Assembly (NCBI RefSeq): GCF_000970045.1
Contig: NZ_CP009505.1
Location: forward strand, 1,302,001-1,366,000
Source of the DNA: Methanosarcina sp. MTP4
Lineage (GTDB): Archaea > Halobacteriota > Methanosarcinia > Methanosarcinales > Methanosarcinaceae
Reading direction: 5' to 3'
DNA: 64,000 bases
Shown: positions 1 to 64,000 of the stretch, piece by piece
Numbering within the stretch: position 1 is the stretch's first letter
Layout: every line of letters starts with the position of its first letter
Notes under the pieces: generated by a model
What the model was told of the DNA's origin: nothing
The model's input: only the letters and a program-made list of their open reading frames with translations
Database searches by the model: none
Program-made: the position numbers and the translations under genes

Positions 1-821
1 GCGGTGAGCAGCCCTATCTTGGAAAAGGAGTAACGTAGGAAAGGTGCAAGTTTCTGCCGCTCGGTGTAGTGGAGCATCTTCATAAGGGTTCCGAGCTCGA
101 TGCCTTCGGGGTGGGGCAGGATCTCTTCTGCCGGCTCAGGCATTTTGTCCGTGGCTCTCTCGAAGACTTCTTCATTCCCGTCCGGTTCGATCAGGGTGAT
201 CCGGGCATGGGGGTTTACAATGGCCGTTGCCTTCAGGTACTCATAAATGGACTGCCGTCTTCCTTTCACATAGGACGCTTTCATTTCCAGCTCTATCTGG
301 GTCCCATGGGGGCGGAACCAGTCCGTAACCTCGTCTTTCAGGATATCGGGCTCGTTCGTGCTGGTATTGATCATGAGTTCGTAGTAATGGGCAGGGGCGT
401 CTGAATTGATCTTCGAGAGGATCTTCGTGTGCCTGCCCGCGGTCATCTGGGAATAGAGTACCGCTGCGGAAATTCCTATCCCCTGCTGCCCCCTGCTCTG
501 CTTCAGGGCATGGAACCTGGAGCCGTAGAGGAGTTTGGCAAAGACCTTCGGGATCTGTTCCTTGATGATCCCGGGCCCATTGTCTTCGATGATGACAGTC
601 ACGTAGTCCTGTCCTATCCTTTCGATCTGGATAAGGAGGTCCGGGAGAATTCCTGCTTCCTCACAGGCGTCCAGGGAGTTGTCCACGGCTTCCTTCACCG
701 TTGTGATAAGGCTTCGCGGGGCAGAGTCAAAGCCCAGGATGTGCCTGTTCTTCTCAAAAAATTCTGCGACACTTATCGATTTTTGTTTTTTGGCTAGTTC
801 TTCTGCAATGGGGGCTTCCAT
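1..821 (-). CDS. top6B: DNA topoisomerase VI subunit B (N-terminal part, cut by window edge)
   Basis: ATPase subunit of the archaeal type IIB topoisomerase, which relaxes and decatenates DNA together with the cleaving A subunit. About 273 codons are visible from the ATG at 821 to the left edge, with no stop. The GHKL ATPase motifs are in order: the N-box EAVDNSLDA around residues 43-51, the G1 box IEDNGPGI around 77-84, and the ATP-lid stretch [17 protein letters not shown] shortly after. The C-terminal transducer lies outside the window. The opening [22 protein letters not shown] matches the family's usual start. The partner gene top6A is not seen here; it would be expected to the left. Function is confident from the motifs. 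Confidence 0.95.
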
Positions 822-908
822 AGAATTTTCCCTCTGGGCTGAAAAATCAATCTGATGTTTAATTAAGTCAAGTACCCTAATTATTTCACCAATCTCAAGT
901 TAAAATTT

Positions 909-987
909 AACCACAGAAAGCACTGATAACACGGAATAAAGGAAATTGGGGCACAATCCTTCCGTGCTTTCCGTGTCTTCCGTGGTT
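909..987. repeat. Inverted repeat with 28-nt arms (CCACGGAA-type element)
   Basis: The left arm at 909-936 begins AACCACAGAAAGCAC and the right arm at 960-987 ends TCTTCCGTGGTT. When the right arm is reverse complemented, 22 of 28 positions match the left. The 23-nt middle would form the loop. The arms are built of related CACGGAA/GACACGG words, so the structure could be either a transcribed hairpin or a degenerate small mobile repeat. Confidence 0.6.
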
Positions 988-1039
988 ATAAAGTAAGTGT
1001 AAATATTTACGTTCGGGACTATAATCTGGTTTTTTGATC

Positions 1040-1137
1040 AATAAGATTTGGGTGAATAAGATTTGTTGAATAAGATTTGTTGAATAAGATTTGTTGAATA
1101 AGATTTGTTGAATAAGATTTGTTGAATAAGATTTGGG
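1040..1137. repeat. Tandem repeat, 14-bp unit GTTGAATAAGATTT
   Basis: About seven head-to-tail units; the outer ones carry GGG instead of GTT. The inner copies are identical, which suggests recent slippage or unequal exchange. Confidence 0.9.
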
Positions 1138-1316
1138 TGAATATTTTTTTAAGCTGGTAATGTATGCTCTTCTATTAAATATCCTGATGCATTGTCTATC
1201 ATAATAAATGTCCAAGGTAATAAAAATAAGTTCATGGTAAAAAAGGTATCGGGTTTTTTGTGTCCGGTATTTCCGGATCTTCGGATCTGATGCCCTGATA
1301 ACAAGTCCGAGATTTT

Positions 1317-1547
1317 TCAGAGTTCGGCTCCGACAATTGTCTGGGTTGCGGTCACCGTATCGCTTTCCCGGATCTTGTCCACTACGGTATTTAGAGTTGT
1401 CAGGTCCCTTACTTCTATGATAACGACGAAGTCATATTCTCCGAAGACGTGGTAGACGTCTTTGATCCCTTCTATGCTCCTCAGTTCTTCATATGCCGCC
1501 TTTTCGTGTCCTGGCAGCACATTTGTCATTGTAACTCCTATAACCAT
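1317..1547 (-). CDS. Stand-alone Lrp/AsnC ligand-binding (RAM) domain protein
   Basis: A 76-residue protein with the alpha-beta RAM fold of Lrp/AsnC regulators but without a helix-turn-helix. The pattern VIGVTMTNVLPGHEKAAYEEL, then a GIKDVYHVFGEYDFVVIIEV stretch, then a conserved TQTIVG end, is typical of free-standing RAM proteins. These are thought to bind amino acids or to form mixed oligomers with full Lrp proteins. The ATG at 1547 is preferred over a TTG three codons upstream because the domain begins at once with MVIGVTM. Nothing around it indicates the ligand. Confidence 0.85.
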   Translation of the reverse strand: MVIGVTMTNVLPGHEKAAYEELRSIEGIKDVYHVFGEYDFVVIIEVRDLTTLNTVVDKIRESDTVTATQTIVGAEL

Positions 1548-1790
1548 ATGTCTCAATACGTAGGTAACGGCTACAAGTTATTTATTTTTTGTTAAGGATT
1601 TTTGAAGGTGAGTTGACTGCCGTCGGAAGGTTTTTGACTCCGGCTTCCGGGGAATTCCCGATTATTTTGATTATTTTGATTACTTTGATTCCCCGATTTT
1701 TTCGGGGCTTTGATTAGTTCGGGTCCCCGATTTATTGGTTACTTTGAATCACCGATTGCTTAAATAGTATCAATGAATTAATACAGGCAC

Positions 1791-2417
1791 ATGTCCCACG
1801 AGTCGCACAGGGTGGAGGACACCTTCGAGTCCCAGTTTATAGAAAAATACCTGAGCGAGTACGCCAGTATTTCCTCCATTGTAAGGGAGGCGCTGCCTTT
1901 TGAACTTGTTGCGACTGTAGGGGGCGTTATTGCAGGTGTCATTTTTTCCGGTATGACCGACGAACTCGAGATGATCCCTGGTCTGATTGTGATCTATCCC
2001 GGGGTGCTGGGGCTTCGCGGAAACATATCTTCCACTCTTGGTTCCCGGCTTGGAAGTGCGATCCATATGGGGCTGATTACTGACATTGACAGGAGCAACC
2101 CCGAACTTACTAACAACATAAACGGCTCCCTGCTCCTGGGTTTTATCATGGCGGTCCTGCTTGGGCTGCTTGGGCACCTTTTTACCCTGGCCCTGGGTTT
2201 TGAAAGCGCCGGGGCGTTCAAACTCATACTTATTTCCGTTATTGCTGCGGTCACTTCGGGAATAATCCTCTCCGTAGTTGCGGTCCTGCTTGCTATCGGG
2301 ATGTTCAGGTTCGGCTTTGACCCTGATAACGTGGTTACGCCTTCTATAGCCACCATAGGGGACATTGTTTCCATGTTTATGCTCTTTGTTGCGGCAAAAC
2401 TGGTGGTGATGCTGTGA
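1791..2417 (+). CDS. MgtE-type divalent cation transporter, membrane domain (first half)
   Basis: A 208-residue membrane protein corresponding only to the SLC41/MgtE membrane domain; it lacks the N-terminal and CBS cytosolic domains of bacterial MgtE. Visible family features are the polar pore-lining stretch YPGVLGLRGNISSTLGSRL around residues 68-86 and several hydrophobic helices, ending with the DPDNVVTP stretch near residue 180. It overlaps the next gene by four bases (GTGA). The two are homologous halves and probably form a heterodimeric Mg2+ or other divalent-metal channel. A TATA-like CTTAAATAG lies about 30 bases upstream of the ATG. Confidence 0.9.
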   Translation: MSHESHRVEDTFESQFIEKYLSEYASISSIVREALPFELVATVGGVIAGVIFSGMTDELEMIPGLIVIYPGVLGLRGNISSTLGSRLGSAIHMGLITDIDRSNPELTNNINGSLLLGFIMAVLLGLLGHLFTLALGFESAGAFKLILISVIAAVTSGIILSVVAVLLAIGMFRFGFDPDNVVTPSIATIGDIVSMFMLFVAAKLVVML

Positions 2418-2995
2418 AAAGAAAGGCAAGGGGTGCTACCAGTTACTATACAGTGGAGGGCATTGTCCGAAGGGGGCTTCCGGTCCTTTCGCTTACCTGT
2501 GTGATCGGGATAATTGTGGGACAGATCCTGAACTCGAAAGAAAGCAGCCTTATTTCGATGCCTGCGATCCTGATCCTTATTCCTGCCCTTATCAAAATTG
2601 GGGGGGATACCGGAAGCATGCTGGGCGCCCGGCTTTCTTCTGCCTTCCATATGGGACTTGGGACCCACATCCGCAGGAACCCCGTGGTTTACAACAGCCT
2701 CATAGCTGTAGCCATAGTAGGCCTGGTGTCTTCATTTTCGGTCAGCGTACTTGTCTGGTTGGCCAGCAATTTGATGGGATTCGGGATGCCTTACCTGACC
2801 CTTCTGGAAATTAGCCTGATTGCTGTATCCATCGAGCTGGTCGTGGTATACTCGGCGACGATCGGCATTGCCTTTGCTTCCCACCGTTTCGGGATCGACC
2901 CTGACGATACCGTCATTCCCTTGATCGCGACACTCGGGGACCTTGTAGGGGTTACCGGGATTTTCGTAGCCCTGAACCTGCTAAACCTGGTGTGA
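2414..2995 (+). CDS. MgtE-type divalent cation transporter, membrane domain (second half)
   Basis: A 193-residue paralog of the preceding protein and its probable partner. It shows the same landmarks: IPALIKIGGDTGSMLGARLSSAF around residues 56-78 and DPDDTVIPLIATLGD near residue 165. The start is the GTG at 2414, whose bases overlap the upstream TGA, indicating translational coupling. No cytosolic Mg2+-sensing domain is fused to it. The downstream PhoU/RCK_C protein may take that role (inference from context). Confidence 0.9.
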   Translation: MKRKARGATSYYTVEGIVRRGLPVLSLTCVIGIIVGQILNSKESSLISMPAILILIPALIKIGGDTGSMLGARLSSAFHMGLGTHIRRNPVVYNSLIAVAIVGLVSSFSVSVLVWLASNLMGFGMPYLTLLEISLIAVSIELVVVYSATIGIAFASHRFGIDPDDTVIPLIATLGDLVGVTGIFVALNLLNLV

Positions 2996-3167
2996 TTTTC
3001 ATGAACAGCTTTAAAAGGGAAGCTATGAATCAGTTGCTGTCCAGACCTATAATTACTTTTATTTTATATTACTTAATCTCTAAAATATTAATCAGTTTGA
3101 AAATTAATAATTACTATGAGGTAAATACAGTACACATCAATAATTGTGTAGAGTTGATACAGAGACC

Positions 3168-4367
3168 ATGTTCCCGAAAGAATTCAGGCACACTCCTAGG
3201 AATATCTTAGATTTGTTGACTGAGATGAAGGATACCTCCGAACTCATGGTGGACCTTGCATACTCTGCAATGATCTACGATGATGAAGACGTTGCAGAAG
3301 AGGTGCTCCATCTCGAAGATAAAATGGACACTCTTGATTACCACATGAAGATGGCTGCGATGCTGAGCACGCGCCGGGTTGACGAAGCCGAAGAACTCCT
3401 GGGAGTTTTAAAGGTTGCCGCCTCCTCGGAAAACATTTCAAATGCTGCAGGCGATATTGCCAAGATTGTCCTCATGAACATGGGCATCCCCATGGAACTG
3501 AAGGTCGCCCTGCGCGAAGCCGAAGAGACTGTTGTGCGGGCAACCGTGGCTGAAGAATCCCCCATGGCCGGACGGACTCTGGGCGATCTTGAGCTGGACC
3601 TTGAAACCGGGATGTGGGTGATCGCAATCCGGAGAAGTGAAGACTGGATTTATGACCCTGACAAGGAAACCCGGATCCGCCAGGACGACGTGCTCATCGC
3701 AAGGGGGCATGACGATGGAGTGAACCTTTTCTTCGAGATGGCAACGACCCGGGAATTTGTCCCGAAGGAGATCGAGCATAACATCGTACTGAAAGACCTC
3801 GAGCATGCCGTAGACATCATTGTGGACATGAAAAACATGTCCGAACTTTCGGTAGGACTCGCATACTCTGCTATTCTCTTTGACAACGAAGACATAGCAT
3901 ACGAGGTCAGTGCCCTTGAATCGGAAATGGATTCCATGAAGTACGAACTCCAGCACTGGGTCCTTGAGACTGCAAAGCATGTCGAGGATGTAAACCAGCT
4001 CCGTGGAATCCTGCACCTGGCAAGTGCCTCCGAGGCTATTTCCGATGCAGCCTACGGGATTGCTGACACAGTGCTCAGAGACATTGAACTTCATCCGGTC
4101 ATAACCCTTGCTGTCCGGAACTCCGAAGAGGTTATCACCCGACTGAAAGTGGAAAAATGTTCCCCCATTGTGGGCAAGACTTTCTCCGAACTGAATCTCG
4201 AAACCGAAACCGGGCTGCATGTGATGGCAATCAAGCGGGAAGAACGCTGGGTCTATGCCCCAAAGGGCAATACCGTGATACAGGCCGGAGACCTGCTGAT
4301 CGCCCGCGGCTCGCGGATCGGAGAAGGGGCACTTATCGATATGTGCGAATGTGAGTTGCACAAGTAA
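3168..4367 (+). CDS. Duplicated PhoU-RCK_C (TrkA-C) regulatory protein
   Basis: A soluble 399-residue protein made of two copies of the same unit: a PhoU-like helical segment (about residues 1-95 and 205-300) followed by an RCK_C/TrkA-C domain (about 115-195 and 315-395). Parallels are LMVDLAYSAMIYDDEDVAEEV with LSVGLAYSAILFDNEDIAYEV, and LETGMWVIAIRR with ETGLHVMAIKR. RCK_C domains bind ligands that gate ion transporters, so with the MgtE halves 170 bases upstream it is probably their cytosolic regulator. The ATG at 3168 is preferred over an upstream in-frame TTG. Its TAA stop lies inside the first unit of a tandem repeat. Confidence 0.85.
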   Translation: MFPKEFRHTPRNILDLLTEMKDTSELMVDLAYSAMIYDDEDVAEEVLHLEDKMDTLDYHMKMAAMLSTRRVDEAEELLGVLKVAASSENISNAAGDIAKIVLMNMGIPMELKVALREAEETVVRATVAEESPMAGRTLGDLELDLETGMWVIAIRRSEDWIYDPDKETRIRQDDVLIARGHDDGVNLFFEMATTREFVPKEIEHNIVLKDLEHAVDIIVDMKNMSELSVGLAYSAILFDNEDIAYEVSALESEMDSMKYELQHWVLETAKHVEDVNQLRGILHLASASEAISDAAYGIADTVLRDIELHPVITLAVRNSEEVITRLKVEKCSPIVGKTFSELNLETETGLHVMAIKREERWVYAPKGNTVIQAGDLLIARGSRIGEGALIDMCECELHK

Positions 4368-4414
4368 GCTGCTCCAGTAAGCTGCTCCAGTAAGCTGCTC
4401 CAGTAAGCTGCTCC
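4363..4414. repeat. Tandem repeat, 13-bp unit AGTAAGCTGCTCC, four copies
   Basis: Four identical units. The first contains the TAA stop codon of the PhoU-RCK_C gene, so amplification started exactly at the gene's 3' end. Confidence 0.95.
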
Positions 4415-4530
4415 AGTATTTTTGAATTAAATCCCTGGGACAGGGAAAGCCGAACCCGGAAACCCCGGGTCGGATAGCTCTGGCTTTTCGGACTTTGATT
4501 TTTATGTTTCTTTTTTGTCCTGATTTGTCC

Positions 4531-4545
4531 TGTTTTTTATATATT
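4531..4545 (+). promoter_or_regulatory. TATA box for the DUF362 gene
   Basis: The sequence TTTTTTATATATTTG lies about 25-30 bases before the ATG at 4564, the usual archaeal spacing to a transcription start close to the start codon. Confidence 0.55.
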
Positions 4546-4563
4546 TGAGGCACCAATTACTCC

Positions 4564-5454
4564 ATGGGAGTGATTATGGTGTTTGTTGGAGTTTCAAGAC
4601 ATGAAGATATCCTGAAATCCGTAAAAGTTGCCGTGGAACTGGCAGGAGGTCTCGGGGTCCGGAAGGGTTCCACGGTGCTTATCCGGCCCAATGCTAACAC
4701 AGGAGACCTTCCCCCTGGGTCCACAAGTCCGGAAGTCCTGAGGGGGGCTATTCGGGAGGTTCGGAAATACAATCCCGACAAAATCATCGTCGCGGAAAAA
4801 TCCATGACCTCACTGGACACGGAAAAGGTAATGAAGAAGCTGGGGCTCTGGCAGGTTGCGGAGTCCGAAGGAGTGGACGAGGTCCTTACTTTTGACCACA
4901 TGAAACGCTGGCACATGAAACCTGACGGGGCTTCTTCCTGGCCCCTGGGATTTTACGTGCCCGAAATGCTGGCTTCTGTTGATTATATGATTGCCCTTCC
5001 CGTGATCAAGACCCATTGGACGGCAACCTTTACCATGGGGCTGAAGTCTCAGATCAGTATAACTGCAGACCGGGACAGGATGCGGCTTCCCCATGGAAAG
5101 CACAGGGACCTTCTTTTCGGGAAAATGATCGCAGAGGCAAACCTTGTCTTCAAGCCCGATTTCTACATTTCCGATGCCACTAAATGTTTCGTCACCGAGG
5201 GCCCTAACATCGGGACCCTGAAGGAGCCGGGCCTCATCATCGCAAGCCCCGACGTGATAGCCAATGACGTGGTGGGCCTGGCCCTCCTCAAGACGCTCGG
5301 CACCATGCCGGAAATCCAGGAAAGTTCTGTCTGGGCCCAGCCGCAGATCGAAAGGGCTGTAGAACTGGGGCTCGGGGTCCGGAAAAGGGAGGAAATAGTG
5401 ATTGAGAGTTCCGGGGTCGAAGAAATTGGAGCTATTATAGCCAATACCCTTTGA
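4564..5454 (+). CDS. DUF362 domain protein
   Basis: A 296-residue protein of the DUF362 family, recognisable from VLIRPNANTGDLPPGSTSPEVL near the N terminus, the ALPVIKTHWTATFTMGLKSQ motif around residues 140-160, ISDATKCFVTEGPNIG around 200-216, and DVIANDVVGLALL near 230. The family's reaction is not established. Some members carry ferredoxin-like cysteine clusters, but this one has no 4Fe-4S motif. It stands alone with its own TATA box. Two ATGs four codons apart are possible starts; the first is used. Confidence 0.85.
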   Translation: MGVIMVFVGVSRHEDILKSVKVAVELAGGLGVRKGSTVLIRPNANTGDLPPGSTSPEVLRGAIREVRKYNPDKIIVAEKSMTSLDTEKVMKKLGLWQVAESEGVDEVLTFDHMKRWHMKPDGASSWPLGFYVPEMLASVDYMIALPVIKTHWTATFTMGLKSQISITADRDRMRLPHGKHRDLLFGKMIAEANLVFKPDFYISDATKCFVTEGPNIGTLKEPGLIIASPDVIANDVVGLALLKTLGTMPEIQESSVWAQPQIERAVELGLGVRKREEIVIESSGVEEIGAIIANTL

Positions 5455-5466
5455 TTCTTTCCCGGT

Positions 5467-5576
5467 ATCGATGGGAAAAAGGAAGACCTGTAGCGAACTA
5501 TGCTTATCATATTCGCCGGGGAATGCCATTCCCTGTTAATCGATGGGAAAAAGGAAGACCTGTAGCGAACTATGCT
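5467..5576. repeat. Pair of identical 38-bp direct repeats separated by 34 bp
   Basis: Copies at 5467-5504 and 5539-5576 both begin ATCGATGGGAAAAAGGAAG and end GCGAACTATGCT. The 34-bp spacer is unique. The geometry resembles one CRISPR repeat-spacer-repeat, but there are only two copies and no cas genes nearby. The rest of the spacer up to 5921 holds no gene. Confidence 0.8.
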
Positions 5577-5921
5577 CTGGATAAGGGGATTTTTCAGGGT
5601 CAATAGGCTGTGTCCTTAACTATTAGGTAGATGTTTGTCTGGTCACTAGTATATGTTCTTTGCCAGCAAGTAGATTTTCGAAAGGTAAATTTTCAGATCC
5701 ATCCGGGACTATTATGTTCAAGGTGACGCAGAGAGGCTTTTCCAGCTGATTCTTTGGTATTATAGGCCGCTACATCTTTATTTTTTTATATTTTTGATCC
5801 TTTGCCCTTCTCAGGGCTACTATTTTTATTTTCCTTCTTATATCATAACTGTGTGAACTTGGTCATACATCACCAAAATTTATTTATTTTCAATTGCCCC
5901 ATAGATTATTGGGTATTTTCT

Positions 5922-6128
5922 ATGAAATGTGAAATTTGTGAAGCAGAAAGTGACGCAAGATACTGCGAGAAATGCGGCGAAATCATGAATGAAGTCGTCA
6001 GGCAGGTTGGGGAAGCCCGCTGGGCTGCAATGGATGATTGTGCTTACATCTATCCGCTGGTCCGGCGCGTGGGCAAAGGCGAACTGACCGTCCACGATAT
6101 TATCCAGTCTCTTGATGTCGAAGACTGA
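5922..6128 (+). CDS. Small zinc-ribbon protein
   Basis: A 68-residue protein opening MKCEICEAESDARYCEKCGE, a four-cysteine zinc ribbon (C3, C6, C14, C17). A short helical region RQVGEARWAAMDDCAYIYPLVRR and an acidic C terminus follow. The open frame extends further upstream, but the ATG at 5922 places the cysteine knuckle at the N terminus, as expected. No partner gene is adjacent. Its role is unknown; a nucleic-acid or protein adaptor is possible. Confidence 0.7.
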   Translation: MKCEICEAESDARYCEKCGEIMNEVVRQVGEARWAAMDDCAYIYPLVRRVGKGELTVHDIIQSLDVED

Positions 6129-6666
6129 TTTTTGTTTTCCGAATTACAGGAATCCGTTTTCGCACTTTGGGAAGCAGTCTCGATAAGAGGCCGTTTCACT
6201 GACATTCCATTATCTCCTGCCTCGTCGTTCTGGCTTTAATTACCGGAGGTTATGGAATTACTGCTTTGAGGACCTTGAACTTAAGGACCTTTCACCGAAG
6301 TTCCGGTGTAAAACCCTGGTTCAGGGCCTTAATGTCTAAAAATTAACTGGATTATTAACTGGATTATTAACTGGATTATTAACTGAAAATTAACTGAAAA
6401 TTAACTGAAAATTAGTGCCTGAAATTAGTGCCTGAAAAACCTTTAACTTGCAAACATCCCTAAAATTAATATCTCTTCAGCCTTAATATTAAAGTGTTGA
6501 AGTGAAGCAGTAAAGTTACCAGAGTAATAATTAGAGTTTCAGATTTAGAGTTTCAGATTTAGAGTTACAAAACAATTTTTGGATTAATTACAGAGTGTAC
6601 AGGGGAATTCCGGAAAGTGGGATTCCGGCATGAATTTTCGAACCAGTTCAGGAATCGGTGCAGTAT
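6129..6666. other. 538-bp spacer with degenerate tandem repeats, no gene
   Basis: Contains the compound array at 6341-6436 and a short duplicated stretch (TAGAGTTTCAGATT, two and a half copies) at about 6531-6564. No convincing reading frame is seen. Confidence 0.7.
6341..6436. repeat. Compound tandem array (13-, 11- and 13-bp units)
   Basis: ATTAACTGGATT-type units (about four) pass into GAAAATTAACT (three) and then GAAATTAGTGCCT (two). Each block seems to have grown from the edge of the one before it. Confidence 0.85.
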
Positions 6667-7251
6667 ATGGACAGAAAGGCCGGGACAATCTTTTTGGTTT
6701 TCCTGCTGGCGGCATTGCTTGTGCTGTCGGGATGTACGGAAAAAGAAGGGACAGGTGAGCAAGATGAAAACCGGGAATTTCAGGATTCCGAAGGGGATGA
6801 GAATGTGAACATCCGGGATATCAGGGTTTTTAGTGATGCATTCGAACCAAAAGGCATTATCCCCAAAAAGTATACCTGCAACGGGGAAAACGTCAATCCC
6901 TCGCTCGGATTCGAGGGGATACCCGAAGAGGCGAAAAGCCTTGTGCTTATCATGGACGACCCGGATGCGCCAATGGGCACCTTTACACACTGGGTAATCT
7001 GGGATATCGAACCTGTTGCGGGAATTGAAGAAGACAGCATCCCCGGAGTTGAGGGGATGAATGATTTCAGGAAAATAGGGTATGGAGGTCCCTGCCCTCC
7101 TTCCGGCACCCACAGGTATTTCTTCAGGGTCTATGCCCTTGACAAAAAGCTAGAAATAAAAGCCGGAGCCGGAAGGAAAGATGTAGAGAACGCAATGATA
7201 GGGCATATCCTTGCGGAAGGGGAACTGGTCGGGAAATACGGAAAGGCCTGA
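6667..7251 (+). CDS. YbhB/YbcL-type PEBP lipoprotein
   Basis: A 194-residue exported protein of the phosphatidylethanolamine-binding (Raf kinase inhibitor-like) family. The N terminus is a signal peptide with a lipobox LVLSGC, giving a lipid-anchored Cys about residue 23. A charged linker follows, then the PEBP domain with KYTCNGENVNPSL, the LVLIMDDPDAPMGTFTHWVIW pocket motif and the GYGGPCPPSGTHRYFF motif. The ligand is unknown. The ATG at 6667 is preferred over a GTG three codons upstream. msrA starts 32 bases downstream, so the two may be co-transcribed. Confidence 0.9.
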   Translation: MDRKAGTIFLVFLLAALLVLSGCTEKEGTGEQDENREFQDSEGDENVNIRDIRVFSDAFEPKGIIPKKYTCNGENVNPSLGFEGIPEEAKSLVLIMDDPDAPMGTFTHWVIWDIEPVAGIEEDSIPGVEGMNDFRKIGYGGPCPPSGTHRYFFRVYALDKKLEIKAGAGRKDVENAMIGHILAEGELVGKYGKA

Positions 7252-7283
7252 TTTTCCCAAAAATCCGATGAGGGGGGAGTAAA

Positions 7284-7829
7284 ATGTCTGAAAAAGAAAA
7301 GAGTGAACATAGTCCTGACTATTTTGAAAACCCGGGGGGTCCCCTGCAAAAAGCCACTTTTGCCGCAGGCTGCTTCTGGGGTGTTGAGGCGGCTTTCCGG
7401 CAGGTCAAAGGAGTGGTCGCAACGGCTGTTGGGTATACCGGCGGGCACACTGAAAATCCTTCTTATGAGGACGTCTGCACCGACAGGACCGGACATGCGG
7501 AAGCTGTGCGCATAATCTTTGACCCGGCGGTTGTTTCCTATGAGACGCTGCTGAATATCTTCTGGAAGATTCATGACCCTACAACGGAAAACCGACAGGG
7601 GCCGGATGTCGGGTCCCAGTACCGCTCAGCTATCTTTTACCATAGCGAGGATCAAAAAGCCACAGCTTTCGCCTCGAAAGAGTGGCTGGAAAAGTCAGGG
7701 GGATCCAAAAATCCGGTCGTAACCGAGATCGTCCAGGCTTCCGGTTTCTACCTTGCCGAAGACTACCACCAGCAGTACTTTGAAAAGAAAGGGTTCCTGA
7801 AGCAGATTATTCACAGCCTGAAAAAGTGA
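7284..7829 (+). CDS. msrA: Peptide-methionine (S)-S-oxide reductase MsrA
   Basis: Repairs oxidised methionine. A 181-residue protein with the catalytic GCFWGVEAAF motif near residue 29, followed by GVVATAVGYTGGHTENPSYEDVC, HAEAVRIIFDP and the substrate-site stretch DVGSQYRSAIFY. It ends AEDYHQQYFEKK as in the family. A Shine-Dalgarno-like GAGGGGGG lies just upstream of the ATG. The usual resolving thiol must come from elsewhere, since few further cysteines are present. msrB is not seen in the window. Confidence 0.97.
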   Translation: MSEKEKSEHSPDYFENPGGPLQKATFAAGCFWGVEAAFRQVKGVVATAVGYTGGHTENPSYEDVCTDRTGHAEAVRIIFDPAVVSYETLLNIFWKIHDPTTENRQGPDVGSQYRSAIFYHSEDQKATAFASKEWLEKSGGSKNPVVTEIVQASGFYLAEDYHQQYFEKKGFLKQIIHSLKK

Positions 7830-7910
7830 GATGTGCTGGAGGATTTGAATAAGCCTGTAGTTTGACGTATAAGTTTAAAGTGTCAGAAGTGTCAGTTTTA
7901 CGTGGGTTGC

Positions 7911-7986
7911 AGGCACGTTTACAGGCACGTTTACAGGCATGTTCACAGGCATGTTCACAGGCATGTTTACAGGCATGTTTACAGGC
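7911..7986. repeat. Tandem repeat, 12-bp unit AGGCACGTTTAC, about six copies
   Basis: Units vary at two positions (CAC/CAT and TTTAC/TTCAC) in a nested order, as expected from stepwise duplication. It lies between msrA and ccmA. Confidence 0.9.
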
Positions 7987-8075
7987 GGTTAGCTGTGAGC
8001 CTGCGGATTTATGAAAAATCCATTTAAAAAACATATAAAAAGATTAATTTAGATTGATTCCTAAAGTAGTTCCGA

Positions 8076-8789
8076 ATGGAAAATGCGGTCTCAATACGGA
8101 ATCTATCAAAAACCTTCGGGAAAAACCCTGTCCTGAAAAACCTGGACCTCGACCTGAAAAAAGGCGAATTTACGGTTATTTTCGGCCCCAACGGAGCCGG
8201 CAAGACCACTCTTTTAAAACTGATCGCAACCCTTATCGAACCCGGTGAAGGTTCGCTTATAATAAACGGGTTTGACTCGGCCGAAGAACCGGAAAAAGTC
8301 CGGAAAGAAATCGGGATGCTTTCCCACGAATCCTATTTATACGGTGACCTGACCGCGGAAGAAAATCTCTTCTTTTTCGGAAAGATGTACGGGCTAGGGA
8401 AGCAGGAACTCGAAATAAGATCCGAGTACCTCTTAAATGAGGTGGGGCTCGAAACAAGGGCCGATGAGCGGGTCAGCACCTTTTCCAGGGGCATGAAACA
8501 GCGCCTTTCCATCGCAAGAGCTTTGATCAACGAACCCTCCCTCCTCATTCTGGATGAGCCGTACACAGGCCTGGACCCCAGGGCATCCGAGGTATTCGAG
8601 CATATCCTTAAAAGTCCCTCTTTTGAAGCAAGCAGTAAAATAATGGTATCCCACGACCTTGAAAGAGGCTTTGCCCTCTGCGACAGGATACTTGTCCTTA
8701 AAGCCGGCAGAATTGTTTATGACGGACTTAAAGGAGATTTCTCAGGGTTTTCGGAGTTTAAGGAGGCGTGTGCCCCCCTGCTGGCCTGA
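8076..8789 (+). CDS. ccmA: Haem exporter ATP-binding subunit CcmA
   Basis: A 237-residue ABC ATPase of cytochrome c maturation system I. The Walker A GPNGAGKT is at residues 37-44, the signature FSRGMKQRLSIARAL near 136-150, Walker B LLILDEPYTGLDP near 156-168 and the switch histidine in MVSHD. It is followed by ccmB and ccmC on the same strand, which fixes its identity among ABC ATPases. The complex loads haem onto CcmE or releases holo-CcmE. ccmE and ccmF are not in the window. Confidence 0.92.
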   Translation: MENAVSIRNLSKTFGKNPVLKNLDLDLKKGEFTVIFGPNGAGKTTLLKLIATLIEPGEGSLIINGFDSAEEPEKVRKEIGMLSHESYLYGDLTAEENLFFFGKMYGLGKQELEIRSEYLLNEVGLETRADERVSTFSRGMKQRLSIARALINEPSLLILDEPYTGLDPRASEVFEHILKSPSFEASSKIMVSHDLERGFALCDRILVLKAGRIVYDGLKGDFSGFSEFKEACAPLLA

Positions 8790-8830
8790 CCAGTTATTTC
8801 TGACCCTTTAAGTTGAATAAAGTTGGATAA

Positions 8831-8940
8831 AACAGGATAAAACAGGATAAAACAGGATAAAACAGGATAAAACAGGATAAAACAGGATAAAACAGGATAA
8901 AACAGGATAAAAAAGGATAAAACAGGATAAAAAAGGATAA
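8831..8940. repeat. Tandem repeat, 10-bp unit AACAGGATAA, eleven copies
   Basis: Perfectly phased decamers between ccmA and ccmB; the ninth and eleventh have AAAAGG. The array ends directly at the Shine-Dalgarno AGAGGAG of ccmB. Confidence 0.97.
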
Positions 8941-8957
8941 AGAGGAGATTTAAAAAT

Positions 8958-9638
8958 ATGATCCGGAGCCTTTACATTGCCGCAAAAGACCTGAAAGCCG
9001 AGTTCCGGACCAAGCAGATGTTCAACTCAATGCTTATTTTTTCCCTGATCGTGCTCGTAGTATTCAGCATTTCCTTCGGGGATTTCCTGGGGGATAGCTC
9101 TAAGGTGGAAAAGCTTGCTCCGGGCGTGCTCTGGGTCGCGTTCACCTTTGCAGGCATGCTCGGGCTTTCCCGGACTTTTGTGATGGAAAGTGAAAACGGC
9201 TGCCTTGAAGCTCTCAAACTCTGCCCTGTTGACAGGAGTACAATCTATACCGGGAAGGTCTTTTCGAATCTGGTAATCGTTTTCCTCATGGAAATCGTAA
9301 CCCTTCCTTTCTTTGTCGTGCTCTTCAACTACAGCCTGGACTCCGGCACCCTGCTGCTGCTCGGGCTGGTCCTCCTGCTCGGGACCCTGGGCTTTATCGT
9401 TGTCGGGACCCTGCTTTCTGCCCTGACCCTCAGCACCCGCACCCGGGAACTTCTTCTTCCCGTCCTGCTCCTACCTGTGCTCCTGCCCGTGCTCATCCCC
9501 GGGGTGGAGGCAACAGCGGGCGTCCTTGCAGGAAACGGCCTTTCCGGCATATCTTCCGAACTCAGGCTGCTTGCGGTCTATGACCTCATTTTCTTTGCGA
9601 TTTCCCATCTGGTTTTCGAGTACGTGATTTCGGACTGA
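8958..9638 (+). CDS. ccmB: Haem exporter membrane subunit CcmB
   Basis: A 226-residue membrane permease with about six hydrophobic segments and the family's N-terminal pattern AAKDLKAEFRTKQMFNSMLIF, then WVAFTFAGMLGLSRTFVMESE and the stretch TRELLLPVLLLPVLLPVLI. A clear AGGAG lies 11 bases before the ATG. It forms the translocation path with CcmC and is driven by CcmA. Ten-base repeats separate it from ccmA, but the gene order supports one transcription unit. Confidence 0.92.
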   Translation: MIRSLYIAAKDLKAEFRTKQMFNSMLIFSLIVLVVFSISFGDFLGDSSKVEKLAPGVLWVAFTFAGMLGLSRTFVMESENGCLEALKLCPVDRSTIYTGKVFSNLVIVFLMEIVTLPFFVVLFNYSLDSGTLLLLGLVLLLGTLGFIVVGTLLSALTLSTRTRELLLPVLLLPVLLPVLIPGVEATAGVLAGNGLSGISSELRLLAVYDLIFFAISHLVFEYVISD

Positions 9639-9870
9639 AAAGCCAGCCAGGAGTCAGGTAAGGGTTCGGGACTGCCCCTCAAGGTTTGAGCCTGAACCGG
9701 TTAAAAACGAATCAATAATAAACAATGTGAAATGATTATAGTAGCAGGTTAACCTTTAAAAAATAATGATCTGTATGCTACTGGTTAATTATATTTATAT
9801 ACTAATACATTTATTCTTCAGATTAATTATTCCATTTAATTATTCCAATTACCTGATCACGTGAAATACA

Positions 9871-10593
9871 ATGGCAGCAAATTCCAGAAAAACCGGATTG
9901 TTGGCGGCTTTGGCTGCCGGTGCAATGCTTCTTGCAGTCTACATGATCTTCTTTTACCTGCCCCCCATAAGGGATGAATCCGGGGCGGTCCTGAGCGGCA
10001 GTTTCAGGATATTTTTCTTCCATATGCCAATAGCCATCACTGCCTACCTGGCTTTTGTCGTTGTGTTTGTTTCAAGTGTGTTCTATCTCCGGGAAAAAGC
10101 CCTCAAGTGGGACATCTATGCCCGCTCGGCTGCCGAGATCGGAGCCCTTTTCTCTTTCCTTGTCCTGGTCACCGGCTCGATCTGGGCAAAGGACGCCTGG
10201 GGCTGGTACTGGATCTGGGACCTCAGGCTGACGACTTCCCTGGTCCTTTTCCTGGTCTACCTCTCCTACCTCATGCTCCGGAAGTCCCTGGAAGAGCCCG
10301 AAAAAAGAGCGCGTCTAGCTGCCGTTTTCGGGATAGTGGGCTTTGTATCCGTACCCCTGAGCTTCCTTTCGATCCGGCTCTGGCGCTCGGCCCACCCCCT
10401 TATGTTCGGAGGCAACAGCGGAGGAAGCGGGGGCAGTGGGCTTGAAGGGACTGTCCTGCAGCTGACCCTGGCCGTGAATTTCATCGCTTATATCCTGCTC
10501 TTTGCAGCCCTCTTTGCAGTAAAAGTGGAGAACGAGAGGATGCAGGAAGCTGTTGATGAAAAAAGGTACGGGGAATTTGAAGAGGGGATTTAA
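9871..10593 (+). CDS. ccmC: Haem exporter/haem-handling protein CcmC
   Basis: A 240-residue membrane protein with the tryptophan-rich haem-handling motif AWGWYWIWDLRLT around residues 109-121 and flanking histidines in FFHMP (near residue 51) and SAHPLMF (near 173), as in CcmC. Six membrane segments are likely. A glycine/serine-rich loop follows the second histidine. The 232-base gap after ccmB contains TATA-like ATTATATTTATATACT at about 9789-9804, so it may have its own promoter. No small ccmD is seen. Confidence 0.93.
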   Translation: MAANSRKTGLLAALAAGAMLLAVYMIFFYLPPIRDESGAVLSGSFRIFFFHMPIAITAYLAFVVVFVSSVFYLREKALKWDIYARSAAEIGALFSFLVLVTGSIWAKDAWGWYWIWDLRLTTSLVLFLVYLSYLMLRKSLEEPEKRARLAAVFGIVGFVSVPLSFLSIRLWRSAHPLMFGGNSGGSGGSGLEGTVLQLTLAVNFIAYILLFAALFAVKVENERMQEAVDEKRYGEFEEGI

Positions 10594-10687
10594 GAAAAGC
10601 AAATGTCCCTCTTGTGAACTCCTTTCTTATACATTTTCAGCTTTTAAATCTCTTTTTCCCCTGTTTTTCCTGATTTTCACGTTGCTG

Positions 10688-11257
10688 TTACTTTAAGTCC
10701 CCCGTGAACAGATAGTCATTACCCGCCTGTCTCGTATGGCAGTTGTAACAGCTCAGCACCTTGCCTTCAGCTATTATTTCGCCGTCTGCGTCATACTCCA
10801 GCCAGAACCAGTCGTTATGTTCCGGATCAAAGCCTTCGACCTTATGCATCACCACAACTGCTATCAGTTCGCCCTCGGAGCTATAGCCCTCTTTTAAAAC
10901 TGTGCTGTTCTCAGGCATAACGCCGGCTTTTTCATCTATAGCTGAAAGAGCGCTGTCCGAGACATAGATGGTAATCTGATCTCCGTGCGGGCCTTTTCCG
11001 GGGTCAAGCTCTCCGGTACCGGGCCAGAGCTCCCAGTTTTTGTAGTTGTTTTCTTCCATCACATAAGCCTGGATATCTTCTCCCGTAGGCTCGGGTGCGG
11101 CTTCGTCTTCCGGAGTTTCAGCCGTTGTTTCCGTTTCGGCCTCTGAAACCGGTTCTTGCTCTGTTTCAGCTGGCGTTTCTGTTTCATTCGGTGTTTCCGC
11201 CGGGGATGTGCATCCGAAGCACAGGGACGCACAGAGGATTAGAAGCATTGTGTACAC
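10688..11257 (-). CDS. Cytochrome P460-like haem-binding lipoprotein
   Basis: An approximately 189-residue exported protein convergent with ccmC. The N terminus is hydrophobic and ends in a lipobox-like CFGC. A long Glu/Thr/Pro linker (about residues 18-60) follows, then a P460-type domain with NNYKNWELWPG and DWFWLEYDADGEI, and a C-terminal CYNCH (about residues 168-172). CYNCH is the CxxCH haem c attachment site. Covalent haem attachment would need the adjacent Ccm system. The start is uncertain: the GTG at 11257 leaves no positive charge at the N terminus, and an earlier start would add a Lys. Confidence 0.8.
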   Translation of the reverse strand: MYTMLLILCASLCFGCTSPAETPNETETPAETEQEPVSEAETETTAETPEDEAAPEPTGEDIQAYVMEENNYKNWELWPGTGELDPGKGPHGDQITIYVSDSALSAIDEKAGVMPENSTVLKEGYSSEGELIAVVVMHKVEGFDPEHNDWFWLEYDADGEIIAEGKVLSCYNCHTRQAGNDYLFTGDLK

Positions 11258-11427
11258 GAAATATTTTGTTTCAGGAATATACCTTACCCCCTTGTAGTTT
11301 TCCTGTCATCTGCTATTCAAGCAATATTAGGGCTCAATCACTATTATCCCTGTCTATAAAATAAATTCAGGCTGAATTTTTCCTTCTTTTTTGGAAATTA
11401 CTATTTTTTCCCTCTGAATTTCAGGAA

Positions 11428-11437
11428 AATTATATAC
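11428..11437 (+). promoter_or_regulatory. TATA box for the flavin oxidoreductase gene
   Basis: ATTATATACC lies about 27 bases before the ATG at 11461, which predicts a leaderless or very short-leader transcript. Confidence 0.6.
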
Positions 11438-11460
11438 CCTGCCCTTTCCTATCCTCTTGC

Positions 11461-12558
11461 ATGATTTTTGATCCGATCACAGTCTGTAATATGAAACTTC
11501 AGAACCGTTTTGTCAGGTCTGCGACCCAGGAGTTCATGGCCGAAGAGGATGGGACACCAACCGAAAGGCTCGGGGAACTCTACGAGGAGCTTGCAAGAAA
11601 CGAGGTTGGCCTGATTGTTACCGGTTATTCGTACGTGCTTCCGGGAGGAGAGAGCGACCCTCTCCAGCAGGGCATCTATGACGACCGTTTTATCGAACCA
11701 TACAGGGAGATTACCGAGTGCGTGCACCGCTACAAAAGCAAGGTCGTACTCCAGATCGTCCACGGGGGGAGGCAGGCTACCGTTTCCAGGGAGCACCCTG
11801 TCCCGATTGCTCCTTCCCCGGTCAAGAACGGGCATTCTTCGGTGCTGCCGAGGGAGATGACCGACACGGAAATCCTGGAGATGATCGAAGCTTTCACCCG
11901 GGCTGCGGTAAGGGCAAAAAAGGCGGGTTTTGACGGGGTGCAGCTCCACTGTGCCCACGGTTTTTTGCTCAGCAACTTCATCTCCCCCTACACGAATACG
12001 CGGGAAGACCGCTGGGGAGGTTCCACGGAAAACCGGACTCGGATCATCACGGAGATTGTAAGAAGGATAAGGGAAGACGTGGGGGAGGATTTTCCCATTC
12101 TTGTGAAGCTGAATGCTACGGATGGTTTTCGCTCGGGTTCGTCGAAGGCCGGGCTGGGGCTCAATGCTCCGGAGTCCGTAGGAGTCGCAAAGCTCCTTGA
12201 AAAGGCGGGGGTCTGTGCAATCGAAGTCAGCGGCGGGATCGGTGAAGCTGGCGGGGTGACCATCCGGACCGCGATCAATTCCCCTGCCAAAGAGGCGTAT
12301 TTCAAGAATTATTCCAAAATGATAAAGGAAGCCGTGGACATCCCCGTAATCCTTGTCGGGGGCATCCGGTCTCTTTCGGTCATGAAGTGCCTGGTCAAAG
12401 ACGGCTGTGCTGACCTCATATCCATGAGCCGGACTTTTATCAGCGAACCCGACCTTATCCCGAAGCTCAGGTCCGGGGAAGTGGAAAAGGCCCGCTGCGT
12501 GTCCTGCAACCTCTGCTTTGACCCTGAGGGTATCAGGTGCAATTTCGAGTTCGAATGA
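11461..12558 (+). CDS. Old-yellow-enzyme-type NADH:flavin oxidoreductase
   Basis: A 365-residue TIM-barrel flavoprotein. The FMN-site motifs are RSATQEFMAEEDG near residue 20, LQIVHGGRQA near 98, AGFDGVQLHCAHGFLLSNFISP near 156-177, RWGGSTENR near 184 and PVILVGGIRS near 295. The C terminus carries CVSCNLCFDPEGIRC (about residues 345-359), four cysteines that resemble a shortened 4Fe-4S ligand set of the 2,4-dienoyl-CoA reductase branch. The NAD(P)-binding second half of those enzymes is missing. The substrate is unknown. The gene ends at a large minisatellite. Confidence 0.88.
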   Translation: MIFDPITVCNMKLQNRFVRSATQEFMAEEDGTPTERLGELYEELARNEVGLIVTGYSYVLPGGESDPLQQGIYDDRFIEPYREITECVHRYKSKVVLQIVHGGRQATVSREHPVPIAPSPVKNGHSSVLPREMTDTEILEMIEAFTRAAVRAKKAGFDGVQLHCAHGFLLSNFISPYTNTREDRWGGSTENRTRIITEIVRRIREDVGEDFPILVKLNATDGFRSGSSKAGLGLNAPESVGVAKLLEKAGVCAIEVSGGIGEAGGVTIRTAINSPAKEAYFKNYSKMIKEAVDIPVILVGGIRSLSVMKCLVKDGCADLISMSRTFISEPDLIPKLRSGEVEKARCVSCNLCFDPEGIRCNFEFE

Positions 12559-12845
12559 TAGTTTGATTGATTGGTAGTTTGATTGATTGGTAGTTTGATT
12601 GATTGGTAGTTTGATTGATTGGTAGTTTGATTGATTGGTAGTTTGATTGATTGGTAGTTTGATTGATTGATTGATTGGTAGTTTGATTGATTGGTAGTTT
12701 GATTGATTGATTGATTGATTGATTGGTAGTTTGATTGATTGGTAGTTTGATTGATTGGTAGTTTGATTGATTGGTAGTTTGATTGATTGATTGATTGGTA
12801 GTTTGATTGATTGGTAGTTTGATTGATTGATTGATTGATTGATTG
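12556..12845. repeat. Large tandem repeat, 16-bp unit GATTGATTGGTAGTTT with GATT slippage
   Basis: About 17 units directly after the TGA stop of the oxidoreductase gene. Several units carry extra GATT tetramers, giving 20- and 28-bp variants. A block of about 130 bp containing both variant types appears twice in the same order, so larger duplications followed the unit-level slippage. Confidence 0.95.
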
Positions 12846-13046
12846 TTTGATTTATAAGGTCGGATTTGCCCTGAAAATTCCTGATTTGTTAGGAGTTTTT
12901 GCAAACTTAACATCCGGTCCCGGGCTTTATTCAATTTTAAGTTTCAGGCGGGAATCCCCTTCCTCGATCCCGAAGGAGGTGGGGAGGGGGAGTTCACTAG
13001 CAATAGAGTTATATTTTTGGATTGTGTAACCTTTTCAGATATTTTT

Positions 13047-14471
13047 ATGAGCACGATCAAGCGGCTTGCCAGAAATAGCGGGTATTTGTTTTTTAGCGGC
13101 ATAGCGACGAAATTACTCGGTTTTGTTGCTTTGCTCTACATTGCCCGTTATCTGGGGCCGGAAGACTTCGGGAAATTTTCTTTTGCCTTTGCTTTCATCT
13201 ACTTTTTCAGCTTTATCCCCGACCTGGGGATTCATAAAATCCTCGTCAGGGAAGCCGCAAGGGAACCCCGGGAGGCGGGGAAACTTATTGGCAACGGGAC
13301 AATTCTTAAAGTCTCTCTTTCGCTGGCTGCGCTGGCTTTAGCTTTTTTTGTCATAGCTATCCTGGATTTTCCCCCTTCCACGAAAAATGTGTTGTACATA
13401 GCTTCTTTCGGGCTGCTTTTGAGCGGGGCCAGTTGCTACGGGATTATATACGAGACAAAATTGAGAATGGAATACTCCTTATTTTTCAACCTTGTCAGTA
13501 AACTCTTCTTCCTTGCCCTTGTTTTCCTGGCCATTTCAAGGAATTTAACGCTGCCTTTTTTCGTTTTTGCTTCGGTTTCAGCCACTTTTGTGCATAATTT
13601 CCTGATGGTCTTCTTTTCAAAGAAACTCGTAAATGTATCTTTCAATGTAGATCCGGATTTAATGAAAAAAATAATACGGGAGACAATTCCGGTTGCAATA
13701 GCCTTGGTTTTTTCCGTGATATATTTCAGGGTCGACGTCCTGATGCTTTCCTTTTTGAAAGGGGATCTCGATGTAGGTTTTTATTCTGCAGCCTACCGGT
13801 TAACAGAGGCCTTTGTTTTTTTACCCACGGCATTTACAACTTCCACTTTTCCCCTGATGTCAAAATATTTCAAAGACTCTTCCAACTCCTTCGGATTTAC
13901 ATATGCTAAAGCTTTCAAGTACCTTTTTTCCACAGGCCTGCTGCTTGCTGTCCTGGTAACCTTTAGTTCGGAAAAAATCATTCTTGCGATTTACGGGCCG
14001 GAATACCAGAGTTCAGTAGCTGCACTGCAAATCCTGATCTGGGCAACCGCTTTCATGTTTGTGAATGTCCTTGTCAGTTCCACCTGTGTTTCGAGCGGAA
14101 ACCAGCAAATAATCTCAAAAATGGCAATCCTGGCTACATTCCTGAACGTGGTTTTAAACCTGGCTTTAATCCCCTCGCTCAGCTACACCGGGGCTGCGGT
14201 TGCTACCGTATTTGCCGAATTCGGGGCAATGCTGTTCGGCATGTTCTGGATTCAGAGAAACCTTTTGCACAAAAGCTTATTTCGTGAAACTGTTTCTCCT
14301 CTCATGGGGGCAGCCGTAATCTCCCTGCTCATTCTCCTCTTAAGACCGTATACGGGTATCTTATTCCTGAGCATTCTCTCCATACCCCTGTTCGCAGCAG
14401 TGCTTTACATCACAGGCTGGGTGGATGCCGATGACAGGGATTTATTCTCAGAACTGATTTTTCGGAGCTGA
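13047..14471 (+). CDS. Polysaccharide/oligosaccharide flippase (Wzx/MOP superfamily)
   Basis: A 474-residue protein with about 12-14 membrane helices. The N terminus RLARNSGYLFFSGIATKLLGF and the motif ARYLGPEDFGKFSFAFAF are typical of lipid-linked oligosaccharide flippases. It moves undecaprenyl- or dolichol-linked glycans across the membrane for surface polysaccharide or glycoprotein assembly. The ATG at 13047 is preferred over a TTG ten codons upstream because family members begin with a short positively charged segment. No glycosyltransferase lies next to it, which is unusual for wzx-type genes. Confidence 0.9.
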   Translation: MSTIKRLARNSGYLFFSGIATKLLGFVALLYIARYLGPEDFGKFSFAFAFIYFFSFIPDLGIHKILVREAAREPREAGKLIGNGTILKVSLSLAALALAFFVIAILDFPPSTKNVLYIASFGLLLSGASCYGIIYETKLRMEYSLFFNLVSKLFFLALVFLAISRNLTLPFFVFASVSATFVHNFLMVFFSKKLVNVSFNVDPDLMKKIIRETIPVAIALVFSVIYFRVDVLMLSFLKGDLDVGFYSAAYRLTEAFVFLPTAFTTSTFPLMSKYFKDSSNSFGFTYAKAFKYLFSTGLLLAVLVTFSSEKIILAIYGPEYQSSVAALQILIWATAFMFVNVLVSSTCVSSGNQQIISKMAILATFLNVVLNLALIPSLSYTGAAVATVFAEFGAMLFGMFWIQRNLLHKSLFRETVSPLMGAAVISLLILLLRPYTGILFLSILSIPLFAAVLYITGWVDADDRDLFSELIFRS

Positions 14472-14633
14472 TTTTTCCGCAGCAGGCTTTGATCTCAAGA
14501 AGTAGAAATCGATTGCAGGGTCAGAATAAAAAAGAAACAACAAAAGAAACTGTATAAAAATAAGAGGTTCCGGGTTTAGTATTTTACCCGGATACGTATT
14601 TTTATTCTGAATAATTTGGTTCAGCTTTGATCT

Positions 14634-17534
14634 TTATTCTTCCTTCTTTTTTTCAATATAAATCGCAGGCCTCAGCGGTTCGGCAAACCTGGTCTTCTTT
14701 TCGGGGTCGTATTCGGGGTTGTCGGCGCTCTGGACATTGACATGGCAGCCGATTTCGTGTTCCAGGAAGGCGGTGGCTTCTTCGAGGAGGGCCTTTTCTT
14801 CCATTTCCGTTCCGACTACGGCTTCGTAACGTTCGGCTCCGCCGCTCTTTAACTCGGGGATGAGTTTCTGGACGAATTTGGGGATTTCCTTGCCGAAACG
14901 TTTCATTTCCGGGTTGGACATGAGGGCCTTGATAAGGGTGCCTACTTCCAGGGAGCCTTCTGCCTGCATTTCGCAGGCGCATTTCACGGCTTCGTTCTTC
15001 CAGGCAGGGGCGGTGTAGAGGTAGACTTTTTCCGGGTTCATCCTGGTGACCCTGATGATCTCTTCGACGTCACCCAGGGTGTTTTTGACCAGTTCCTCGG
15101 CAAGCTCGGCACCTTCGTCTATGAGGTCTTCGTTGTAGAGGGGGTACTGGGCAAAGGAGATCGGGTCTTCATGGCCCATGGCTTCCCAGATTTCCTCGCA
15201 GAGGTGCGGGGTGAAGGGAGCCATCAGCCGGACCCAGTTGTCCAGGACGTAGTAGAGCAGGGCTTTTCCGCCTCTCCTCTGGTACCAGCGCAGGTCGTTA
15301 AAGAGCAGGAAGAAAGAGTTCTGGATGGCGTTTCTGGTCTGGATGGCGTCCAGGGCGATATTTGTCTCCCGGATATGGTACTGCATCCTGGAAAGCATCC
15401 AGCGGTCAATCTGCTTGAGTTCGGTTCCGATATCCGAGCGTTCCTCACTCCGGATCAGGTCCCTTGCAAAGTAGTAGAAGCGGTCCACCTGCCTGCGGGC
15501 GGAGTCAACCCCTGCAGTCTGCCAGTCCGCGTCCTGCGTCTGTTCGGCGGTGGAGAGGATATACATCCTGGTGATGTCGGCCCCATACTCGCTGACCGCG
15601 CTTTCCAGGGTCAGGATCGGGCCTTTGGACTTGCTCATCTTCTGGCCTTCCAGGGAGACAAAGCCGTTTACTGCAAGAGCTCTTGGCCAGAGTTCCTCGT
15701 CGAAGAGGGCCACGTGGTGGAAGAGGAAGAAGAGCAGGTGGTTCGGGACCAGGTCTTTTCCTGAGGAGCGAAGGTCCACAGGGTACCAGTAAGTGAAATC
15801 GCGGCGGATTTCCTCAAGGACTTCGGGGGCTATGCCGGTTTCTTCCGCAACCGCGGCTGCATCACCTTTCCCAAAGAACACGTAATCGAAGAAGGACAGG
15901 TTGAGCTGTTCCTTTTTCAGGTCTCCCCTTTCGATAAACTTGGCGGCAATATAGTAGCACATGTAGATTGTGGAGTCACCCAGAGACTCGATAAGCCACT
16001 CCTTGTCAAAGGGCAGGAGGGTCCCCAGGCCTTTCCTGCGGGCACAGGCTTTGTCCTTGAGCCAGTCGACCTTGTTCTCGAACTCGACCCTGTACTCCGT
16101 GGGAATGATCCGCATCTGGCTCAGGCATTTGTAGACCTTGGCCTTCCACCCGGGGTTCGAGTAGTTCAGGAACCACTGGCCTTTCACCATGTTCACAACA
16201 CAGGGGGTCCCACAGCGGCAGACCACGGGTTCACTGAATTCGTAGAAGACTTCCCCGACGTTTTTGCCTATGAAGTCCTGCGTAAGCACGTCCTTGATCT
16301 TCGAAACCGGGTAATCCTTGTAATTGCCGGTGATTTCTTTCAGGACCCCGCCGTGGAACTCTCTCCTGTAAACGATTTTTGTTGCTTCCTCGGCTTTCGG
16401 ATCGGTCTGGGACTCGATTCCCATATTCTCCACGATTTCCTTTGCCGGGAATTCCCCGAATTCCGGGACCTTGATAAGGGAGATCAGGGCGATTTCCCGG
16501 AGGTCCTTTGTGATCCCGAACTCGCTCAGGTCGGCGTCATAGAGGTCGCGGAGCGCCAGGTAGTCAAAGGGGGCGTGGGCAGGCACACTCATGACGATTC
16601 CGCTTCCGTTCCCCGGCTTTACGAATGAGGCCGGAAGGGAGATTATTTCATCCCCGGTGACCGGGTTTGTAAGCATGATCCCTATGATGTCTTTTGCGGG
16701 CACGTCTTCGACGTATTCGACTTCCCGGTCCGTGAAGGTAAGTTTCCTGTATGCTTCCTTGCTTACCACCCAGTACTCGACTATTCCTTCTTTTTCAACC
16801 CTGGCCTTGACGTAGTCAACATCCGGGTTTATCCAGAGGTTGGTCACTCCGAAGGTGGTCTCGGGCCTCAGGGTTGCGCAGGGGAGGACCAGGTCTTTGT
16901 AGCGGAACTTGACCAGGGTGTAGTCCACGATTGTAGCTTCTTCCCCGTGCAGGATGTCGTGGTCTTCCACAGGGTTGTTGTCGTTCGGGCACCATTTCAC
17001 GGGATGGGAGCCTTTTACGATCAGCCCTTTTTCTTCCAGGCGGGTGTACTGCCACTCGATGAACTTCTTGTAGGTGGCGTCCGTGGTCGTGAACTTGCGC
17101 CTCCAGTCAATTGAGTAGCCGATCATGCGCATTGCTTTCTCGGATTCTACTTTGAAATAGTCCACGATTTTTTCGGGGGTGTCCAGGGTGGGCAGGATGT
17201 CTCCTGGAATCCCATGCAGGCGCTCGTAGACATCCATGGTCTGGGGGTCCCGGCTTGCGATCAGTTCCGCCAGCCCAACGATGGGCGTGCCGGTCACGTG
17301 AAAGCCCATGGGGTAGAGCACGTTGTATCCGAGCATCCGCTTGTGCCGGGCTACCACGTCCCCGATTGTGAAGGTCCGGGTGTGTCCGGCATGCAGGTTC
17401 CCGTTCAGGTAGGGGTAGGGGATGGTGATAAAGAACTTTTCCCGGTCATCTGGCTCGGCTTCGAAAACCCTGCTTTCGTTCCACTTTTTCTGCCATTTCG
17501 CTTCTATTTCTTGTGGTTTGTAGTCCTGCTCCAT
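14634..17534 (-). CDS. leuS: Leucyl-tRNA synthetase
   Basis: A 966-residue class I synthetase of the archaeal/eukaryotic LeuRS type, attaching leucine to tRNA. The HIGH-like motif PYPYLNGNLHAGHT is at residues 39-52 and KMSKSKG near residues 629-635. The CP1 editing domain lies between, with the stretch LRPETTFGVTNLWINPDVDY. A zinc-like CRCGTPCVV sequence is near residue 440. The length fits the archaeal family. The TAA is followed by a spacer shared with the convergent flippase gene. Confidence 0.97.
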   Translation of the reverse strand: MEQDYKPQEIEAKWQKKWNESRVFEAEPDDREKFFITIPYPYLNGNLHAGHTRTFTIGDVVARHKRMLGYNVLYPMGFHVTGTPIVGLAELIASRDPQTMDVYERLHGIPGDILPTLDTPEKIVDYFKVESEKAMRMIGYSIDWRRKFTTTDATYKKFIEWQYTRLEEKGLIVKGSHPVKWCPNDNNPVEDHDILHGEEATIVDYTLVKFRYKDLVLPCATLRPETTFGVTNLWINPDVDYVKARVEKEGIVEYWVVSKEAYRKLTFTDREVEYVEDVPAKDIIGIMLTNPVTGDEIISLPASFVKPGNGSGIVMSVPAHAPFDYLALRDLYDADLSEFGITKDLREIALISLIKVPEFGEFPAKEIVENMGIESQTDPKAEEATKIVYRREFHGGVLKEITGNYKDYPVSKIKDVLTQDFIGKNVGEVFYEFSEPVVCRCGTPCVVNMVKGQWFLNYSNPGWKAKVYKCLSQMRIIPTEYRVEFENKVDWLKDKACARRKGLGTLLPFDKEWLIESLGDSTIYMCYYIAAKFIERGDLKKEQLNLSFFDYVFFGKGDAAAVAEETGIAPEVLEEIRRDFTYWYPVDLRSSGKDLVPNHLLFFLFHHVALFDEELWPRALAVNGFVSLEGQKMSKSKGPILTLESAVSEYGADITRMYILSTAEQTQDADWQTAGVDSARRQVDRFYYFARDLIRSEERSDIGTELKQIDRWMLSRMQYHIRETNIALDAIQTRNAIQNSFFLLFNDLRWYQRRGGKALLYYVLDNWVRLMAPFTPHLCEEIWEAMGHEDPISFAQYPLYNEDLIDEGAELAEELVKNTLGDVEEIIRVTRMNPEKVYLYTAPAWKNEAVKCACEMQAEGSLEVGTLIKALMSNPEMKRFGKEIPKFVQKLIPELKSGGAERYEAVVGTEMEEKALLEEATAFLEHEIGCHVNVQSADNPEYDPEKKTRFAEPLRPAIYIEKKKEE

Positions 17535-17580
17535 TCGCGTTCACGCCCCTGGATGATTGTGATAAGAAAGAAGGTGCAAT

Positions 17581-17850
17581 TTTAATGGATGTTCGATTTA
17601 ATGGATATTCGATTTAATGAATGTTTGATTTTAATGAATGTTTGATTTCAATGAATGTTTGATTTCAATGAATGTTTGATTTCAATGAATGTTTGATTTC
17701 AATGAATGTTTGATTTCAATGAATGTTTGATTTCAATGAATGTTTGATTTCAATGAATGTTTGATTTCAATGAATGTTTGATTTCAATGAATGTTTGATT
17801 TCAATGAATGTTTGATTTCAATGAATGTTTGATTTCAATGAATGTTTGAT
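17581..17850. repeat. Tandem repeat, 17-bp unit TGATTTCAATGAATGTT, about 14 copies
   Basis: Begins about 50 bases upstream of the leuS ATG and runs toward thrC. The first units are variants (TTTAATGGA, TTTTAATGA); the later dozen are identical. The array lies in the leuS upstream region, so it could affect promoter spacing. Confidence 0.95.
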
Positions 17851-18103
17851 AAAGGATATAGCTGTCAGTTTATAAGAGTCAATTCGGGAGAACTGTAAAA
17901 ATACAGGAAGTCCCGGAATCCGTTTCAGTTCCCTTCCTTTCGGCCAGCCCTTTGGGCCTTTCGGGCCTTCAGGTTTGCTTTTTTCCCAGCCAAACTTCCA
18001 ACTGTTTACGGTTCCGGCACCTAAATACTCTTCAATATGTATCTTCGGGATATGCTTTCTCTTCAACCGGTTATTTTTTCCTTCTCCGAAGAAGGTTATT
18101 TTC
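17851..18103. other. Remaining leuS-thrC spacer, no gene
   Basis: Contains runs such as CCTTTGGGCCTTTCGGGCCTTC. No gene is seen, and nothing beyond short repeats. Confidence 0.6.
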
Positions 18104-19312
18104 TTATTTGAAGATGGCTTTCCGGATGGATTCTATATTCGCGTCCACGACAATAGGGTCTTCGCAGACTTCGATTACTTCTTCCGGATCCTTGAGGAGG
18201 TGACCGGTGGTTATGCAGACGACGGTTTCGTCTTTTCCGATGACTCCCAGGTCAACCAGTTTCTTTAGGCCGGCAACCGAGGTTGCGCTTGCGGGTTCCA
18301 CACCTATGCCTTCGAGCCTGGCAAGGTCTTTCTGGGCTTCTACGATTTCCTCGTCGGTCACGGATTCGGCAGTGCCGTCAGAGTCCCTTATAGCGGTCAG
18401 GGCCTTGGTTGCGTTTACGGGGTTCCCGATCCGGATTGCCGTTGCAATGGTTTCCGGGTTCATTTCCGGTGTGATTGCCGGAGCTCCGCTCTTGATGGCT
18501 TTTACGATCGGGCAGGAGCCTTCGGCCTGGATCCCGGTCATTTTCGGAACCGCATCGGTTATGCCGAGCAGCCTGAACTCTCGAAAGCCCTTGTAAATTG
18601 CGGTAATGTTCCCGGCGTTTCCTACCGGCAGGACCACCCTGTCCGGGACCTTGAAACCGAGCTGGTCCACGATCTCGAACCCGATGGTCTTCTGGCCTTC
18701 CAGCCTGTAGGGGTTGATGGAGTTCAGGAGGTAGATCTTTTCCTGGGAGCAGAGGGTACGCACAAGAGCAAGGGCGTCATCGAAGTTCCCACGGATGCTG
18801 AGGACTTTTGCCCCGTGCATGAGGGCCTGGGCGACCTTCCCGAGAGCGACCTTTCCTGCCGGGAGCAGCACGACAACCGGAATGCCGGCTTTTGCCCCGT
18901 AGATTGCCAGGGCTGCGGAGGTGTTCCCGGTAGATGCGCAGGCGACGGTGTCCATCCCGAGTTCCAGCGCCTTCGAGACCCCCACGGTCATACCCCTGTC
19001 CTTGAATGAGCCGGTAGGGTTCATCCCCTCGTGCTTTACGTAGAGCTCTTTGACTCCTATCTTTTCAGCCAGGCGGTCGCATTTGTAGAGGGGGGTCCCG
19101 CCTTCCTGAATGGTAACGGGTTCCCTTTCTATGGGGAGGAGTTTTGCGTACTTCCAGACGGAAGGGCACTCGGTTTTTAATTTTTCCATATCAAGTTTGA
19201 TTGAAGAATAATCATAAATGACATCAAGCAGCCCGTCGCATTTTCTGCAGGTGTAAATTACCTCGTCCTTTGAATACTCCGCACCGCATTCGATACATTT
19301 CAAATGATACAT
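18104..19312 (-). CDS. thrC: Threonine synthase
   Basis: Converts O-phosphohomoserine to threonine. A 402-residue PLP enzyme; the pyridoxal lysine is in NPTGSFKDRGM (K104). An N-terminal zinc-ribbon-like segment has cysteines at 6, 9, 22 and 25, as in archaeal threonine synthases. Further motifs are ACASTGNTSAALA, LPVGNAGNITAIYKGF and the C-terminal TGHLLKDP. It stands alone here; the other threonine-pathway genes are not in the window. Confidence 0.95.
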   Translation of the reverse strand: MYHLKCIECGAEYSKDEVIYTCRKCDGLLDVIYDYSSIKLDMEKLKTECPSVWKYAKLLPIEREPVTIQEGGTPLYKCDRLAEKIGVKELYVKHEGMNPTGSFKDRGMTVGVSKALELGMDTVACASTGNTSAALAIYGAKAGIPVVVLLPAGKVALGKVAQALMHGAKVLSIRGNFDDALALVRTLCSQEKIYLLNSINPYRLEGQKTIGFEIVDQLGFKVPDRVVLPVGNAGNITAIYKGFREFRLLGITDAVPKMTGIQAEGSCPIVKAIKSGAPAITPEMNPETIATAIRIGNPVNATKALTAIRDSDGTAESVTDEEIVEAQKDLARLEGIGVEPASATSVAGLKKLVDLGVIGKDETVVCITTGHLLKDPEEVIEVCEDPIVVDANIESIRKAIFK

Positions 19313-19800
19313 TAAATTGCTCCTGTTTCTGATGATTCTGAATAAGTGGGATTTCTGATTTGTTCCGGATCTGTTCCAGTCCTTTTCGGATCTGTTTTCA
19401 GTCCCTCAGGACCTGTTTTCCAATCCTTTTCGGATCGCTTTCTGATTGTTGTCCGGGGTTTCGGGTTAGTATATTATTAGAGTTTAATAATATTTTGTAT
19501 CCTAAACACACTACTTACTTTTAAATTATGCTGTTTTCAGGGTGTGGTCCGGATGGAAACGCTGTTAAGAGATGTGTTAAGAGTGTGTTCTATGAGCTTT
19601 AAAGACTACGTTCTCTAAAGGCTATATCCTTTTAAAGAATGTGCTCTAAAGGCTATTCATCAACACTAATAATATTAAAAATAAGTTGGGCCGGGTTGGA
19701 AACAAGTAGAACCGGGTTGGAAATAAGTTAAACTCTGTTTAATATAAATTATACTGGGTTTAAAACAAGTTGAAAATCAATAAACAGGTAAAGCTATTGA
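19313..19800. other. 488-bp spacer with degenerate repeats, no gene
   Basis: Upstream of thrC, GATCTGTTC/CAGTCCTTTTCG-type words recur at 19359-19441. At 19681-19775 a diverged 20-21-bp unit (AACAAGT.GAACCGGGTTGGA) is repeated four to five times. An AT-rich tract around 19470-19500 could hold the thrC promoter on the minus strand. Confidence 0.6.
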
Positions 19801-20493
19801 TTACCGCCGGATTACCATTGTCTGAAGGGCGTCGGCGGACCTTACGGCCTTGTCCGCAAGGTCCCCTATTTTTTCCACGAGTTCGAGCAGGTGGCAGACC
19901 CCGGCTCCGTGAAGTTTTTCCTGTTCTGCAAAAATGTGTTTTGTGAGTTCGGATTCTATCCTGTCTACTTCGTGTTCGAGCCTGTCTACTTCGGGAACGA
20001 TTTCGAAAGCAGCTTTTATTTTCTTCTTGCTGAAGGAGAGTTCGACCAGTTTGTACAGTTTTTCTATCAGGGTGTAGTATTTTTCAACGGTTTCCTTCGT
20101 CTTTGAGACCAGTTTCAGGAAGCCCTCCTTTATTTCCGGGGCGATTTCTTTGTATTCCCGGAGTTCCATCCAGTAGGCGGCGTTCCGGGCATCGTTTACT
20201 ATTTTGTCCTGTTCGGTGAGAAAATCAAGGAGGTGTTTCGGGTCCACCGGGAGCTTTACGGAAGCCGAGAGGCTTGCCTGGATCTTTTGCTTGATGTAGT
20301 CGGCTTCTTCTTCGATCCTGTCTATCTCGACACTGAGTTCGTGGAGCGTTTCCATGTCTCCTTCAAAGTATGCCTCTACGGCCTCGTTCAGTTTCCTGGC
20401 CGCGGTCTTTGCTTTTCCGGCATGTTCCTCGAGAGGAATAAACGGAGGCGTCCCGAAAACCTCGATTACCGTGCGCTGGTATTTTCCTGGCAT
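19801..20493 (-). CDS. DUF47/PhoU-like regulator of the Pit transporter
   Basis: A 230-residue all-helical protein of the DUF47 (TIGR00153) family, related to PhoU. It begins with FGTPPFIPLEEHAGKAKTAARKLNEAVEAYFEGD and carries the acidic helix motif EIDRIEEEADYIKQKIQ and, later, VPEVDRLEHEVDRIESEL. Such proteins accompany Pit-type phosphate transporters and are thought to regulate them or bind metals. Its ATG overlaps the TAA of the upstream pit gene by one base (TAATG), so the pair is translationally coupled. Confidence 0.93.
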   Translation of the reverse strand: MPGKYQRTVIEVFGTPPFIPLEEHAGKAKTAARKLNEAVEAYFEGDMETLHELSVEIDRIEEEADYIKQKIQASLSASVKLPVDPKHLLDFLTEQDKIVNDARNAAYWMELREYKEIAPEIKEGFLKLVSKTKETVEKYYTLIEKLYKLVELSFSKKKIKAAFEIVPEVDRLEHEVDRIESELTKHIFAEQEKLHGAGVCHLLELVEKIGDLADKAVRSADALQTMVIRR

Positions 20494-21518
20494 TATATTC
20501 CGACCCCTTTAAGCCCGAGAAAGATGAGTGCTGATGTCGCTGCTGCCACGGGGACAGTCACTACCCATGAAAATATTATCTTCCAGATCACACTTAAATC
20601 CACGGATGAAAGTCCTCTTGCAAGCCCGACCCCTATGACCGAGCCTACCAGGATGTGGGTGGTGGAAATCGGAAGGGCGATGTAGCTGTGGAGAAGGACC
20701 ACGGAGGCTGTTGCAAACTGAGCGGAAAAACCCCTGGAGGGGGTAAGTTCCGTAATCTTCGAGCCGATAGTTTCGATTACCTTGTAGCCCCAGGTAGCAA
20801 GACCGAGCACTATTCCCAGGCCCCCTAACACAAAAATCCAGTCCGGGATTTCCTCGCCTATAATCCCCAGGGCCGTGAAGGCGGCCGAGATCGGGCCGAT
20901 GGCGCTTGCGACGTCATTGGAACCGTGGGCAAAGGCGATGTAGCAGGCTGTAAGGACCTGAAGGGGAACGAAGTACTTTTCCACGTCTCCTTCCGCCCTG
21001 TGCAGGACCAGGGTCCGGATCAGGACAAAGATGGTGAAGCCGAGACCGGCTCCCATCAAGGGAGAGATGAACCAGCTCAAAACGATTCGCAGCATGACAG
21101 GCCAGTTGATTGCGGAAAAAGGGATGATTCCGAGGTAGGCAACGGAAATTCCGAAACCCAGGACCCCGCCTACGGTCGCGTGGCTGGTGGAGACCGGCAG
21201 GTTGTAGAAGGTCGCAAGAGTAACCCAGAGCCCGGAAGCCAGGATTGCGGCAAGCATCCCTGTTACGACTAAATTGGGGTCGATGCTCCCTACCAGGTCG
21301 ATTGGCACGATCCCTTTTGCGATGGTTGTTGTGACCCTTTTCCCGAAGAAGACTGCTCCCAGGAACTCGAATATGGCAGCCAGGACTATGACCTGCCGGA
21401 GTGAAAGGGCTCCTGTCCCGACAACCGTCCCCATGGCGTTTGCCAGGTCGTTTGCCCCGATGTTCCAGGCCATGTACAGGCCCGCCAGGCCCAGGGCCGC
21501 TATTAAGTACATTTCCAT
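20493..21518 (-). CDS. pit: Inorganic phosphate transporter, Pit family
   Basis: A 341-residue membrane permease importing phosphate with a cation. The PiT duplicated signatures are GANDLANAMGT near residue 22 and AHGSNDVASAIGP near residue 198. ISTTHILVGSV and VSTSHATVGGV are the paired inner motifs. The ATG at 21518 is chosen because GGGG lies 7-8 bases upstream; an in-frame TTG two codons earlier would be too close. It is first in a two-gene operon with the DUF47 gene. Confidence 0.95.
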   Translation of the reverse strand: MEMYLIAALGLAGLYMAWNIGANDLANAMGTVVGTGALSLRQVIVLAAIFEFLGAVFFGKRVTTTIAKGIVPIDLVGSIDPNLVVTGMLAAILASGLWVTLATFYNLPVSTSHATVGGVLGFGISVAYLGIIPFSAINWPVMLRIVLSWFISPLMGAGLGFTIFVLIRTLVLHRAEGDVEKYFVPLQVLTACYIAFAHGSNDVASAIGPISAAFTALGIIGEEIPDWIFVLGGLGIVLGLATWGYKVIETIGSKITELTPSRGFSAQFATASVVLLHSYIALPISTTHILVGSVIGVGLARGLSSVDLSVIWKIIFSWVVTVPVAAATSALIFLGLKGVGI

Positions 21519-22807
21519 TTTCAAGCCCCTTCCTGCGAAAAGATGGAATGGAGGAAAGATAAATAAATGGTCTCGGAAAGACGAATAGTCTCGGACTGAA
21601 GGGAAAAGGACGGATTTGTGGGGGAAGGACTCTTTACCTGCTGGAAAATCCGTTTTTCTTTATCCCTGAGACCTCACTACCTCATCGCCTCAAATAATTT
21701 ACATATTTCCTTTCATACCTCTGGTGCTTTCCCGTTGTGCGCTCTTCATGGCTCTTATGCACTCGAAGTTCTATACACACTATATAAGGCATATTATAAT
21801 ACCCTGTCTTCGGGAGGTTTTTCAGTCCGAGAAAGGGAAATGAAACATGGAATAACTAAATTTTAGATAATTTATGAATGTATTACGGCAGGTCAAAATG
21901 TTTATTTCAGCCGAATACCCTGCAGTTGCTGTGGGATGGACACGTCCCAGAAAACCGTTGATGATATATGATTTATCAAATCCGTTTTTGTTTGTTAACT
22001 TCTACTCGAAATAAACCATATTAGGTCTATTGTCTTCTTTTACGGAATTTTCAGCGGTGGCGCGAACATACCCCGTTGCTTGTAGCGGGGTGCACCAGCA
22101 CAACTTTGATTTTTGCTGCCGGTTAACTTGCCGGCGGTAGTACTTATTGGCTTAGTTACTGGCTGACAGACTGCATACTGAGGTTCCAGGTGATCTCCGA
22201 AGGTGGATCTCCAATTGATTGATCCATTGCAACAACCTCTTGTGTCAAAAGGTATTTAAAACTGCCTTTCAAGGGGGAGAACGTTAAAAGCTTATGCGCC
22301 GAGGATTCGGGGGAGGGAAAGGAAATAGGAGTTATGAAAAGGTGCGGGTCAGGGGATAAAACCAGGCATGTATTCAGAACTTTACACTTGACTTTAGTAG
22401 GAAATTTGTGCATATTCACAGAAGTATGGGCGATATAAATAAATTAATTATGTGCATATAAATAAATTTTATGTATATGTTAAACGCTAATGGTTGCAAC
22501 AGGGTAAAAAAGCTGAATGACTAAAAACGATCTTTCTGGAGAGCGTCGGAAAAGTTCATACTTGCCAAAATTTTGGCACATTTAAGCAACGAGACTAAAT
22601 TTCAAAAGTTTGCATGGTCCCTATTTTTTGATTGGATTTCTCGGTACTATGAGAATATAGGTGCAAACTTCCGGTTTTTCGGCTCTCTGCTGATGTGATA
22701 CATAGAAAAAAGTTACATTTATTATTTTTAGAGAAGTGAGATGATTTTTAGAGATATAAATATTGTAATCGTTTCTGACAAACATAAATTTAAGGTGGGA
22801 AATAAAA
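21519..22807. other. 1.3-kb spacer without a recognisable gene
   Basis: The longest empty stretch of the window. It contains two hairpins: CCCCG at about 22071-22075 pairing with CGGGG at 22086-22090, and GCCGG/CCGGC around a TTAACTT loop near 22119-22135. The sequence TTATTGGCTTAGTTACTGGCTGACAGACTGCA near 22145 resembles, in diverged form, the stretch at about 24490-24530 on the other side of the cohesin gene. Possible decayed flanks of surface-protein genes; no intact frame. Confidence 0.5.
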
Positions 22808-24136
22808 ATGAACAAACATAATCTATTTTTTCTAATAGCAATGACAGTGTTACTTGCCTTTACAAGTACTGCGGATGCAACCGAAATGCAAAATCCAGGA
22901 ACGATCGATGGCAAGCTTGCAATAGGCCCCGACGATACTCTTACAATTAAATCGGGTGGTACCCCGATCTTAGCAGGCGATCTAATCATCGATAACCCCG
23001 GCACCATCGTAGCCATCTCCCCTGGAAGGAACAACATAACACCTGGTGAAAATTTCACAGTCGATGTTTTAATATATCCATCAATATCAATCATCGGAGC
23101 CCAGTTTGACCTGCTATTCGACAGTTCAATGGCAACAGCAAACAGTGTGACTGAAGGAAACCTTTTCAACCAGGACGGGGCTGGGACCATATTCAACAGC
23201 GGGACCATCAACAACAGCGAAGGAACAGTTACAGATATCTACGGCTCAATCCTTGGCAAATCAAATGTCTCTTCAGAGGGAGTGATGGCAACAATCAGCA
23301 TGACTGCAGGAAGCGACACAGGCATGGCAGAACTAAAACTCTCCAATGTAATTGTTAGTGACAGCAGTTTAAGGGCGGTACCAATTACCATTAACAATTC
23401 AACCGTGTTGATCGACACTGTACCTTTACTGAATTCGATTGGTTCCAAATCGGTTTCTGAGGCGAATCCCCTGAACTTTACGATATATGCTAGCGATGCG
23501 GACGGCGATGACCTGACCTATTCAGCCGCAGGCCTTCCGGAAGGAGCAAACATTGACCCGGCAACAGGAGGGTTTGCCTGGACACCAGCCCCCGGACAGT
23601 CCGGCATTTATACAGTCACATTTGAAGTCAGTGATGGGTACCTCAACGATTCGGAAGATGTCTTAATAACCGTGAATCCACCAAATAATGTTCCGGTTAT
23701 TGATTCTTTCGAACCGGAAAACGGATCGAGTTTCAATGAAAAAGAAGAAATTAACATTTCAGTAAGCGCATTTGATCTGGATGGACAGTTCCTGAATTAC
23801 ATCATCAGGATCAATGGGGTAACATGCAGCACTGATCCGAGCTATATCTGGCAGACCGACTACTCGAGCAGTGGAGAACACACGGTGGAAGTAACGGTAA
23901 GCGATGGAATCGATCAGGTAACAGAGCAGCACACCATCTACATCAATGACTACCATCCTGAATGGGACATCGTCGAAGATGGAGAAGTGAATATCCTGGA
24001 TATAGCCACAGTCTGCCAGAAAATTGGAACCACTACAACTGAACCTTATCCAAGGTGGGACGTAAACCAGGACGGGAAAGTCAATATTCTGGACCTTAGC
24101 ATTGTCGGGTTCCACTTCGGAGAAATAATAGAGTGA
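22808..24136 (+). CDS. Secreted cohesin / Ig-like / dockerin protein
   Basis: A 442-residue exported protein. Residues 1-25 form a signal peptide ending TSTADA. About residues 75-200 look like a cohesin domain (ISPGRNNITPGENFTVDVLI, then IIGAQFDLLFDSSM). About 205-295 is an Ig-like/putative-Ig domain with DADGDDLTYSAAGLPEGANID, and a second Ig-like domain with SAFDLDGQFLNYII follows. The C terminus has two dockerin repeats, WDIVEDGEVNILDIATV and WDVNQDGKVNILDLSIV, with Ca2+-loop residues. Cohesin-dockerin pairing would assemble extracellular complexes. No cell-wall anchor is present. Function beyond adhesion is unknown. Confidence 0.85.
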   Translation: MNKHNLFFLIAMTVLLAFTSTADATEMQNPGTIDGKLAIGPDDTLTIKSGGTPILAGDLIIDNPGTIVAISPGRNNITPGENFTVDVLIYPSISIIGAQFDLLFDSSMATANSVTEGNLFNQDGAGTIFNSGTINNSEGTVTDIYGSILGKSNVSSEGVMATISMTAGSDTGMAELKLSNVIVSDSSLRAVPITINNSTVLIDTVPLLNSIGSKSVSEANPLNFTIYASDADGDDLTYSAAGLPEGANIDPATGGFAWTPAPGQSGIYTVTFEVSDGYLNDSEDVLITVNPPNNVPVIDSFEPENGSSFNEKEEINISVSAFDLDGQFLNYIIRINGVTCSTDPSYIWQTDYSSSGEHTVEVTVSDGIDQVTEQHTIYINDYHPEWDIVEDGEVNILDIATVCQKIGTTTTEPYPRWDVNQDGKVNILDLSIVGFHFGEIIE

Positions 24137-24283
24137 AAGGAAGCGGCGCAGATATGGGGGACCTGCGTCAGAATTACTTTTTTCAACACATATCACCTTA
24201 GACATATTATTACATTAAGACATTGTTATTTTATTTGTAATTCCAACGTACTGTTAAAACAAAGTTACTTATGCCCGGTCCAG

Positions 24284-24430
24284 CTAATTATAGATGAAGA
24301 TACAGCTACGGTGGCAGTAACAATTTCCAACGGGGGCGTTCAGGAAAGTATTCCAGAATTCCCCACAATCGCAATCCCGGGGATTGCGATACTTGGTCTG
24401 GCATTCATATTCCAGCACAAGGAAGACTAA
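24284..24430 (+). pseudogene. Relic of a PEF-CTERM surface protein (C-terminal end only)
   Basis: A 48-codon open end reading LIIDEDTATVAVTISNGG, then IPEFPTIAIPGIAILGLAF and FQHKED before the stop. This is the tripartite PEF-CTERM signal: Pro-Glu-Phe, a hydrophobic helix and a basic/charged tail, processed by an archaeosortase. No start codon or upstream domain is attached. The rest of the gene is missing or scrambled. It is not in frame with the cohesin protein that ends 150 bases earlier. Confidence 0.7.
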
Positions 24431-24590
24431 ATCAGCCCGGAGGTCTTGAGCTTCTTATAATCAACCTCGTTGGCTCACTGGCTGCTCGACTTATCGGCTG
24501 GGTGGCCGGCCGACAGACTGCAGGACTTAAGAACTTACTTATTAAGCCCCCGGTGACCGGTTGACCTGCTCATTAGCTGGCAGCCCGGTT

Positions 24591-24923
24591 TCAATCGAGC
24601 TGGTATTCCGTAACTTCTTTGCTCAGAAAATAGCCGAGGACCGTCCGGATCAGTACGACTGTCCCCAGGAGGAACAGTTCATCCCGGGACGGGTTCAGTA
24701 CGGTCTGCAGGACATCCGCTGCGATAAAGAACTCCAGTCCGAAGACTATTCTGTTTGTAAGTTCTTTTCTTATATTCTGGTATTTGTACGGCTTCTTGAA
24801 GAGTTCAAAAAGGATGATCTCGGCAGTGGCCCGGAGTCCTCCATAGATTATGAGCAGCGAGCCCACTATACTGAATAAAAAGGAAAAAAAGTTCAGAAAC
24901 AGTTCTTCAAATCCCTCTGACAT
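24591..24923 (-). CDS. DUF1622 small membrane protein
   Basis: A 110-residue protein with three hydrophobic helices and the DUF1622 pattern SIVGSLLIIYGGLRATAEIIL, then NRIVFGLEFFIAADVLQTVLNPSRDELFLLG. The ATG at 24923 follows a strong AGAGGTGGGGG and is preferred to an earlier in-frame start that would add 33 low-complexity residues. The function of the family is unknown. Confidence 0.85.
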   Translation of the reverse strand: MSEGFEELFLNFFSFLFSIVGSLLIIYGGLRATAEIILFELFKKPYKYQNIRKELTNRIVFGLEFFIAADVLQTVLNPSRDELFLLGTVVLIRTVLGYFLSKEVTEYQLD

Positions 24924-25218
24924 TCCCCCACCTCTAAAGACTCTGGCATTCTTCCTGTTCCGGATTTTTCCTATTCCGGATTTTCCCCCTCCGGAAAGTG
25001 GACGGTTTCCACCTGCTCCCATCAGGTCCCGCGACTTCTTGCTAATATTTATTTATTATGAATATATATTTCTTCTTATCTAATTTTTTTCAAATCAGAA
25101 TTGCTGATCAAAATCCCTTATCGAAATCCGTTTCGGCATCCTTTATCTGAACTCATCATCTAATCTCATTGTCAGAATCCCCCATCATGATTCACGGAAC
25201 GTTCCTGGAGGAAGAAAA

Positions 25219-25579
25219 ATGCCTGAAATCGAGCTCGAAAAACTTGCACAGGAAAACAATAAAGTTGCCCGCCAGCGTGCCCTGCTGGACAGCGAACGCA
25301 CTTTTAGCGCCTGGCTCAGGACGGGACTTGCTGCCGTGATTGCGGGGTTCGGGGTTTCCATTTTCATGGCTTAAGGCACTCATTCCTGGCTTGCTCCCCT
25401 TGTTGCTTCCATCTCTATTCTTACCGGTTCGGTGGTACGTGCTTGCTTTCTGGAGCTACCAGGAGGCTTACAAAGAGCTGAGAGCCGAGGATTTTTCCCT
25501 GATGTCTCTCTGGGTCCCCAGCCTGCTGGTCTCTATCCTGCTTGTGACTTCCGGGTTCTCGTTTTTCTTGCTGATCTGA
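25219..25579 (+). pseudogene. Broken DUF202 (YidH-type) membrane protein gene
   Basis: The N-terminal half reads MPEIELEKLAQENNKVARQR and SERTFSAWLRTGLAAVIAGFG, the DUF202 start, with GGAGG 9 bases upstream. An in-frame TAA at 25372-25374 interrupts it. The same frame goes on with WLAPLVASISILTGSV, then a frameshift near 25430 moves the homology to another frame, WSYQEAYKELRAEDF and a last hydrophobic helix, ending at the TGA at 25579. With one stop and one shift the gene is very probably inactive. Confidence 0.75.
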
Positions 25580-26082
25580 TCTTTTTTGGGATTCTTGTTT
25601 TGCCGCTCTCCTATAAACCCGGGGCAACCATCAACTCCCTTTTCCCATGCCCACCCACGCTCGCAAGCAGCGCGAAGCGAGCGGCTTTTCCCTGAAAATT
25701 GCATAGAAGGAGCATTTGCCTTTACAAATTTGCCTGTACTATCTTTTCTCTCATTCTTACTAATGGTTTGGCTTATCGCAATCGCTGAGAAATAAAAGTC
25801 GCATGATGGGGTGAATCACAATCTCTGAGAAATAAAAATCGCATTATCGGGTGATTTTTCAATTCGTCTGTCTTTTCCATTTCCAGGGAAAAGCCGTTCC
25901 CTTCGGGAACGGGATGAGGCCCGGGAACTTTGAAAGCTGTACGAAAAAAGGAGATCCTGCCTGGAGTTCGGCAGGAAAATGAAAAAAAGTTGACCCGGGA
26001 AACATTTTGTTTTGTTTTTTCGTTTCTACCGGGCCCTGTGAGGTTTTGGGTTGTGACGTTTTGGTACTAGACTTTCCCGAGT
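25580..26082. other. 503-bp spacer with direct repeats and a strong hairpin
   Basis: Two copies of a 34-bp unit, about 25780-25813 and 25821-25854, share CTGAGAAATAAAA.TCGCAT. A hairpin with CCGTTCC at 25894-25900 and GGAACGG at 25906-25912 around a CTTCG loop is the most stable structure and could act as an RNA 3'-end element for the convergent aminopeptidase transcript. No gene is seen. Confidence 0.55.
25894..25912. terminator. Hairpin with UUCG-type loop
   Basis: Seven perfect pairs around CTTCG. It lies 170 bases beyond the stop of the M1 aminopeptidase gene. A role in termination or RNA stability is inferred only from the structure. Confidence 0.35.
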
Positions 26083-29022
26083 TTACTTTTTTTGTTTTTC
26101 AGGTCCGAGGGCGGGGTTTTTCCCGTATTCGGATTCGTACTCTCCCAGGGACCTGGAGTTCCCTAGCAGGAGTTTTCTTGCCCTGTTGTAGACGCTCGGG
26201 ACTTTTTCGGGGTCCAGGTCGGCAAGGAGGTCGGCAAGGAGTTTTGCCAGGGGGAGGCGGTACTCCTTTTCCATCATGTCGATATCCGCGAAGGTGTTTA
26301 GCATGTGGACGGTGCTGTATTCGTTGACCGGAGCCAGTTTCCTGAGGGCTTCGGCCATGAAGCGGCGGCCTTCTTCGGTCTGGAGGGACTTTTTCCGGTT
26401 GCGGGCAAAGTTTGCGTAGAGGGCGCGCTGGTCGTTGGCCTGTTCGATCCGGAAGGCTTCGGACTTTTCCATTTCCCGGACGAGTTCCACGGCGTCGGCG
26501 CTGCTGCTCCGGGCGATAACTCCCAGGAAGGCTTCCCAGGCGACCAGGTTATGCTTTGATTCTGCTTCAAAGGCCCGCAGGATATCCACTTTGTCCGGGG
26601 CGGAGCTGTCCAGGTAGGCGGCAAAGGCAGAGAGCCTGTCCGAGGCACAGCTTGCGGCTTCGAACTGCTGCTTGATAAGGCCGTGGACTTCGGGGGTGTC
26701 CAGGGACGCCAGGATGCCGAGGCAGACGTTTTTGGCCTGCCGGTTCTTGATGACCCGGGCTTCTTCTTTCAGGGTCTCGCCTTTTGCGGCCGAGGCTTCC
26801 TCGAAGTAGCGGTAGGCTGAGAGCAGGGAGTTCGAGTACTTTGCGGCAACCGCCCTGAGGAGTTTTTGTTTCACTTCATAGAGGGCCTGGTAGCGGTGGG
26901 CATATTCCTCCTCTTCCACGGACTCGAAAATAGCCAGGAACTGCCCGCCGGCTTTTTCGAGGAGTTCGCGGTCGTTGAGCAGTTTGTAGTAGAGGGAGAC
27001 GAAGTCTTCGGTGGGTTTTGCTTCAGGGTCTTTGAGGAGGCGCAGCTTTTCCCGGTCGACCAGGGTGTAGAAGGCGGTGAAACGGCCTATGATGTCGCTG
27101 TCCTTCCTGACCTGGAGCAGGAGCTCTTCGGGGCTTGCGTCGTAGACGAGTTTCCCGTAGAAGGAATAGTCCCGGTTCAGGGAGAGGAAGGCGGGCTTTG
27201 CAACGTTTTCCACGGTGATTTCCGCCTGCTTGCCGCTGACCCGTTCCAGGACTTCGGCAAGGTCGTTTCCTTTCTCGTCCACGAGGGCTGCCCTGAACGG
27301 GAAGTCCCAGGGTTTTCCTCCTTCGGGGACCCGCTGATTGAGCCTGAAGGTGAAGTTTTGGGAAGCTTCGTCGTATTCCGTGGTGACGTCCACTACAGGG
27401 AACTTTGTCTGTTTGAGCCAGACCTCGGCCATCTCTTTCAGGGGCTGCCCGCTTGCTTCTTCCATGGCCTCGATCCAGTCGCCGGTGCTGGCGTTCGAGT
27501 GCCCGAATTTCTTGAAGTAATTGTCCAGGCCGCGGATGAAAGTCTCCTTTCCGATCAGGGTCTCGACCATGCGCACGAATTCCGGGGCTTTTACGTAAGT
27601 GACGGCTGTGATCAGGTCGTTGGGGTCGTTGAAGCCGTCAGGGATGATGGGCATGGAAGCTGCGCCGGAGTCCAGGGCAAAGGTCCCGTAGCCCGGAGCG
27701 AGCAGGTCGAGCACCCGCCCGAGCCTCTGGTATTCTTCCCCGAAAAGGAAGGCGTGGTACTGTTCTTCCACGTTTACGGTCACGGCTTCGTTGAGCCAGA
27801 TCTCGAAGGGGCTCTTTCCGGTCACCTCGGACCCGTTCTGGTTGTGGTAATACTCGTGCACCTTGACCCTGATCATGTACTCGAATGCGGGGTCCGTGAT
27901 CTGTGTGAAGGGCATGATTCGGTTGGTGGTAATCGTGGTGTTCCCGACGTTTTCCATTCCCCCGAAGTCCGAGTTCTGCATCCCGATCTCCCGGTAGACG
28001 GTCCCGGTGTATTTGTATCCGGGGCTGATGCTGCCGACAAGTTTTGCGAGCTCGGCCCGGATTTTCCCGAGTTTCTGCACTGCGGGTTCCGGTGCTTCCG
28101 TAGCTTCTGTGGCTTCCGGTGCTTCCGTGGCTTCCTCGGCTTCCCCGGCTCCCTTGCTCGCCCATGCTCCGGCTCCGTACTTCAACCGGTCCCGCTGCCG
28201 GACAAGTTCCCAGAGCTTTTGCCGGACGGCAAGCTTTTCGGGGTCGTACTGTTCGGGGCCCGTGAAGAGGTAGACCCACATCACGGAGTCGTAGAGGATG
28301 TCAAGAGCCCTTCCTGCGGGCCCGTCCTCGGATTCCGGCGGTACCAGCAGTTCCAGCATGAAAGAGTCCCCGTCCGGGTACTCGAACTCCAGCCTGAAGG
28401 TGGAATAGGTCCCGACTCCGAGGAAAAAGAGGTAGGTCGCCATGGGCGTAACCGAGTTGTCGTAGACGATTTTGTCCCTGCCCGGCTTTACGGTGTGCCG
28501 TTCCTCGACAACGTCCCCGTTGGTGATCAGGTTGGTGTAGCGCGAGTCCGCTATGATAGTTGTCCTGTAGGTGCACTTCGCACACATATCGTCAATGCAG
28601 GGCACGATCCTCTGGAAGCCCCACTGCTGGCACTGCGTGATCTGCTGCGGGGGAGCCCCGGCGGGCGTCTCGTCATAGTAAAGCCCTTCCAGGATATTCT
28701 TCGTGGGCCTGCACACCGTATCCGTGACAACCGTAATTTCGGTCTCAGGCGGCACCGGGTCCAGGAAATTGACCTCAAGGATGGCGTCTGCCTTCCTGTA
28801 CTTATAGTGTACCTCGTACTGGATACAGCTAACAGCCCTGACCTCCAGGTCCCTGCAGTTCAGCTCCAGCTTCTCAACTGGCTCGCCCAGGGTCTTCACC
28901 CTTAACATGGACTTCACATTCGTCCGGTCATCAAAGACGTCAAACACCAGGTCCATGTGCAAAACGTCAACTTTGAGTTCCCCGAAGTCTTCGGGATAAT
29001 ATTTGTAGAGTCTTGGTTTCAT
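26083..29022 (-). CDS. M1 family metallopeptidase (aminopeptidase N type)
   Basis: A 979-residue zinc aminopeptidase that probably trims peptides in the cytosol, since there is no signal peptide. The exopeptidase motif GGMEN is at residues 354-358, the zinc site HEYYH at 389-393 and the third ligand in WLNEAV (E412), 18 residues after the second histidine as required. An insertion at about 285-315, rich in Glu, Ala and Thr (EATEAPEATEATEAPE), lies before the catalytic domain. The C-terminal half is an ERAP-like helical domain. The IscB element ends seven bases upstream of its ATG, so its native promoter region was probably displaced. Confidence 0.93.
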   Translation of the reverse strand: MKPRLYKYYPEDFGELKVDVLHMDLVFDVFDDRTNVKSMLRVKTLGEPVEKLELNCRDLEVRAVSCIQYEVHYKYRKADAILEVNFLDPVPPETEITVVTDTVCRPTKNILEGLYYDETPAGAPPQQITQCQQWGFQRIVPCIDDMCAKCTYRTTIIADSRYTNLITNGDVVEERHTVKPGRDKIVYDNSVTPMATYLFFLGVGTYSTFRLEFEYPDGDSFMLELLVPPESEDGPAGRALDILYDSVMWVYLFTGPEQYDPEKLAVRQKLWELVRQRDRLKYGAGAWASKGAGEAEEATEAPEATEATEAPEPAVQKLGKIRAELAKLVGSISPGYKYTGTVYREIGMQNSDFGGMENVGNTTITTNRIMPFTQITDPAFEYMIRVKVHEYYHNQNGSEVTGKSPFEIWLNEAVTVNVEEQYHAFLFGEEYQRLGRVLDLLAPGYGTFALDSGAASMPIIPDGFNDPNDLITAVTYVKAPEFVRMVETLIGKETFIRGLDNYFKKFGHSNASTGDWIEAMEEASGQPLKEMAEVWLKQTKFPVVDVTTEYDEASQNFTFRLNQRVPEGGKPWDFPFRAALVDEKGNDLAEVLERVSGKQAEITVENVAKPAFLSLNRDYSFYGKLVYDASPEELLLQVRKDSDIIGRFTAFYTLVDREKLRLLKDPEAKPTEDFVSLYYKLLNDRELLEKAGGQFLAIFESVEEEEYAHRYQALYEVKQKLLRAVAAKYSNSLLSAYRYFEEASAAKGETLKEEARVIKNRQAKNVCLGILASLDTPEVHGLIKQQFEAASCASDRLSAFAAYLDSSAPDKVDILRAFEAESKHNLVAWEAFLGVIARSSSADAVELVREMEKSEAFRIEQANDQRALYANFARNRKKSLQTEEGRRFMAEALRKLAPVNEYSTVHMLNTFADIDMMEKEYRLPLAKLLADLLADLDPEKVPSVYNRARKLLLGNSRSLGEYESEYGKNPALGPEKQKK

Positions 29023-29028
29023 CTTACC

Positions 29029-30312
29029 TCAGCAGGAGACTCTCTCCTCGGCATTTCCGGCTTGCCGGAAATGGCAGGTGGGGGAGGAATGCGTCAACTG
29101 TACCATCTGAACTAATGTAGTACTTCTCGCACTCAGTCTCCTATATTTTTTCTTAATATTGACACTATCTGAAATTTTGTTTCCAAATATATCTGAGATC
29201 GAAAAATACCCGCTTGACCGTTTTCCTCGAATGAATCCGATCCCCTTTTCCGTATTTACAAGATCGAATTTCCTGAGGCCAAACAACTTTCCGGTAGGTA
29301 TTTTCTTCTCAGACCGTTTCCCTTTTCTTTGCTGATAATCTCCCGCAGGAACGTGTTTTTTGAAGTAGACCGTATCATCCGGTTCTACCTTCTGGTTATC
29401 CCGGCAACAGATAGCAACAGCATCAAAATAATGCGTTTTTTCGAGTCCCAAAACTTGTTCTCGCCGGAATTTTGTTTCGTAGCCGAAAACGTTCTCAAAG
29501 TTCCAGCCGGATTTCTTGATTCGGGACTTGACAATGCCAATTTCGGTTGCGTGTTTCGTGTTTGACCTTCTCCCTGAAAGCTCAAAGTTCCCGGCATGAA
29601 GGGAGCCGTGACAGGTTTCACAGAGCACGATCATGTTTTCCGGGGCATCTGACCCCTGCTTTGACCTGAAAATGATGTGATGGCAATTTAGCCGGGAATC
29701 CTTTGACTTTCCCTTGCAATGCTGGCAGGTGTACCCATCCCTGTACAGGACGTAAGCCTTGGCATTATAGAAGCCTTTGAGATCCCCTTCCTGATATCCT
29801 TTTCCGGAAACTTCCGGGTTTTTGATTTTGTGGATATCAAAGGAGGCAAGTTCTACCTTCCACTTCGTTACCGGGAGAATGGACTCCACAAACTGTTTTT
29901 CCCTGAAATGAGAATCAAGTTTGCTTTTGATGGAAGGAGCCAACCTTCCTTCTCTCCTCGAATTTCCCCGGTTATTGAACCTTGCTGGCCTGTACCTTGT
30001 CTTCCGGCTTCTCCGGGTTCTTCTGTACATCTGCCTTTGTTGCATCTTTTTCGAAACGTTTTCTCTCAGGTAAATTTCGGACTGATACAGCACTTTTTCG
30101 GAAGCGATAGCGGCGCATCCTACGGTTTTCGATCCGGTATCCATTCCGGCAGTTACGGGCTGAGTGTAGCTACTGCTTTCGAAAAGTAACTTGATGGTGA
30201 AGGGCGTGGTTCGGACCACTTTTGCCTTTCCTGTTTTGAGCAAGATCCTCGCTTTTGCCGGTTTCGTGGGCATGAGCGGGGTTCCATCTTTGTTTAGTAC
30301 GAATACAAACAT
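29029..30312 (-). CDS. iscB: RNA-guided endonuclease IscB
   Basis: A 427-residue nuclease of the family ancestral to Cas9, guided by omega-RNA to cut double-stranded DNA. The N-terminal PLMP domain is visible (NKDGTPLMPTKPAKARILL, residues 7-25). RuvC-I is GMDTGSK with D58. The arginine-rich bridge helix is RRTRRSRKTRYRPARFNNR at 97-115. RuvC-II is VELASFD with E154. The HNH domain has CQHC, HHIIFRSKQG (H211, H212), N226 and CETCHGSLH. RuvC-III is KTHYFDAVAI with D297. All catalytic residues are present, so the protein looks active. The last 30 residues are unlike the family and include the element's terminal palindrome. Confidence 0.95.
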   Translation of the reverse strand: MFVFVLNKDGTPLMPTKPAKARILLKTGKAKVVRTTPFTIKLLFESSSYTQPVTAGMDTGSKTVGCAAIASEKVLYQSEIYLRENVSKKMQQRQMYRRTRRSRKTRYRPARFNNRGNSRREGRLAPSIKSKLDSHFREKQFVESILPVTKWKVELASFDIHKIKNPEVSGKGYQEGDLKGFYNAKAYVLYRDGYTCQHCKGKSKDSRLNCHHIIFRSKQGSDAPENMIVLCETCHGSLHAGNFELSGRRSNTKHATEIGIVKSRIKKSGWNFENVFGYETKFRREQVLGLEKTHYFDAVAICCRDNQKVEPDDTVYFKKHVPAGDYQQRKGKRSEKKIPTGKLFGLRKFDLVNTEKGIGFIRGKRSSGYFSISDIFGNKISDSVNIKKKYRRLSARSTTLVQMVQLTHSSPTCHFRQAGNAEERVSC

Positions 30313-30640
30313 TCGTAATTGCTCCTATTGAATAGGGTTATGCATATCCGGGTTAGTGGAGACAATCCCGGTTTCCGGCTTCCTCTCGATCAGATATGGA
30401 ATGGTTTTATGATGCAAGCACTGTCCCTACCTCTCAGGACTGATTAACTGGCATCCTTAGAGCCTGAAACTGAGGCGGCATTCCAGGGTAACTATGAATT
30501 CGTTCCTATCGTTTCCCGATCTTTCCTAAGCTCCTAATCGGGGATCTGGTCAACCAGGGCTTGTTAGACAAGCCCCTTCCTAAAACCTGAGCCGTTAGGC
30601 GGGTTTTAGGGAGGGGCAGTTGACGAAAATGTCACCGATG
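30313..30640 (-). ncRNA. omega-RNA (HEARO RNA) of IscB
   Basis: The noncoding region directly upstream of iscB on the same strand folds as expected for the guide RNA. From 30624 downward GTCAAC opens an outer stem closed by GTTGAC at about 30554-30549. Inside, CCCCTCCCTAAAACC pairs with GGTTTTAGGAAGGGG (14 of 15 pairs), capped by the GCC-TAAC-GGC hairpin, and is followed by a CTTGT/ACAAG hairpin. The guide would be the roughly 16 bases 5' of the scaffold, above 30624. The 3' part reaches to the iscB start. Limits are approximate. Confidence 0.8.
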
Positions 30641-30927
30641 GAAGTTATGAGGGTTATTTTTTGGATAGAAAAGGTAGGGATGGGATTTAAAGGTGTTTGG
30701 TTTGGGAGGGGGATTTTCCTACCATCTATAACTTAATTAATATATTTCACCTGGGGGCTGCTCGGATAGGTTCCGAAAAACCGGTGAACGGAACGATGAT
30801 CCAAAAAATAATCAAAAGATTGCTCAAAAAACTACTTTCCGATATACTCAAATAAGTAAAGGAGTCAAGTATTTATTGTTTAAAAAATAATGAAATGTTG
30901 CTATTGTTTGTTGAGTTTTAAAATAAG
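30641..30927. other. AT-rich mcrB upstream region
   Basis: Junction between the IscB element and the defence block. AGTATTTATTG at about 30868-30878 is a TATA-like element that would start transcription shortly before the mcrB ATG. Otherwise nothing is recognised. Confidence 0.5.
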
Positions 30928-32334
30928 ATGATCCATATGAATAAAATTGAAAAGGCTATTGAATTCGTACAAGAATTAGCCGCTAATTTCGGGGCGAAAA
31001 GTGAAGAAGGGGCAAATGATTATATTTTCCGTAATAACACATCAAAAGATTCATTAAAGCAGGGTGGTGCGTTTTTTGGTTTAATATCTCCGGAGGAAGA
31101 AGCTTCTGGTAAATATCACGATTTTTCTCTAGTCATTTTCCCTGCCGAAGGGGGAGAACCTTGGTTAATATCCATTGTTGCAGGCTCTTTGGGGTTTAAG
31201 AATGATTATGAGCTAGCTGCTTTACCGGGTGTTAGGAGGCTCTTTTCTTCTATTATTGATCAGGATGGATTCAGCAAAACTTCTTTTTTGGATATAGAAA
31301 GCAATCTACCCAAACAGTTTATGGAAAAAATTCCTCACTTGAAAAACTCGTTAAAGAATTATTCTAAACTGATAACAGCTTGCAATATTATTCGAGATCC
31401 ATCATCTGAAAAGGATCAAAAAATGATTGCAGGATTTGTTGCAGCCTATGCTCAGATAAGGAATTTTGCAGGAAATGATCCGGCTAGGAATGCGATCAAA
31501 AAGGCGATATCAGAAGTTGCAACAAAGATAGATGTGGATGAGGAAGAGGAGGTATTAAAATTAGTGCAAAATAGAAAATTTGTGATCCTTCAGGGAGCAC
31601 CAGGAACTGGAAAAACCAGATTAGCAAGAATTATTGCTCAGAAGCTTAATTCAGAACCTTTCTTTACTCAGTTCCATGCTGAAACCAGTTTCAGTGATTT
31701 TATGTATGGGATAAAACCTGACCTTGATGCTGGACAGTTAGCTTATGAGGAAAAAACAGGAATTTTCTATGACTCTCTTAAAAAAGCAGAAGAAAACCCT
31801 GAAAAAAACGTTGTGCTAATTGTTGATGAGATCAACAGAGCAAATTTATCCAACATTCTGGGACCGATTTTTTACCTATTTGAGTATCAGCTAGAAAAAG
31901 AAAAAGTAGCTGTAAAAATTGATATTGGTGGGGGCTACGAAATAAGTAAAATCCCTTCCAACTATTACGTTATTGGTACGATGAACACTGCTGATAGAAG
32001 TCTTGCAGTAGTCGATTTTGCTCTTCGGAGGCGTTTTGCCTGGTACACATTGAAGCCTAAGCCAATCAAACCTGCTATTGGTTTGAAATTTTTCAAAAAG
32101 GACTTCTCAGAACTTAATAAAATTTTTAGTTGGTATGCAAGTAGTGAAGAACTAAATTTGCAACCGGGGCAAGCCTATTTCATAGCCTCAGACGAAACTG
32201 AGATGAAAGATCGAATAAAATACGAGTTAATGCCCTTAATAAAAGAATACCTGGCTGAAGGTCTTTTAACAAATGCAAGAGATGAGTTCTCGAAATATTT
32301 CTATGAAAGACTGGGTGAGGTTTTGTTTGAATGA
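30928..32334 (+). CDS. mcrB: McrB-like AAA+ restriction subunit
   Basis: A 468-residue AAA+ motor of an McrBC-type (type IV) restriction system. Walker A GAPGTGKT is at residues 223-230, Walker B VVLIVDEINRAN near 295-306, the McrB-specific MNTADRS at 352-358 and the arginine finger stretch LRRRFAW near 367-373. The first 200 residues form a separate domain resembling the DNA-recognition or MrcB-like N-domain, with FSLVIFPAEGGEPWLISIVAG. The last four bases overlap the start of the mcrC-like gene. Codons are AT-rich compared with the flanking genes, which suggests acquisition. Which modified base or DNA it recognises cannot be told. Confidence 0.9.
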   Translation: MIHMNKIEKAIEFVQELAANFGAKSEEGANDYIFRNNTSKDSLKQGGAFFGLISPEEEASGKYHDFSLVIFPAEGGEPWLISIVAGSLGFKNDYELAALPGVRRLFSSIIDQDGFSKTSFLDIESNLPKQFMEKIPHLKNSLKNYSKLITACNIIRDPSSEKDQKMIAGFVAAYAQIRNFAGNDPARNAIKKAISEVATKIDVDEEEEVLKLVQNRKFVILQGAPGTGKTRLARIIAQKLNSEPFFTQFHAETSFSDFMYGIKPDLDAGQLAYEEKTGIFYDSLKKAEENPEKNVVLIVDEINRANLSNILGPIFYLFEYQLEKEKVAVKIDIGGGYEISKIPSNYYVIGTMNTADRSLAVVDFALRRRFAWYTLKPKPIKPAIGLKFFKKDFSELNKIFSWYASSEELNLQPGQAYFIASDETEMKDRIKYELMPLIKEYLAEGLLTNARDEFSKYFYERLGEVLFE

Positions 32335-33713
32335 CTTCCCCACAAAATGTTTTTTTCGAAATGCCTTGCTTGATTGAAAAATCACAATCTCTTTCTGGTT
32401 TTCTTCTTTCAAAAAAATGGTTTAAAGGGGCAGATCGTAGATATTTAGCTGAATCTCTACAAAAATTCGTTGAATACAACAAGGAATTGTTTGATTTCCT
32501 AGAAGTCACTCCAAGAATTGAAGGTAGTGGAAAAAGTGCCAGCTTAAATTTTAGATCCGATCGTTTTATCGGAGCGATTCCACTTCGAGCACCTGATACG
32601 GGAAAGCAAATAGGAGATTTTGTAGTTCGACCTCGTTACACTTCTGCAAACGACCAGTTTTCAGAGTATGTTGAAATCGTAAATCTCCTTGAATCTGAAA
32701 TACTTCCTGAATTCAAAAATTCAATTCCGCTTCTGTCGCATAGGAATCTTAGACCGCCTATCTATTTGGAAGCAATAAAGTTCGTAAAATTGCTTGAAAA
32801 AGCGGTAAAAGCAAAGTGGAATAAATTCCAGAACACTGAGAGGATACACAGATATCCAAAATCTGAGGTGAACTGGAAAAGATACGTTGAAAAAGAGTCT
32901 GATCCTGCTAAGAGATTACTTTTTCCCTGCCGTGATAACACTCTGAGCACATTTCATAGCGAATTCTTCGAGTTGAAATACGTTTACAGCATTTCGAAAA
33001 AGGAGATAAACTCGTTTAAAACTCCCAGGCATATCAAATATCAATTTCAGGATACTTTAACATATTTGGATAATGCTTTGTACGAATTTCCCGAAAAATT
33101 CACAAACGAGCTCTATATTCATAATTCAGATTCCGTTGTCATTAAGAAATTGAAAGTTCAAGGGAACAAGATTTTAACCGGGAATTTTGAAGAAATCACT
33201 GCCTGGAGAATCGATTTTTCACTTTTATTTGAAAGGTATGTACAATTTATATTCAAGCAAATATCCCTAGAGATTGGAGCAAAGCAACTAAATAATTACA
33301 AAATCAGACAATTTTCACGTTTTAACCCTCCCTGGGCTCTTAATTATCTGGAACCTGATGTAATCCTTGTGAAAAATAACCTGGATATTGTAGTGGATGC
33401 AAAATACAAGTCTCACTTGTTCAATCTGAAAAGTAGTACAGAGGAGTTAAAAGAGGAACATAGGAGAGATTTGCATCAGTTGCTTGCTTATACTGCTTTT
33501 AGTAAGAACAAGAATAAGGTTGGAATTTTATGTTATCCTTCCAATGAACAATTTCTTTTGGAGTTGGATTATGTGTTTCCGCATTCCAATGTTGAGAGTA
33601 AGGTAGTTCTTTTAGGGATTCCCTTGAAAAAATCTGAGCTTTTTGGATTGAGGGAGTCGATTATTGATTTTATTTCGGGGATTGAGAAGGAGCGTTTGGT
33701 TGGGGTTGTTTGA
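32331..33713 (+). CDS. mcrC: McrC-like nuclease subunit
   Basis: A 460-residue protein with the McrC arrangement: a diverse N-terminal half and a C-terminal PD-(D/E)XK nuclease. The active site is EPDVILVKNN then LDIVVDAKYK (D343, D357, K359), followed by a helix with HRRDLHQLLAYTAF, typical for McrC. Its start overlaps mcrB by four bases (ATGA). It would be activated by the McrB hexamer to cleave DNA. It is longer than classic E. coli McrC. Confidence 0.88.
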   Translation: MTSPQNVFFEMPCLIEKSQSLSGFLLSKKWFKGADRRYLAESLQKFVEYNKELFDFLEVTPRIEGSGKSASLNFRSDRFIGAIPLRAPDTGKQIGDFVVRPRYTSANDQFSEYVEIVNLLESEILPEFKNSIPLLSHRNLRPPIYLEAIKFVKLLEKAVKAKWNKFQNTERIHRYPKSEVNWKRYVEKESDPAKRLLFPCRDNTLSTFHSEFFELKYVYSISKKEINSFKTPRHIKYQFQDTLTYLDNALYEFPEKFTNELYIHNSDSVVIKKLKVQGNKILTGNFEEITAWRIDFSLLFERYVQFIFKQISLEIGAKQLNNYKIRQFSRFNPPWALNYLEPDVILVKNNLDIVVDAKYKSHLFNLKSSTEELKEEHRRDLHQLLAYTAFSKNKNKVGILCYPSNEQFLLELDYVFPHSNVESKVVLLGIPLKKSELFGLRESIIDFISGIEKERLVGVV

Positions 33714-33826
33714 AATGTGGATTTATGTTCTTTCTTAATTTTCATATTAATATTTTTTATATGTAGGTTAAAAATCTGATAATTGTATACAAAATATCAA
33801 TGTTATGGTAACAAAGCTGAGAAAGG

Positions 33827-35092
33827 ATGTTAAATGAAGACGAACAACATGGAAACATTATAATATTCGATGTAGAGTTTTATGACAAAATCCATGAAAT
33901 GATGATTCGTAATAATTTGCCAGGTTCAGTAACTATAAAAAAACTGGAATATTTATTGGAAACCGGTTTAGAAGTTAGTAAAGAAGAGTTTTGGACATAT
34001 GGTATTTTTACTGAATGGAAAAATAAGCCCGGATGGAAAACTTTTGATGATTTTAAACGTAGATTGCCAGATAGGATTGGAATCTATGAAAATTACTTTG
34101 GTTATTGCGATGGGGTAGTGATTTCAAAGTATAAAGGTATAAATGAATCATTGCCTTTTGCGACCGAAAGTTGTGGAGTTGCTGGTTCTCTTGTATTAAT
34201 GAACAGATTGTTTGGTTTTCATGAAGCCGATTGGGAAAAGATTAATGTCAGTAAATCAAAAGACTTGGATTTTAGAATTGCTTCAACCGGAGAATACTTT
34301 ATTGAAGTGGAAGCTAAGGGAACTATTGTTGGAGATGACGGAAAAAGTGCATCAATATACGGTCAGAAAAAAGATATAGAAGATAAAAAGCGAATCCAAA
34401 GAGAAAGTAATGATATTATTCAACGAAGCTCTCTTTTTGGAGTAATTACTTGCATTCCGTTCAAATCTGATGATGACCACGAATGTAATCTAAGGGCAAA
34501 GTGCTTACTTTTAGATCCAGCTCCTGAAGAAATAATTGAAGATCCCTTAAAGTTCAAATTGCTGTCTCGCCTCAAATTCTACCAAAAAAATTTAGGTATG
34601 ATTTCAGATTCTAAAATAATTACAGTTCTAAATAATAGAATACGTGTTATAGAGCATTCAACTAATTTTTGGGATTTCCATCAATTACATTTAATCAACA
34701 AAACGGGAAAAAAGTTACAAATAAACTCTAATTCATTTGATAGGAAAACAGTAGTTGATAGAGATTCAATAGTTGGGCAAGTGTTTCCAATTAGCCAAAC
34801 TCTTTTTTTCTTCTATGGATTTGAAAGCGAATTATTTAACGTTATGATTGACCAAGATTTCAATGAGATTTTAAATTACAAAAAAGAAATTGCAAAATTT
34901 TATAGATATGTTAAAGCAAAAGTGGATATTGAAGACTTAAAGAGATATGGTATAAATTATGAAAAGTTCAGAAAAATCAAAAATTCAAATAAAGTAGAAG
35001 TGCTAACAAAAGGAAATCTATTTAGAAGTAATTCTGGAAGAGTTGTAGGATTTCTAGAACATTCTAACGAAAGTTTGGAAAATTTCTACTGA
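33827..35092 (+). CDS. Unrecognised protein with PD-(D/E)XK-like motif, linked to mcrBC
   Basis: A 421-residue protein matching no family I can name. Residues 146-164 read DLDFRIASTGEYFIEVEAK: a strand with Asp, then E-V-E-A-K, the order of a PD-(D/E)XK nuclease core. An upstream helix with E114 (ATESCGVAGSLVLMNRLFG) could complete it. A Lys-rich helix follows (QKKDIEDKKRIQRES). The C-terminal half is mixed alpha/beta without motifs. It starts 113 bases after mcrC, with a TATA-like TATTTTTTATATG at about 33750-33762 and AAAGG before the ATG. The same strand and the same AT-rich codon use suggest it belongs with mcrBC as a second effector or a specificity factor. This is inference. Confidence 0.6.
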   Translation: MLNEDEQHGNIIIFDVEFYDKIHEMMIRNNLPGSVTIKKLEYLLETGLEVSKEEFWTYGIFTEWKNKPGWKTFDDFKRRLPDRIGIYENYFGYCDGVVISKYKGINESLPFATESCGVAGSLVLMNRLFGFHEADWEKINVSKSKDLDFRIASTGEYFIEVEAKGTIVGDDGKSASIYGQKKDIEDKKRIQRESNDIIQRSSLFGVITCIPFKSDDDHECNLRAKCLLLDPAPEEIIEDPLKFKLLSRLKFYQKNLGMISDSKIITVLNNRIRVIEHSTNFWDFHQLHLINKTGKKLQINSNSFDRKTVVDRDSIVGQVFPISQTLFFFYGFESELFNVMIDQDFNEILNYKKEIAKFYRYVKAKVDIEDLKRYGINYEKFRKIKNSNKVEVLTKGNLFRSNSGRVVGFLEHSNESLENFY

Positions 35093-35144
35093 ACTTTGAA
35101 TCATAACTTCAATAGCTATCATATTCAGCTTCCTTATAGTATTT

Positions 35145-35762
35145 CTAACAAATCTGTATCTTTAAAGTGTTTTCTGTAGCGCATGGGCTCCGGCAGCGCC
35201 GGTTAAGTTCCGAGCAGCCCGCACACTCACGAAAAATAAAAATTGAGTCTTGATCTTCAAAGCTTTCAAAATTCCCAATTATGTAGGTCTCACTGTCTGC
35301 TTTTGAGGTCGCTTCGACCCCGTAAGAGTCGATGTATTCAAAGTACTCCCCTGAGGCCGGGTTTTTCTCGTTGCCCTCTCCACGCTCCCCCGGAGCCGGG
35401 TGCCGGGGCTTTTCATCTCCATAGGCAGCAGCATTCGGGTTTTGTCCGGCTTCTTCTCCCGGTTCCTTTTCCAGCAATTCATCCAGCCTTTCGTAAATAA
35501 TGAACCTTTTGAGCATCAGGATGATTTTTGCTTTCGGGTTTTCGGCATTGAGCCGGTAAGACCGGGTCTTCCCTGCCTTGCTTTTCTCTTCGACAACCCC
35601 TTCCGCAACTAATTTTTCCAGGTGCTTGTAGACAGTTGATTTTGAAACGCCTGTCATCCGGACGATGTCGGTAGCATACAGTTTGTTTTCATAGTTCTCT
35701 GCAAACGCTTCGACTATTTTTACCTGGGGGCAGTCTTCGAAGATCTCAGATAAAACGAACAT
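35145..35762 (-). CDS. Winged-helix transcription regulator
   Basis: A 205-residue protein. Residues 12-80 form an ArsR/MarR-like winged helix: LYATDIVRMTGVSKSTVYKHLEKLVAEGVVEEK, then a wing KTRSYRLN. A Pro/Gly-rich linker follows. The last 30 residues, including ECAGC and RRCRSPC, are encoded by a copy of the dispersed 310-bp repeat seen downstream, so the native C terminus was replaced or extended. A TATA-like CATATAAC on the minus strand about 23 bases upstream predicts a leaderless mRNA. Its targets are unknown; it is convergent with the nuclease-like gene. Confidence 0.8.
   Translation of the reverse strand: MFVLSEIFEDCPQVKIVEAFAENYENKLYATDIVRMTGVSKSTVYKHLEKLVAEGVVEEKSKAGKTRSYRLNAENPKAKIILMLKRFIIYERLDELLEKEPGEEAGQNPNAAAYGDEKPRHPAPGERGEGNEKNPASGEYFEYIDSYGVEATSKADSETYIIGNFESFEDQDSIFIFRECAGCSELNRRCRSPCATENTLKIQIC
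35170..35252 (+). repeat. Isolated copy of the 310-bp repeat's tail block
   Basis: Contains the core CCGGCAGCGCCGG at 35190-35202, then TTAAGTTC and AAAAATAAAAATTGAGTCTTG, as in the array at 37.8-41.4 kb. It lies inside the 3' end of the regulator gene. Confidence 0.85.
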
Positions 35763-36246
35763 GGTTTTGCCTTTGGTACGTTATATGATTGTTAGATGCT
35801 GAATTTGCTTTTTAGCTTTTCTATGAATTTTCGCATAATATTAACGAAGGCAGTTGTGGTTAATTTATGAAAGCTTGTCACGATCAAAAATAATATTTTC
35901 AACTAACTCTCTAAATATATTGATTTATATTATACTTATTTATTATTTTTAGAAAGATTCTTATATGTATTGCATCATACCTCTAAGGGAAGTTTCAGTA
36001 TTAAGAGACACTAAAATCAACTTTTGATTCACAAATTTACCAGTGGTTAATTATCAAGTTTTTCAGTCATTACAATAAAAAATTGGATTCTTATAAGGTG
36101 TCCTTCTGAAACGAAAAATTAGAGGCTTTAAAAAACAAACTGTCTAAATGATTGTAATTTTTTATAAATTTGCCTGTGCATTATTTTCTCTTTCCGGATT
36201 TACTCTGTTAGATAGTCCCATTAAAGGAACTTGAAAAGGTGGCGAA
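35763..36246. other. AT-rich divergent promoter region
   Basis: Between the regulator and the CUB-domain gene, both transcribed outward. No gene is seen. A strong GGTGG ribosome-binding site ends it. Confidence 0.55.
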
Positions 36247-37599
36247 ATGTCTAGAGTATCTATTATATCAATTATATTGTGTTGCCTATTAATAACTATA
36301 AATGGATGTACATCCGCTTCAGCAGCCGAATCTTTACCAGAGTCTGATCATCCCTATTCAAACAATTTTGAAGACACATGGCCTGATATAAGCAAACCCG
36401 GTGCAACTGAGATAAGACTCCACTTTGAAAGTCTTGATCTTGCTTCTTACGATAAACTAATTCTTTATGATAAATACGATAATAAACTTGTGACTTACGA
36501 TCGTGGGGATTCAAATAAAGATTTCTGGACAGCATGGTATACAGGAGATACATTAAAAGTCAAACTTGTAACAGATAATTCAGATACTGATTATGGGTTC
36601 AAAATTGACAAAGTAGAAAATAGGTCGGATGTTTGCATATCTGGTAACTCTTTAGCAGAGTCATATCACCCTTATTCAAACAATTTTGAATACAAATGGC
36701 CTGATATAACCGAGCCTGGTGTCACTGAGATCCGCCTGCATTTTGAAAATCTTGATCTTGCTTCTTACGATAAACTAATTCTTTATGATAAATACGATAA
36801 TGGACTTGTGGTTTACGATTTCCATGATTCAAATAAAGATTTCTGGACAGCATGGTATACAGGAGACACATTAAAAGTTAAACTTGTAACAGATAATTCA
36901 AATACTGATTATGGGTTCAAGATTGACAAGCTAGAACATAGATCGGATGTTTGCATATCTGGTAACTCTTTAGCAGAGTCGTATCACCCTTATGCAAACA
37001 ATTTTGAGTACAAATGGCCTGATATAAGCAAACCTGGTGCCACTGAGATGCGACTTCACTTCGAAAATCTTGATCTTGATCCTTACGATAAACTAGTTCT
37101 TTATGATGAATACGATAATGGACTTGTGGCTTACGATTGCCATGATTCAAATAAAGATTTTTGGACAGCATGGTATACAGGAGATACATTAAAAGTCAAA
37201 CTTGTAACAGATAATTCAAATACTGATTATGGGTTCAAGATTGATAGAGGGGAAATTAGAACAGATGAAAATGTAACAACTGTTTTTTTTGAATCTACGG
37301 AACCAGTATATCCTTATACTAGAGGATTTGGAGACGGAATTGAAGAATTATATCCCGCTGCTCCAAAAGAAATGCCTGAATTCTTCCAAAATGCCTCTCT
37401 TTACTTTGATGCCTTCTGTAAACAAATTATCGAAATAGGAATTACTTTGAATATCTTAGAGGCAGAAGATCAGTCATGGCTTTCCAAGAATATAGGATGG
37501 ATTTTTAGTGGAATAGGAATAACTCTGATTGGAGTTGTGTCTAAATCTATAAGGAATGTTCTGAGAAATAAGAAAGATGAAAAGTCGGAAAACGATTGA
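36247..37599 (+). CDS. Surface protein with three CUB-like domains
   Basis: A 450-residue exported protein. Its N terminus is a signal peptide with lipobox-like LLITINGC (Cys21). Three nearly identical domains with a 106-residue period follow from about residue 30 to 345. Each runs HPYSNNFE...WPDI, a strand EIRLHFE, then YDKLILYDKYDN, DFWTAWYTGDTLKVKLVTDN and DYGFKID, a CUB-type beta-sandwich. A membrane helix (GIGITLIGVVSKSI) near 420 and a charged tail end the protein. Such domains bind ligands or mediate adhesion outside the cell. GGTGG precedes the ATG at 36247. Recent duplication is clear at DNA level. Confidence 0.8.
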   Translation: MSRVSIISIILCCLLITINGCTSASAAESLPESDHPYSNNFEDTWPDISKPGATEIRLHFESLDLASYDKLILYDKYDNKLVTYDRGDSNKDFWTAWYTGDTLKVKLVTDNSDTDYGFKIDKVENRSDVCISGNSLAESYHPYSNNFEYKWPDITEPGVTEIRLHFENLDLASYDKLILYDKYDNGLVVYDFHDSNKDFWTAWYTGDTLKVKLVTDNSNTDYGFKIDKLEHRSDVCISGNSLAESYHPYANNFEYKWPDISKPGATEMRLHFENLDLDPYDKLVLYDEYDNGLVAYDCHDSNKDFWTAWYTGDTLKVKLVTDNSNTDYGFKIDRGEIRTDENVTTVFFESTEPVYPYTRGFGDGIEELYPAAPKEMPEFFQNASLYFDAFCKQIIEIGITLNILEAEDQSWLSKNIGWIFSGIGITLIGVVSKSIRNVLRNKKDEKSEND

Positions 37600-37810
37600 C
37601 TGTCGAAGTATGTTGGGTAAATTGTTTAATTAGTTATGTATACAAGCGTGTTGCAAAATACAAAATAAAGAAGTAGTCGGGGATTTGTGAGGATTTTGAG
37701 ATAAAATACTGGATAGGCTCCGGCCTTTTTATGGAAAAATTTGAGAGCGGAGAATTTGGAGATGATAAGATTTTTTGATGGTATGCGGCAAAAAGGTGGC
37801 TTGAGTATTA

Positions 37811-38255
37811 GGTGCGGGAGCCGGGTATTATTGCGGGGCTCGTTTTCAAAGGTGTTGTCCTGGCGTTGTTCTCTTCGGTGCATGGACTCCGGCAGCGCCG
37901 GTTGAGTTCTAAGTGTCCCGACACTGGCAAAAAATAAAAATTGAGTCTTGGTTATCCCCCCTCTTCTCTCCCCATTCTACCTTTAACCTCTCTAATTTCC
38001 TCTCCAACCCGTGCGTGAGACCTCCCATCTCACGCTTGAAATCAAAAACCAGGTCGCAGAGCAAAAACCAAATGAGTTCTCAAAAGTATGCCGGGTATTT
38101 TTACGGAAGTACGATCTAAGGCCGGGAGCCGGGTATTATTGCGGGGCTCGGTTGAAAAGGCTGTTCTGGCGCTTTTCTCTTCAGTGCATGGACTCCGACA
38201 GTTCCGGTTAAGTCCTTAGTGTCCCTACACTGGCAAAAAAATAAATATATGCTGG
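37811..38255. repeat. 310-bp repeat array, segment 1 (A-B-A blocks)
   Basis: Block A (head GGGAGCCGGGTATTATTG, tail core CCGGCAGCGCCGG, end AAAAATTGAGTCTTG) starts near 37811. Block B (pyrimidine-rich TTCTCTCCCCATTC, then CCCGTGCGTGAGA and GGTCGCAGAG) follows at about 37950-38117. A second A block runs from 38118 to 38255. Heads are 308 bases apart. Confidence 0.92.
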
Positions 38256-38433
38256 AACTTACAAACTGTCATTTAATATTAAATCTGTATGAATGTTAAA
38301 TCTTGGGGACTGCTTAATAATGAACTCAAATATAATCCAGAACACTGCTCTATTTTTAGAACTTGAGGAAAAAAGAGTTCTAACGTATAAGGGGTGATAA
38401 GCAACGAGCTTCGAAAGTTTCAAAGCCTGGGGT

Positions 38434-38955
38434 ATGGCAAATCCGAATCGTTTGTATTTGGCATCCTGGTTTGGTGCATTTGTACTGGTGTTTATGCTCT
38501 GTGGGTTATTTGGAATATTGATGCCTGCAGATACTAATTTTGATGATCCGGTGTTTGAGCCGATATTTACAATGATAGTTGTGATCCCATTATTGATTGT
38601 TGTTTTATCAGTCTCTATTGCGGTTCTCAAGATTAAACATAGAAGTATGTGGTGGTTACTATTGTTTTTATGGTATTCGCCATTGTGGTTATCGGATAGC
38701 AAGCAGCAGTGTAAAACAAACTACATTTACGCGGTGTTGGCATTCGATGTCATATTTTTGGTAGATGGTTTGACATACTTTTTTGAATGTGTGAAAACAA
38801 ATCCACTGGACGTAATACTCTGGTATGGTTTCTTCACATATTCCATATCGATGTTATTAGCTGGCATTGCAAATCGTGGCCTCGACAAAGATAATAACCT
38901 CTCATTGGAAGATCTAACGATTCACGATGCCAAAGATCCTGAGGTAAAGGAATGA
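38434..38955 (+). CDS. Four-helix membrane protein of unknown function
   Basis: A 173-residue protein with hydrophobic segments around residues 12-30, 44-64, 72-84 and 97-115, and a last one near 127-145. A hydrophilic tail rich in Asp and Lys follows. I recognise no family. It is framed on both sides by copies of the 310-bp repeat, which suggests it was carried in, or that the repeats moved in around it. The ATG at 38434 lacks a clear Shine-Dalgarno site. Confidence 0.6.
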   Translation: MANPNRLYLASWFGAFVLVFMLCGLFGILMPADTNFDDPVFEPIFTMIVVIPLLIVVLSVSIAVLKIKHRSMWWLLLFLWYSPLWLSDSKQQCKTNYIYAVLAFDVIFLVDGLTYFFECVKTNPLDVILWYGFFTYSISMLLAGIANRGLDKDNNLSLEDLTIHDAKDPEVKE

Positions 38956-38980
38956 GCGATGTGTATTTTTTAGGTTTCGA

Positions 38981-39708
38981 GAGGCTTTGCCTTCCTCTAA
39001 TTTCCTTTCAAATCCATAAGCACTTCCCCCCTTCTTTCTTGAGATCAAAAACGATCGCAGTTCTCAAAGTTATACCGGGCATTTTTTCGGAAGTACTATC
39101 TAAGGCCGGGAGCCGGGTATTATTGCGGGGCTCGGTTTCAAAGGTGTTGTTCCGGCTTAGCTCTCTTCGGTGCTTGAACTCCGGCAGCCCCGGTTAAGTT
39201 CTGAGCCGTCCCCCCACTCACAAAAAATAAAAATTGAGTCTTGGATGTCCTATGTCCCTCTTCTCTCCCATTCAACTTTTATCTTTCTCAAACTCCTTCT
39301 CCAACCCGTGCGTGAGCCCTCCCATCTCACACTTGAAATCAAAAACCAGGTCGCAGAGCAAAAACCAAATGAGTTTTCAAAGTTATGCCGGGAATTTTTA
39401 CGAAAGTACGATCTAAGGCCGGGAGCCGGGTATTATTGTGGGGCTCGGTTGAAAAGGCTGTTCTGGCGGAGTTCTCTTCAGTGTATGGACTCCGGCAGTG
39501 TCGGTTAAGTTCTGAGCGACCCGGCACTGGCAAAAAATAAAAATTGAGTCTTGGTTATCCCCACCCTTCTTCTCTCCCCACTCGACCTTTAACTTCTCAA
39601 ACTTCGTTTCTAATCCGTGCGTGAGCCCTTCAATTATACGCTTGAAATCAAAAAACAGGTCGCAGAGTAAAAAAGAGTGAAGTTTTCAAAGGCATGCCAG
39701 GGCTTTTA
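38981..39708. repeat. 310-bp repeat array, segment 2 (B-A-B-A-B blocks)
   Basis: Starts with a diverged B block right after the membrane-protein gene. A blocks have heads at 39108 and 39421 (313 bases apart) and tail cores at 39181 and 39492. The last B block runs into the end of the zinc-finger gene. Confidence 0.92.
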
Positions 39709-39891
39709 ATATTTTTTTTCGTTGCTTTTTGGCTTCCTCATTTTGCATACTTTCCGCTCGTTTTGATTTTCTTTTAAATTTATATAGCAGTCTTCGCAAA
39801 GGACCTGGTCGTTTTCCTGCATACTTTCGTCTTCGGGTATCGTGGCTCCGCAAAGTTGGCATGTCACTGATTTTTCATCATTTTCGGTCAT
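39706..39891 (-). CDS. Small CxxC zinc-finger protein
   Basis: A 61-residue protein, MTENDEKSVTCQLCGATIPED then VLCEDCY, a four-cysteine zinc knuckle (C11, C14, C32, C35), followed by a Lys/Asn-rich tail. The stop falls at the edge of a 310-bp repeat block, so the C terminus may be truncated by repeat insertion. No function can be assigned. Confidence 0.6.
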   Translation of the reverse strand: MTENDEKSVTCQLCGATIPEDESMQENDQVLCEDCYINLKENQNERKVCKMRKPKSNEKKY

Positions 39892-40017
39892 ATTTCTATT
39901 ATTCCCTTTTCTTTTTGTTTTTTTGATTTGCTTTTTACTTCTAAAACTGATGATATTTATTGATCTTGATTTGAATTTGTAGAAATTCTGAATTGCGGCG
40001 GTATTTGGGGTTGAGGG

Positions 40018-40705
40018 TTGTTCCGGCAGCGCCGGTTAAGTTCCGAGCCGCCCGCCCACTCGCAAAAAATAAAAATTGAGTCTTGAATATCCCGTCATTT
40101 CCCTTCTCTCCCCCATTCGACCTTTAACCTCTCAAACTCCCTCCCCAACCCGTGCGTGAGATCTTCCATCATACGCTTGAGAACAAAAAACCAGGTCGCA
40201 GATCAAAAACGATCGCATTTCTCAAAGTTATGCCGGGTATTTTTACGGAAGTACGATCTAAGGCCGGGAGCCGGGTATTATTGCGGGGCTCGTTTTCAAA
40301 GGTGTTGTTCTGGAGGTGTTCTCTTCAGCGTATGGACTCCGGCAGCGCCGCTTAAGTTCTGAGCGACCCGTCACTGGCAAAAAATAAAAATTGAGTCTTG
40401 GTTATTCCCCCTCTTCTCTCCCCATTCAACCTTTACCTTCTCAAACTCCCTCTACAACCCGTGCGTGAGACCTTCCATTATACGCTTGAAATCAAAAAAC
40501 CAGGTCGCAGAGTAAAAATGATCGCAGTTCTCAAAAATATGCCGGGAATTCTTACGGAAGTACGATCTAAGGCCGGGAGCCGGGTATTATTGTGGGCTCG
40601 GTTGAAAAGGTTGTTTTGGCGGTGTTCTTTTCAGTGCATGGACTCCAGCAGCGCCGGTTAAGTTCTGAGTGACCCGAAACTACCAAAAAATAAAAATTGA
40701 GTCTT
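40018..40705. repeat. 310-bp repeat array, segment 3 (A tail-B-A-B-A)
   Basis: Begins inside an A block at the tail core (40023). Complete A blocks have heads at 40266 and 40575 (309 bases apart) with cores at 40339 and 40645. B blocks lie between. It ends just before the chagasin-like gene. Confidence 0.92.
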
Positions 40706-40762
40706 ATATATCTCCCGCCATCCTTTAAAATTAAAATCTGACCTGAAAAGCGAAAATGCCTT

Positions 40763-41176
40763 TCAGACAACCTCAACGGTAAGTTTAAAAGTCTTCTCCC
40801 CGTCGCTTGAACTTTCCCATGGCCGTTTGTATATGCCTTTTATCTCCTGGCTGCCCGTCTCTCCGGCTTCGATTACCCATGAATGGATTCCGCCAGCACC
40901 TGCCTCACCTTCATGATCCGGATCCGTGGAATATTCGTCGCTGAGAATGCTGAGGCCGTCGCTCAGGTCAAGTTTCCAGGAATAGCCTGTTGAAGGGTTT
41001 CCCTTGAGGCTAAGGGTGAAATTCTCTCCTTTTTCGAGAGTTAAAGTTTTTCCGTTGTCAGCTTCGGTTAATACCTGGCCTTTTTCTATGGGCTCGCTAT
41101 TTTCGGTACAGCCAGCTGTAAAGAGAAAGGCAGCAGCGATAAGGAGTACTGCTGTGGCTTTTAATATTTTCTTCAT
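40763..41176 (-). CDS. Chagasin-type (I42) cysteine protease inhibitor lipoprotein
   Basis: A 137-residue exported protein. Signal peptide with lipobox LFTAGC (Cys about residue 23), then an inhibitor domain of the chagasin/I42 family. The three loops that enter a papain-like active site are seen: NPSTGYSW near residues 60-67, GAGGIHSW near 92-99 and the YKRPWE loop near 116-121. It probably protects cell-surface proteins from cysteine proteases. Repeat copies flank it on both sides. Confidence 0.9.
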   Translation of the reverse strand: MKKILKATAVLLIAAAFLFTAGCTENSEPIEKGQVLTEADNGKTLTLEKGENFTLSLKGNPSTGYSWKLDLSDGLSILSDEYSTDPDHEGEAGAGGIHSWVIEAGETGSQEIKGIYKRPWESSSDGEKTFKLTVEVV

Positions 41177-41339
41177 AATATCCCCTCAAAAATTCTTTTC
41201 CTCTACGTTAAAATAAACATTTATTTTATTGCTTATTGATGCTACTGACTATTGACACTACCGATGCTATTGATCTTTCAATATTTACCTTCGAGAATAA
41301 GCCCCGGATAAACAATTGGTCCCGGTATTCCTCAGTTTG

Positions 41340-41405
41340 TCGAGAACCGGCAGCGCCGTTAAGTTCTGAGTGACCCAGTACTACCAAAAAATAAAAAATA
41401 AGATT
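41340..41405. repeat. Last partial copy of the 310-bp repeat (A tail)
   Basis: A shortened core CCGGCAGCGCCG at 41347-41358 with TTAAGTTCTGAGTGACCC and AAAAAATAAAAA after it. It marks the right end of the repeat-rich stretch. Confidence 0.85.
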
Positions 41406-41823
41406 TGAAATAAGATTCGAATTTTCCCGGCTTCCTTCCTCCTCCGGGTCCGATCATCCGGAAATCTTCGTAAGTTTTATATATTTTCCGTGCTAATAAT
41501 AAATTGTAATTAAGTCTCTATATCGGAGAGTGTTTTTTCCATAATGCTGCACCAAAGGATCACAAATTGCGAACCTGCAGATTTTCCCAGGGGGAATTTT
41601 CAGCTTTTAGTCTGATTTTTCAGGGTTTTGTATATTTATCTCTATACTCTGGAATACCTGACATCATAGTTTTTTAGCGTAGTTGAAAACAGCCTTGCGA
41701 AACAACAATCCAAAAACCGGGAAAAGCACTGAGCATAGAAAAACGAATTTGAACGCAATAAAACTAAAAACGAACCATAAATAGCATCCTTAAAAACCTT
41801 TCTTAGGAGCGGTTTGAAACAAT
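41406..41823. other. Spacer without gene
   Basis: AT-rich. TTTTATATATTTTCC at about 41478-41492 is TATA-like but far from a start codon. Nothing else is recognised. Confidence 0.5.
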
Positions 41824-42081
41824 ATGACAGAAGAATCAGATGATTCAGACAGTAGTGATAGTAGCGATAGTAGTGGTAGTAGATGGCCTAAAACGATCAC
41901 AACCCTGACCAGGGTCGTGCTTTGCGGTGTACAGGTATTATTCTTCGTGTACATGGTCGCAAAGTTCATGGAACTGGATTTCACAGAGGGTTTCAAGTTC
42001 ATGACACTTGCGTATTCTTCAGCGTTTGCGTATTATGTGTTTGAGCATTCCGATTTAAATCCTTCAATTATCAAAAGCTAA
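41824..42081 (+). CDS. Small membrane protein with Ser/Asp-rich N terminus
   Basis: An 85-residue protein. The N terminus is an Asp-Ser repeat (ESDDSDSSDSSDSSGS), followed by two hydrophobic helices, VVLCGVQVLFFVYMVAKF and FMTLAYSSAFAYYVF. The repeat is coded by GATAGTAGC-type units and may vary in length. Spacing after AGGAGCGG upstream is loose. No family is recognised. Confidence 0.6.
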   Translation: MTEESDDSDSSDSSDSSGSRWPKTITTLTRVVLCGVQVLFFVYMVAKFMELDFTEGFKFMTLAYSSAFAYYVFEHSDLNPSIIKS

Positions 42082-42271
42082 TCCGATGGGAATGTGGATT
42101 TTCCCTTTTATCCACATTTTTCCCTTCTTTTTTACTGTGTTTTCCTGCATTTTCTTGTGTTTTCCTGCGTTTTCTTGTGTTTAGAATGTGTTGAATTCTT
42201 CCCGAATACCGAATATCAATACCCTGGGGTCACTTTTTATAAAATGAAAACAATTTTTCTTTGTGGCAGTT

Positions 42272-42568
42272 ATGACCCAATCTATTGAGATTAAAACCGA
42301 TTCTCCGGGTGACGAAGCCAGAGAGGTTTTAACTTCAGCTCTCAGGCAGTACAAATTCATTGCGGAATACAAAGCAAAGAGGTACGTGGAGAAATGTGCT
42401 ATTTTTGAGGCGAAGTACGAAATGGACTCTTCCGTTTTCCTTAATAAATTCGAAGGCGGGGGAATTGGGGACGAGGACGATTTCTTTGACTGGTACGCTG
42501 CTAAAAGGGGTCTCGATATCATGAACAGGAAATTAGAGGTCATTAAAGGAATTAAGGTCCGGGCCTGA
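42272..42568 (+). CDS. Small acidic protein, member of a local three-copy family
   Basis: A 98-residue protein: IEIKTDSPGDEAREVLTSAL, a basic AEYKAKRYVEKCAIFEAKY helix and a conserved end DDFFDWYAAKRGLDIMNRKLE. The same architecture appears at 45067-45357 and in the deleted copy at 45603. The helical, charged character resembles antitoxins, but no toxin-like gene is adjacent. The ATG at 42272 is preferred to the GTG three codons earlier. Confidence 0.65.
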   Translation: MTQSIEIKTDSPGDEAREVLTSALRQYKFIAEYKAKRYVEKCAIFEAKYEMDSSVFLNKFEGGGIGDEDDFFDWYAAKRGLDIMNRKLEVIKGIKVRA

Positions 42569-43242
42569 CATTCGGTTTTTTTCTTCTCTTTCTCTTTTTC
42601 AGGTTCTGGGGCCAGCTTTTAGGGATCATTTCTCTTTGCCGAAGTCGCCGGTTTGTATTGATCGTTTCTCTTTGCCGGTGCAGTTAGTTTGAATGGTTTG
42701 TTTCTCTTTACCGGGGCAGCCGGAATATTGTATCCTGTGGAGCTTGTCCGCACGCAGTGCGGCTTATCCCGTTTTACACCCGGGATGATTATTTGTTTCA
42801 GTTCTCAGTGGCCCTGAGCAGTATCAATACAAAAATTAGCCCCTCGTTTTTTTGTGTGTACCCCTCACAAAAACAGATTCGGTCTTGAATTGAAACCTGT
42901 CTACCCGTGAGAAATGGTGAAGAGCCCTAAAAAGTATTGGTCAGCAGGTCATCAGGGGTTCGAGCTGGCGAAGGAGATATGTGAATAACACAAATTCTGA
43001 AGCTGTGTTTTATTCGCTTTTTTTTGATTTCAGGAATTTCATGCTCGGGCCTCACTTCGTTCGGGGGAAAACGGTTAGGGACGGTATTCCGGAAGTTTTG
43101 TTTTTTCGTTTCCTCTCTGATCCCGGTTTAAACCCGTTCTCGGAAAGTGCTCTTTTTCGTATCTTTAAACCGGGAGCCGGGTTTGAGATCTGGCAGGCCG
43201 GCAAAGCATGAAAATAAAAAATGACTGCTAAAAACCCCGCCT
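42569..43242. other. 674-bp spacer, no convincing gene
   Basis: TTTCTCTTTGCCG-type words recur three times at about 42628-42712. A 76-codon frame from the GTG at 42981 follows AAGGAG, but its product has no recognisable character, so it was not called. Confidence 0.5.
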
Positions 43243-44766
43243 TCAAACCATCTCGAAGTAATCCCTCAGCGTCAGCAGCAGGACGCCTTCTTTCTCTGCC
43301 ACCTCCCGCAGCTCCTCCGTAAACCCTTTCTTGCTGATAATTGCGAAATAGGCTTTCCTGTCGGGGAGCCACTGCACGTGCCCCGCTTTCTCCTTCAGGG
43401 CATAATATACGTTGGCGCCCACGGGGCGGTCCTGCCATTTGCACTCGCAGAAGAGCAGCTCACGGGTCTCGGGGTTGAGGGCGCAGAGGTCGATTTCGTA
43501 GTCGTTTTTGCCTTTCGGGGCTTTCGGGATCTTGCCCCACTGGCGGCCTATTTTCTTGAAGCGGAAGGGGAGTTTCCCGGCGGTGTTTAGGGCCAGGAGG
43601 AATTCCCTGGAGATTTGCTCGAAGGTCTCGCCCAGGAAGCCGGGGTAGTTTCCGGCAAGGTCCTCAAGGGCCGGAGCCCTGTCGTTTATTTCGAGTTCGT
43701 CCCTGTGGGCGAGAACGAAGCGGAACCAGAAGCGCAGGAAGGGGTCGTCTATCCGGTAGATGGTCTTCTTTGTCGTGGGTTTGTCGGCTGCAGGGTGCTC
43801 TTTCCTGACAAAGCCCAGTTTCATCAGGACGTCCAGGTAATAGGGGAGGTCTTTTGCTTCCAGGAAGGAGCGATCCGCGATCTCGGTTGGGCGGGTCGCC
43901 CCGCTGGCGATTGCGGAGAGGATGTTCATGAAGGTCGAGGGGTCCCGGAGCTCTTCTTTTAGCAGGAACTCCCCCTCGGCATAGAGGACGGCTTCTTTTG
44001 AAAAGAAGGCTGTTTCCAGGTTCTCCCTGAACGAAAGGGCCGGGTCGAAGAAGCGCAGGTAAAAGGGCACGCCTCCTGCCGCCCCATAGGCCTGCACAAG
44101 CTCTTCGGGGGGCATTTCTGGGAAAAAGCCCGGGAGGTGGCGGAAGCGGATGGGCTCTATTTTCAGCTGGGAAGTCCTCCTGCCGTAAAGGGGGCTCGAA
44201 TAGGCGAGCACGCTTTTTTCCATCATCGAAACCGAAGAGCCGCAGAGGACCAGGTGGAAGGGACCGTTTTTCAGTATCTCGTCAACGATTAGCTGGAAGA
44301 CGGATGGAATGGACTCGTCCTCTTGGGCAAGGTAGGAAAACTCGTCGATGGCGATTACCAGCTTCTCCCTTTTTTCCCTCCTTTCTCCTGTTCCCTCTTT
44401 TCCCGTTTTCCCCTGCTTTTCCCGGCTCTCCCCTGCTTTTTCCCTTACAATTTTCCAGTCGGACCCCTGTTCCCATTTTGCCTTTATGTACCCGAATACT
44501 TCGTCAAATGTATCGAGTTTCGGCTCGTAGTCCCCGAAAACCTCTGCCGCCCTTTTCCGGAACCTGGCGAGGTTCGCCTCCGTCCCTCTCCTGTCAGCCA
44601 GGAAGTAGATATGCGGCCTGTCCTTCAGGAAGTGGCTGATGAGCTCGGTTTTTCCCACCCTGCGCCTCCCGTAGACTACAGTAAAAGAAAAGGGCTCGGA
44701 ACCATACTCCTGCTCCAGCCGGGCCAGTTCCTCTTTGCGGTTGACAAATTTTCGGATCATAATCAT
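43243..44766 (-). CDS. Archaeal AAA ATPase with DUF234-type nuclease-like C terminus
   Basis: A 507-residue protein of the archaeal ATPase/DUF234 family. Walker A is GRRRVGKTE near residues 33-41, Walker B VIAIDEFSYL near 136-146 and sensor-like VLCGSSVSMME near 175. A winged helix follows (TRPTEIADRSFLEAKDLPYYLDVLMKLGFV). The C terminus has IDLCALNPETRELLFCECKWQ, a restriction-nuclease-like D...ECK core. A Lys/Glu/Arg-rich linker (about 107-133) is unusual and of low complexity. Such proteins are often accessory or mobile; function is unknown. Two ATGs two codons apart lie within the first palindrome of the promoter repeat. Confidence 0.88.
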   Translation of the reverse strand: MIMIRKFVNRKEELARLEQEYGSEPFSFTVVYGRRRVGKTELISHFLKDRPHIYFLADRRGTEANLARFRKRAAEVFGDYEPKLDTFDEVFGYIKAKWEQGSDWKIVREKAGESREKQGKTGKEGTGERREKREKLVIAIDEFSYLAQEDESIPSVFQLIVDEILKNGPFHLVLCGSSVSMMEKSVLAYSSPLYGRRTSQLKIEPIRFRHLPGFFPEMPPEELVQAYGAAGGVPFYLRFFDPALSFRENLETAFFSKEAVLYAEGEFLLKEELRDPSTFMNILSAIASGATRPTEIADRSFLEAKDLPYYLDVLMKLGFVRKEHPAADKPTTKKTIYRIDDPFLRFWFRFVLAHRDELEINDRAPALEDLAGNYPGFLGETFEQISREFLLALNTAGKLPFRFKKIGRQWGKIPKAPKGKNDYEIDLCALNPETRELLFCECKWQDRPVGANVYYALKEKAGHVQWLPDRKAYFAIISKKGFTEELREVAEKEGVLLLTLRDYFEMV

Positions 44767-44846
44767 TATGATATAGGTCCGTATATTTATCCATTTGCAT
44801 TTTTACGGAATAAAATCATTATGATTTACATCCGTATATTTTTTCC
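44756..44846 (-). promoter_or_regulatory. Duplicated promoter/operator of the ATPase gene
   Basis: Two copies, about 56 bases apart, each hold the palindrome ATCATTATGAT and, downstream on the plus strand, TCCGTATATTT. Read on the minus strand each is a TATA-like AAATATACGGA followed by the palindrome. The inner palindrome overlaps the start codons, so a bound repressor (possibly the protein itself) could block both promoters. Confidence 0.6.
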
Positions 44847-45066
44847 AGTATTTTTTCCAGTATTTTTATCATAGCCGCCATTGCGTCCCCTGTCATGGCT
44901 TCCCGGATAGCTCCGCAGTTTTTCCCGCTCCGATTAAGGCCAAATCTTCCGTGTTCCGGGGCTCCTTCCGGCAGGCGGCTTTCCCTTCCCGGACCTGCCC
45001 ATCAAGTCCCGTTTTTTTTGAATGATGTTAAATAAAATGAAAGACTATCCCTTTCAGGGGATAGCT

Positions 45067-45357
45067 ATGAGTTTCACGATGGAAATTAAAACCGATTTCT
45101 CACCCCAGGAAGTGGGTGAGGCTATTCGCTCGGCAGTGGAGCATGAGAAGCACGTCGCAAAATACAAGATCAAGCGGTATTCTATGATCTGTGATGATTT
45201 CGAAAAGAAGTTCGGCTGCGTCTCCGGTGAGCTCAGGGAAAGGCTCGAAGCCGGGGACCTGGGCGATGACACTGACTTCTTTGAATGGTATGCTGCGAAA
45301 AGAGGGCTCGACCACTGGAGCAAAAGGCTGGAGGTTCTTTCGGGGACTTCTTTTTAA
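45067..45357 (+). CDS. Second member of the small acidic protein family
   Basis: A 96-residue paralog of the protein at 42272: MEIKTDFSPQEVGEAIRSAV, then YKIKRYSMICDDFEKKFG and the conserved DTDFFEWYAAKRGLDHWSKRLEVL. The ATG at 45067 is the start that matches its paralog; an upstream ATG would add 15 residues. No function is known. Confidence 0.7.
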   Translation: MSFTMEIKTDFSPQEVGEAIRSAVEHEKHVAKYKIKRYSMICDDFEKKFGCVSGELRERLEAGDLGDDTDFFEWYAAKRGLDHWSKRLEVLSGTSF

Positions 45358-45602
45358 ATATGTCTGTATATGGGTGCATTTGGAATTCGTTGAGTGCCTC
45401 TCAAAAGCAATTAAGAATCATCTAAACGATTTGGGTATTGTGGGGAGTGCTTGAGAATCATCTATACTGTTTGGGAATTTTCAGGAGCGCTTGTGACTTT
45501 TCGGGAAAAGTTGAAGATTATCTGGGCAGTTGGACATTATCGGGCATGGTTGAAGATTATCGGGAACAGTTGTGATTATCGGAAATTGTCGAGGATCATA
45601 TC
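45358..45602. other. Spacer with diverged TTGAAGATTATCGGG-type repeats
   Basis: GATTATC.GG..CAGTTG-like words recur about six times, too diverged for a strict unit. No gene is seen. Confidence 0.5.
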
Positions 45603-45738
45603 ATGAAACTTACTCCGGACCTGGAAATAGAAACAGAGGTATTCCCACAGGAGGCCGCGGACGTCATCCGTTCGGCCCTGGAACATGAGAAGCACCTTGC
45701 AAAAAAGGCTGGAACTCCTTGAAGCCGTAAAGCTTTAA
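45603..45738 (+). pseudogene. Internally deleted third member of the small acidic protein family
   Basis: Begins MKLTPDLEIETEVFPQEAAD and IRSALEHEKHLAK like its paralogs. After HLAK the sequence jumps to AGGCTGGAACTCCTTGAAGCC, which in another frame reads RLELLEAVKL and a stop, the family C terminus. The middle 45 or so codons are gone and the frame is broken. Confidence 0.75.
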
Positions 45739-45851
45739 GGATATGCTGTCCCGCCCTCTCAGGTTTACGGTAATGTATAAATATTTTTACTCCTATCTAT
45801 TTCTACTTCTATCATTTTATTTTTCAGTTTTTTCCCGTGGGGTCGTGTGTA

Positions 45852-46655
45852 GTGAGAAAAAGCCTTGTTGATCTGGTACTTCGGTCTGAAAAACGTCGGA
45901 ATCTTCTCCTCTTTATCAAAGAAGAGCCCAGGAGTATTGAAGAGATCAAAGAATCCTTTTCCTTACCTGCCATTTCTATCCTGCCCCACCTTAAACAGTT
46001 AAAGGAAGGCAAACTGGTAGTTCGAAGAATATGGCCTAACGATAAGGTCTGGAAATATGAACTTACTCCGGTCGGTGAGGCGATTGTTGAAAATATGGAG
46101 GCTCTACTGGACACTCTGGAAACCCTGGAGAATAATTCGGATTACTGGACTCTGCGGAACCTCGAAGGAATCCCTCCTGTTCTCAGGGGGAGGATCGGAG
46201 AACTGAAATATAGCAAACTTATGAAGCCCGACCTCAACCACATGTTCGAGCTTAATCCGGAATTTGTGGAAAGCCTCCTCCAATCGGAGCGTGTGCTCGG
46301 ATGTGCTTCTTACTTTCATCCCTCATTTACAGGCCTCTATCTTGACCTTGCAAAAAAGGGTGCAGATGTTTGTTTTATGTTGACTGACCCCGTGTTCGAA
46401 AGGTTCAAAGCCGATTTCAGGGAAGAAATGTGCAGCTTACTGGGGTTTGAAAATGTAAGTATTTTCGTTTTTCCGGAAGATTCTAAGGTCGCAGGCCTCA
46501 CAGTAACGGACAGGTTCTTCCTACTCGCCCTTTTTCCGGAAGGAGAGTTCTTCGACAATGAATGTCTGATCTGCTCCGAACCAGCGGCGATGGAATGGGG
46601 CAAAGAGCTCTTCTTTCACCTCCAAAAACAGGCTACCGAAGTACTTGAAATTTGA
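45852..46655 (+). CDS. HTH regulator with FilR1/DUF1724 domain
   Basis: A 267-residue regulator typical of methanogens. The winged helix covers about residues 1-80 (SEKRRNLLLFIKEEPRSIEEIKESF, ISILPHLKQLKEGKLV). The FilR1-type domain follows with the WTLRNLEGIPPVLRGRIGELK and KPDLNHMFE motifs and ends EWGKELFFHL. A paralog is at 58359. Start GTG 45852 aligns with the paralog's GTG start; an earlier GTG would add five residues. Effector and targets are unknown. Confidence 0.85.
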   Translation: MRKSLVDLVLRSEKRRNLLLFIKEEPRSIEEIKESFSLPAISILPHLKQLKEGKLVVRRIWPNDKVWKYELTPVGEAIVENMEALLDTLETLENNSDYWTLRNLEGIPPVLRGRIGELKYSKLMKPDLNHMFELNPEFVESLLQSERVLGCASYFHPSFTGLYLDLAKKGADVCFMLTDPVFERFKADFREEMCSLLGFENVSIFVFPEDSKVAGLTVTDRFFLLALFPEGEFFDNECLICSEPAAMEWGKELFFHLQKQATEVLEI

Positions 46656-46724
46656 ATAAGGGGCGTTTGAAAAATCCTTTCGTTTTTTGGAACCGTGTTT
46701 GTTGAGCAGGGTTTATTGTCCTAC

Positions 46725-47033
46725 TTATTTTTTCTCGAACTTTTCAAAGCCCCGGTACATCCTGAAAAGCACGCCTATCGATACCAGGAGAATCAGTTTT
46801 CCTATCCAGGCTTCCAGGTCGGGCACATACCCTACCAGGAGCTGAATAAGCAGGAGCAATAGCCCCAGAAGCATAATGTTCGAGCCGCCCCATTTTGCAA
46901 ACCCTGCTTTGTCCCTGATCTTTTTCGGGTCGTAAGCCGTGAGCAGCCCTGCAAGCTTGAAGTGCCAGACCAGAAAGCCGAGTGCAACGAAGAATATGCC
47001 GAGGTAAATAAGAGGTTCTGCCGTACTTTTCAC
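46725..47033 (-). CDS. DUF3784-like small membrane protein (copy 1)
   Basis: A 102-residue protein with three hydrophobic helices and the family motif AYDPKKIRDKAGFAKWGGSNIMLLG. It starts with GTG at 47033. Its closest relative in the window is the copy at 49204-49512; the IS1182-type element lies between them, so they were probably a tandem pair. Confidence 0.75.
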   Translation of the reverse strand: MKSTAEPLIYLGIFFVALGFLVWHFKLAGLLTAYDPKKIRDKAGFAKWGGSNIMLLGLLLLLIQLLVGYVPDLEAWIGKLILLVSIGVLFRMYRGFEKFEKK

Positions 47034-47496
47034 CTACCTGGGATTTTTTGATATAGGGGTTTTACAACTGCAGGATAATAAGTCTACTCATTTTTTCATT
47101 CTGGCTCGCAAAGCGGAGCTTATGTCCTGATTCGTGAGATAATAGTCCATTAGAGACTGATCCGTGAGATAATAGTCCATTAGAGGCTGATCCGTGAGAA
47201 AAACAAAGGTATGTTATGAAAAGCCTGGAATTTCCTGAAAAACGCCGCCGAAATAAACATTTGAGTATGGAGGAAACGCCCGAGCGGCGCTTCTCCTGCC
47301 CCGGGCCTTTCACAGTTTCGCAGGTGTAGGAAGCAAATTTGTAGGAAGCAAATTTGTTGGAATCGCATTTTATTGGAAGCGTTTGGTTTTGCGGAAGCTG
47401 AAAGGCCCGGACTGGCTACTCAATGTTTTTTCTTCTACATCCTGTACTTAAAAGTTACCCTGCATGCTGCACGGAGAAGACTAAAAGGTCATTTAC
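47034..47496. other. Spacer with two minisatellites
   Basis: A 30-bp unit (TGATCCGTGAGATAATAGTC and so on) is present two and a half times at 47128-47201. A 16-bp unit GTAGGAAGCAAATTTG with diverged copies is at about 47324-47375. No gene. Confidence 0.7.
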
Positions 47497-49197
47497 CAAG
47501 CTGTCTCAAAACCATTTTGAATTCTACAATTGGGTAATATCCATTTCCATTTCAATTTTTATTCAAAAAAAGATCAGTTTTCATTGATCAACGTACCATA
47601 CTTGCCTTTCTTGCAGTAATTCCCCCTTTATTCCTACATTCATTTCCTCTCCCGGTTATCATATTCAGTATTTCCTTCAGGCTTTTTCCTTCTCTTTTCA
47701 TGAAATCTGCTATTTTCTTTATGTTGTGTACAGTACACATCATAAGAAACTCAATTTTTGTCTTCCTTTTCCCTCTCAAAAGAAATTCCCTGAATCCTCT
47801 ATCCTGTTTCATCTGGCCAAACACAGGTTCTACAGTACACATTCTTTTCTGATACTGTTCCGTTCCTTCTTCTGTATTCAGTTTAGCCCTCATATTCTCC
47901 ATGAGGTACTCCCTTGGATCTCTTGATATTGTCCTGTTTTCACTCTCAGTACATGCATTTTTTAACACACACAAAGAACAATACTTGCAGACATAATACC
48001 GTAAATCTGGCTCATCATTCCTTTTTTGGATTCTTGTAAATGGGATTTCAAAAGCAGCAGGGCAATAATAACAGTCCTTTTCCGGATCATATTTAAAGAG
48101 AGATTTTCTGAACTTCTTTGTTTTTCCCCTTTTCTCTACTTCATAAAAGTTATCAGGAATATAAGCATCAATTTCTTGATCGAGTAAAAATTTCACATTA
48201 TCATATGAAAAATAACCTGCATCTGCCAGCACTATTGTCGGCTTGTATCCCAGTGTTTCCTTTACATTTTCTATCATTGGTACAACTTGATGCAAGTCAT
48301 TTTCTTCATCGACAACGTCTGATGCAACGATTATTTGTTCCTTTTCATCAACAGCAACCTGACAATTATAGGAAGGTTTCTTGCTTCCATCTTTATGCTT
48401 CATAATTTTAGCATCGTTGTCTGTGATGTTTACTTTTTTTAACTTTTCTTCGTCAATTTTTTTCATAGCAGCTTTGATTTTCTCTACTCTTTTCTGCTTG
48501 TTAACCAGTTCTTCTGGCACCTGGTACGGTGTCGAATCACCATAAATTTCGTCTTCCTGTTTATCGATCTCAATGCTTTCTTTGAGTATCTTATCGATCT
48601 CTTTTTTGAGAGCGTCGGAACTTTTACTTTGTCTTGGTGAAGCGTTTGCCTTAACCTTTGTTCCATCGATCGAAATACTGGAACCAATCATATCCATTTC
48701 CTTACAAAACGTGACAACCTGTGAAAATATTTCTTTAATAGAGTCAAGATGAGTTGAACGGAATCGACAAATAGTGCGGAAATCAGGTTTTTGCATAGCT
48801 GCAAGGTACATAAAAGCAGTATCAGTTTGTGTCATTTGCTCTATCTTGCGTGAACTTCTAATGTTTATAAGGTACCCGTAGAGTAAGATTTTTAAAAGAA
48901 ATCTTGGGTGATAGGCAGGACAACCTTCCTCAGAGTAAGTGGACTCAATATCACTGATATCAACGAGATCTATGAGGTCGTTTAACACTCTGGCAATATG
49001 GTTTTCAGGAACAAACTCTTCCAGGCTTAATGGAAGTAAAAATTGCTGCTTTTGATCGTACTTTTTGAACATGGTGAAACACTGGAATTAATTTTCTCAA
49101 ATAGTGTACTTAGATGTAATACATATTTTTAAAAAGATAAATATTCCTAATATTTCTTACCCAAATGTACGATCAAGCATAGTTTTGAGACAGCCTG
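47497..49197 (-). mobile_element. IS1182-type insertion sequence, 1701 bp, intact ends
   Basis: Terminal inverted repeats CAAGCTGTCTCAAAAC at 47497-47512 and CAGGCTGTCTCAAAAC (as reverse complement) at 49182-49197 match at 15 of 16 bases. Direct TTAC copies at 47493-47496 and 49198-49201 are the 4-bp target duplication. It carries one transposase gene and looks complete. Confidence 0.88.
47588..49072 (-). CDS. IS1182 family transposase
   Basis: A 494-residue DDE transposase. The N-terminal half has FLLPLSLEEFVPENHIARVL; catalytic acidic residues are in SIDGTKVKANAS, VLADAGYFS and TVEPVFGQMKQDRGF. A zinc-like CKYCSLCVLKNAC sits before the last motif, as in the family. No frameshift or stop interrupts it, so it may be active. 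Confidence 0.95.
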   Translation of the reverse strand: MFKKYDQKQQFLLPLSLEEFVPENHIARVLNDLIDLVDISDIESTYSEEGCPAYHPRFLLKILLYGYLINIRSSRKIEQMTQTDTAFMYLAAMQKPDFRTICRFRSTHLDSIKEIFSQVVTFCKEMDMIGSSISIDGTKVKANASPRQSKSSDALKKEIDKILKESIEIDKQEDEIYGDSTPYQVPEELVNKQKRVEKIKAAMKKIDEEKLKKVNITDNDAKIMKHKDGSKKPSYNCQVAVDEKEQIIVASDVVDEENDLHQVVPMIENVKETLGYKPTIVLADAGYFSYDNVKFLLDQEIDAYIPDNFYEVEKRGKTKKFRKSLFKYDPEKDCYYCPAAFEIPFTRIQKRNDEPDLRYYVCKYCSLCVLKNACTESENRTISRDPREYLMENMRAKLNTEEGTEQYQKRMCTVEPVFGQMKQDRGFREFLLRGKRKTKIEFLMMCTVHNIKKIADFMKREGKSLKEILNMITGRGNECRNKGGITARKASMVR

Positions 49198-49203
49198 TTA
49201 CGT

Positions 49204-49512
49204 TCATTTTTTCTCATACCTGCCGGTTCCGAGGGCCGTCAGGACAGCCATTGCAAAGATGATAAGGAAGTCTAAAAGAACCGATTTTTCGACAGTACTG
49301 GACCCTGTAATGTCTAAGCTGGCGTTAAGAATGATGAGTACGCCTGTCAAAAGAAGGTTTCCGCTTATCCATTTTGCAAGGCCTTCCTTATCCAGAACTT
49401 TCTTTTCATCATATCCTGCGAGGATATTTACCGGCTTCAGGCGCCAGAATACAAGCCCCAGCAAAATGAAGAATGTCCCGTAAATCAGGCGGATAAGGAT
49501 CAGGGGTTCCAT
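49204..49512 (-). CDS. DUF3784-like small membrane protein (copy 2)
   Basis: A 102-residue three-helix protein with AGYDEKKVLDKEGLAKWISGNLLLTG, the counterpart of the motif in copy 1. The IS inserted three bases after its stop codon. It lies 118 bases downstream of trkA and may be the distal gene of the trk unit. Function is unknown. Confidence 0.75.
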   Translation of the reverse strand: MEPLILIRLIYGTFFILLGLVFWRLKPVNILAGYDEKKVLDKEGLAKWISGNLLLTGVLIILNASLDITGSSTVEKSVLLDFLIIFAMAVLTALGTGRYEKK

Positions 49513-49629
49513 TTTTTATTCCTCCTTTATTCATGTTTTCTGAATTCCTTTTTCCTGAATTTCTGCTTTAAGCATTCATGGTTTCCGTATTCATATATCT
49601 CGGAAAAATAAGGGGAAAGGGCTTGAGGT

Positions 49630-50280
49630 TCACATTTCCTGAAGCTTTTCGTAGATCCGGTTAACGTGTTCCGAGCGCGTTATTATGATTAGCTCGTCTC
49701 CTTCTTCCAGCTTTGGGTTTTCCGAAGCCAGGATAAAGTCTTTTTTCCTGTAAAGGCCGATGAATTCGGTTTTTTCCGGGATTGGGAGTTCGTGGATTCT
49801 TTTCCCTTTATGCCGTTCTCCTGCCAGGAAGCTGATAAAGCGGACATCGGCCCGGACCAGGTTGCTGAGCTGGATGGTGTCCACGTCACGGAGGGCGTCA
49901 GTGATGATGGTGGAGGAAATGTGCGGGGGGTTGATAAGGTAGGTGAACCCGAGTTTCTTTGCGACCTGCGTGAACTTTTCGTCGTCAGTCTTGATGATGG
50001 TTTTTTCTATCCCGGCTTCCCGGGCAATAAGCCCTATGAGGATGTTGTCCTGGTCGTGGTTAGTGCAGGCTACAACCGCGTCTGCCGCCTCAATTCCTGC
50101 CTTTTCCAGGATGTCCGGGCGGGTCCCTTCGGCATTTATCACTGTGCAGTCGAGTTCTTCCGCCAGGTCTCTTGCGAGTTCTTCGTCCCTTTCGATAAGG
50201 ACCACTTCATGTCCCTGCCTGATCTGGCCGCGTGCAAGGTGCGTCCCCAGGGCACTTGCCCCCACAATAATCAGTCTCAT
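49630..50280 (-). CDS. trkA: Potassium uptake regulator TrkA
   Basis: A 216-residue cytosolic NAD-binding gating subunit. The RCK_N Rossmann motif is IIVGASALGTHLA at residues 4-16 with the acidic strand end LIERDEE. DAVVACTNHDQDNILIGLIA follows, and a C-terminal RCK_C domain (about 135-216). It has a single RCK unit, half the size of bacterial TrkA. trkH lies directly upstream on the same strand. Confidence 0.93.
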   Translation of the reverse strand: MRLIIVGASALGTHLARGQIRQGHEVVLIERDEELARDLAEELDCTVINAEGTRPDILEKAGIEAADAVVACTNHDQDNILIGLIAREAGIEKTIIKTDDEKFTQVAKKLGFTYLINPPHISSTIITDALRDVDTIQLSNLVRADVRFISFLAGERHKGKRIHELPIPEKTEFIGLYRKKDFILASENPKLEEGDELIIITRSEHVNRIYEKLQEM

Positions 50281-50404
50281 TTCCGTGTTCCCCTTTTCAT
50301 GCTTCTTTTTTGCGCTTCTTTTTTATGCTTCCTTTTTTCCTATGCTCTTCTTTTCTCTCATTTTTATTTATCTCTACCGCCCTTCAAACATCTCCTTTTC
50401 GGAT

Positions 50405-51847
50405 TTAGCGCCTGCTCTCCAGCCAGGTGCGGGGTAAAAGCAGGATGCAGAGCGGGATTACTTCTACCCTTCCGAGCAGCATGTCCGCACAGAGCACGAG
50501 TTTGAGCAGGCCAGGCATTGCCGGGTTCGTAACCCCCACGGACAGGCCTGCAGTTGCAAGGGCGCTTGAGGTTTCGAAGATGGCGTCTCCCGAATCGATG
50601 CCGTAAAGCATGAAAATAAAGGCCGAAAAGACCAGGACCCCCGAATAGAGCAGCACATAGGTCATGATGCGGTAAATCTCTTCGGAATCAACTACCTGCG
50701 CCCCCACTTTCAGGGGGGTAACCGCTTCCCGGGGGAGGAAAAAGCGGTAGAAGACCAGCCTGACCAGCTGCACGATTACGATCAGCCGGAAAAGTTTAAT
50801 CCCTCCCGTGGTTGAGCCGATGCTGCCCCCTATGCACATGAAGGTGCTGAGGAAGCCTTTTGATGCATCGGAAACGGGGGCAAGGTCTATGGTAGAAAAT
50901 CCCGTGCCTGTGAGGGCCGAGGCTGTCTGGAAAGCGGCGTCCGGCAGCATCCTGAGGAGCTCGAGTCCCACGCTGCCTCCGGAGAGGGCGAAAGCGAAGA
51001 CAGGGGTCCCCAGCAGGGCAAGCCAGAACATATACCTGACCTGGGAGTCTCTCGTGAGAGTCTTCCGGTCCCTGAGGATTTCGGGGTACAGGGAGAAGCT
51101 GATTGCCCCCATGAAGCAGGAGATAGTAATCAGGAAAGGAATGAGAATACCTCCGTACGCCCCGATGCTCTCGGGCCTTGTGGAAAAACCGCCTGTGGAA
51201 ATGGCGCTCAGGGTGTGGCAGAGGGCGTCATAAAAAGGCATCCCGGAAAAGAGCAGGAGCAGGAGGGAGAGCAGGGTCAGGCCCAGGTAGACCGCCCCAA
51301 GAGCCCTGGCTGTTGCAACGACGCTCGGCCGGATCCGGCTTTCCCCGAAGTTTACTCTGTAGAGCCGGAAAGCCGTGGTCCCGGGTCGGATAAGGACTCC
51401 GAGTACGAGCACGATGATCCCTATCCCGCCCACCCACTGCAGCCAGGAGCGTGTGAAGAAAAAGAGCCTTGTCGGGGAAGCCGGGGCCAGGCTAAGGCCT
51501 GTCGTGGTAAGCCCGGAGACGCATTCGAAGTAGGCGTCCAGGAAAGGCATCCCGGCAGACAAAGCCATGGGAACCGCGCTTACGAAAGAACAGAGGGGAA
51601 AGGTGATGGCTGCAAGGATGACTGCCTCTTTTACTTCCAGTTCATAGTCCGGGAGCGCTTTGTAGAGCCCTATGCCTATAACCGCGCTTATGAGGACGGT
51701 TACCCCGTAAATGGAAACCGCGTCCGTCTCTCCGAGTACCAGGGCGGCGAACATAGGTACAAGCAAGACCCCTGCAAAAACCAGCAGGAGATGCCCCGTA
51801 TACCTGAGGACTGCGACCGGATTTACAGGGGAGACGAGTTCGTACAT
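50405..51847 (-). CDS. trkH: Potassium uptake transporter TrkH
   Basis: A 480-residue membrane subunit of the Trk K+ system. Selectivity-filter-type loops are visible: ECVSGLTTTGLSL, HTLSAISTGGFSTRPESIG, SALTGTGFSTIDLAPV and SSALATAGLSVG; each holds the conserved glycine. Two in-frame features fit: FTRSWLQWVGGIGIIVL and GGSIGSTTGGIKLFR. It is the first gene of the trkH-trkA unit and is divergent from the SLC13-type permease. Confidence 0.95.
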   Translation of the reverse strand: MYELVSPVNPVAVLRYTGHLLLVFAGVLLVPMFAALVLGETDAVSIYGVTVLISAVIGIGLYKALPDYELEVKEAVILAAITFPLCSFVSAVPMALSAGMPFLDAYFECVSGLTTTGLSLAPASPTRLFFFTRSWLQWVGGIGIIVLVLGVLIRPGTTAFRLYRVNFGESRIRPSVVATARALGAVYLGLTLLSLLLLLFSGMPFYDALCHTLSAISTGGFSTRPESIGAYGGILIPFLITISCFMGAISFSLYPEILRDRKTLTRDSQVRYMFWLALLGTPVFAFALSGGSVGLELLRMLPDAAFQTASALTGTGFSTIDLAPVSDASKGFLSTFMCIGGSIGSTTGGIKLFRLIVIVQLVRLVFYRFFLPREAVTPLKVGAQVVDSEEIYRIMTYVLLYSGVLVFSAFIFMLYGIDSGDAIFETSSALATAGLSVGVTNPAMPGLLKLVLCADMLLGRVEVIPLCILLLPRTWLESRR

Positions 51848-51858
51848 AAGAGCTAATA

Positions 51859-51926
51859 GCAGTTTTTTCTTTAAGTCTGTTTCATTGAAAACAAGCAGTT
51901 TTTTCTTTAAGTCTGCCTCACTGAAA
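51859..51926. promoter_or_regulatory. Direct repeat in the trkH / permease intergenic region
   Basis: Two 32-bp copies, starting at 51859 and 51895, share GCAGTTTTTTCTTTAAGTCTG and an ending CA.TGAAA. They lie just upstream of trkH, between two divergent transport genes, where an operator would be expected. Confidence 0.5.
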
Positions 51927-52027
51927 TAATTTTGTAAGGATGCCCTGATTTTTTTATGATGGGACCCAATTTTTAAAGGGTAGAACGCCTGATCAGCGAG
52001 GAGAGAGCATGGGGGATGATATAAGAC

Positions 52028-53836
52028 ATGAATTCTGGCCTGACACCTGATATCCTGCTTGTGCTGCTGGTCCTTGCCGGCACAATCGTTCTCTTCGTGG
52101 GGGAGTTTTTCAGGGTGGATGTGACCGCGGGCCTGGTCATGTTGACCCTTGCCTGGACAGGCCTGGTAAGCCCCAAAGAGGCTTTTTCAGGCTTCGGGAG
52201 CAATGCCGTTATGTCCATTATCGGGGTGATGATCCTGGGCAGGGGAATTGACAGGACCGGGCTCATGAACCGGGTGAGCCGAAAGATCCTTTCCCTTGCT
52301 GGTTCCAGCGAAAGGAGGCTTCTGGGGGTGATCTGCACGGTTGTAGGCCTGATTTCGGCTTTCATGCAGAACATCGGTTCTGTTGCCCTTTTTTTGCCCG
52401 CGGTCCTCCGGATTTCCAGGGCTGCAAAACTCCCGGCTTCCCGGCTCCTCATGCCCATGGGCTTTGCGGGGATCCTGGGAGGCACCCTTACCATGGTGGG
52501 TTCCGGGCCCCTGATCATCTTGAACGACCTCCTCCGGCAGGGCGGACAGGAACCTTTCGGGCTCTTCAGCGTAACCCCAATAGGGCTTGCCCTGCTCTTT
52601 TCCGGGATCGCATATTTCCTGCTTTTCGGGAAATACGTGCTCCCTTCAAAAACCCCCGAAGAGGAAAAAGCAGGGGGAAGAAGCTCCCAGCAGCGCCTGA
52701 TAGAGACCTGGCAGCTCCCTTCCGCAATTTCCTGTTTCAGGGTCCCTGACGGATCCCCTCTTTCCGGAATGACCCGGGAAGAGTCCGGGCTCTGGCGGGA
52801 CTACGGGCTGCACTTGCTTGCCCTTCTTGAGGGGGATGAACTTTCCTATGCCCCCTGGCGCTACACCCGCTTCGCTTCGGGGCAGGTCCTGGCTCTTCTC
52901 GGGGAAAAGGAGGATATCGGACGCTTTGCTTCGGCGAACGGGCTTGAGCCTGTGGAGCGGTCCCTGCTCTGCACCGAACTGTCGGGGGAAGGGGCTGCCG
53001 GGTTTGCCGAAATTATAATCCGGCCCAGGGCCTCCATTTCCGGAAAGACCCTCAAGCAGATTGCTCTGCGCAAGCACTTCGGGGTAGACCCGATCCTGCT
53101 CCTGAGCGGGGTAGAGGAAGTCCGGGAGGATTTCTCCGACCAGGTCCTGCAGGCTGGGGCTACGGTGATCGTCTATGGGCCCTGGAACGCGGTGAGGGCC
53201 CTGGGAGAAACTCCGGACTTCGTACTCCTGACCCCCGTGGAAGAAGAAAAAGCAAGGGAGGGAAAAGTCGGGATTGCTTCCCTCTGCTTCCTCGGGGCAA
53301 TAGGCCTTGCTATCTCGGGCTTTACCCTTTCCCTGAGCCTGCTTTCGGGAGCCCTGGCAATGGTCCTCTTCCGGGTGCTCTCCATTGAGGAAGCATACAG
53401 GGCGGTGGACTGGAGGACGGTCCTCCTGCTGGCAGGGCTGATCCCTCTCGGCATTGCCATGGACAGCAGCGGGGCTGCAGCCTTTGTTGCGGGGGAGCTG
53501 ATGAAGGTAGTTACGGGGAGCCATCCCCTGCTCATCCTTTTTTCCATTGCAGTCCTTACAACCCTTTTTTCCCTCTTCATGTCCAACGTGGCCGCAACAG
53601 TGCTCCTGGTCCCCCTGGTCCTGATCATAGGGGAATCTACGGGTCTGTCCCCGGGAGCCCTTGCTCTGCTTGTGGCGGTTTCGGCTTCAAATTCCTTTGT
53701 GCTCCCCACGCATCAGGTCAATGCCCTCCTAATCGGGCAGGGGGGGTACCATAATACGGACTACATAAAGGCAGGGGGGGTAATGACACTTATTTTTCTC
53801 CTGATTGCGGTGGGTATGGTTTATTTTTACCTGTAA
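52028..53836 (+). CDS. SLC13/DASS-type permease with RCK_C domain
   Basis: A 602-residue membrane transporter. The N-terminal helices include FRVDVTAGLVMLTLAWTGLVSP and MQNIGSVALFLPAVLRIS, and C-terminal SNVAATVLLVPLVLIIG with the SNSFVLPTHQVNALL motif repeats this pattern, as in the DASS family (anion:Na+ symporters). Between them a soluble part (about residues 220-400) has an RCK_C domain, IIIRPRASISGKTLKQIALRKHFGVDPILLL. The substrate may be dicarboxylate, sulfate or a metal oxyanion; the nearby sulfur module makes sulfate plausible but unproved. Confidence 0.88.
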   Translation: MNSGLTPDILLVLLVLAGTIVLFVGEFFRVDVTAGLVMLTLAWTGLVSPKEAFSGFGSNAVMSIIGVMILGRGIDRTGLMNRVSRKILSLAGSSERRLLGVICTVVGLISAFMQNIGSVALFLPAVLRISRAAKLPASRLLMPMGFAGILGGTLTMVGSGPLIILNDLLRQGGQEPFGLFSVTPIGLALLFSGIAYFLLFGKYVLPSKTPEEEKAGGRSSQQRLIETWQLPSAISCFRVPDGSPLSGMTREESGLWRDYGLHLLALLEGDELSYAPWRYTRFASGQVLALLGEKEDIGRFASANGLEPVERSLLCTELSGEGAAGFAEIIIRPRASISGKTLKQIALRKHFGVDPILLLSGVEEVREDFSDQVLQAGATVIVYGPWNAVRALGETPDFVLLTPVEEEKAREGKVGIASLCFLGAIGLAISGFTLSLSLLSGALAMVLFRVLSIEEAYRAVDWRTVLLLAGLIPLGIAMDSSGAAAFVAGELMKVVTGSHPLLILFSIAVLTTLFSLFMSNVAATVLLVPLVLIIGESTGLSPGALALLVAVSASNSFVLPTHQVNALLIGQGGYHNTDYIKAGGVMTLIFLLIAVGMVYFYL

Positions 53837-54109
53837 ATCAGGGAGCCCGTTCACAGGGGGCGAAAGTGAGGGTAAACTACAATCCCTGAGCCGAAAACGG
53901 ACTTAAAGCGCCATAGAGCCATAAACAGGTGAAGGAAATGAATGTAAAAAATGGGAGTAAGCAAATCAATATAATATAAGTTACAAAATAGTTACTGTTA
54001 GTTACAAAATGGGTAGTTGTCAGAAGGGACTTTAAAGGTAATCTTATTGATCGACCGGTCAGCAGTTGAGCCGGCAGGTTATATAGTTTAAATGTTTGGG
54101 GGATCTTGT
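53837..54109. other. Promoter region of the sulfur module
   Basis: GTTATATAG at about 54078-54086 is a TATA box about 25 bases from the presumed transcription start. GACCGGTC at 54053-54060 is a perfect 8-bp palindrome. GGGGGATC serves as ribosome-binding site for the ATG at 54110. Confidence 0.6.
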
Positions 54110-55534
54110 ATGTTAGTACAGCAATTTTTTGTAAAAGGCATAGCGCACAGTTCTTACATCCTTGCCGGAAAAGAAACCTGTGCAGTTATTGACCCGCGCA
54201 GGGATACCGACATTTATCTCGAGGCTGCAAAGGCTCTCGGTGTGAAAATTACCCACATCCTGGAGACCCACCTGCATGCCGATTTTATCTCGGGGCATAT
54301 TGATCTGGAAGAAGCTACCGGGGCAAAGATTTACGCCCCGAAATCCGGGAACTGTGAGTTTGAACACGCAGGGCTTTCCGAGGGGGACAGCTTCGAAATC
54401 GAGGACATGGAAGTCCGGGTGCTGGAAACTCCCGGGCATACGCCCGAACACATTTCCTACGTCGTTTCGGACAGTTCCAGGGGGTCTGACCCTGTGGCTC
54501 TCTTTTGCGGGGACACGCTATTCGTGGGGGACGTGGGCCGTCCCGACCTTTTTCCCGGGAAGGCGGAGGAACTTGCGTCCCAGCTTTACGACAGCCTCTA
54601 TTCCAAACTGCTTTCCCTTCCCGATTCCTGTGAGGTCTACCCGGCCCACGGGGCAGGGTCGCTTTGCGGGAGGTCCATGGGGGCCAAACGTTCAAGCACC
54701 ATCGGATATGAACGCAAGTACAACTACGCCCTGCAGATCCCTGACAGGGAGAAGTTTGTAGAGGCACTTACGACCTCCATGCCTCCTGCCCCGGACCATT
54801 TTTCCCGCTGCAGCAACGTGAACCGGGAAGGGCCGGCAAAGCTTGGCACCCTGCCCCAAATCAGGGGAATTCCTCCTGCAGAATTTTTTGAGCTTGCGGG
54901 AAGGAATGATACCCTTGTCCTTGACACCCGTTGTTTTGAGGGCTTCGGGGGGGAGCATGTGCCCGGCTCTTATAGCATCGACCTGGGAGGTAACTTCGGG
55001 ACTTTTGCGGGCTGGCTTTTGCCCCCCGAGCGGCAGGTCCTGCTGGTCTCGGACAGCGAAACCCATGCCCTGGAAGCCGTGGATTGGCTGCACAGGGTCG
55101 GGCTTGATAACGTTCTCGGCTATCTGGAAGGCGGGATGTTTGCCTGGGTTACCTCGGGCCTGCCCACAGCTCATGTCCCGCAGCTCTCGATTCCCGAACT
55201 CCATGCCAGGTCCCGGGAGGCTGAACCGCTGGTAATTCTGGACGTCCGGGCCCCTTCCGAGTACGAAAGCTTCCACATCGAATATGCTCTTAACATCCCT
55301 GTCCCGGAACTTCGGACGCACTACCCCGAACTCGATCCTGAACACGAAACCGTACTCATCTGCAGCACAGGGCACAGGTCGAGTATGGGCTGTAGTATCC
55401 TGAAACAGCACGGGTTTGAGCGGGTTTACAATGCTGCGGGCGGGATGACCGGGTACAATGCTGCCGGTTACGGCCCCGAATGTCCCATGTGCTCCCTCTC
55501 CTGGGCAGGGAAATCCGGCAGGAAGGAAACCTGA
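54110..55534 (+). CDS. Metallo-beta-lactamase / double rhodanese protein
   Basis: A 474-residue cytosolic protein. The MBL domain (1-240) has ETHLHADFISGH with metal ligands H54, H56, D58 and later GHTPEH; the fold and motif are of the ETHE1/persulfide dioxygenase type. Two rhodanese domains follow. The first (about 265-360) has no active-site cysteine. The second (about 365-460) has DVRAPSEYESFHI and ICSTGHRSS, with the persulfide-carrying Cys near 419. It probably transfers or oxidises persulfide sulfur. The ATG at 54110 follows GGGGGATC; an earlier ATG was rejected. Confidence 0.92.
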   Translation: MLVQQFFVKGIAHSSYILAGKETCAVIDPRRDTDIYLEAAKALGVKITHILETHLHADFISGHIDLEEATGAKIYAPKSGNCEFEHAGLSEGDSFEIEDMEVRVLETPGHTPEHISYVVSDSSRGSDPVALFCGDTLFVGDVGRPDLFPGKAEELASQLYDSLYSKLLSLPDSCEVYPAHGAGSLCGRSMGAKRSSTIGYERKYNYALQIPDREKFVEALTTSMPPAPDHFSRCSNVNREGPAKLGTLPQIRGIPPAEFFELAGRNDTLVLDTRCFEGFGGEHVPGSYSIDLGGNFGTFAGWLLPPERQVLLVSDSETHALEAVDWLHRVGLDNVLGYLEGGMFAWVTSGLPTAHVPQLSIPELHARSREAEPLVILDVRAPSEYESFHIEYALNIPVPELRTHYPELDPEHETVLICSTGHRSSMGCSILKQHGFERVYNAAGGMTGYNAAGYGPECPMCSLSWAGKSGRKET

Positions 55535-55561
55535 GCCTGTAGCAAGCCGGGGGGAAGGGCA

Positions 55562-56080
55562 GTGGACATATTTTCCATGGAGCAGTGGTCTCCTTATGCG
55601 GTCGGTATCGGAATAGGAGTTTTGAGCTGGTTTACCTTCTTGCTTTCGGACAAACCCATCGGAGCCTCAACGGCGTATGCCAGGACAGCAGGGATGCTTG
55701 AGAAGCTTTTAAGGGGGGAAAAGGTCGGAGAGATGGCTTATTTCAAGAAGTTCCCGCCGGTTGTTGATTGGGAAGGGATGCTTGTTGCGGGCATAGTGCT
55801 CGGTTCTTTCCTTTCGGCCTGGCTCTCCGGGACTTTCCGGCTTGAGTGGGTCCCTTCAACCTGGGCTGTCAGTTTCGGTTCCTCTCCCCTTCCCCGGGTG
55901 CTTGCTGCCCTTGCAGGCGGTTTTTTAATCGGCTTCGGGTCCCGCTGGGCCGGGGGCTGTACAAGCGGGCACGGAATTTCAGGGACGTTCCAGCTTACCC
56001 TGAGCAGCTGGATCTCGGCGATCTGCTTTTTCATAGGCGGCATTATAACGGCTTTTCTTCTCTTTAGCTTCGGGACATGA
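55562..56080 (+). CDS. YeeE/YedE-type sulfur transport protein (half 1)
   Basis: A 172-residue membrane protein with about four helices and the YeeE/YedE (TsuA-like) signature GSRWAGGCTSGHGISGT near residues 120-136, whose cysteine handles thiosulfate or sulfane sulfur in characterised relatives. Also KPIGASTAYART near 34. GTG start at 55562 after GGGGGGAAGG, 27 bases after the MBL-rhodanese gene. It forms a pair with the next gene. Confidence 0.9.
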   Translation: MDIFSMEQWSPYAVGIGIGVLSWFTFLLSDKPIGASTAYARTAGMLEKLLRGEKVGEMAYFKKFPPVVDWEGMLVAGIVLGSFLSAWLSGTFRLEWVPSTWAVSFGSSPLPRVLAALAGGFLIGFGSRWAGGCTSGHGISGTFQLTLSSWISAICFFIGGIITAFLLFSFGT

Positions 56081-56213
56081 GGGGGTAAATGAGATGCGGA
56101 GTAGAATCCAGAACCGGGAGACAGGCCGGATTGAGAGCCGGAAGAGACCGATCGGGGAGCCGAAAGTCAGGGCGGATAGAAAGCCTGAAGCTGATCCTGA
56201 TGGAGGGTAGAAA

Positions 56214-56807
56214 ATGAGTACGCAACCCCGGAAACAGGTCAATGCGGGGTGGGTAAAGGAGCTCCATTCCAGGAAAGGGCTTCAGCTTGGGCTGGGCTTT
56301 TTTTTCGGGATTATCTTCGGGTTTTTGCTCCAGAAAGGTGGGGTTACCCGGTACGATGTGATCATCGGGCAGCTCCTCCTTTCCGATTTTACGGTGGTGA
56401 AGGTCATGCTTTCGGCGGTCATCACGGGCATGCTCGGGGTCCGTTTCCTGAATAGCCTGGGTTTTGTCAGCCTGCACCCGAAACCGGGTTCCCTGGGGAT
56501 GAATGTGATCGGGGGGCTTATTTTCGGCATGGGTTTCGGGATTCTGGGTTATTGCCCCGGCACGATTGCAGGGGCTGTGGGAAACGGGTTCCTGGACGCA
56601 CTTTTCGGGGGACTTGTAGGAATCCTGCTCGGGGCTGCGGCTTTTGCCGAACTGTACCCGAAGTTGGAGAAGGACGTCCTGAAAAAAATGGATTACGGGG
56701 ATATAACTCTTCCTGAACTTTTAAATATCAGCCCATGGGCTGTGGTTTTTCTGGCCGTGCTTCTCCTGGGAGGGGTGTTGTGGGGGCTTGAAAGGCTCGG
56801 GTTGTGA
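56214..56807 (+). CDS. YeeE/YedE-type sulfur transport protein (half 2)
   Basis: A 197-residue membrane protein, the second half of the transporter, with GFLLQKGGVTRYDVIIGQLLL and the cysteine motif GILGYCPGTIAGAVGNG near residue 111. A clear GGAGG precedes the ATG. It shares the operon with the MBL-rhodanese gene. Together they would import thiosulfate-like sulfur and process it inside. Confidence 0.9.
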   Translation: MSTQPRKQVNAGWVKELHSRKGLQLGLGFFFGIIFGFLLQKGGVTRYDVIIGQLLLSDFTVVKVMLSAVITGMLGVRFLNSLGFVSLHPKPGSLGMNVIGGLIFGMGFGILGYCPGTIAGAVGNGFLDALFGGLVGILLGAAAFAELYPKLEKDVLKKMDYGDITLPELLNISPWAVVFLAVLLLGGVLWGLERLGL

Positions 56808-56991
56808 GTTCCGGTTTTCCCGGGATTCTTTCCTTTCTGTATATTTTGGGCTTGTTTCGTGGGCTTTCAGGGAAAGAAATGTCTCCGAACTTGCTAAAAA
56901 AAACCGCCCGTGGCAGATAAATATTTATAACAAGTAAAGGATTTAATATTAAGTAAAAACGTAAAATAATATTTTAGTGGGGGAAATTTGT

Positions 56992-57399
56992 ATGAAGATA
57001 CGTGTAGTTAGTTCCAGAGAAGAGATTTTTACGCTCAATCCCAATGAAAGAGTTGTTCATCTGGCTTTCCGCCCTTCGAACAAGGACATCTTTGCGCTGG
57101 TTGAAACCTGCCCGAAAATTGAAGTTATCCAGCTTCCTAAATCTTACAGGCGGACGGTTTCAAAGTCAATCGAAATGTTTCTTGAAATGCAGAGAATCCA
57201 GCTTATCGAAGGGGATGTATGGGGTCACAGGAAAGACATTAACGAATACTACAGCATCCCGTCCTCCGTGCTTGAGAAGATCAGGGAATTAAAGCTGGAA
57301 GGCACACCTGCCGAGCGGATAGAAGAAAAGGTTTCAAGGGAAAGCAAGCTTAATCCCGAAATGGTCGCCTACATCCTTACCAAGGAAACCACAGCCTGA
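56992..57399 (+). CDS. DUF1699 family protein
   Basis: A 135-residue soluble protein of the methanogen-specific DUF1699 family: MKIRVVSSREEI then VHLAFRPSNKDIFALVETCPKIEVIQLPKSY, and VWGHRKDINEYYSIP in the middle. The ATG at 56992 has TGGGGG upstream; an earlier GTG (56977) is part of that ribosome-binding site. AAATATTTATAACAAG at about 56922-56937 is the likely TATA region. Function is unknown. Confidence 0.88.
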   Translation: MKIRVVSSREEIFTLNPNERVVHLAFRPSNKDIFALVETCPKIEVIQLPKSYRRTVSKSIEMFLEMQRIQLIEGDVWGHRKDINEYYSIPSSVLEKIRELKLEGTPAERIEEKVSRESKLNPEMVAYILTKETTA

Positions 57400-58358
57400 G
57401 TTTTAGCTCCTTAAACAAAATGGCTGTTAAAGTAAATAGTTAGTACAGAAGTTTTATCAACTTAAAAATTTTAGTTGCCATTTCCCAGCTCCTTTTTTTA
57501 TAAGGAGGTCTGCAAAAACTTCATGTGTTAGTAGCTGAAGCTTTATCGATAACTAAATTCTGGTTGACAGGCTAAAATCCTGATTTGTAGCCTGAATTCT
57601 GACTGGTGCTCGAGATTTTTATCGACAGCAACTTTATCGACAGCAACTTTATCGACAGCAACTTTATTGACAGCAACTTTATCGACAGCAACTTTATCGA
57701 CAGCAACTTTATCGACAGCAACTTTATCAACAGCTAATGATGCTTGAGCCCTTTACAGATCGCAGCTTTATCGATGACTAAATCCTGGTTAACAGCCGAA
57801 GCTTTCCTGAAGCTTCGGGCCTGTGAGGGCATGGACTGTTGCAAGCTTGTGGTTTGATGACTTTTGCTTAATAGTAACAACTATTTTGCTTAATAGTAAC
57901 AACTATTAACAAAAGTTTTTTCTTATTGAGTTTATCCCAAAACCAATTTTTTAATTAGCTGTAATTTTTTGAGATTCTTTTTCGTGATCCGAACCCAGAT
58001 TACTTATTTAAAATAAGAGATTCAAAGGAACAAATATTGAGTTTTGGGATATGCTCATTCATAAAAAATCATTTCCGGCCTTCCGAAATCTGTTGAGTTT
58101 TTGTGGATTGTGGGTTGTGCGGGTTTTTATGAGAAATGGGAAAATTGTGACTTTATTGGGGCCTATTCATTATAACTTTTCCATTTCCCTTTCATCCTTT
58201 GTAAACTTTTATATATCATCAGACATAAAGGCAAAAATGCGGGGATGAATAGTGGAATCATTTCCTGATATGCAGGTATTTTGGGAGTAGCAACAACTTA
58301 TATAAACTTCCTTCGTAGTTTATTTAAAAAATTATTGAATTGATATGGGGGCCTAAGG
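57400..58358. other. 959-bp spacer with a 15-bp minisatellite, no gene
   Basis: Holds the array at 57618-57737, a duplicated TTTTGCTTAATAGTAACAAC at about 57861-57905, and TATA-like TTATATAAAC near 58298, which is about 55 bases upstream of the regulator's GTG. A 65-codon frame at 58051 has no ribosome-binding site and was not called. Confidence 0.65.
57618..57737. repeat. Tandem repeat, 15-bp unit TTTATCGACAGCAAC, eight copies
   Basis: Six units are identical, one has TTGACA, and the last has decayed (TTTATCAACAGCTAA). Confidence 0.95.
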
Positions 58359-59195
58359 GTGAAGTCCGAACTGATGGATATGGTTTTTCTTTCGGAAAAG
58401 AGAAAAAATCTTCTTCTCTTCCTGAAAAGCGGGCCGAAAAACATAGATGAAATCAAGGAAACCCTTCAGGTTAGTTCTACTTCTATCCTGCCTCAGATTA
58501 AAAAGTTGAAAGAACAGAAACTGGTGCTCCAGGAGGACAAAACCTACGAACTTGCCCCTATAGGAAAAGTTCTGGTTGAAAAAATGGAGCCTATTGTAAG
58601 CACCCTGGAACTTTTTGAGGAGAACTTTGAATATTGGGCTGAAAGGGACCTGTGTGGAATCCCTCCCGAGCTTCGGAAGCGGCTGTGGGAACTAGGGAAA
58701 TGCAAACTGATAAGGCCTGACCTTGAGCGGATGTTCGAATTTGACCCGGAATTCATGGATAACCTCAATAGAGCGGATCACATCTTTGAAAGCATAGCCT
58801 ACTTCCACCCTGCTCTTATAACCCTCTGCCGGGATATTGCAAATAAAGGGGTGGAAATCTCTCTTCTTGTGGCAGAACCGGTGCTTCAGCGCTGCATAGA
58901 CGATTACAGGGAAGACCTCCTGCACTTTTTGAGCCGGGAAAACGTAACGCTTTTCCTGTATTCCGGAGAACTGAGAATTGCGAGCCTGACAGTAACCGAC
59001 GACTCAATGAACCTCTCTCTTTTCTCCAGAAAAAGACACTTTGACGGGGAAAGCCTGGTAAGTTATGACTCATCCTCCCTTAAGTGGGGAATGGAACTTT
59101 TCAAGCACTTGCTCAAAAATGCGGAGCAAATCACGGAAATTCCTGAAGGAACCCCCGATAAAGTCCCTGCTGAAAACTCCGGATTCGATTCCTGA
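58359..59195 (+). CDS. HTH regulator with FilR1/DUF1724 domain (second copy)
   Basis: A 278-residue paralog of the regulator at 45852, with the same order: LSEKRKNLLLFLKSGPKNI, SILPQIKKLKEQKLV, YWAERDLCGIPPELRKRLWELG and IRPDLERMFEFD, ending SLKWGMELFKHLL. A C-terminal tail of about 20 residues is extra. The GTG at 58359 follows GGGGG at some distance. It probably senses a small molecule in the FilR1-type domain; the target is unknown. Confidence 0.87.
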   Translation: MKSELMDMVFLSEKRKNLLLFLKSGPKNIDEIKETLQVSSTSILPQIKKLKEQKLVLQEDKTYELAPIGKVLVEKMEPIVSTLELFEENFEYWAERDLCGIPPELRKRLWELGKCKLIRPDLERMFEFDPEFMDNLNRADHIFESIAYFHPALITLCRDIANKGVEISLLVAEPVLQRCIDDYREDLLHFLSRENVTLFLYSGELRIASLTVTDDSMNLSLFSRKRHFDGESLVSYDSSSLKWGMELFKHLLKNAEQITEIPEGTPDKVPAENSGFDS

Positions 59196-59228
59196 TAAAC
59201 CTGATTTGATTCCTCATGAAACCTGATC

Positions 59229-59417
59229 TCAGGCAAGGTTGACAAACCAGTTTACCCTGTGACGCTGTCCGCAGTTCGGGCAGATGAGTATGACTTCAAA
59301 AAAGTCAGCCTTTTTTTGGAAAGAAACGTGAAAACCCAATCTGTACCCGCAATTTTCACAGATGTGGAACTCTTCTTCAATTTTCTTTTCTATAATACCT
59401 TCCGAGACGTCTTTCAT
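59229..59417 (-). CDS. Small zinc-ribbon protein
   Basis: A 62-residue protein with two CxxC knuckles, FHICENCGYRLGF and LICPNCGQRHRVNW, that would bind one zinc. The convergent neighbour is the FilR1-type regulator. GGAGGGG lies just upstream of the ATG on the minus strand. Role unknown. Confidence 0.8.
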   Translation of the reverse strand: MKDVSEGIIEKKIEEEFHICENCGYRLGFHVSFQKKADFFEVILICPNCGQRHRVNWFVNLA

Positions 59418-59483
59418 TTACATACCCCTCCTAAATCATACAATATTAACAAAGTTTATCTACTCCCTGCTTAATTTTATTGC

Positions 59484-59545
59484 ACTCTTCAAATTACTCT
59501 TCAAATTACTCTTCAAATTACTCTTCAAATTACTCTTCAAGCTGA
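59484..59545. repeat. Tandem repeat, 12-bp unit ACTCTTCAAATT, five copies
   Basis: It lies immediately upstream of the AGGAGG ribosome-binding site of the gene at 59562 and in phase with its reading frame (multiple of three). Confidence 0.9.
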
Positions 59546-59561
59546 AGCAGGAGGAAACCTT

Positions 59562-60044
59562 ATACCGGGCTTTTACGAACAGCGAGCTTCTTACGACACA
59601 AGGGTAAAAACTCTGATTATCGCCATTTTTCTGTCCATCCTGGTTTTTTACGTACTTTCCGTTTACGGGCTTTTCGGCTTCGGGGCGGATCCCGGAGAGA
59701 GGCGTTTCCTGCCCATTGTCCTGCTCCTCTTCCTTTTTGGGATGTGGGGCTTTTTCGGGATGAAATTCAGGATCACCTTTGACAGTGTGGCTGTAACCTA
59801 TCCCCCTTTCAAGTACCACATTCCCTTTTCCGAGATCCGCTCCGTGGAACTCATGGGAAAATTCCCCTGGTATACTGGATGGGGCCTCAGGATTCAAGGG
59901 CGCAAACTGCTTTTTGTGGGAAAACACGGAAGGTCCGTGGTCATCACAAAAGAAACGGGGTTTTTCAGGACAGTTGCCCTGGTCCCCGAAAATCCCGAAG
60001 AATTCAGGAGAAGGATTGAAATTTCCATTGAGCAGGTTCCGTAA
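59562..60044 (+). CDS. Two-helix membrane protein with PH-like domain, ATA start or lost start
   Basis: The frame reads PGFYEQRASYDTRVKTLIIAI, two membrane helices, then a soluble PH-like beta domain with VAVTYPPFKYHIPFSEIRSVEL, GWGLRIQGRKLLF and EEFRRRIEIS, 160 codons in all. No ATG, GTG or TTG exists before residue 61. A perfect AGGAGG at 59549-59554 stands 7 bases before ATA (59562). Either ATA is used or an ATG was mutated. An internal ATG (59742) would lose the first helix. The PH-like fold resembles bacterial PH/DUF6141-type proteins. Confidence 0.7.
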   Translation: MPGFYEQRASYDTRVKTLIIAIFLSILVFYVLSVYGLFGFGADPGERRFLPIVLLLFLFGMWGFFGMKFRITFDSVAVTYPPFKYHIPFSEIRSVELMGKFPWYTGWGLRIQGRKLLFVGKHGRSVVITKETGFFRTVALVPENPEEFRRRIEISIEQVP

Positions 60045-60169
60045 CCTTTGAATGGCTATGTCCCTGAAACAAATTGTTCATGTGGAGTAAACCGCACAGC
60101 TCCGGAACAAACTCATGGCAATCTGTTGAATCGCAAAGTCACAGGATAACCGTTTATATTTTTTTACGA

Positions 60170-60616
60170 TCATGCCGGTTTAACCTGCTGTTTCAGCGTT
60201 TCAGCCATATCTACCCCCAGTCTCTTGCATTCCTGGAGGTCCTTGTCCGTGGGCTTGTGCAGGATACGGAGCACCGGATCGATAACGTGCATTCCCATTT
60301 CTCGCATCTGCTCCGCAATCACGATGGGCGCTTCTCCGCTCCAGCCGTAGGACCCGAAGGCAGCTCCGACTTTTCCTGCAGGTTTTATGCCGGCAAGGGT
60401 CTCGCTCATGAATTTCTCCATGGGAGGCAGCATTTTGTAGTAGAATGTAGAAGAACCGACTGCTATTGCATCCGCTTCCTTCAGTTCCTCGGGTTTTGCG
60501 TCGTAGAAACTGACGGCTTTTACATCTACATGCATCGCTTCAATCCCTTTAGCTATGGCTTCTGCCATCGCTTTTGTATTTCCGGAAGTACTGAGATAGA
60601 CAACTATTGCTTTCAA
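60170..60616 (-). CDS. Flavodoxin-like protein
   Basis: A 148-residue FMN-binding protein. The phosphate loop is STSGNTKAMAEAIA at residues 9-22; FMN ring loops are VGSSTFYYKMLPPME and GSYGWSGEAP. It ends with DPVLRILHKPTDKDLQECKRLG. It resembles the flavodoxin half of archaeal flavodiiron proteins (FprA), though the diiron domain is absent. It could carry electrons for an unknown partner. Confidence 0.92.
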   Translation of the reverse strand: MKAIVVYLSTSGNTKAMAEAIAKGIEAMHVDVKAVSFYDAKPEELKEADAIAVGSSTFYYKMLPPMEKFMSETLAGIKPAGKVGAAFGSYGWSGEAPIVIAEQMREMGMHVIDPVLRILHKPTDKDLQECKRLGVDMAETLKQQVKPA

Positions 60617-61094
60617 CTGGTATCCCCCACTCTAATGATATTACTATTAGCTGACATCACTTCGCTAACTTCACTTCGCTAACTTCACTTTAGCCGATAT
60701 CACTTCGCTAACTTCACTTCGCTAACTTCACTTTAGCCGATATCACTTTGCTGACATCACTTCAGCCGACATCACTTCTGGCATCACTTTAGCCGACATT
60801 ATTTTTATATTTACATGCTTTAACCGGACAAATATGGTGCCCGGGGTAAACAGGAAGTAAAAATTTACAGCCAGGCGTATTCCCTGGTTTCAGGTTTGTT
60901 TCCCTGGTCTCAGGCTTATTCCTGAAATTAAGTGAATTTCCCGACGAAGACTCCCTCGCATAACAACTCATAATAAAGGGGTTCTTGCGTTTTCACTCCC
61001 CGATCCAGCATTATTTATAAAAATAATTTTAAATAAGGATTTCGTCTGCTTTTAGAGGTATTCGGGCAGGTCCGATTTGTCTCCGGTCCGGAGC
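60617..61094. other. Spacer upstream of the flavodoxin gene
   Basis: From 60638 to about 60800 a composite minisatellite, CTTCGCTAACTTCA and TTAGCCGATATCA words, repeats in higher-order blocks of about 62 bases. TATTTTTATATTTACATG follows. No gene. Confidence 0.7.
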
Positions 61095-62864
61095 TTATGC
61101 AAGGTCCGCTTCGATACGGATCGGAGCAATATAGTTTACCATCTGGAGGGCGATGCTTTCGAGGAAATTCCGGGCATTCCGGGGAATCTTATCCAGGGTA
61201 TGGGAGGCAAAGTTCAGGCTGCCTATGATTTCTCCCCTGTATTTCAGGGGGACTATCGCAACTGCCTTGATTCCTTCCTTCCTTATCGCATCAGTCATTT
61301 CTTCGGAGTAGAAATCCATTGTATAGATTGGCTTTTCAATCCAGATCTGCCTTGCTTCCCTGGAATTGGCCTGATACCTGCCAACCTTTTCTTTGAACTC
61401 GGGGGAAATCCCCCTGTGCGCTACCAGGTTTATCTGGTCCAGGAGTTCGTCCTTAAGGTATATGCCTCCCGCATCAATCCCGTTTACCCGGAGGCAGGCT
61501 TCCAGGACCTCATTTAGCATGGCCTGGAGGCTCCAGGTCGAACTCAGGGACATCCCGAGTTCCCGCTGGATGTCGAGCATTTTTTCAACTTCCTTGCGCT
61601 CGGTTGTGTCCAGAACTATGCCCTGAAAATGGGTTGCTTTGCCTTCCTGATCCCGCTGGATAAAGGTCCTCTCTTCAACCCATCGCAGATTTCCGTCTTT
61701 GGTGAAGATCCGGTATTCCATTTCAAAAGAGTCGCGCCCTTCTCTTATGCAGTTTTCAAGGGCTTCGGTGACCGCTCCAATGTCGTCTTTGTGGACAGTG
61801 TTTCCGTAGAGCACTTTTCCCGAACTGAAGTCTTCCACCGTGTACCCGAGCTGCACCACGTTCTGGGAGACAAATTCCACAGGCCAGTTCTCTTCATTTC
61901 TCCAGAGGAAAACAACCGCAGGGTTGTTGTTTATTACGGTCTTGAGGGCTTCCTGTGTTTCAAGGGCTTCCTTAAGAGCTTCTTCGCTCTTTTTCCGCTC
62001 GCTGATGTCCAGGACAATCCCCTGGAAATGGGTTACTTCCCCGTCCGAGTTCCGCTGGATAAAAGTCCTTTCATTCACCCAGCGCAGGTCCCCGGCTTTC
62101 GTGAGGGTCCTGTATTCCATGTTAAAGTCCACAGCCCCTTCCATGATCCTCTTCTCGAGCTTTTCCTCCACTTTTGCCAGGTCTTCGGGGTGGATTATAT
62201 CCCCGTACAGGACCTTTCCGGAGATGAAGTCATCAACCGTGTACCCAAACTGGATCACGTTTTCCGAAACGAACTCCGCAGGCCATTTCTTTTCGTTTTT
62301 CCAGAGAAAGACCACTGCCGGGCTGTTGCTGATAACGGTCTTGAGTATTTCCTGCATTTCAAGGGCTTTTTTGAGGGCTTTTTCGCTCTTTTTCCGGTCG
62401 CTTACGTCCTGGATAATCCCCTGGAAATAGCTGACTTCCCCGTCCGAGTTCCGCTGGATAAATGTCCTTTCGTTTACCCAGCGCAGGTCTCCGGTTTTTG
62501 TTCGGACCCTGTACTCCATATTGAAGTCCTTGCCCCCTCCCATGATCCTTCTTTCAAGCTCTTCCTCCACTTTTGCCAGGTCGTCGGGGTGGATTATGTC
62601 TCCGTACAGGACCTGTCCCGAGATGAAGTCCTCGACCGTGTACCCAAACTGGACCACGTTTTCCGAAACAAACTCCGCAGGCCACTTTTCTTCGTTCCTC
62701 CAGAGGAAGACCACCACAGGGCTGTTGTTGATAATGGTTCTTAGGGCCTCTTCCCTTTCCATGGCTTCCTGAAGGGCTTTTCCCCTTTCGTTCGGATCGT
62801 CATCTCTTTCAGGATGGCCTTCATTCGGAATTTCCTGGTTATTTTTTGAATTCTCGCTGTCCAT
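61095..62864 (-). CDS. Sensor protein with three PAS domains and a GAF domain, no kinase
   Basis: A 589-residue soluble protein. After a charged N terminus, three very similar PAS-PAC units of about 128 residues follow (near 35-160, 165-288, 292-416); each has NNSPVVVFLWRNEEKWPAEF, GYTVEDFISGQVLYGDIIHPDD and a WVNERTFIQR motif. A GAF domain ends the protein (about 430-589; LNEVLEACLRVNGIDAGGIYL, AIVPLKYRGEIIGSLNFAS). There is no histidine kinase, HAMP or transmembrane part, so output must be through a partner. Repeat similarity indicates recent domain duplication. Confidence 0.9.
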   Translation of the reverse strand: MDSENSKNNQEIPNEGHPERDDDPNERGKALQEAMEREEALRTIINNSPVVVFLWRNEEKWPAEFVSENVVQFGYTVEDFISGQVLYGDIIHPDDLAKVEEELERRIMGGGKDFNMEYRVRTKTGDLRWVNERTFIQRNSDGEVSYFQGIIQDVSDRKKSEKALKKALEMQEILKTVISNSPAVVFLWKNEKKWPAEFVSENVIQFGYTVDDFISGKVLYGDIIHPEDLAKVEEKLEKRIMEGAVDFNMEYRTLTKAGDLRWVNERTFIQRNSDGEVTHFQGIVLDISERKKSEEALKEALETQEALKTVINNNPAVVFLWRNEENWPVEFVSQNVVQLGYTVEDFSSGKVLYGNTVHKDDIGAVTEALENCIREGRDSFEMEYRIFTKDGNLRWVEERTFIQRDQEGKATHFQGIVLDTTERKEVEKMLDIQRELGMSLSSTWSLQAMLNEVLEACLRVNGIDAGGIYLKDELLDQINLVAHRGISPEFKEKVGRYQANSREARQIWIEKPIYTMDFYSEEMTDAIRKEGIKAVAIVPLKYRGEIIGSLNFASHTLDKIPRNARNFLESIALQMVNYIAPIRIEADLA

Positions 62865-63557
62865 TTCCTCCCCACCGCCTGCGCATAATTTCCGTACTAT
62901 CTTGTCGGTCCCTTTGAGGCTTTACCCTTCTTTATATAATTGGGTTTTTATCGAATATCAGTTTTTTTAATGCTAAATATCAGTTCTATACAGGTAACAA
63001 GACGAAAATTATTTATATTATTAAAAAGGTAACAAGATTCCGTGTTCCTTTATTGTCCTACTGGTTACCGGGTAGGAATAAACATCCGGTACTCTCCAGC
63101 AGTATCGTGCCTTATGGGAAGCCTGAGCCACTCATGAACTCCTATTACCGGGTAAATCCAAAAAGTACTTAATACCGTTAAAGCTCCCGAAAATCGGGAG
63201 CAAGGTGATAAAGGTTAAATGGCAAAAAAATGGCGTAATCAGTGGAATGGAATACCGGAGAAAATGGCATAAGAATGGCATGAAAAACGGAAAAAAATGG
63301 CAAAAACAGAAAATGGCAACAAAAGAACAAGGGCAAAATGTAGAAAAAAGCAGAAAATGGCAACAAAAGAAAGAGTACAAAAAAGCAAGAATACAAAAAA
63401 GCAAGAATACAAAAAAGCAAGAATACGTCCAAAAGCATAAAACCTCCAGAAAGATGCTGCGATGGAGCCCCATGACCGGCTTTGTCGCTCTTCTCCTCCT
63501 TTTCATGATTCCTTTCCCCTTCCTTTCCCCTTCCCTTCTTTTCCCGCTCTTTTTGCT
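62865..63557. other. 693-bp spacer, no gene
   Basis: Contains the upstream region of the PAS gene, and at 63363-63426 a 16-bp unit AAAAAAGCAAGAATAC repeated three to four times. The low-complexity open frames (poly-Lys on plus, Phe/Leu on minus) are repeat artefacts. Confidence 0.6.
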
Positions 63558-64000
63558 TCATTCTTCCAGATACGCTTCGATTTCCAGCCTTACCATCCTG
63601 ACATGGACAGCTCCTTTGGCATCCGGGGATGGCTTTTGATATAATGCTCTACCAGTTTGGATATGAATTCCTGTTTCAGGCTTTCGGGGATTTTTTGGAT
63701 GAAGGGGTACCAGGTCGAGGCTATCCAGGCCCTGAGGCCTTCTTCTCCTCCGAGCAGCATGTCTTTCGGGATAAGTTCCATGCGGCGGGGGAAAAGCCTG
63801 CGTCTTCGAGCCATTTCCCATATTCTTCCGGACCGTAGAAACCGTAGGGAAAAGTGAAATCACTGAAATTGGGGCTCCATTTTTCGTTATTGAGCATCGA
63901 GTCCAGGACTTCAAAAATTTCTGAGGCGTTTCCCCTGCCGCCCAGATGGACCAGTAGCCTGCCAGGACCGAGCTTTCAAAATAAGTTTATGGCCCCAGCG
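63558..64000 (-). pseudogene. Frameshifted class I methyltransferase relic (cut by window edge)
   Basis: Conserved pieces of a trans-aconitate-methyltransferase-like C-terminal half lie in different frames: GRLLVHLGGRGNASEIFEVL and FPYGFYGPEEYGKWLEDAGF in one, then RRMELIPKDMLLGGEEGLRAW in the next, and finally AKGAVHVRMVRLEIEA back in the first. The first shift is at a run of five Cs (63797-63801) where six would restore the frame. A further shift is near 63620, and an upstream stop near 63977 suggests a third. The gene is inactive unless the sequence has errors. Confidence 0.7.

Follow-up and report, generated by a model that had tools for sequence, protein, structure and literature searches.

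An IscB element with an omega RNA, inserted at the start codon of an aminopeptidase gene in Methanosarcina sp. MTP4

The closest described systems are the OMEGA systems (OgeuIscB, PDB 7xht and 8csz; OrufIscB; TbaIscB), with which the locus analysed here has in common the RuvC and HNH residues, an upstream HEARO RNA carrying a 5′ guide, and a TAM lying 3′ of the target. With the IS200/IS605 elements that carry tnpA and tnpB, it has in common the lack of target duplication, a subterminal hairpin and a short motif on one side only. Retention of an element by guided cutting holds for IscB, and for TnpB and IscB it has reportedly been studied in Geobacillus. Such retention is described for TnpB in the excerpted text of PMC11870625, and the HEARO nucleases treated in the excerpt of PMC9755519 have an RF02033-type RNA in the 5′ region, as found here.

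In the window, which is the whole 64,000-nt stretch of Methanosarcina sp. MTP4 DNA that was analysed, an apparently intact IscB with a well-formed omega RNA had been predicted. The observation was confirmed and its interpretation was supported. The locus has the following features.

29023-30624, minus strand: mobile element, whose flanks rejoin in empty alleles of three sister genomes and whose ends are as in other copies.
29029-30312, minus strand: iscB, 427 aa (RRXRR/PLMP-RuvC, HNH and C-terminal region), recognized by Pfam, NCBIfam and the catalytic residues.
30374-30624, minus strand: HEARO/omega RNA scaffold (RF02033, 111 bits, model positions 1-211).
30625-30644, minus strand: guide, which is host DNA next to the element; it adjoins the RNA 5′ end, and the same sequence followed by ATGAAA is found in the empty G002 and G003 alleles.
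29052-29073, minus strand: subterminal hairpin CATTTCCGGC-AA-GCCGGAAATG of the TAM-side end, read from the sequence; the end in which it lies resembles those of other IscB and TnpB elements.
29017-29022, minus strand: ATGAAA, the target-derived TAM, composed of the aminopeptidase start codon and Lys2 codon and present at empty-allele junctions.
26083-29022, minus strand: M1 aminopeptidase gene, cut off from its leader by the element (Pfam Peptidase_M1; sister genes in G001-G003).
30685-30691, minus strand: TTTAAAT, which may be an archaeal TATA box from the promoter that the aminopeptidase gene had originally, in a stretch matched 93-94% in G001 and G002.

The iscB frame at 29029-30312(-) was found to encode 427 aa with zero internal stops, and to match NCBIfam guided_IscB (NF040563) with 343 bits against a cut-off of 175, as well as Pfam RRXRR (PF14239; 221 bits, residues 3-176) and HNH (PF01844; 36 bits, residues 196-240), which bears out the original prediction of an intact IscB. 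The RuvC and HNH catalytic residues D58, E154, H211, H212, N226 and D297 were all present at the numbers first assigned to them, and D58, E154, H212, N226 and D297, though not H211, are invariant across 18 aligned IscBs. IscB chains were the best solved relatives by sequence (11hr_A, E 3.8e-38; 7xht_A, E 1.7e-36). An AlphaFold2 model of the protein was of moderate quality (mean pLDDT 70.6), and a Foldseek search with it returned IscB or IsrB structures at all of the top ten ranks (8csz, E 1.3e-25), with a TMq of 0.53 for the whole-chain match to IscB. In the C-terminal region, where a TAM-interacting domain was sought, strands were modelled within residues 314-405, but residues 323-343 and 408-427 fall below pLDDT 50.

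Directly upstream of iscB and on the same strand, Rfam HEARO RF02033 was matched end to end (1-211) at 30624-30374(-), with 111 bits against a gathering threshold of 83 (E 5e-22). The match starts exactly at GTCAAC and is the only above-threshold Rfam match in the window; the fold, which had been staked on the HEARO covariance model, was thus recovered by that model. Both stems described before are visible in the RNA, with GTCAAC pairing with GTTGAC and the CCCCTCCCTAAAACC/GGTTTTAGGAAGGGG stem having 14 of 15 pairs as read from the sequence; by hand count, cmscan flags 14 positions of the match as non-standard pairs. The folding energy was not significant compared with shuffled sequences (z −1.47; 16 of 200 shuffles folded equally well or better), and RNA stability was rejected as evidence on this ground. 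Because the folding energy is unremarkable, it is the covariance model that carries the case for the omega RNA. When 13 omega RNAs were folded jointly with RNAalifold, 33 pairs resulted, seven of them with two-sided change; no weight was placed on these, since four rows belong to a second subfamily whose 3′ part was possibly misaligned by MAFFT. HEARO matches of 103.5 to 119.3 bits were obtained in 8 of the 10 loci searched, and the two loci that had none, L195 and L188, carry TnpB instead of IscB.

The site was found without IscB in three sister genomes, namely at two places each in G001 and G003 and at one in G002. Because the flanks rejoin exactly in these empty alleles, the whole element was defined as 29023-30624(-), a stretch of 1602 bp running from GTCAAC to GGTAAG without target-site duplication; the range 29029-30640 predicted originally held except at its low end, which was slightly short. 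The empty-allele junction is gapless and has no repeat, with ...CATCGGTGACATTTTC directly joined to ATGAAACC..., the latter being the start of the M1 aminopeptidase gene. The same ends occur in other copies of the element, and with the intact second copy of the own genome the alignment begins at GTCAAC, runs through GAGGTAAGATGAAA and stops there. Insertion without target duplication beside a short fixed motif is a trait of IS200/IS605 elements that is present here. These borders also bear on whether the locus could merely reflect chance similarity, or a degenerate HNH gene next to an unrelated structured RNA. The HNH part alone does match other HNH families, if weakly; but the full IscB and full HEARO models lie side by side and the RNA begins, at its 5′ end, exactly on the element border, and this explanation, with next to no probability, was ruled out by the guided_IscB match, the HEARO match and the empty-allele border.

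A guide length of 16-20 nt was assumed. In the empty allele, the guide target AACTTCCATCGGTGACATTTTC is followed by ATGAAA, which was the TAM of the window's copy in 5 of 5 empty places, and the guide predicted to lie just above 30624 was confirmed by these alleles. That the guide is drawn from flanking DNA, with the TAM adjoining it in the empty site, holds for the window's copy and was checked in other copies. Targets were searched for with 16 guide bases extended by NTGAA, and the reversed pattern was used as control. G002 and G003 each had one exact match; when one or two mismatches were allowed, G003 had one further match and G001 had two. In the own genome, apart from two places with three mismatches, the pattern matched just at the site of the element, which reads GTCAA in place of ATGAA. 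The reversed pattern matched twice in G002 and nowhere in G001, G003 or the own genome. These matches indicate that the guide records the insertion site, and that the filled site lacks the TAM. At L109 and L110, the aminopeptidase start and leader are doubled in tandem in G003 and G001, so that the guide target or a near match occurs twice there.

ATGAAA conforms to the NWRRNA type of TAM. It is also compatible with the IscB TAMs given in the excerpted text of PMC13180657, which are NWRGNA for an engineered OgeuIscB and, for OrufIscB, NTAAA with single-mismatch variants from NWRRN. With regard to the guide, a preference for a 24 bp spacer is stated for MG35-1 in the excerpt of PMC9755519.

At the filled sites, TGAA was found at all 13 right ends that were located (a 32-base stretch was searched in each; L046 was not located and was left out), and no common motif was seen by eye in the left flanks of 14 copies. 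To the empty alleles, 12 other insertion sites were compared by querying with their flanks, L046 with its left flank alone and with L061 and L037 outside the query. A junction-spanning, element-free allele was obtained at 9 of the 12, including L049 and L050, while the flank query yielded none for L041 and L046, and the match of L045 was left out of the count (71%, reaching only 10 bases past the junction); the junction-spanning matches of L049, L050, L045 and L047 in G000 were also aligned. At eight of the nine sites the flanks of the empty allele meet with no more than about one additional base, this being the base ahead of TGAA that the query omitted, and at L040 there are 15 extra bases. 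TGAA stands at the empty junction in at least one genome at five of the nine sites (L036, L042, L044, L047 and L051) and 15 bases on in L040, and is absent from three: L048 has GGAA, L049 has CGAA, CGGG or AAAA, and L050 has TGGA. The junction motif is less constant in empty alleles than at filled sites; probably the sister alleles at L048, L049 and L050 have diverged since the insertion. Two small elements were encountered as well. In G001, L040:3022-3475 is a short element with both ends and an omega RNA and without iscB (matching element positions 1-303 and 1532-1607), which is MITE-like with a guide RNA, and in G002, L183:1408-1465 is an element of ~58 bp in which the GTCAAC left stem is joined to the GCGGAGG right end, followed by TTGAAA.

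The window's copy is inserted exactly where the leader of the aminopeptidase gene ends and its ATG begins, immediately 5′ of ATGAAA. The aminopeptidase ORF is open over 979 aa, with homologues of 92-96% identity in G001-G003 (the G003 match being in pieces), and its leader is now 1.6 kb off. The element end in front of it, TGCTGAGGTAAG followed by ATG, comprises the iscB stop, an SD-like GAGGT and the start codon, with the GAGGT three bases and the iscB stop six bases ahead of the ATG, and co-expression of the aminopeptidase with the element is plausible from this arrangement. In the conserved leader, TTTAAAT at 30691-30685, now upstream of the omega RNA, is a possible former promoter element of the aminopeptidase gene. 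It could be envisaged that the insertion acted as a start-codon exchange, in which the host promoter and leader would become promoter and guide of the omega RNA, the element end (GAGGTAAG before ATG) would provide a new ribosome-binding site, the aminopeptidase would be translated from an omegaRNA-iscB-aminopeptidase transcript, and the element would be tolerated before a working gene; taken as a whole, we consider this unlikely.

Start codons as preferred insertion sites were rejected, because the TAM opens an ORF of at least 100 aa at only 2 of the 13 sites with a located right end, these being the aminopeptidase (979 aa) here and, in G003, a gene of the HxlR type with 118 aa. At L042, by our own reading of the alignments, the insertion falls on the stop codon of an upstream gene.

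Beside the element, an AAA ATPase gene (AAA_5) overlapping a 460-aa gene occupies 30928-33713 of the window. The AAA_5 gene is McrB-like by our own reading and perhaps forms a restriction pair with the 460-aa gene, for which no Pfam or PADLOC match was found, nor was one found for the adjoining 421-aa gene at 33827-35092. Such a neighbour, together with a position exactly at a start codon and the GAGGT three bases before the ATG, would be in line with an IscB kept by the host for a role other than element retention, such as regulation of the aminopeptidase operon or defence. Nevertheless, the site is empty in three sister genomes, which means that the position is not conserved, an ORF of at least 100 aa begins at the TAM in only 2/13 sites, and the copies display a multi-copy mobile pattern, which together make a host role very improbable.

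Four HEARO matches were found in the own genome: the window's copy, an intact one at 786 kb whose protein is 90% identical, a copy at 363 kb with a broken iscB, and a weak remnant at 1505 kb. With a second intact copy in the same genome and further IscB copies in sister genomes, the element is not exceptional. In total, 12 of the 60 genomes searched, the own genome included, had HEARO matches, among them the related genomes G033, with at least 32, and G004, with 29; tblastn of the window's IscB against six scanned loci of these two genomes (L005, L006, L016, L018, L025 and L026; 1.9-3.2 kb each) found nothing at E 1e-8. The element itself lacks tnpA, and the only Y1_Tnp match of the own genome is broken, covering profile positions 2-86 of 121 with the remainder in another frame; the gene beside it was read as tnpB, and the end sequence there is unlike those of the IscB elements. 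A complete TnpA of 145 aa (NF033573, 123 bits) was found in a sister genome at L195 (G001:C22), alongside a TnpB of 424 aa, both opposite in direction to iscB, and L188 (G003:C216) is a further TnpB element.

When the TAM-side ends were compared, the IscB copies L041 and L048 showed 87-97% identity to the TnpB-bearing elements L188 and L195 across 55-69 nt, the end of L041 having 97% identity to L188 and 87% to L195, each over 69 nt. For the window's copy, the TAM-side end is 72% identical to L188 over 79 nt, and to L195, whose exact right border was not located, it is alike only over 26 nt (E 0.015). On the guide side, the IscB and TnpB elements have only ~16-17 nt in common, which is not significant (BLAST E 0.30 and 0.81; the window's copy and L195 have 17 nt with E 0.30). 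The genus has two IscB subfamilies, ~40% alike in protein, and the ends are alike across both, as seen in L042 and L051 (91% identity across 78 nt and 90% across 73 nt). The IscB and TnpB elements here may be moved by one kind of TnpA.

To the archaeal relatives, the window's IscB has 86-90% identity. Pairwise dN/dS was 0.13-0.30 among five archaeal copies, indicating purifying selection, and 0.16-0.24 between the window's copy and the four others. On the branch of the window's copy, 12 replacement codons and 21 synonymous changes were counted. Residues 184-242, the HNH region, contain 8 of the 12 private replacements (scan permutation p 0.002; the region was chosen after viewing the change list, and p covers the scan over windows of one length only), including L227M at a nearly invariant position. 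Of the 18 private synonymous codons, three fall there. The private synonymous changes also bunch to some degree, their densest 59-codon window holding 8 of 18 (p 0.07), and the HNH clustering may come partly from local rate variation or gene conversion; it also hints at relaxed constraint, with the catalytic residues untouched. The protein may be an active nuclease, as proposed originally, and full activity is not to be assumed because the private changes cluster in the HNH region.

A recent fossil has to be weighed, that is, a young insertion that looks complete and whose copy no longer cuts efficiently, with its HNH drifting, or no longer moves. The broken TnpA and the decayed sister copies of the same genome would be expected of it, as would 8/12 private replacements within residues 184-242 (p 0.002), but it accords poorly with the kept catalytic residues, with 12 replacement codons against 21 synonymous changes overall and with dN/dS of 0.16-0.24 against the four other copies, and local rate or gene conversion, to which the synonymous bunching (p 0.07) points, could explain part of the clustering. 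We regard the fossil as possible though rather doubtful.

Very probably, the locus is a non-autonomous IscB element of the IS200/IS605 type whose RNP would cut the empty site. Support comes from the protein and RNA family models, the Foldseek matches, the empty alleles of this site and of nine others, the exact target with its TAM in G002 and G003, the low dN/dS and the TAM-side end found also in TnpB elements; against it stand the unremarkable folding energy, the HNH clustering, the broken Y1 transposase, the three sites whose empty alleles lack TGAA, and the short guide-side likeness to TnpB elements. The element consists of an omega RNA and an RNA-guided nuclease gene without a transposase gene, inserted 5′ of ATGAAA. 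The insertion set the aminopeptidase leader beside the omega RNA as guide and parted the target from its TAM, an anatomy visible at the locus, and because of this parting the filled site should escape cutting. The former aminopeptidase promoter, or another, would drive the transcript yielding the omega RNA, the IscB RNP would cut any empty copy of the site in which the target is followed by ATGAAA, and repair from a filled chromosome copy would bring the element back. Archaea of the Methanosarcina type are polyploid, which would suit repair of this kind. Because the only Y1 transposase gene of the own genome is broken, TnpA would be needed in trans and the element may be stranded; movement could have been provided by a TnpA such as the complete one of the sister genome, which lies in an element with a similar TAM-side end. 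Guide, TAM and intact target can all be read from sister genomes, which makes cutting of the empty allele directly testable and the locus a clean case in which to examine RNA-guided retention of an element in archaea. It also shows one archaeal genus having IscB and TnpB elements with nearly the same TAM-side transposon end.

With respect to origin, nine other archaeal IscBs were aligned and were 31-40% identical to the window's protein, farther than the closest bacterial ones (60-64%), which occur in Vibrio, Thiomargarita and Marinomonas and on plasmids of Pseudoalteromonas and Shewanella. A 7-row clade of the tree, supported at 100/100, unites the five archaeal copies with two from bacteria (L059 and L065), which suggests a transfer between the domains in either direction; the fork joining the five archaeal rows is weak (84/95). 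A homologue of 84% identity with an interrupted reading frame is present in a Methanosarcina sp. MAG, the viral collection yielded a relative of 61% on one contig, and phage records gave 25 matches, all below 60%.

The excerpted text of PMC6452270 draws no link between IscB and Methanosarcina. Compared with the OMEGA IscBs, the window's IscB of 427 aa is 24% identical to 8csz in the structural alignment, and the TAM core is TGAA here and in its kin. Compared with IS200/IS605 elements carrying tnpA and tnpB, iscB here replaces these two genes, which read the opposite way. For the IscBs of Vibrio, Thiomargarita, Marinomonas, Pseudoalteromonas and Shewanella, a HEARO RNA was found likewise in L059, L060 and L065; they differ in that their hosts are bacterial, plasmids included. 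The kind of element is already known, and what is known of such systems is unchanged.
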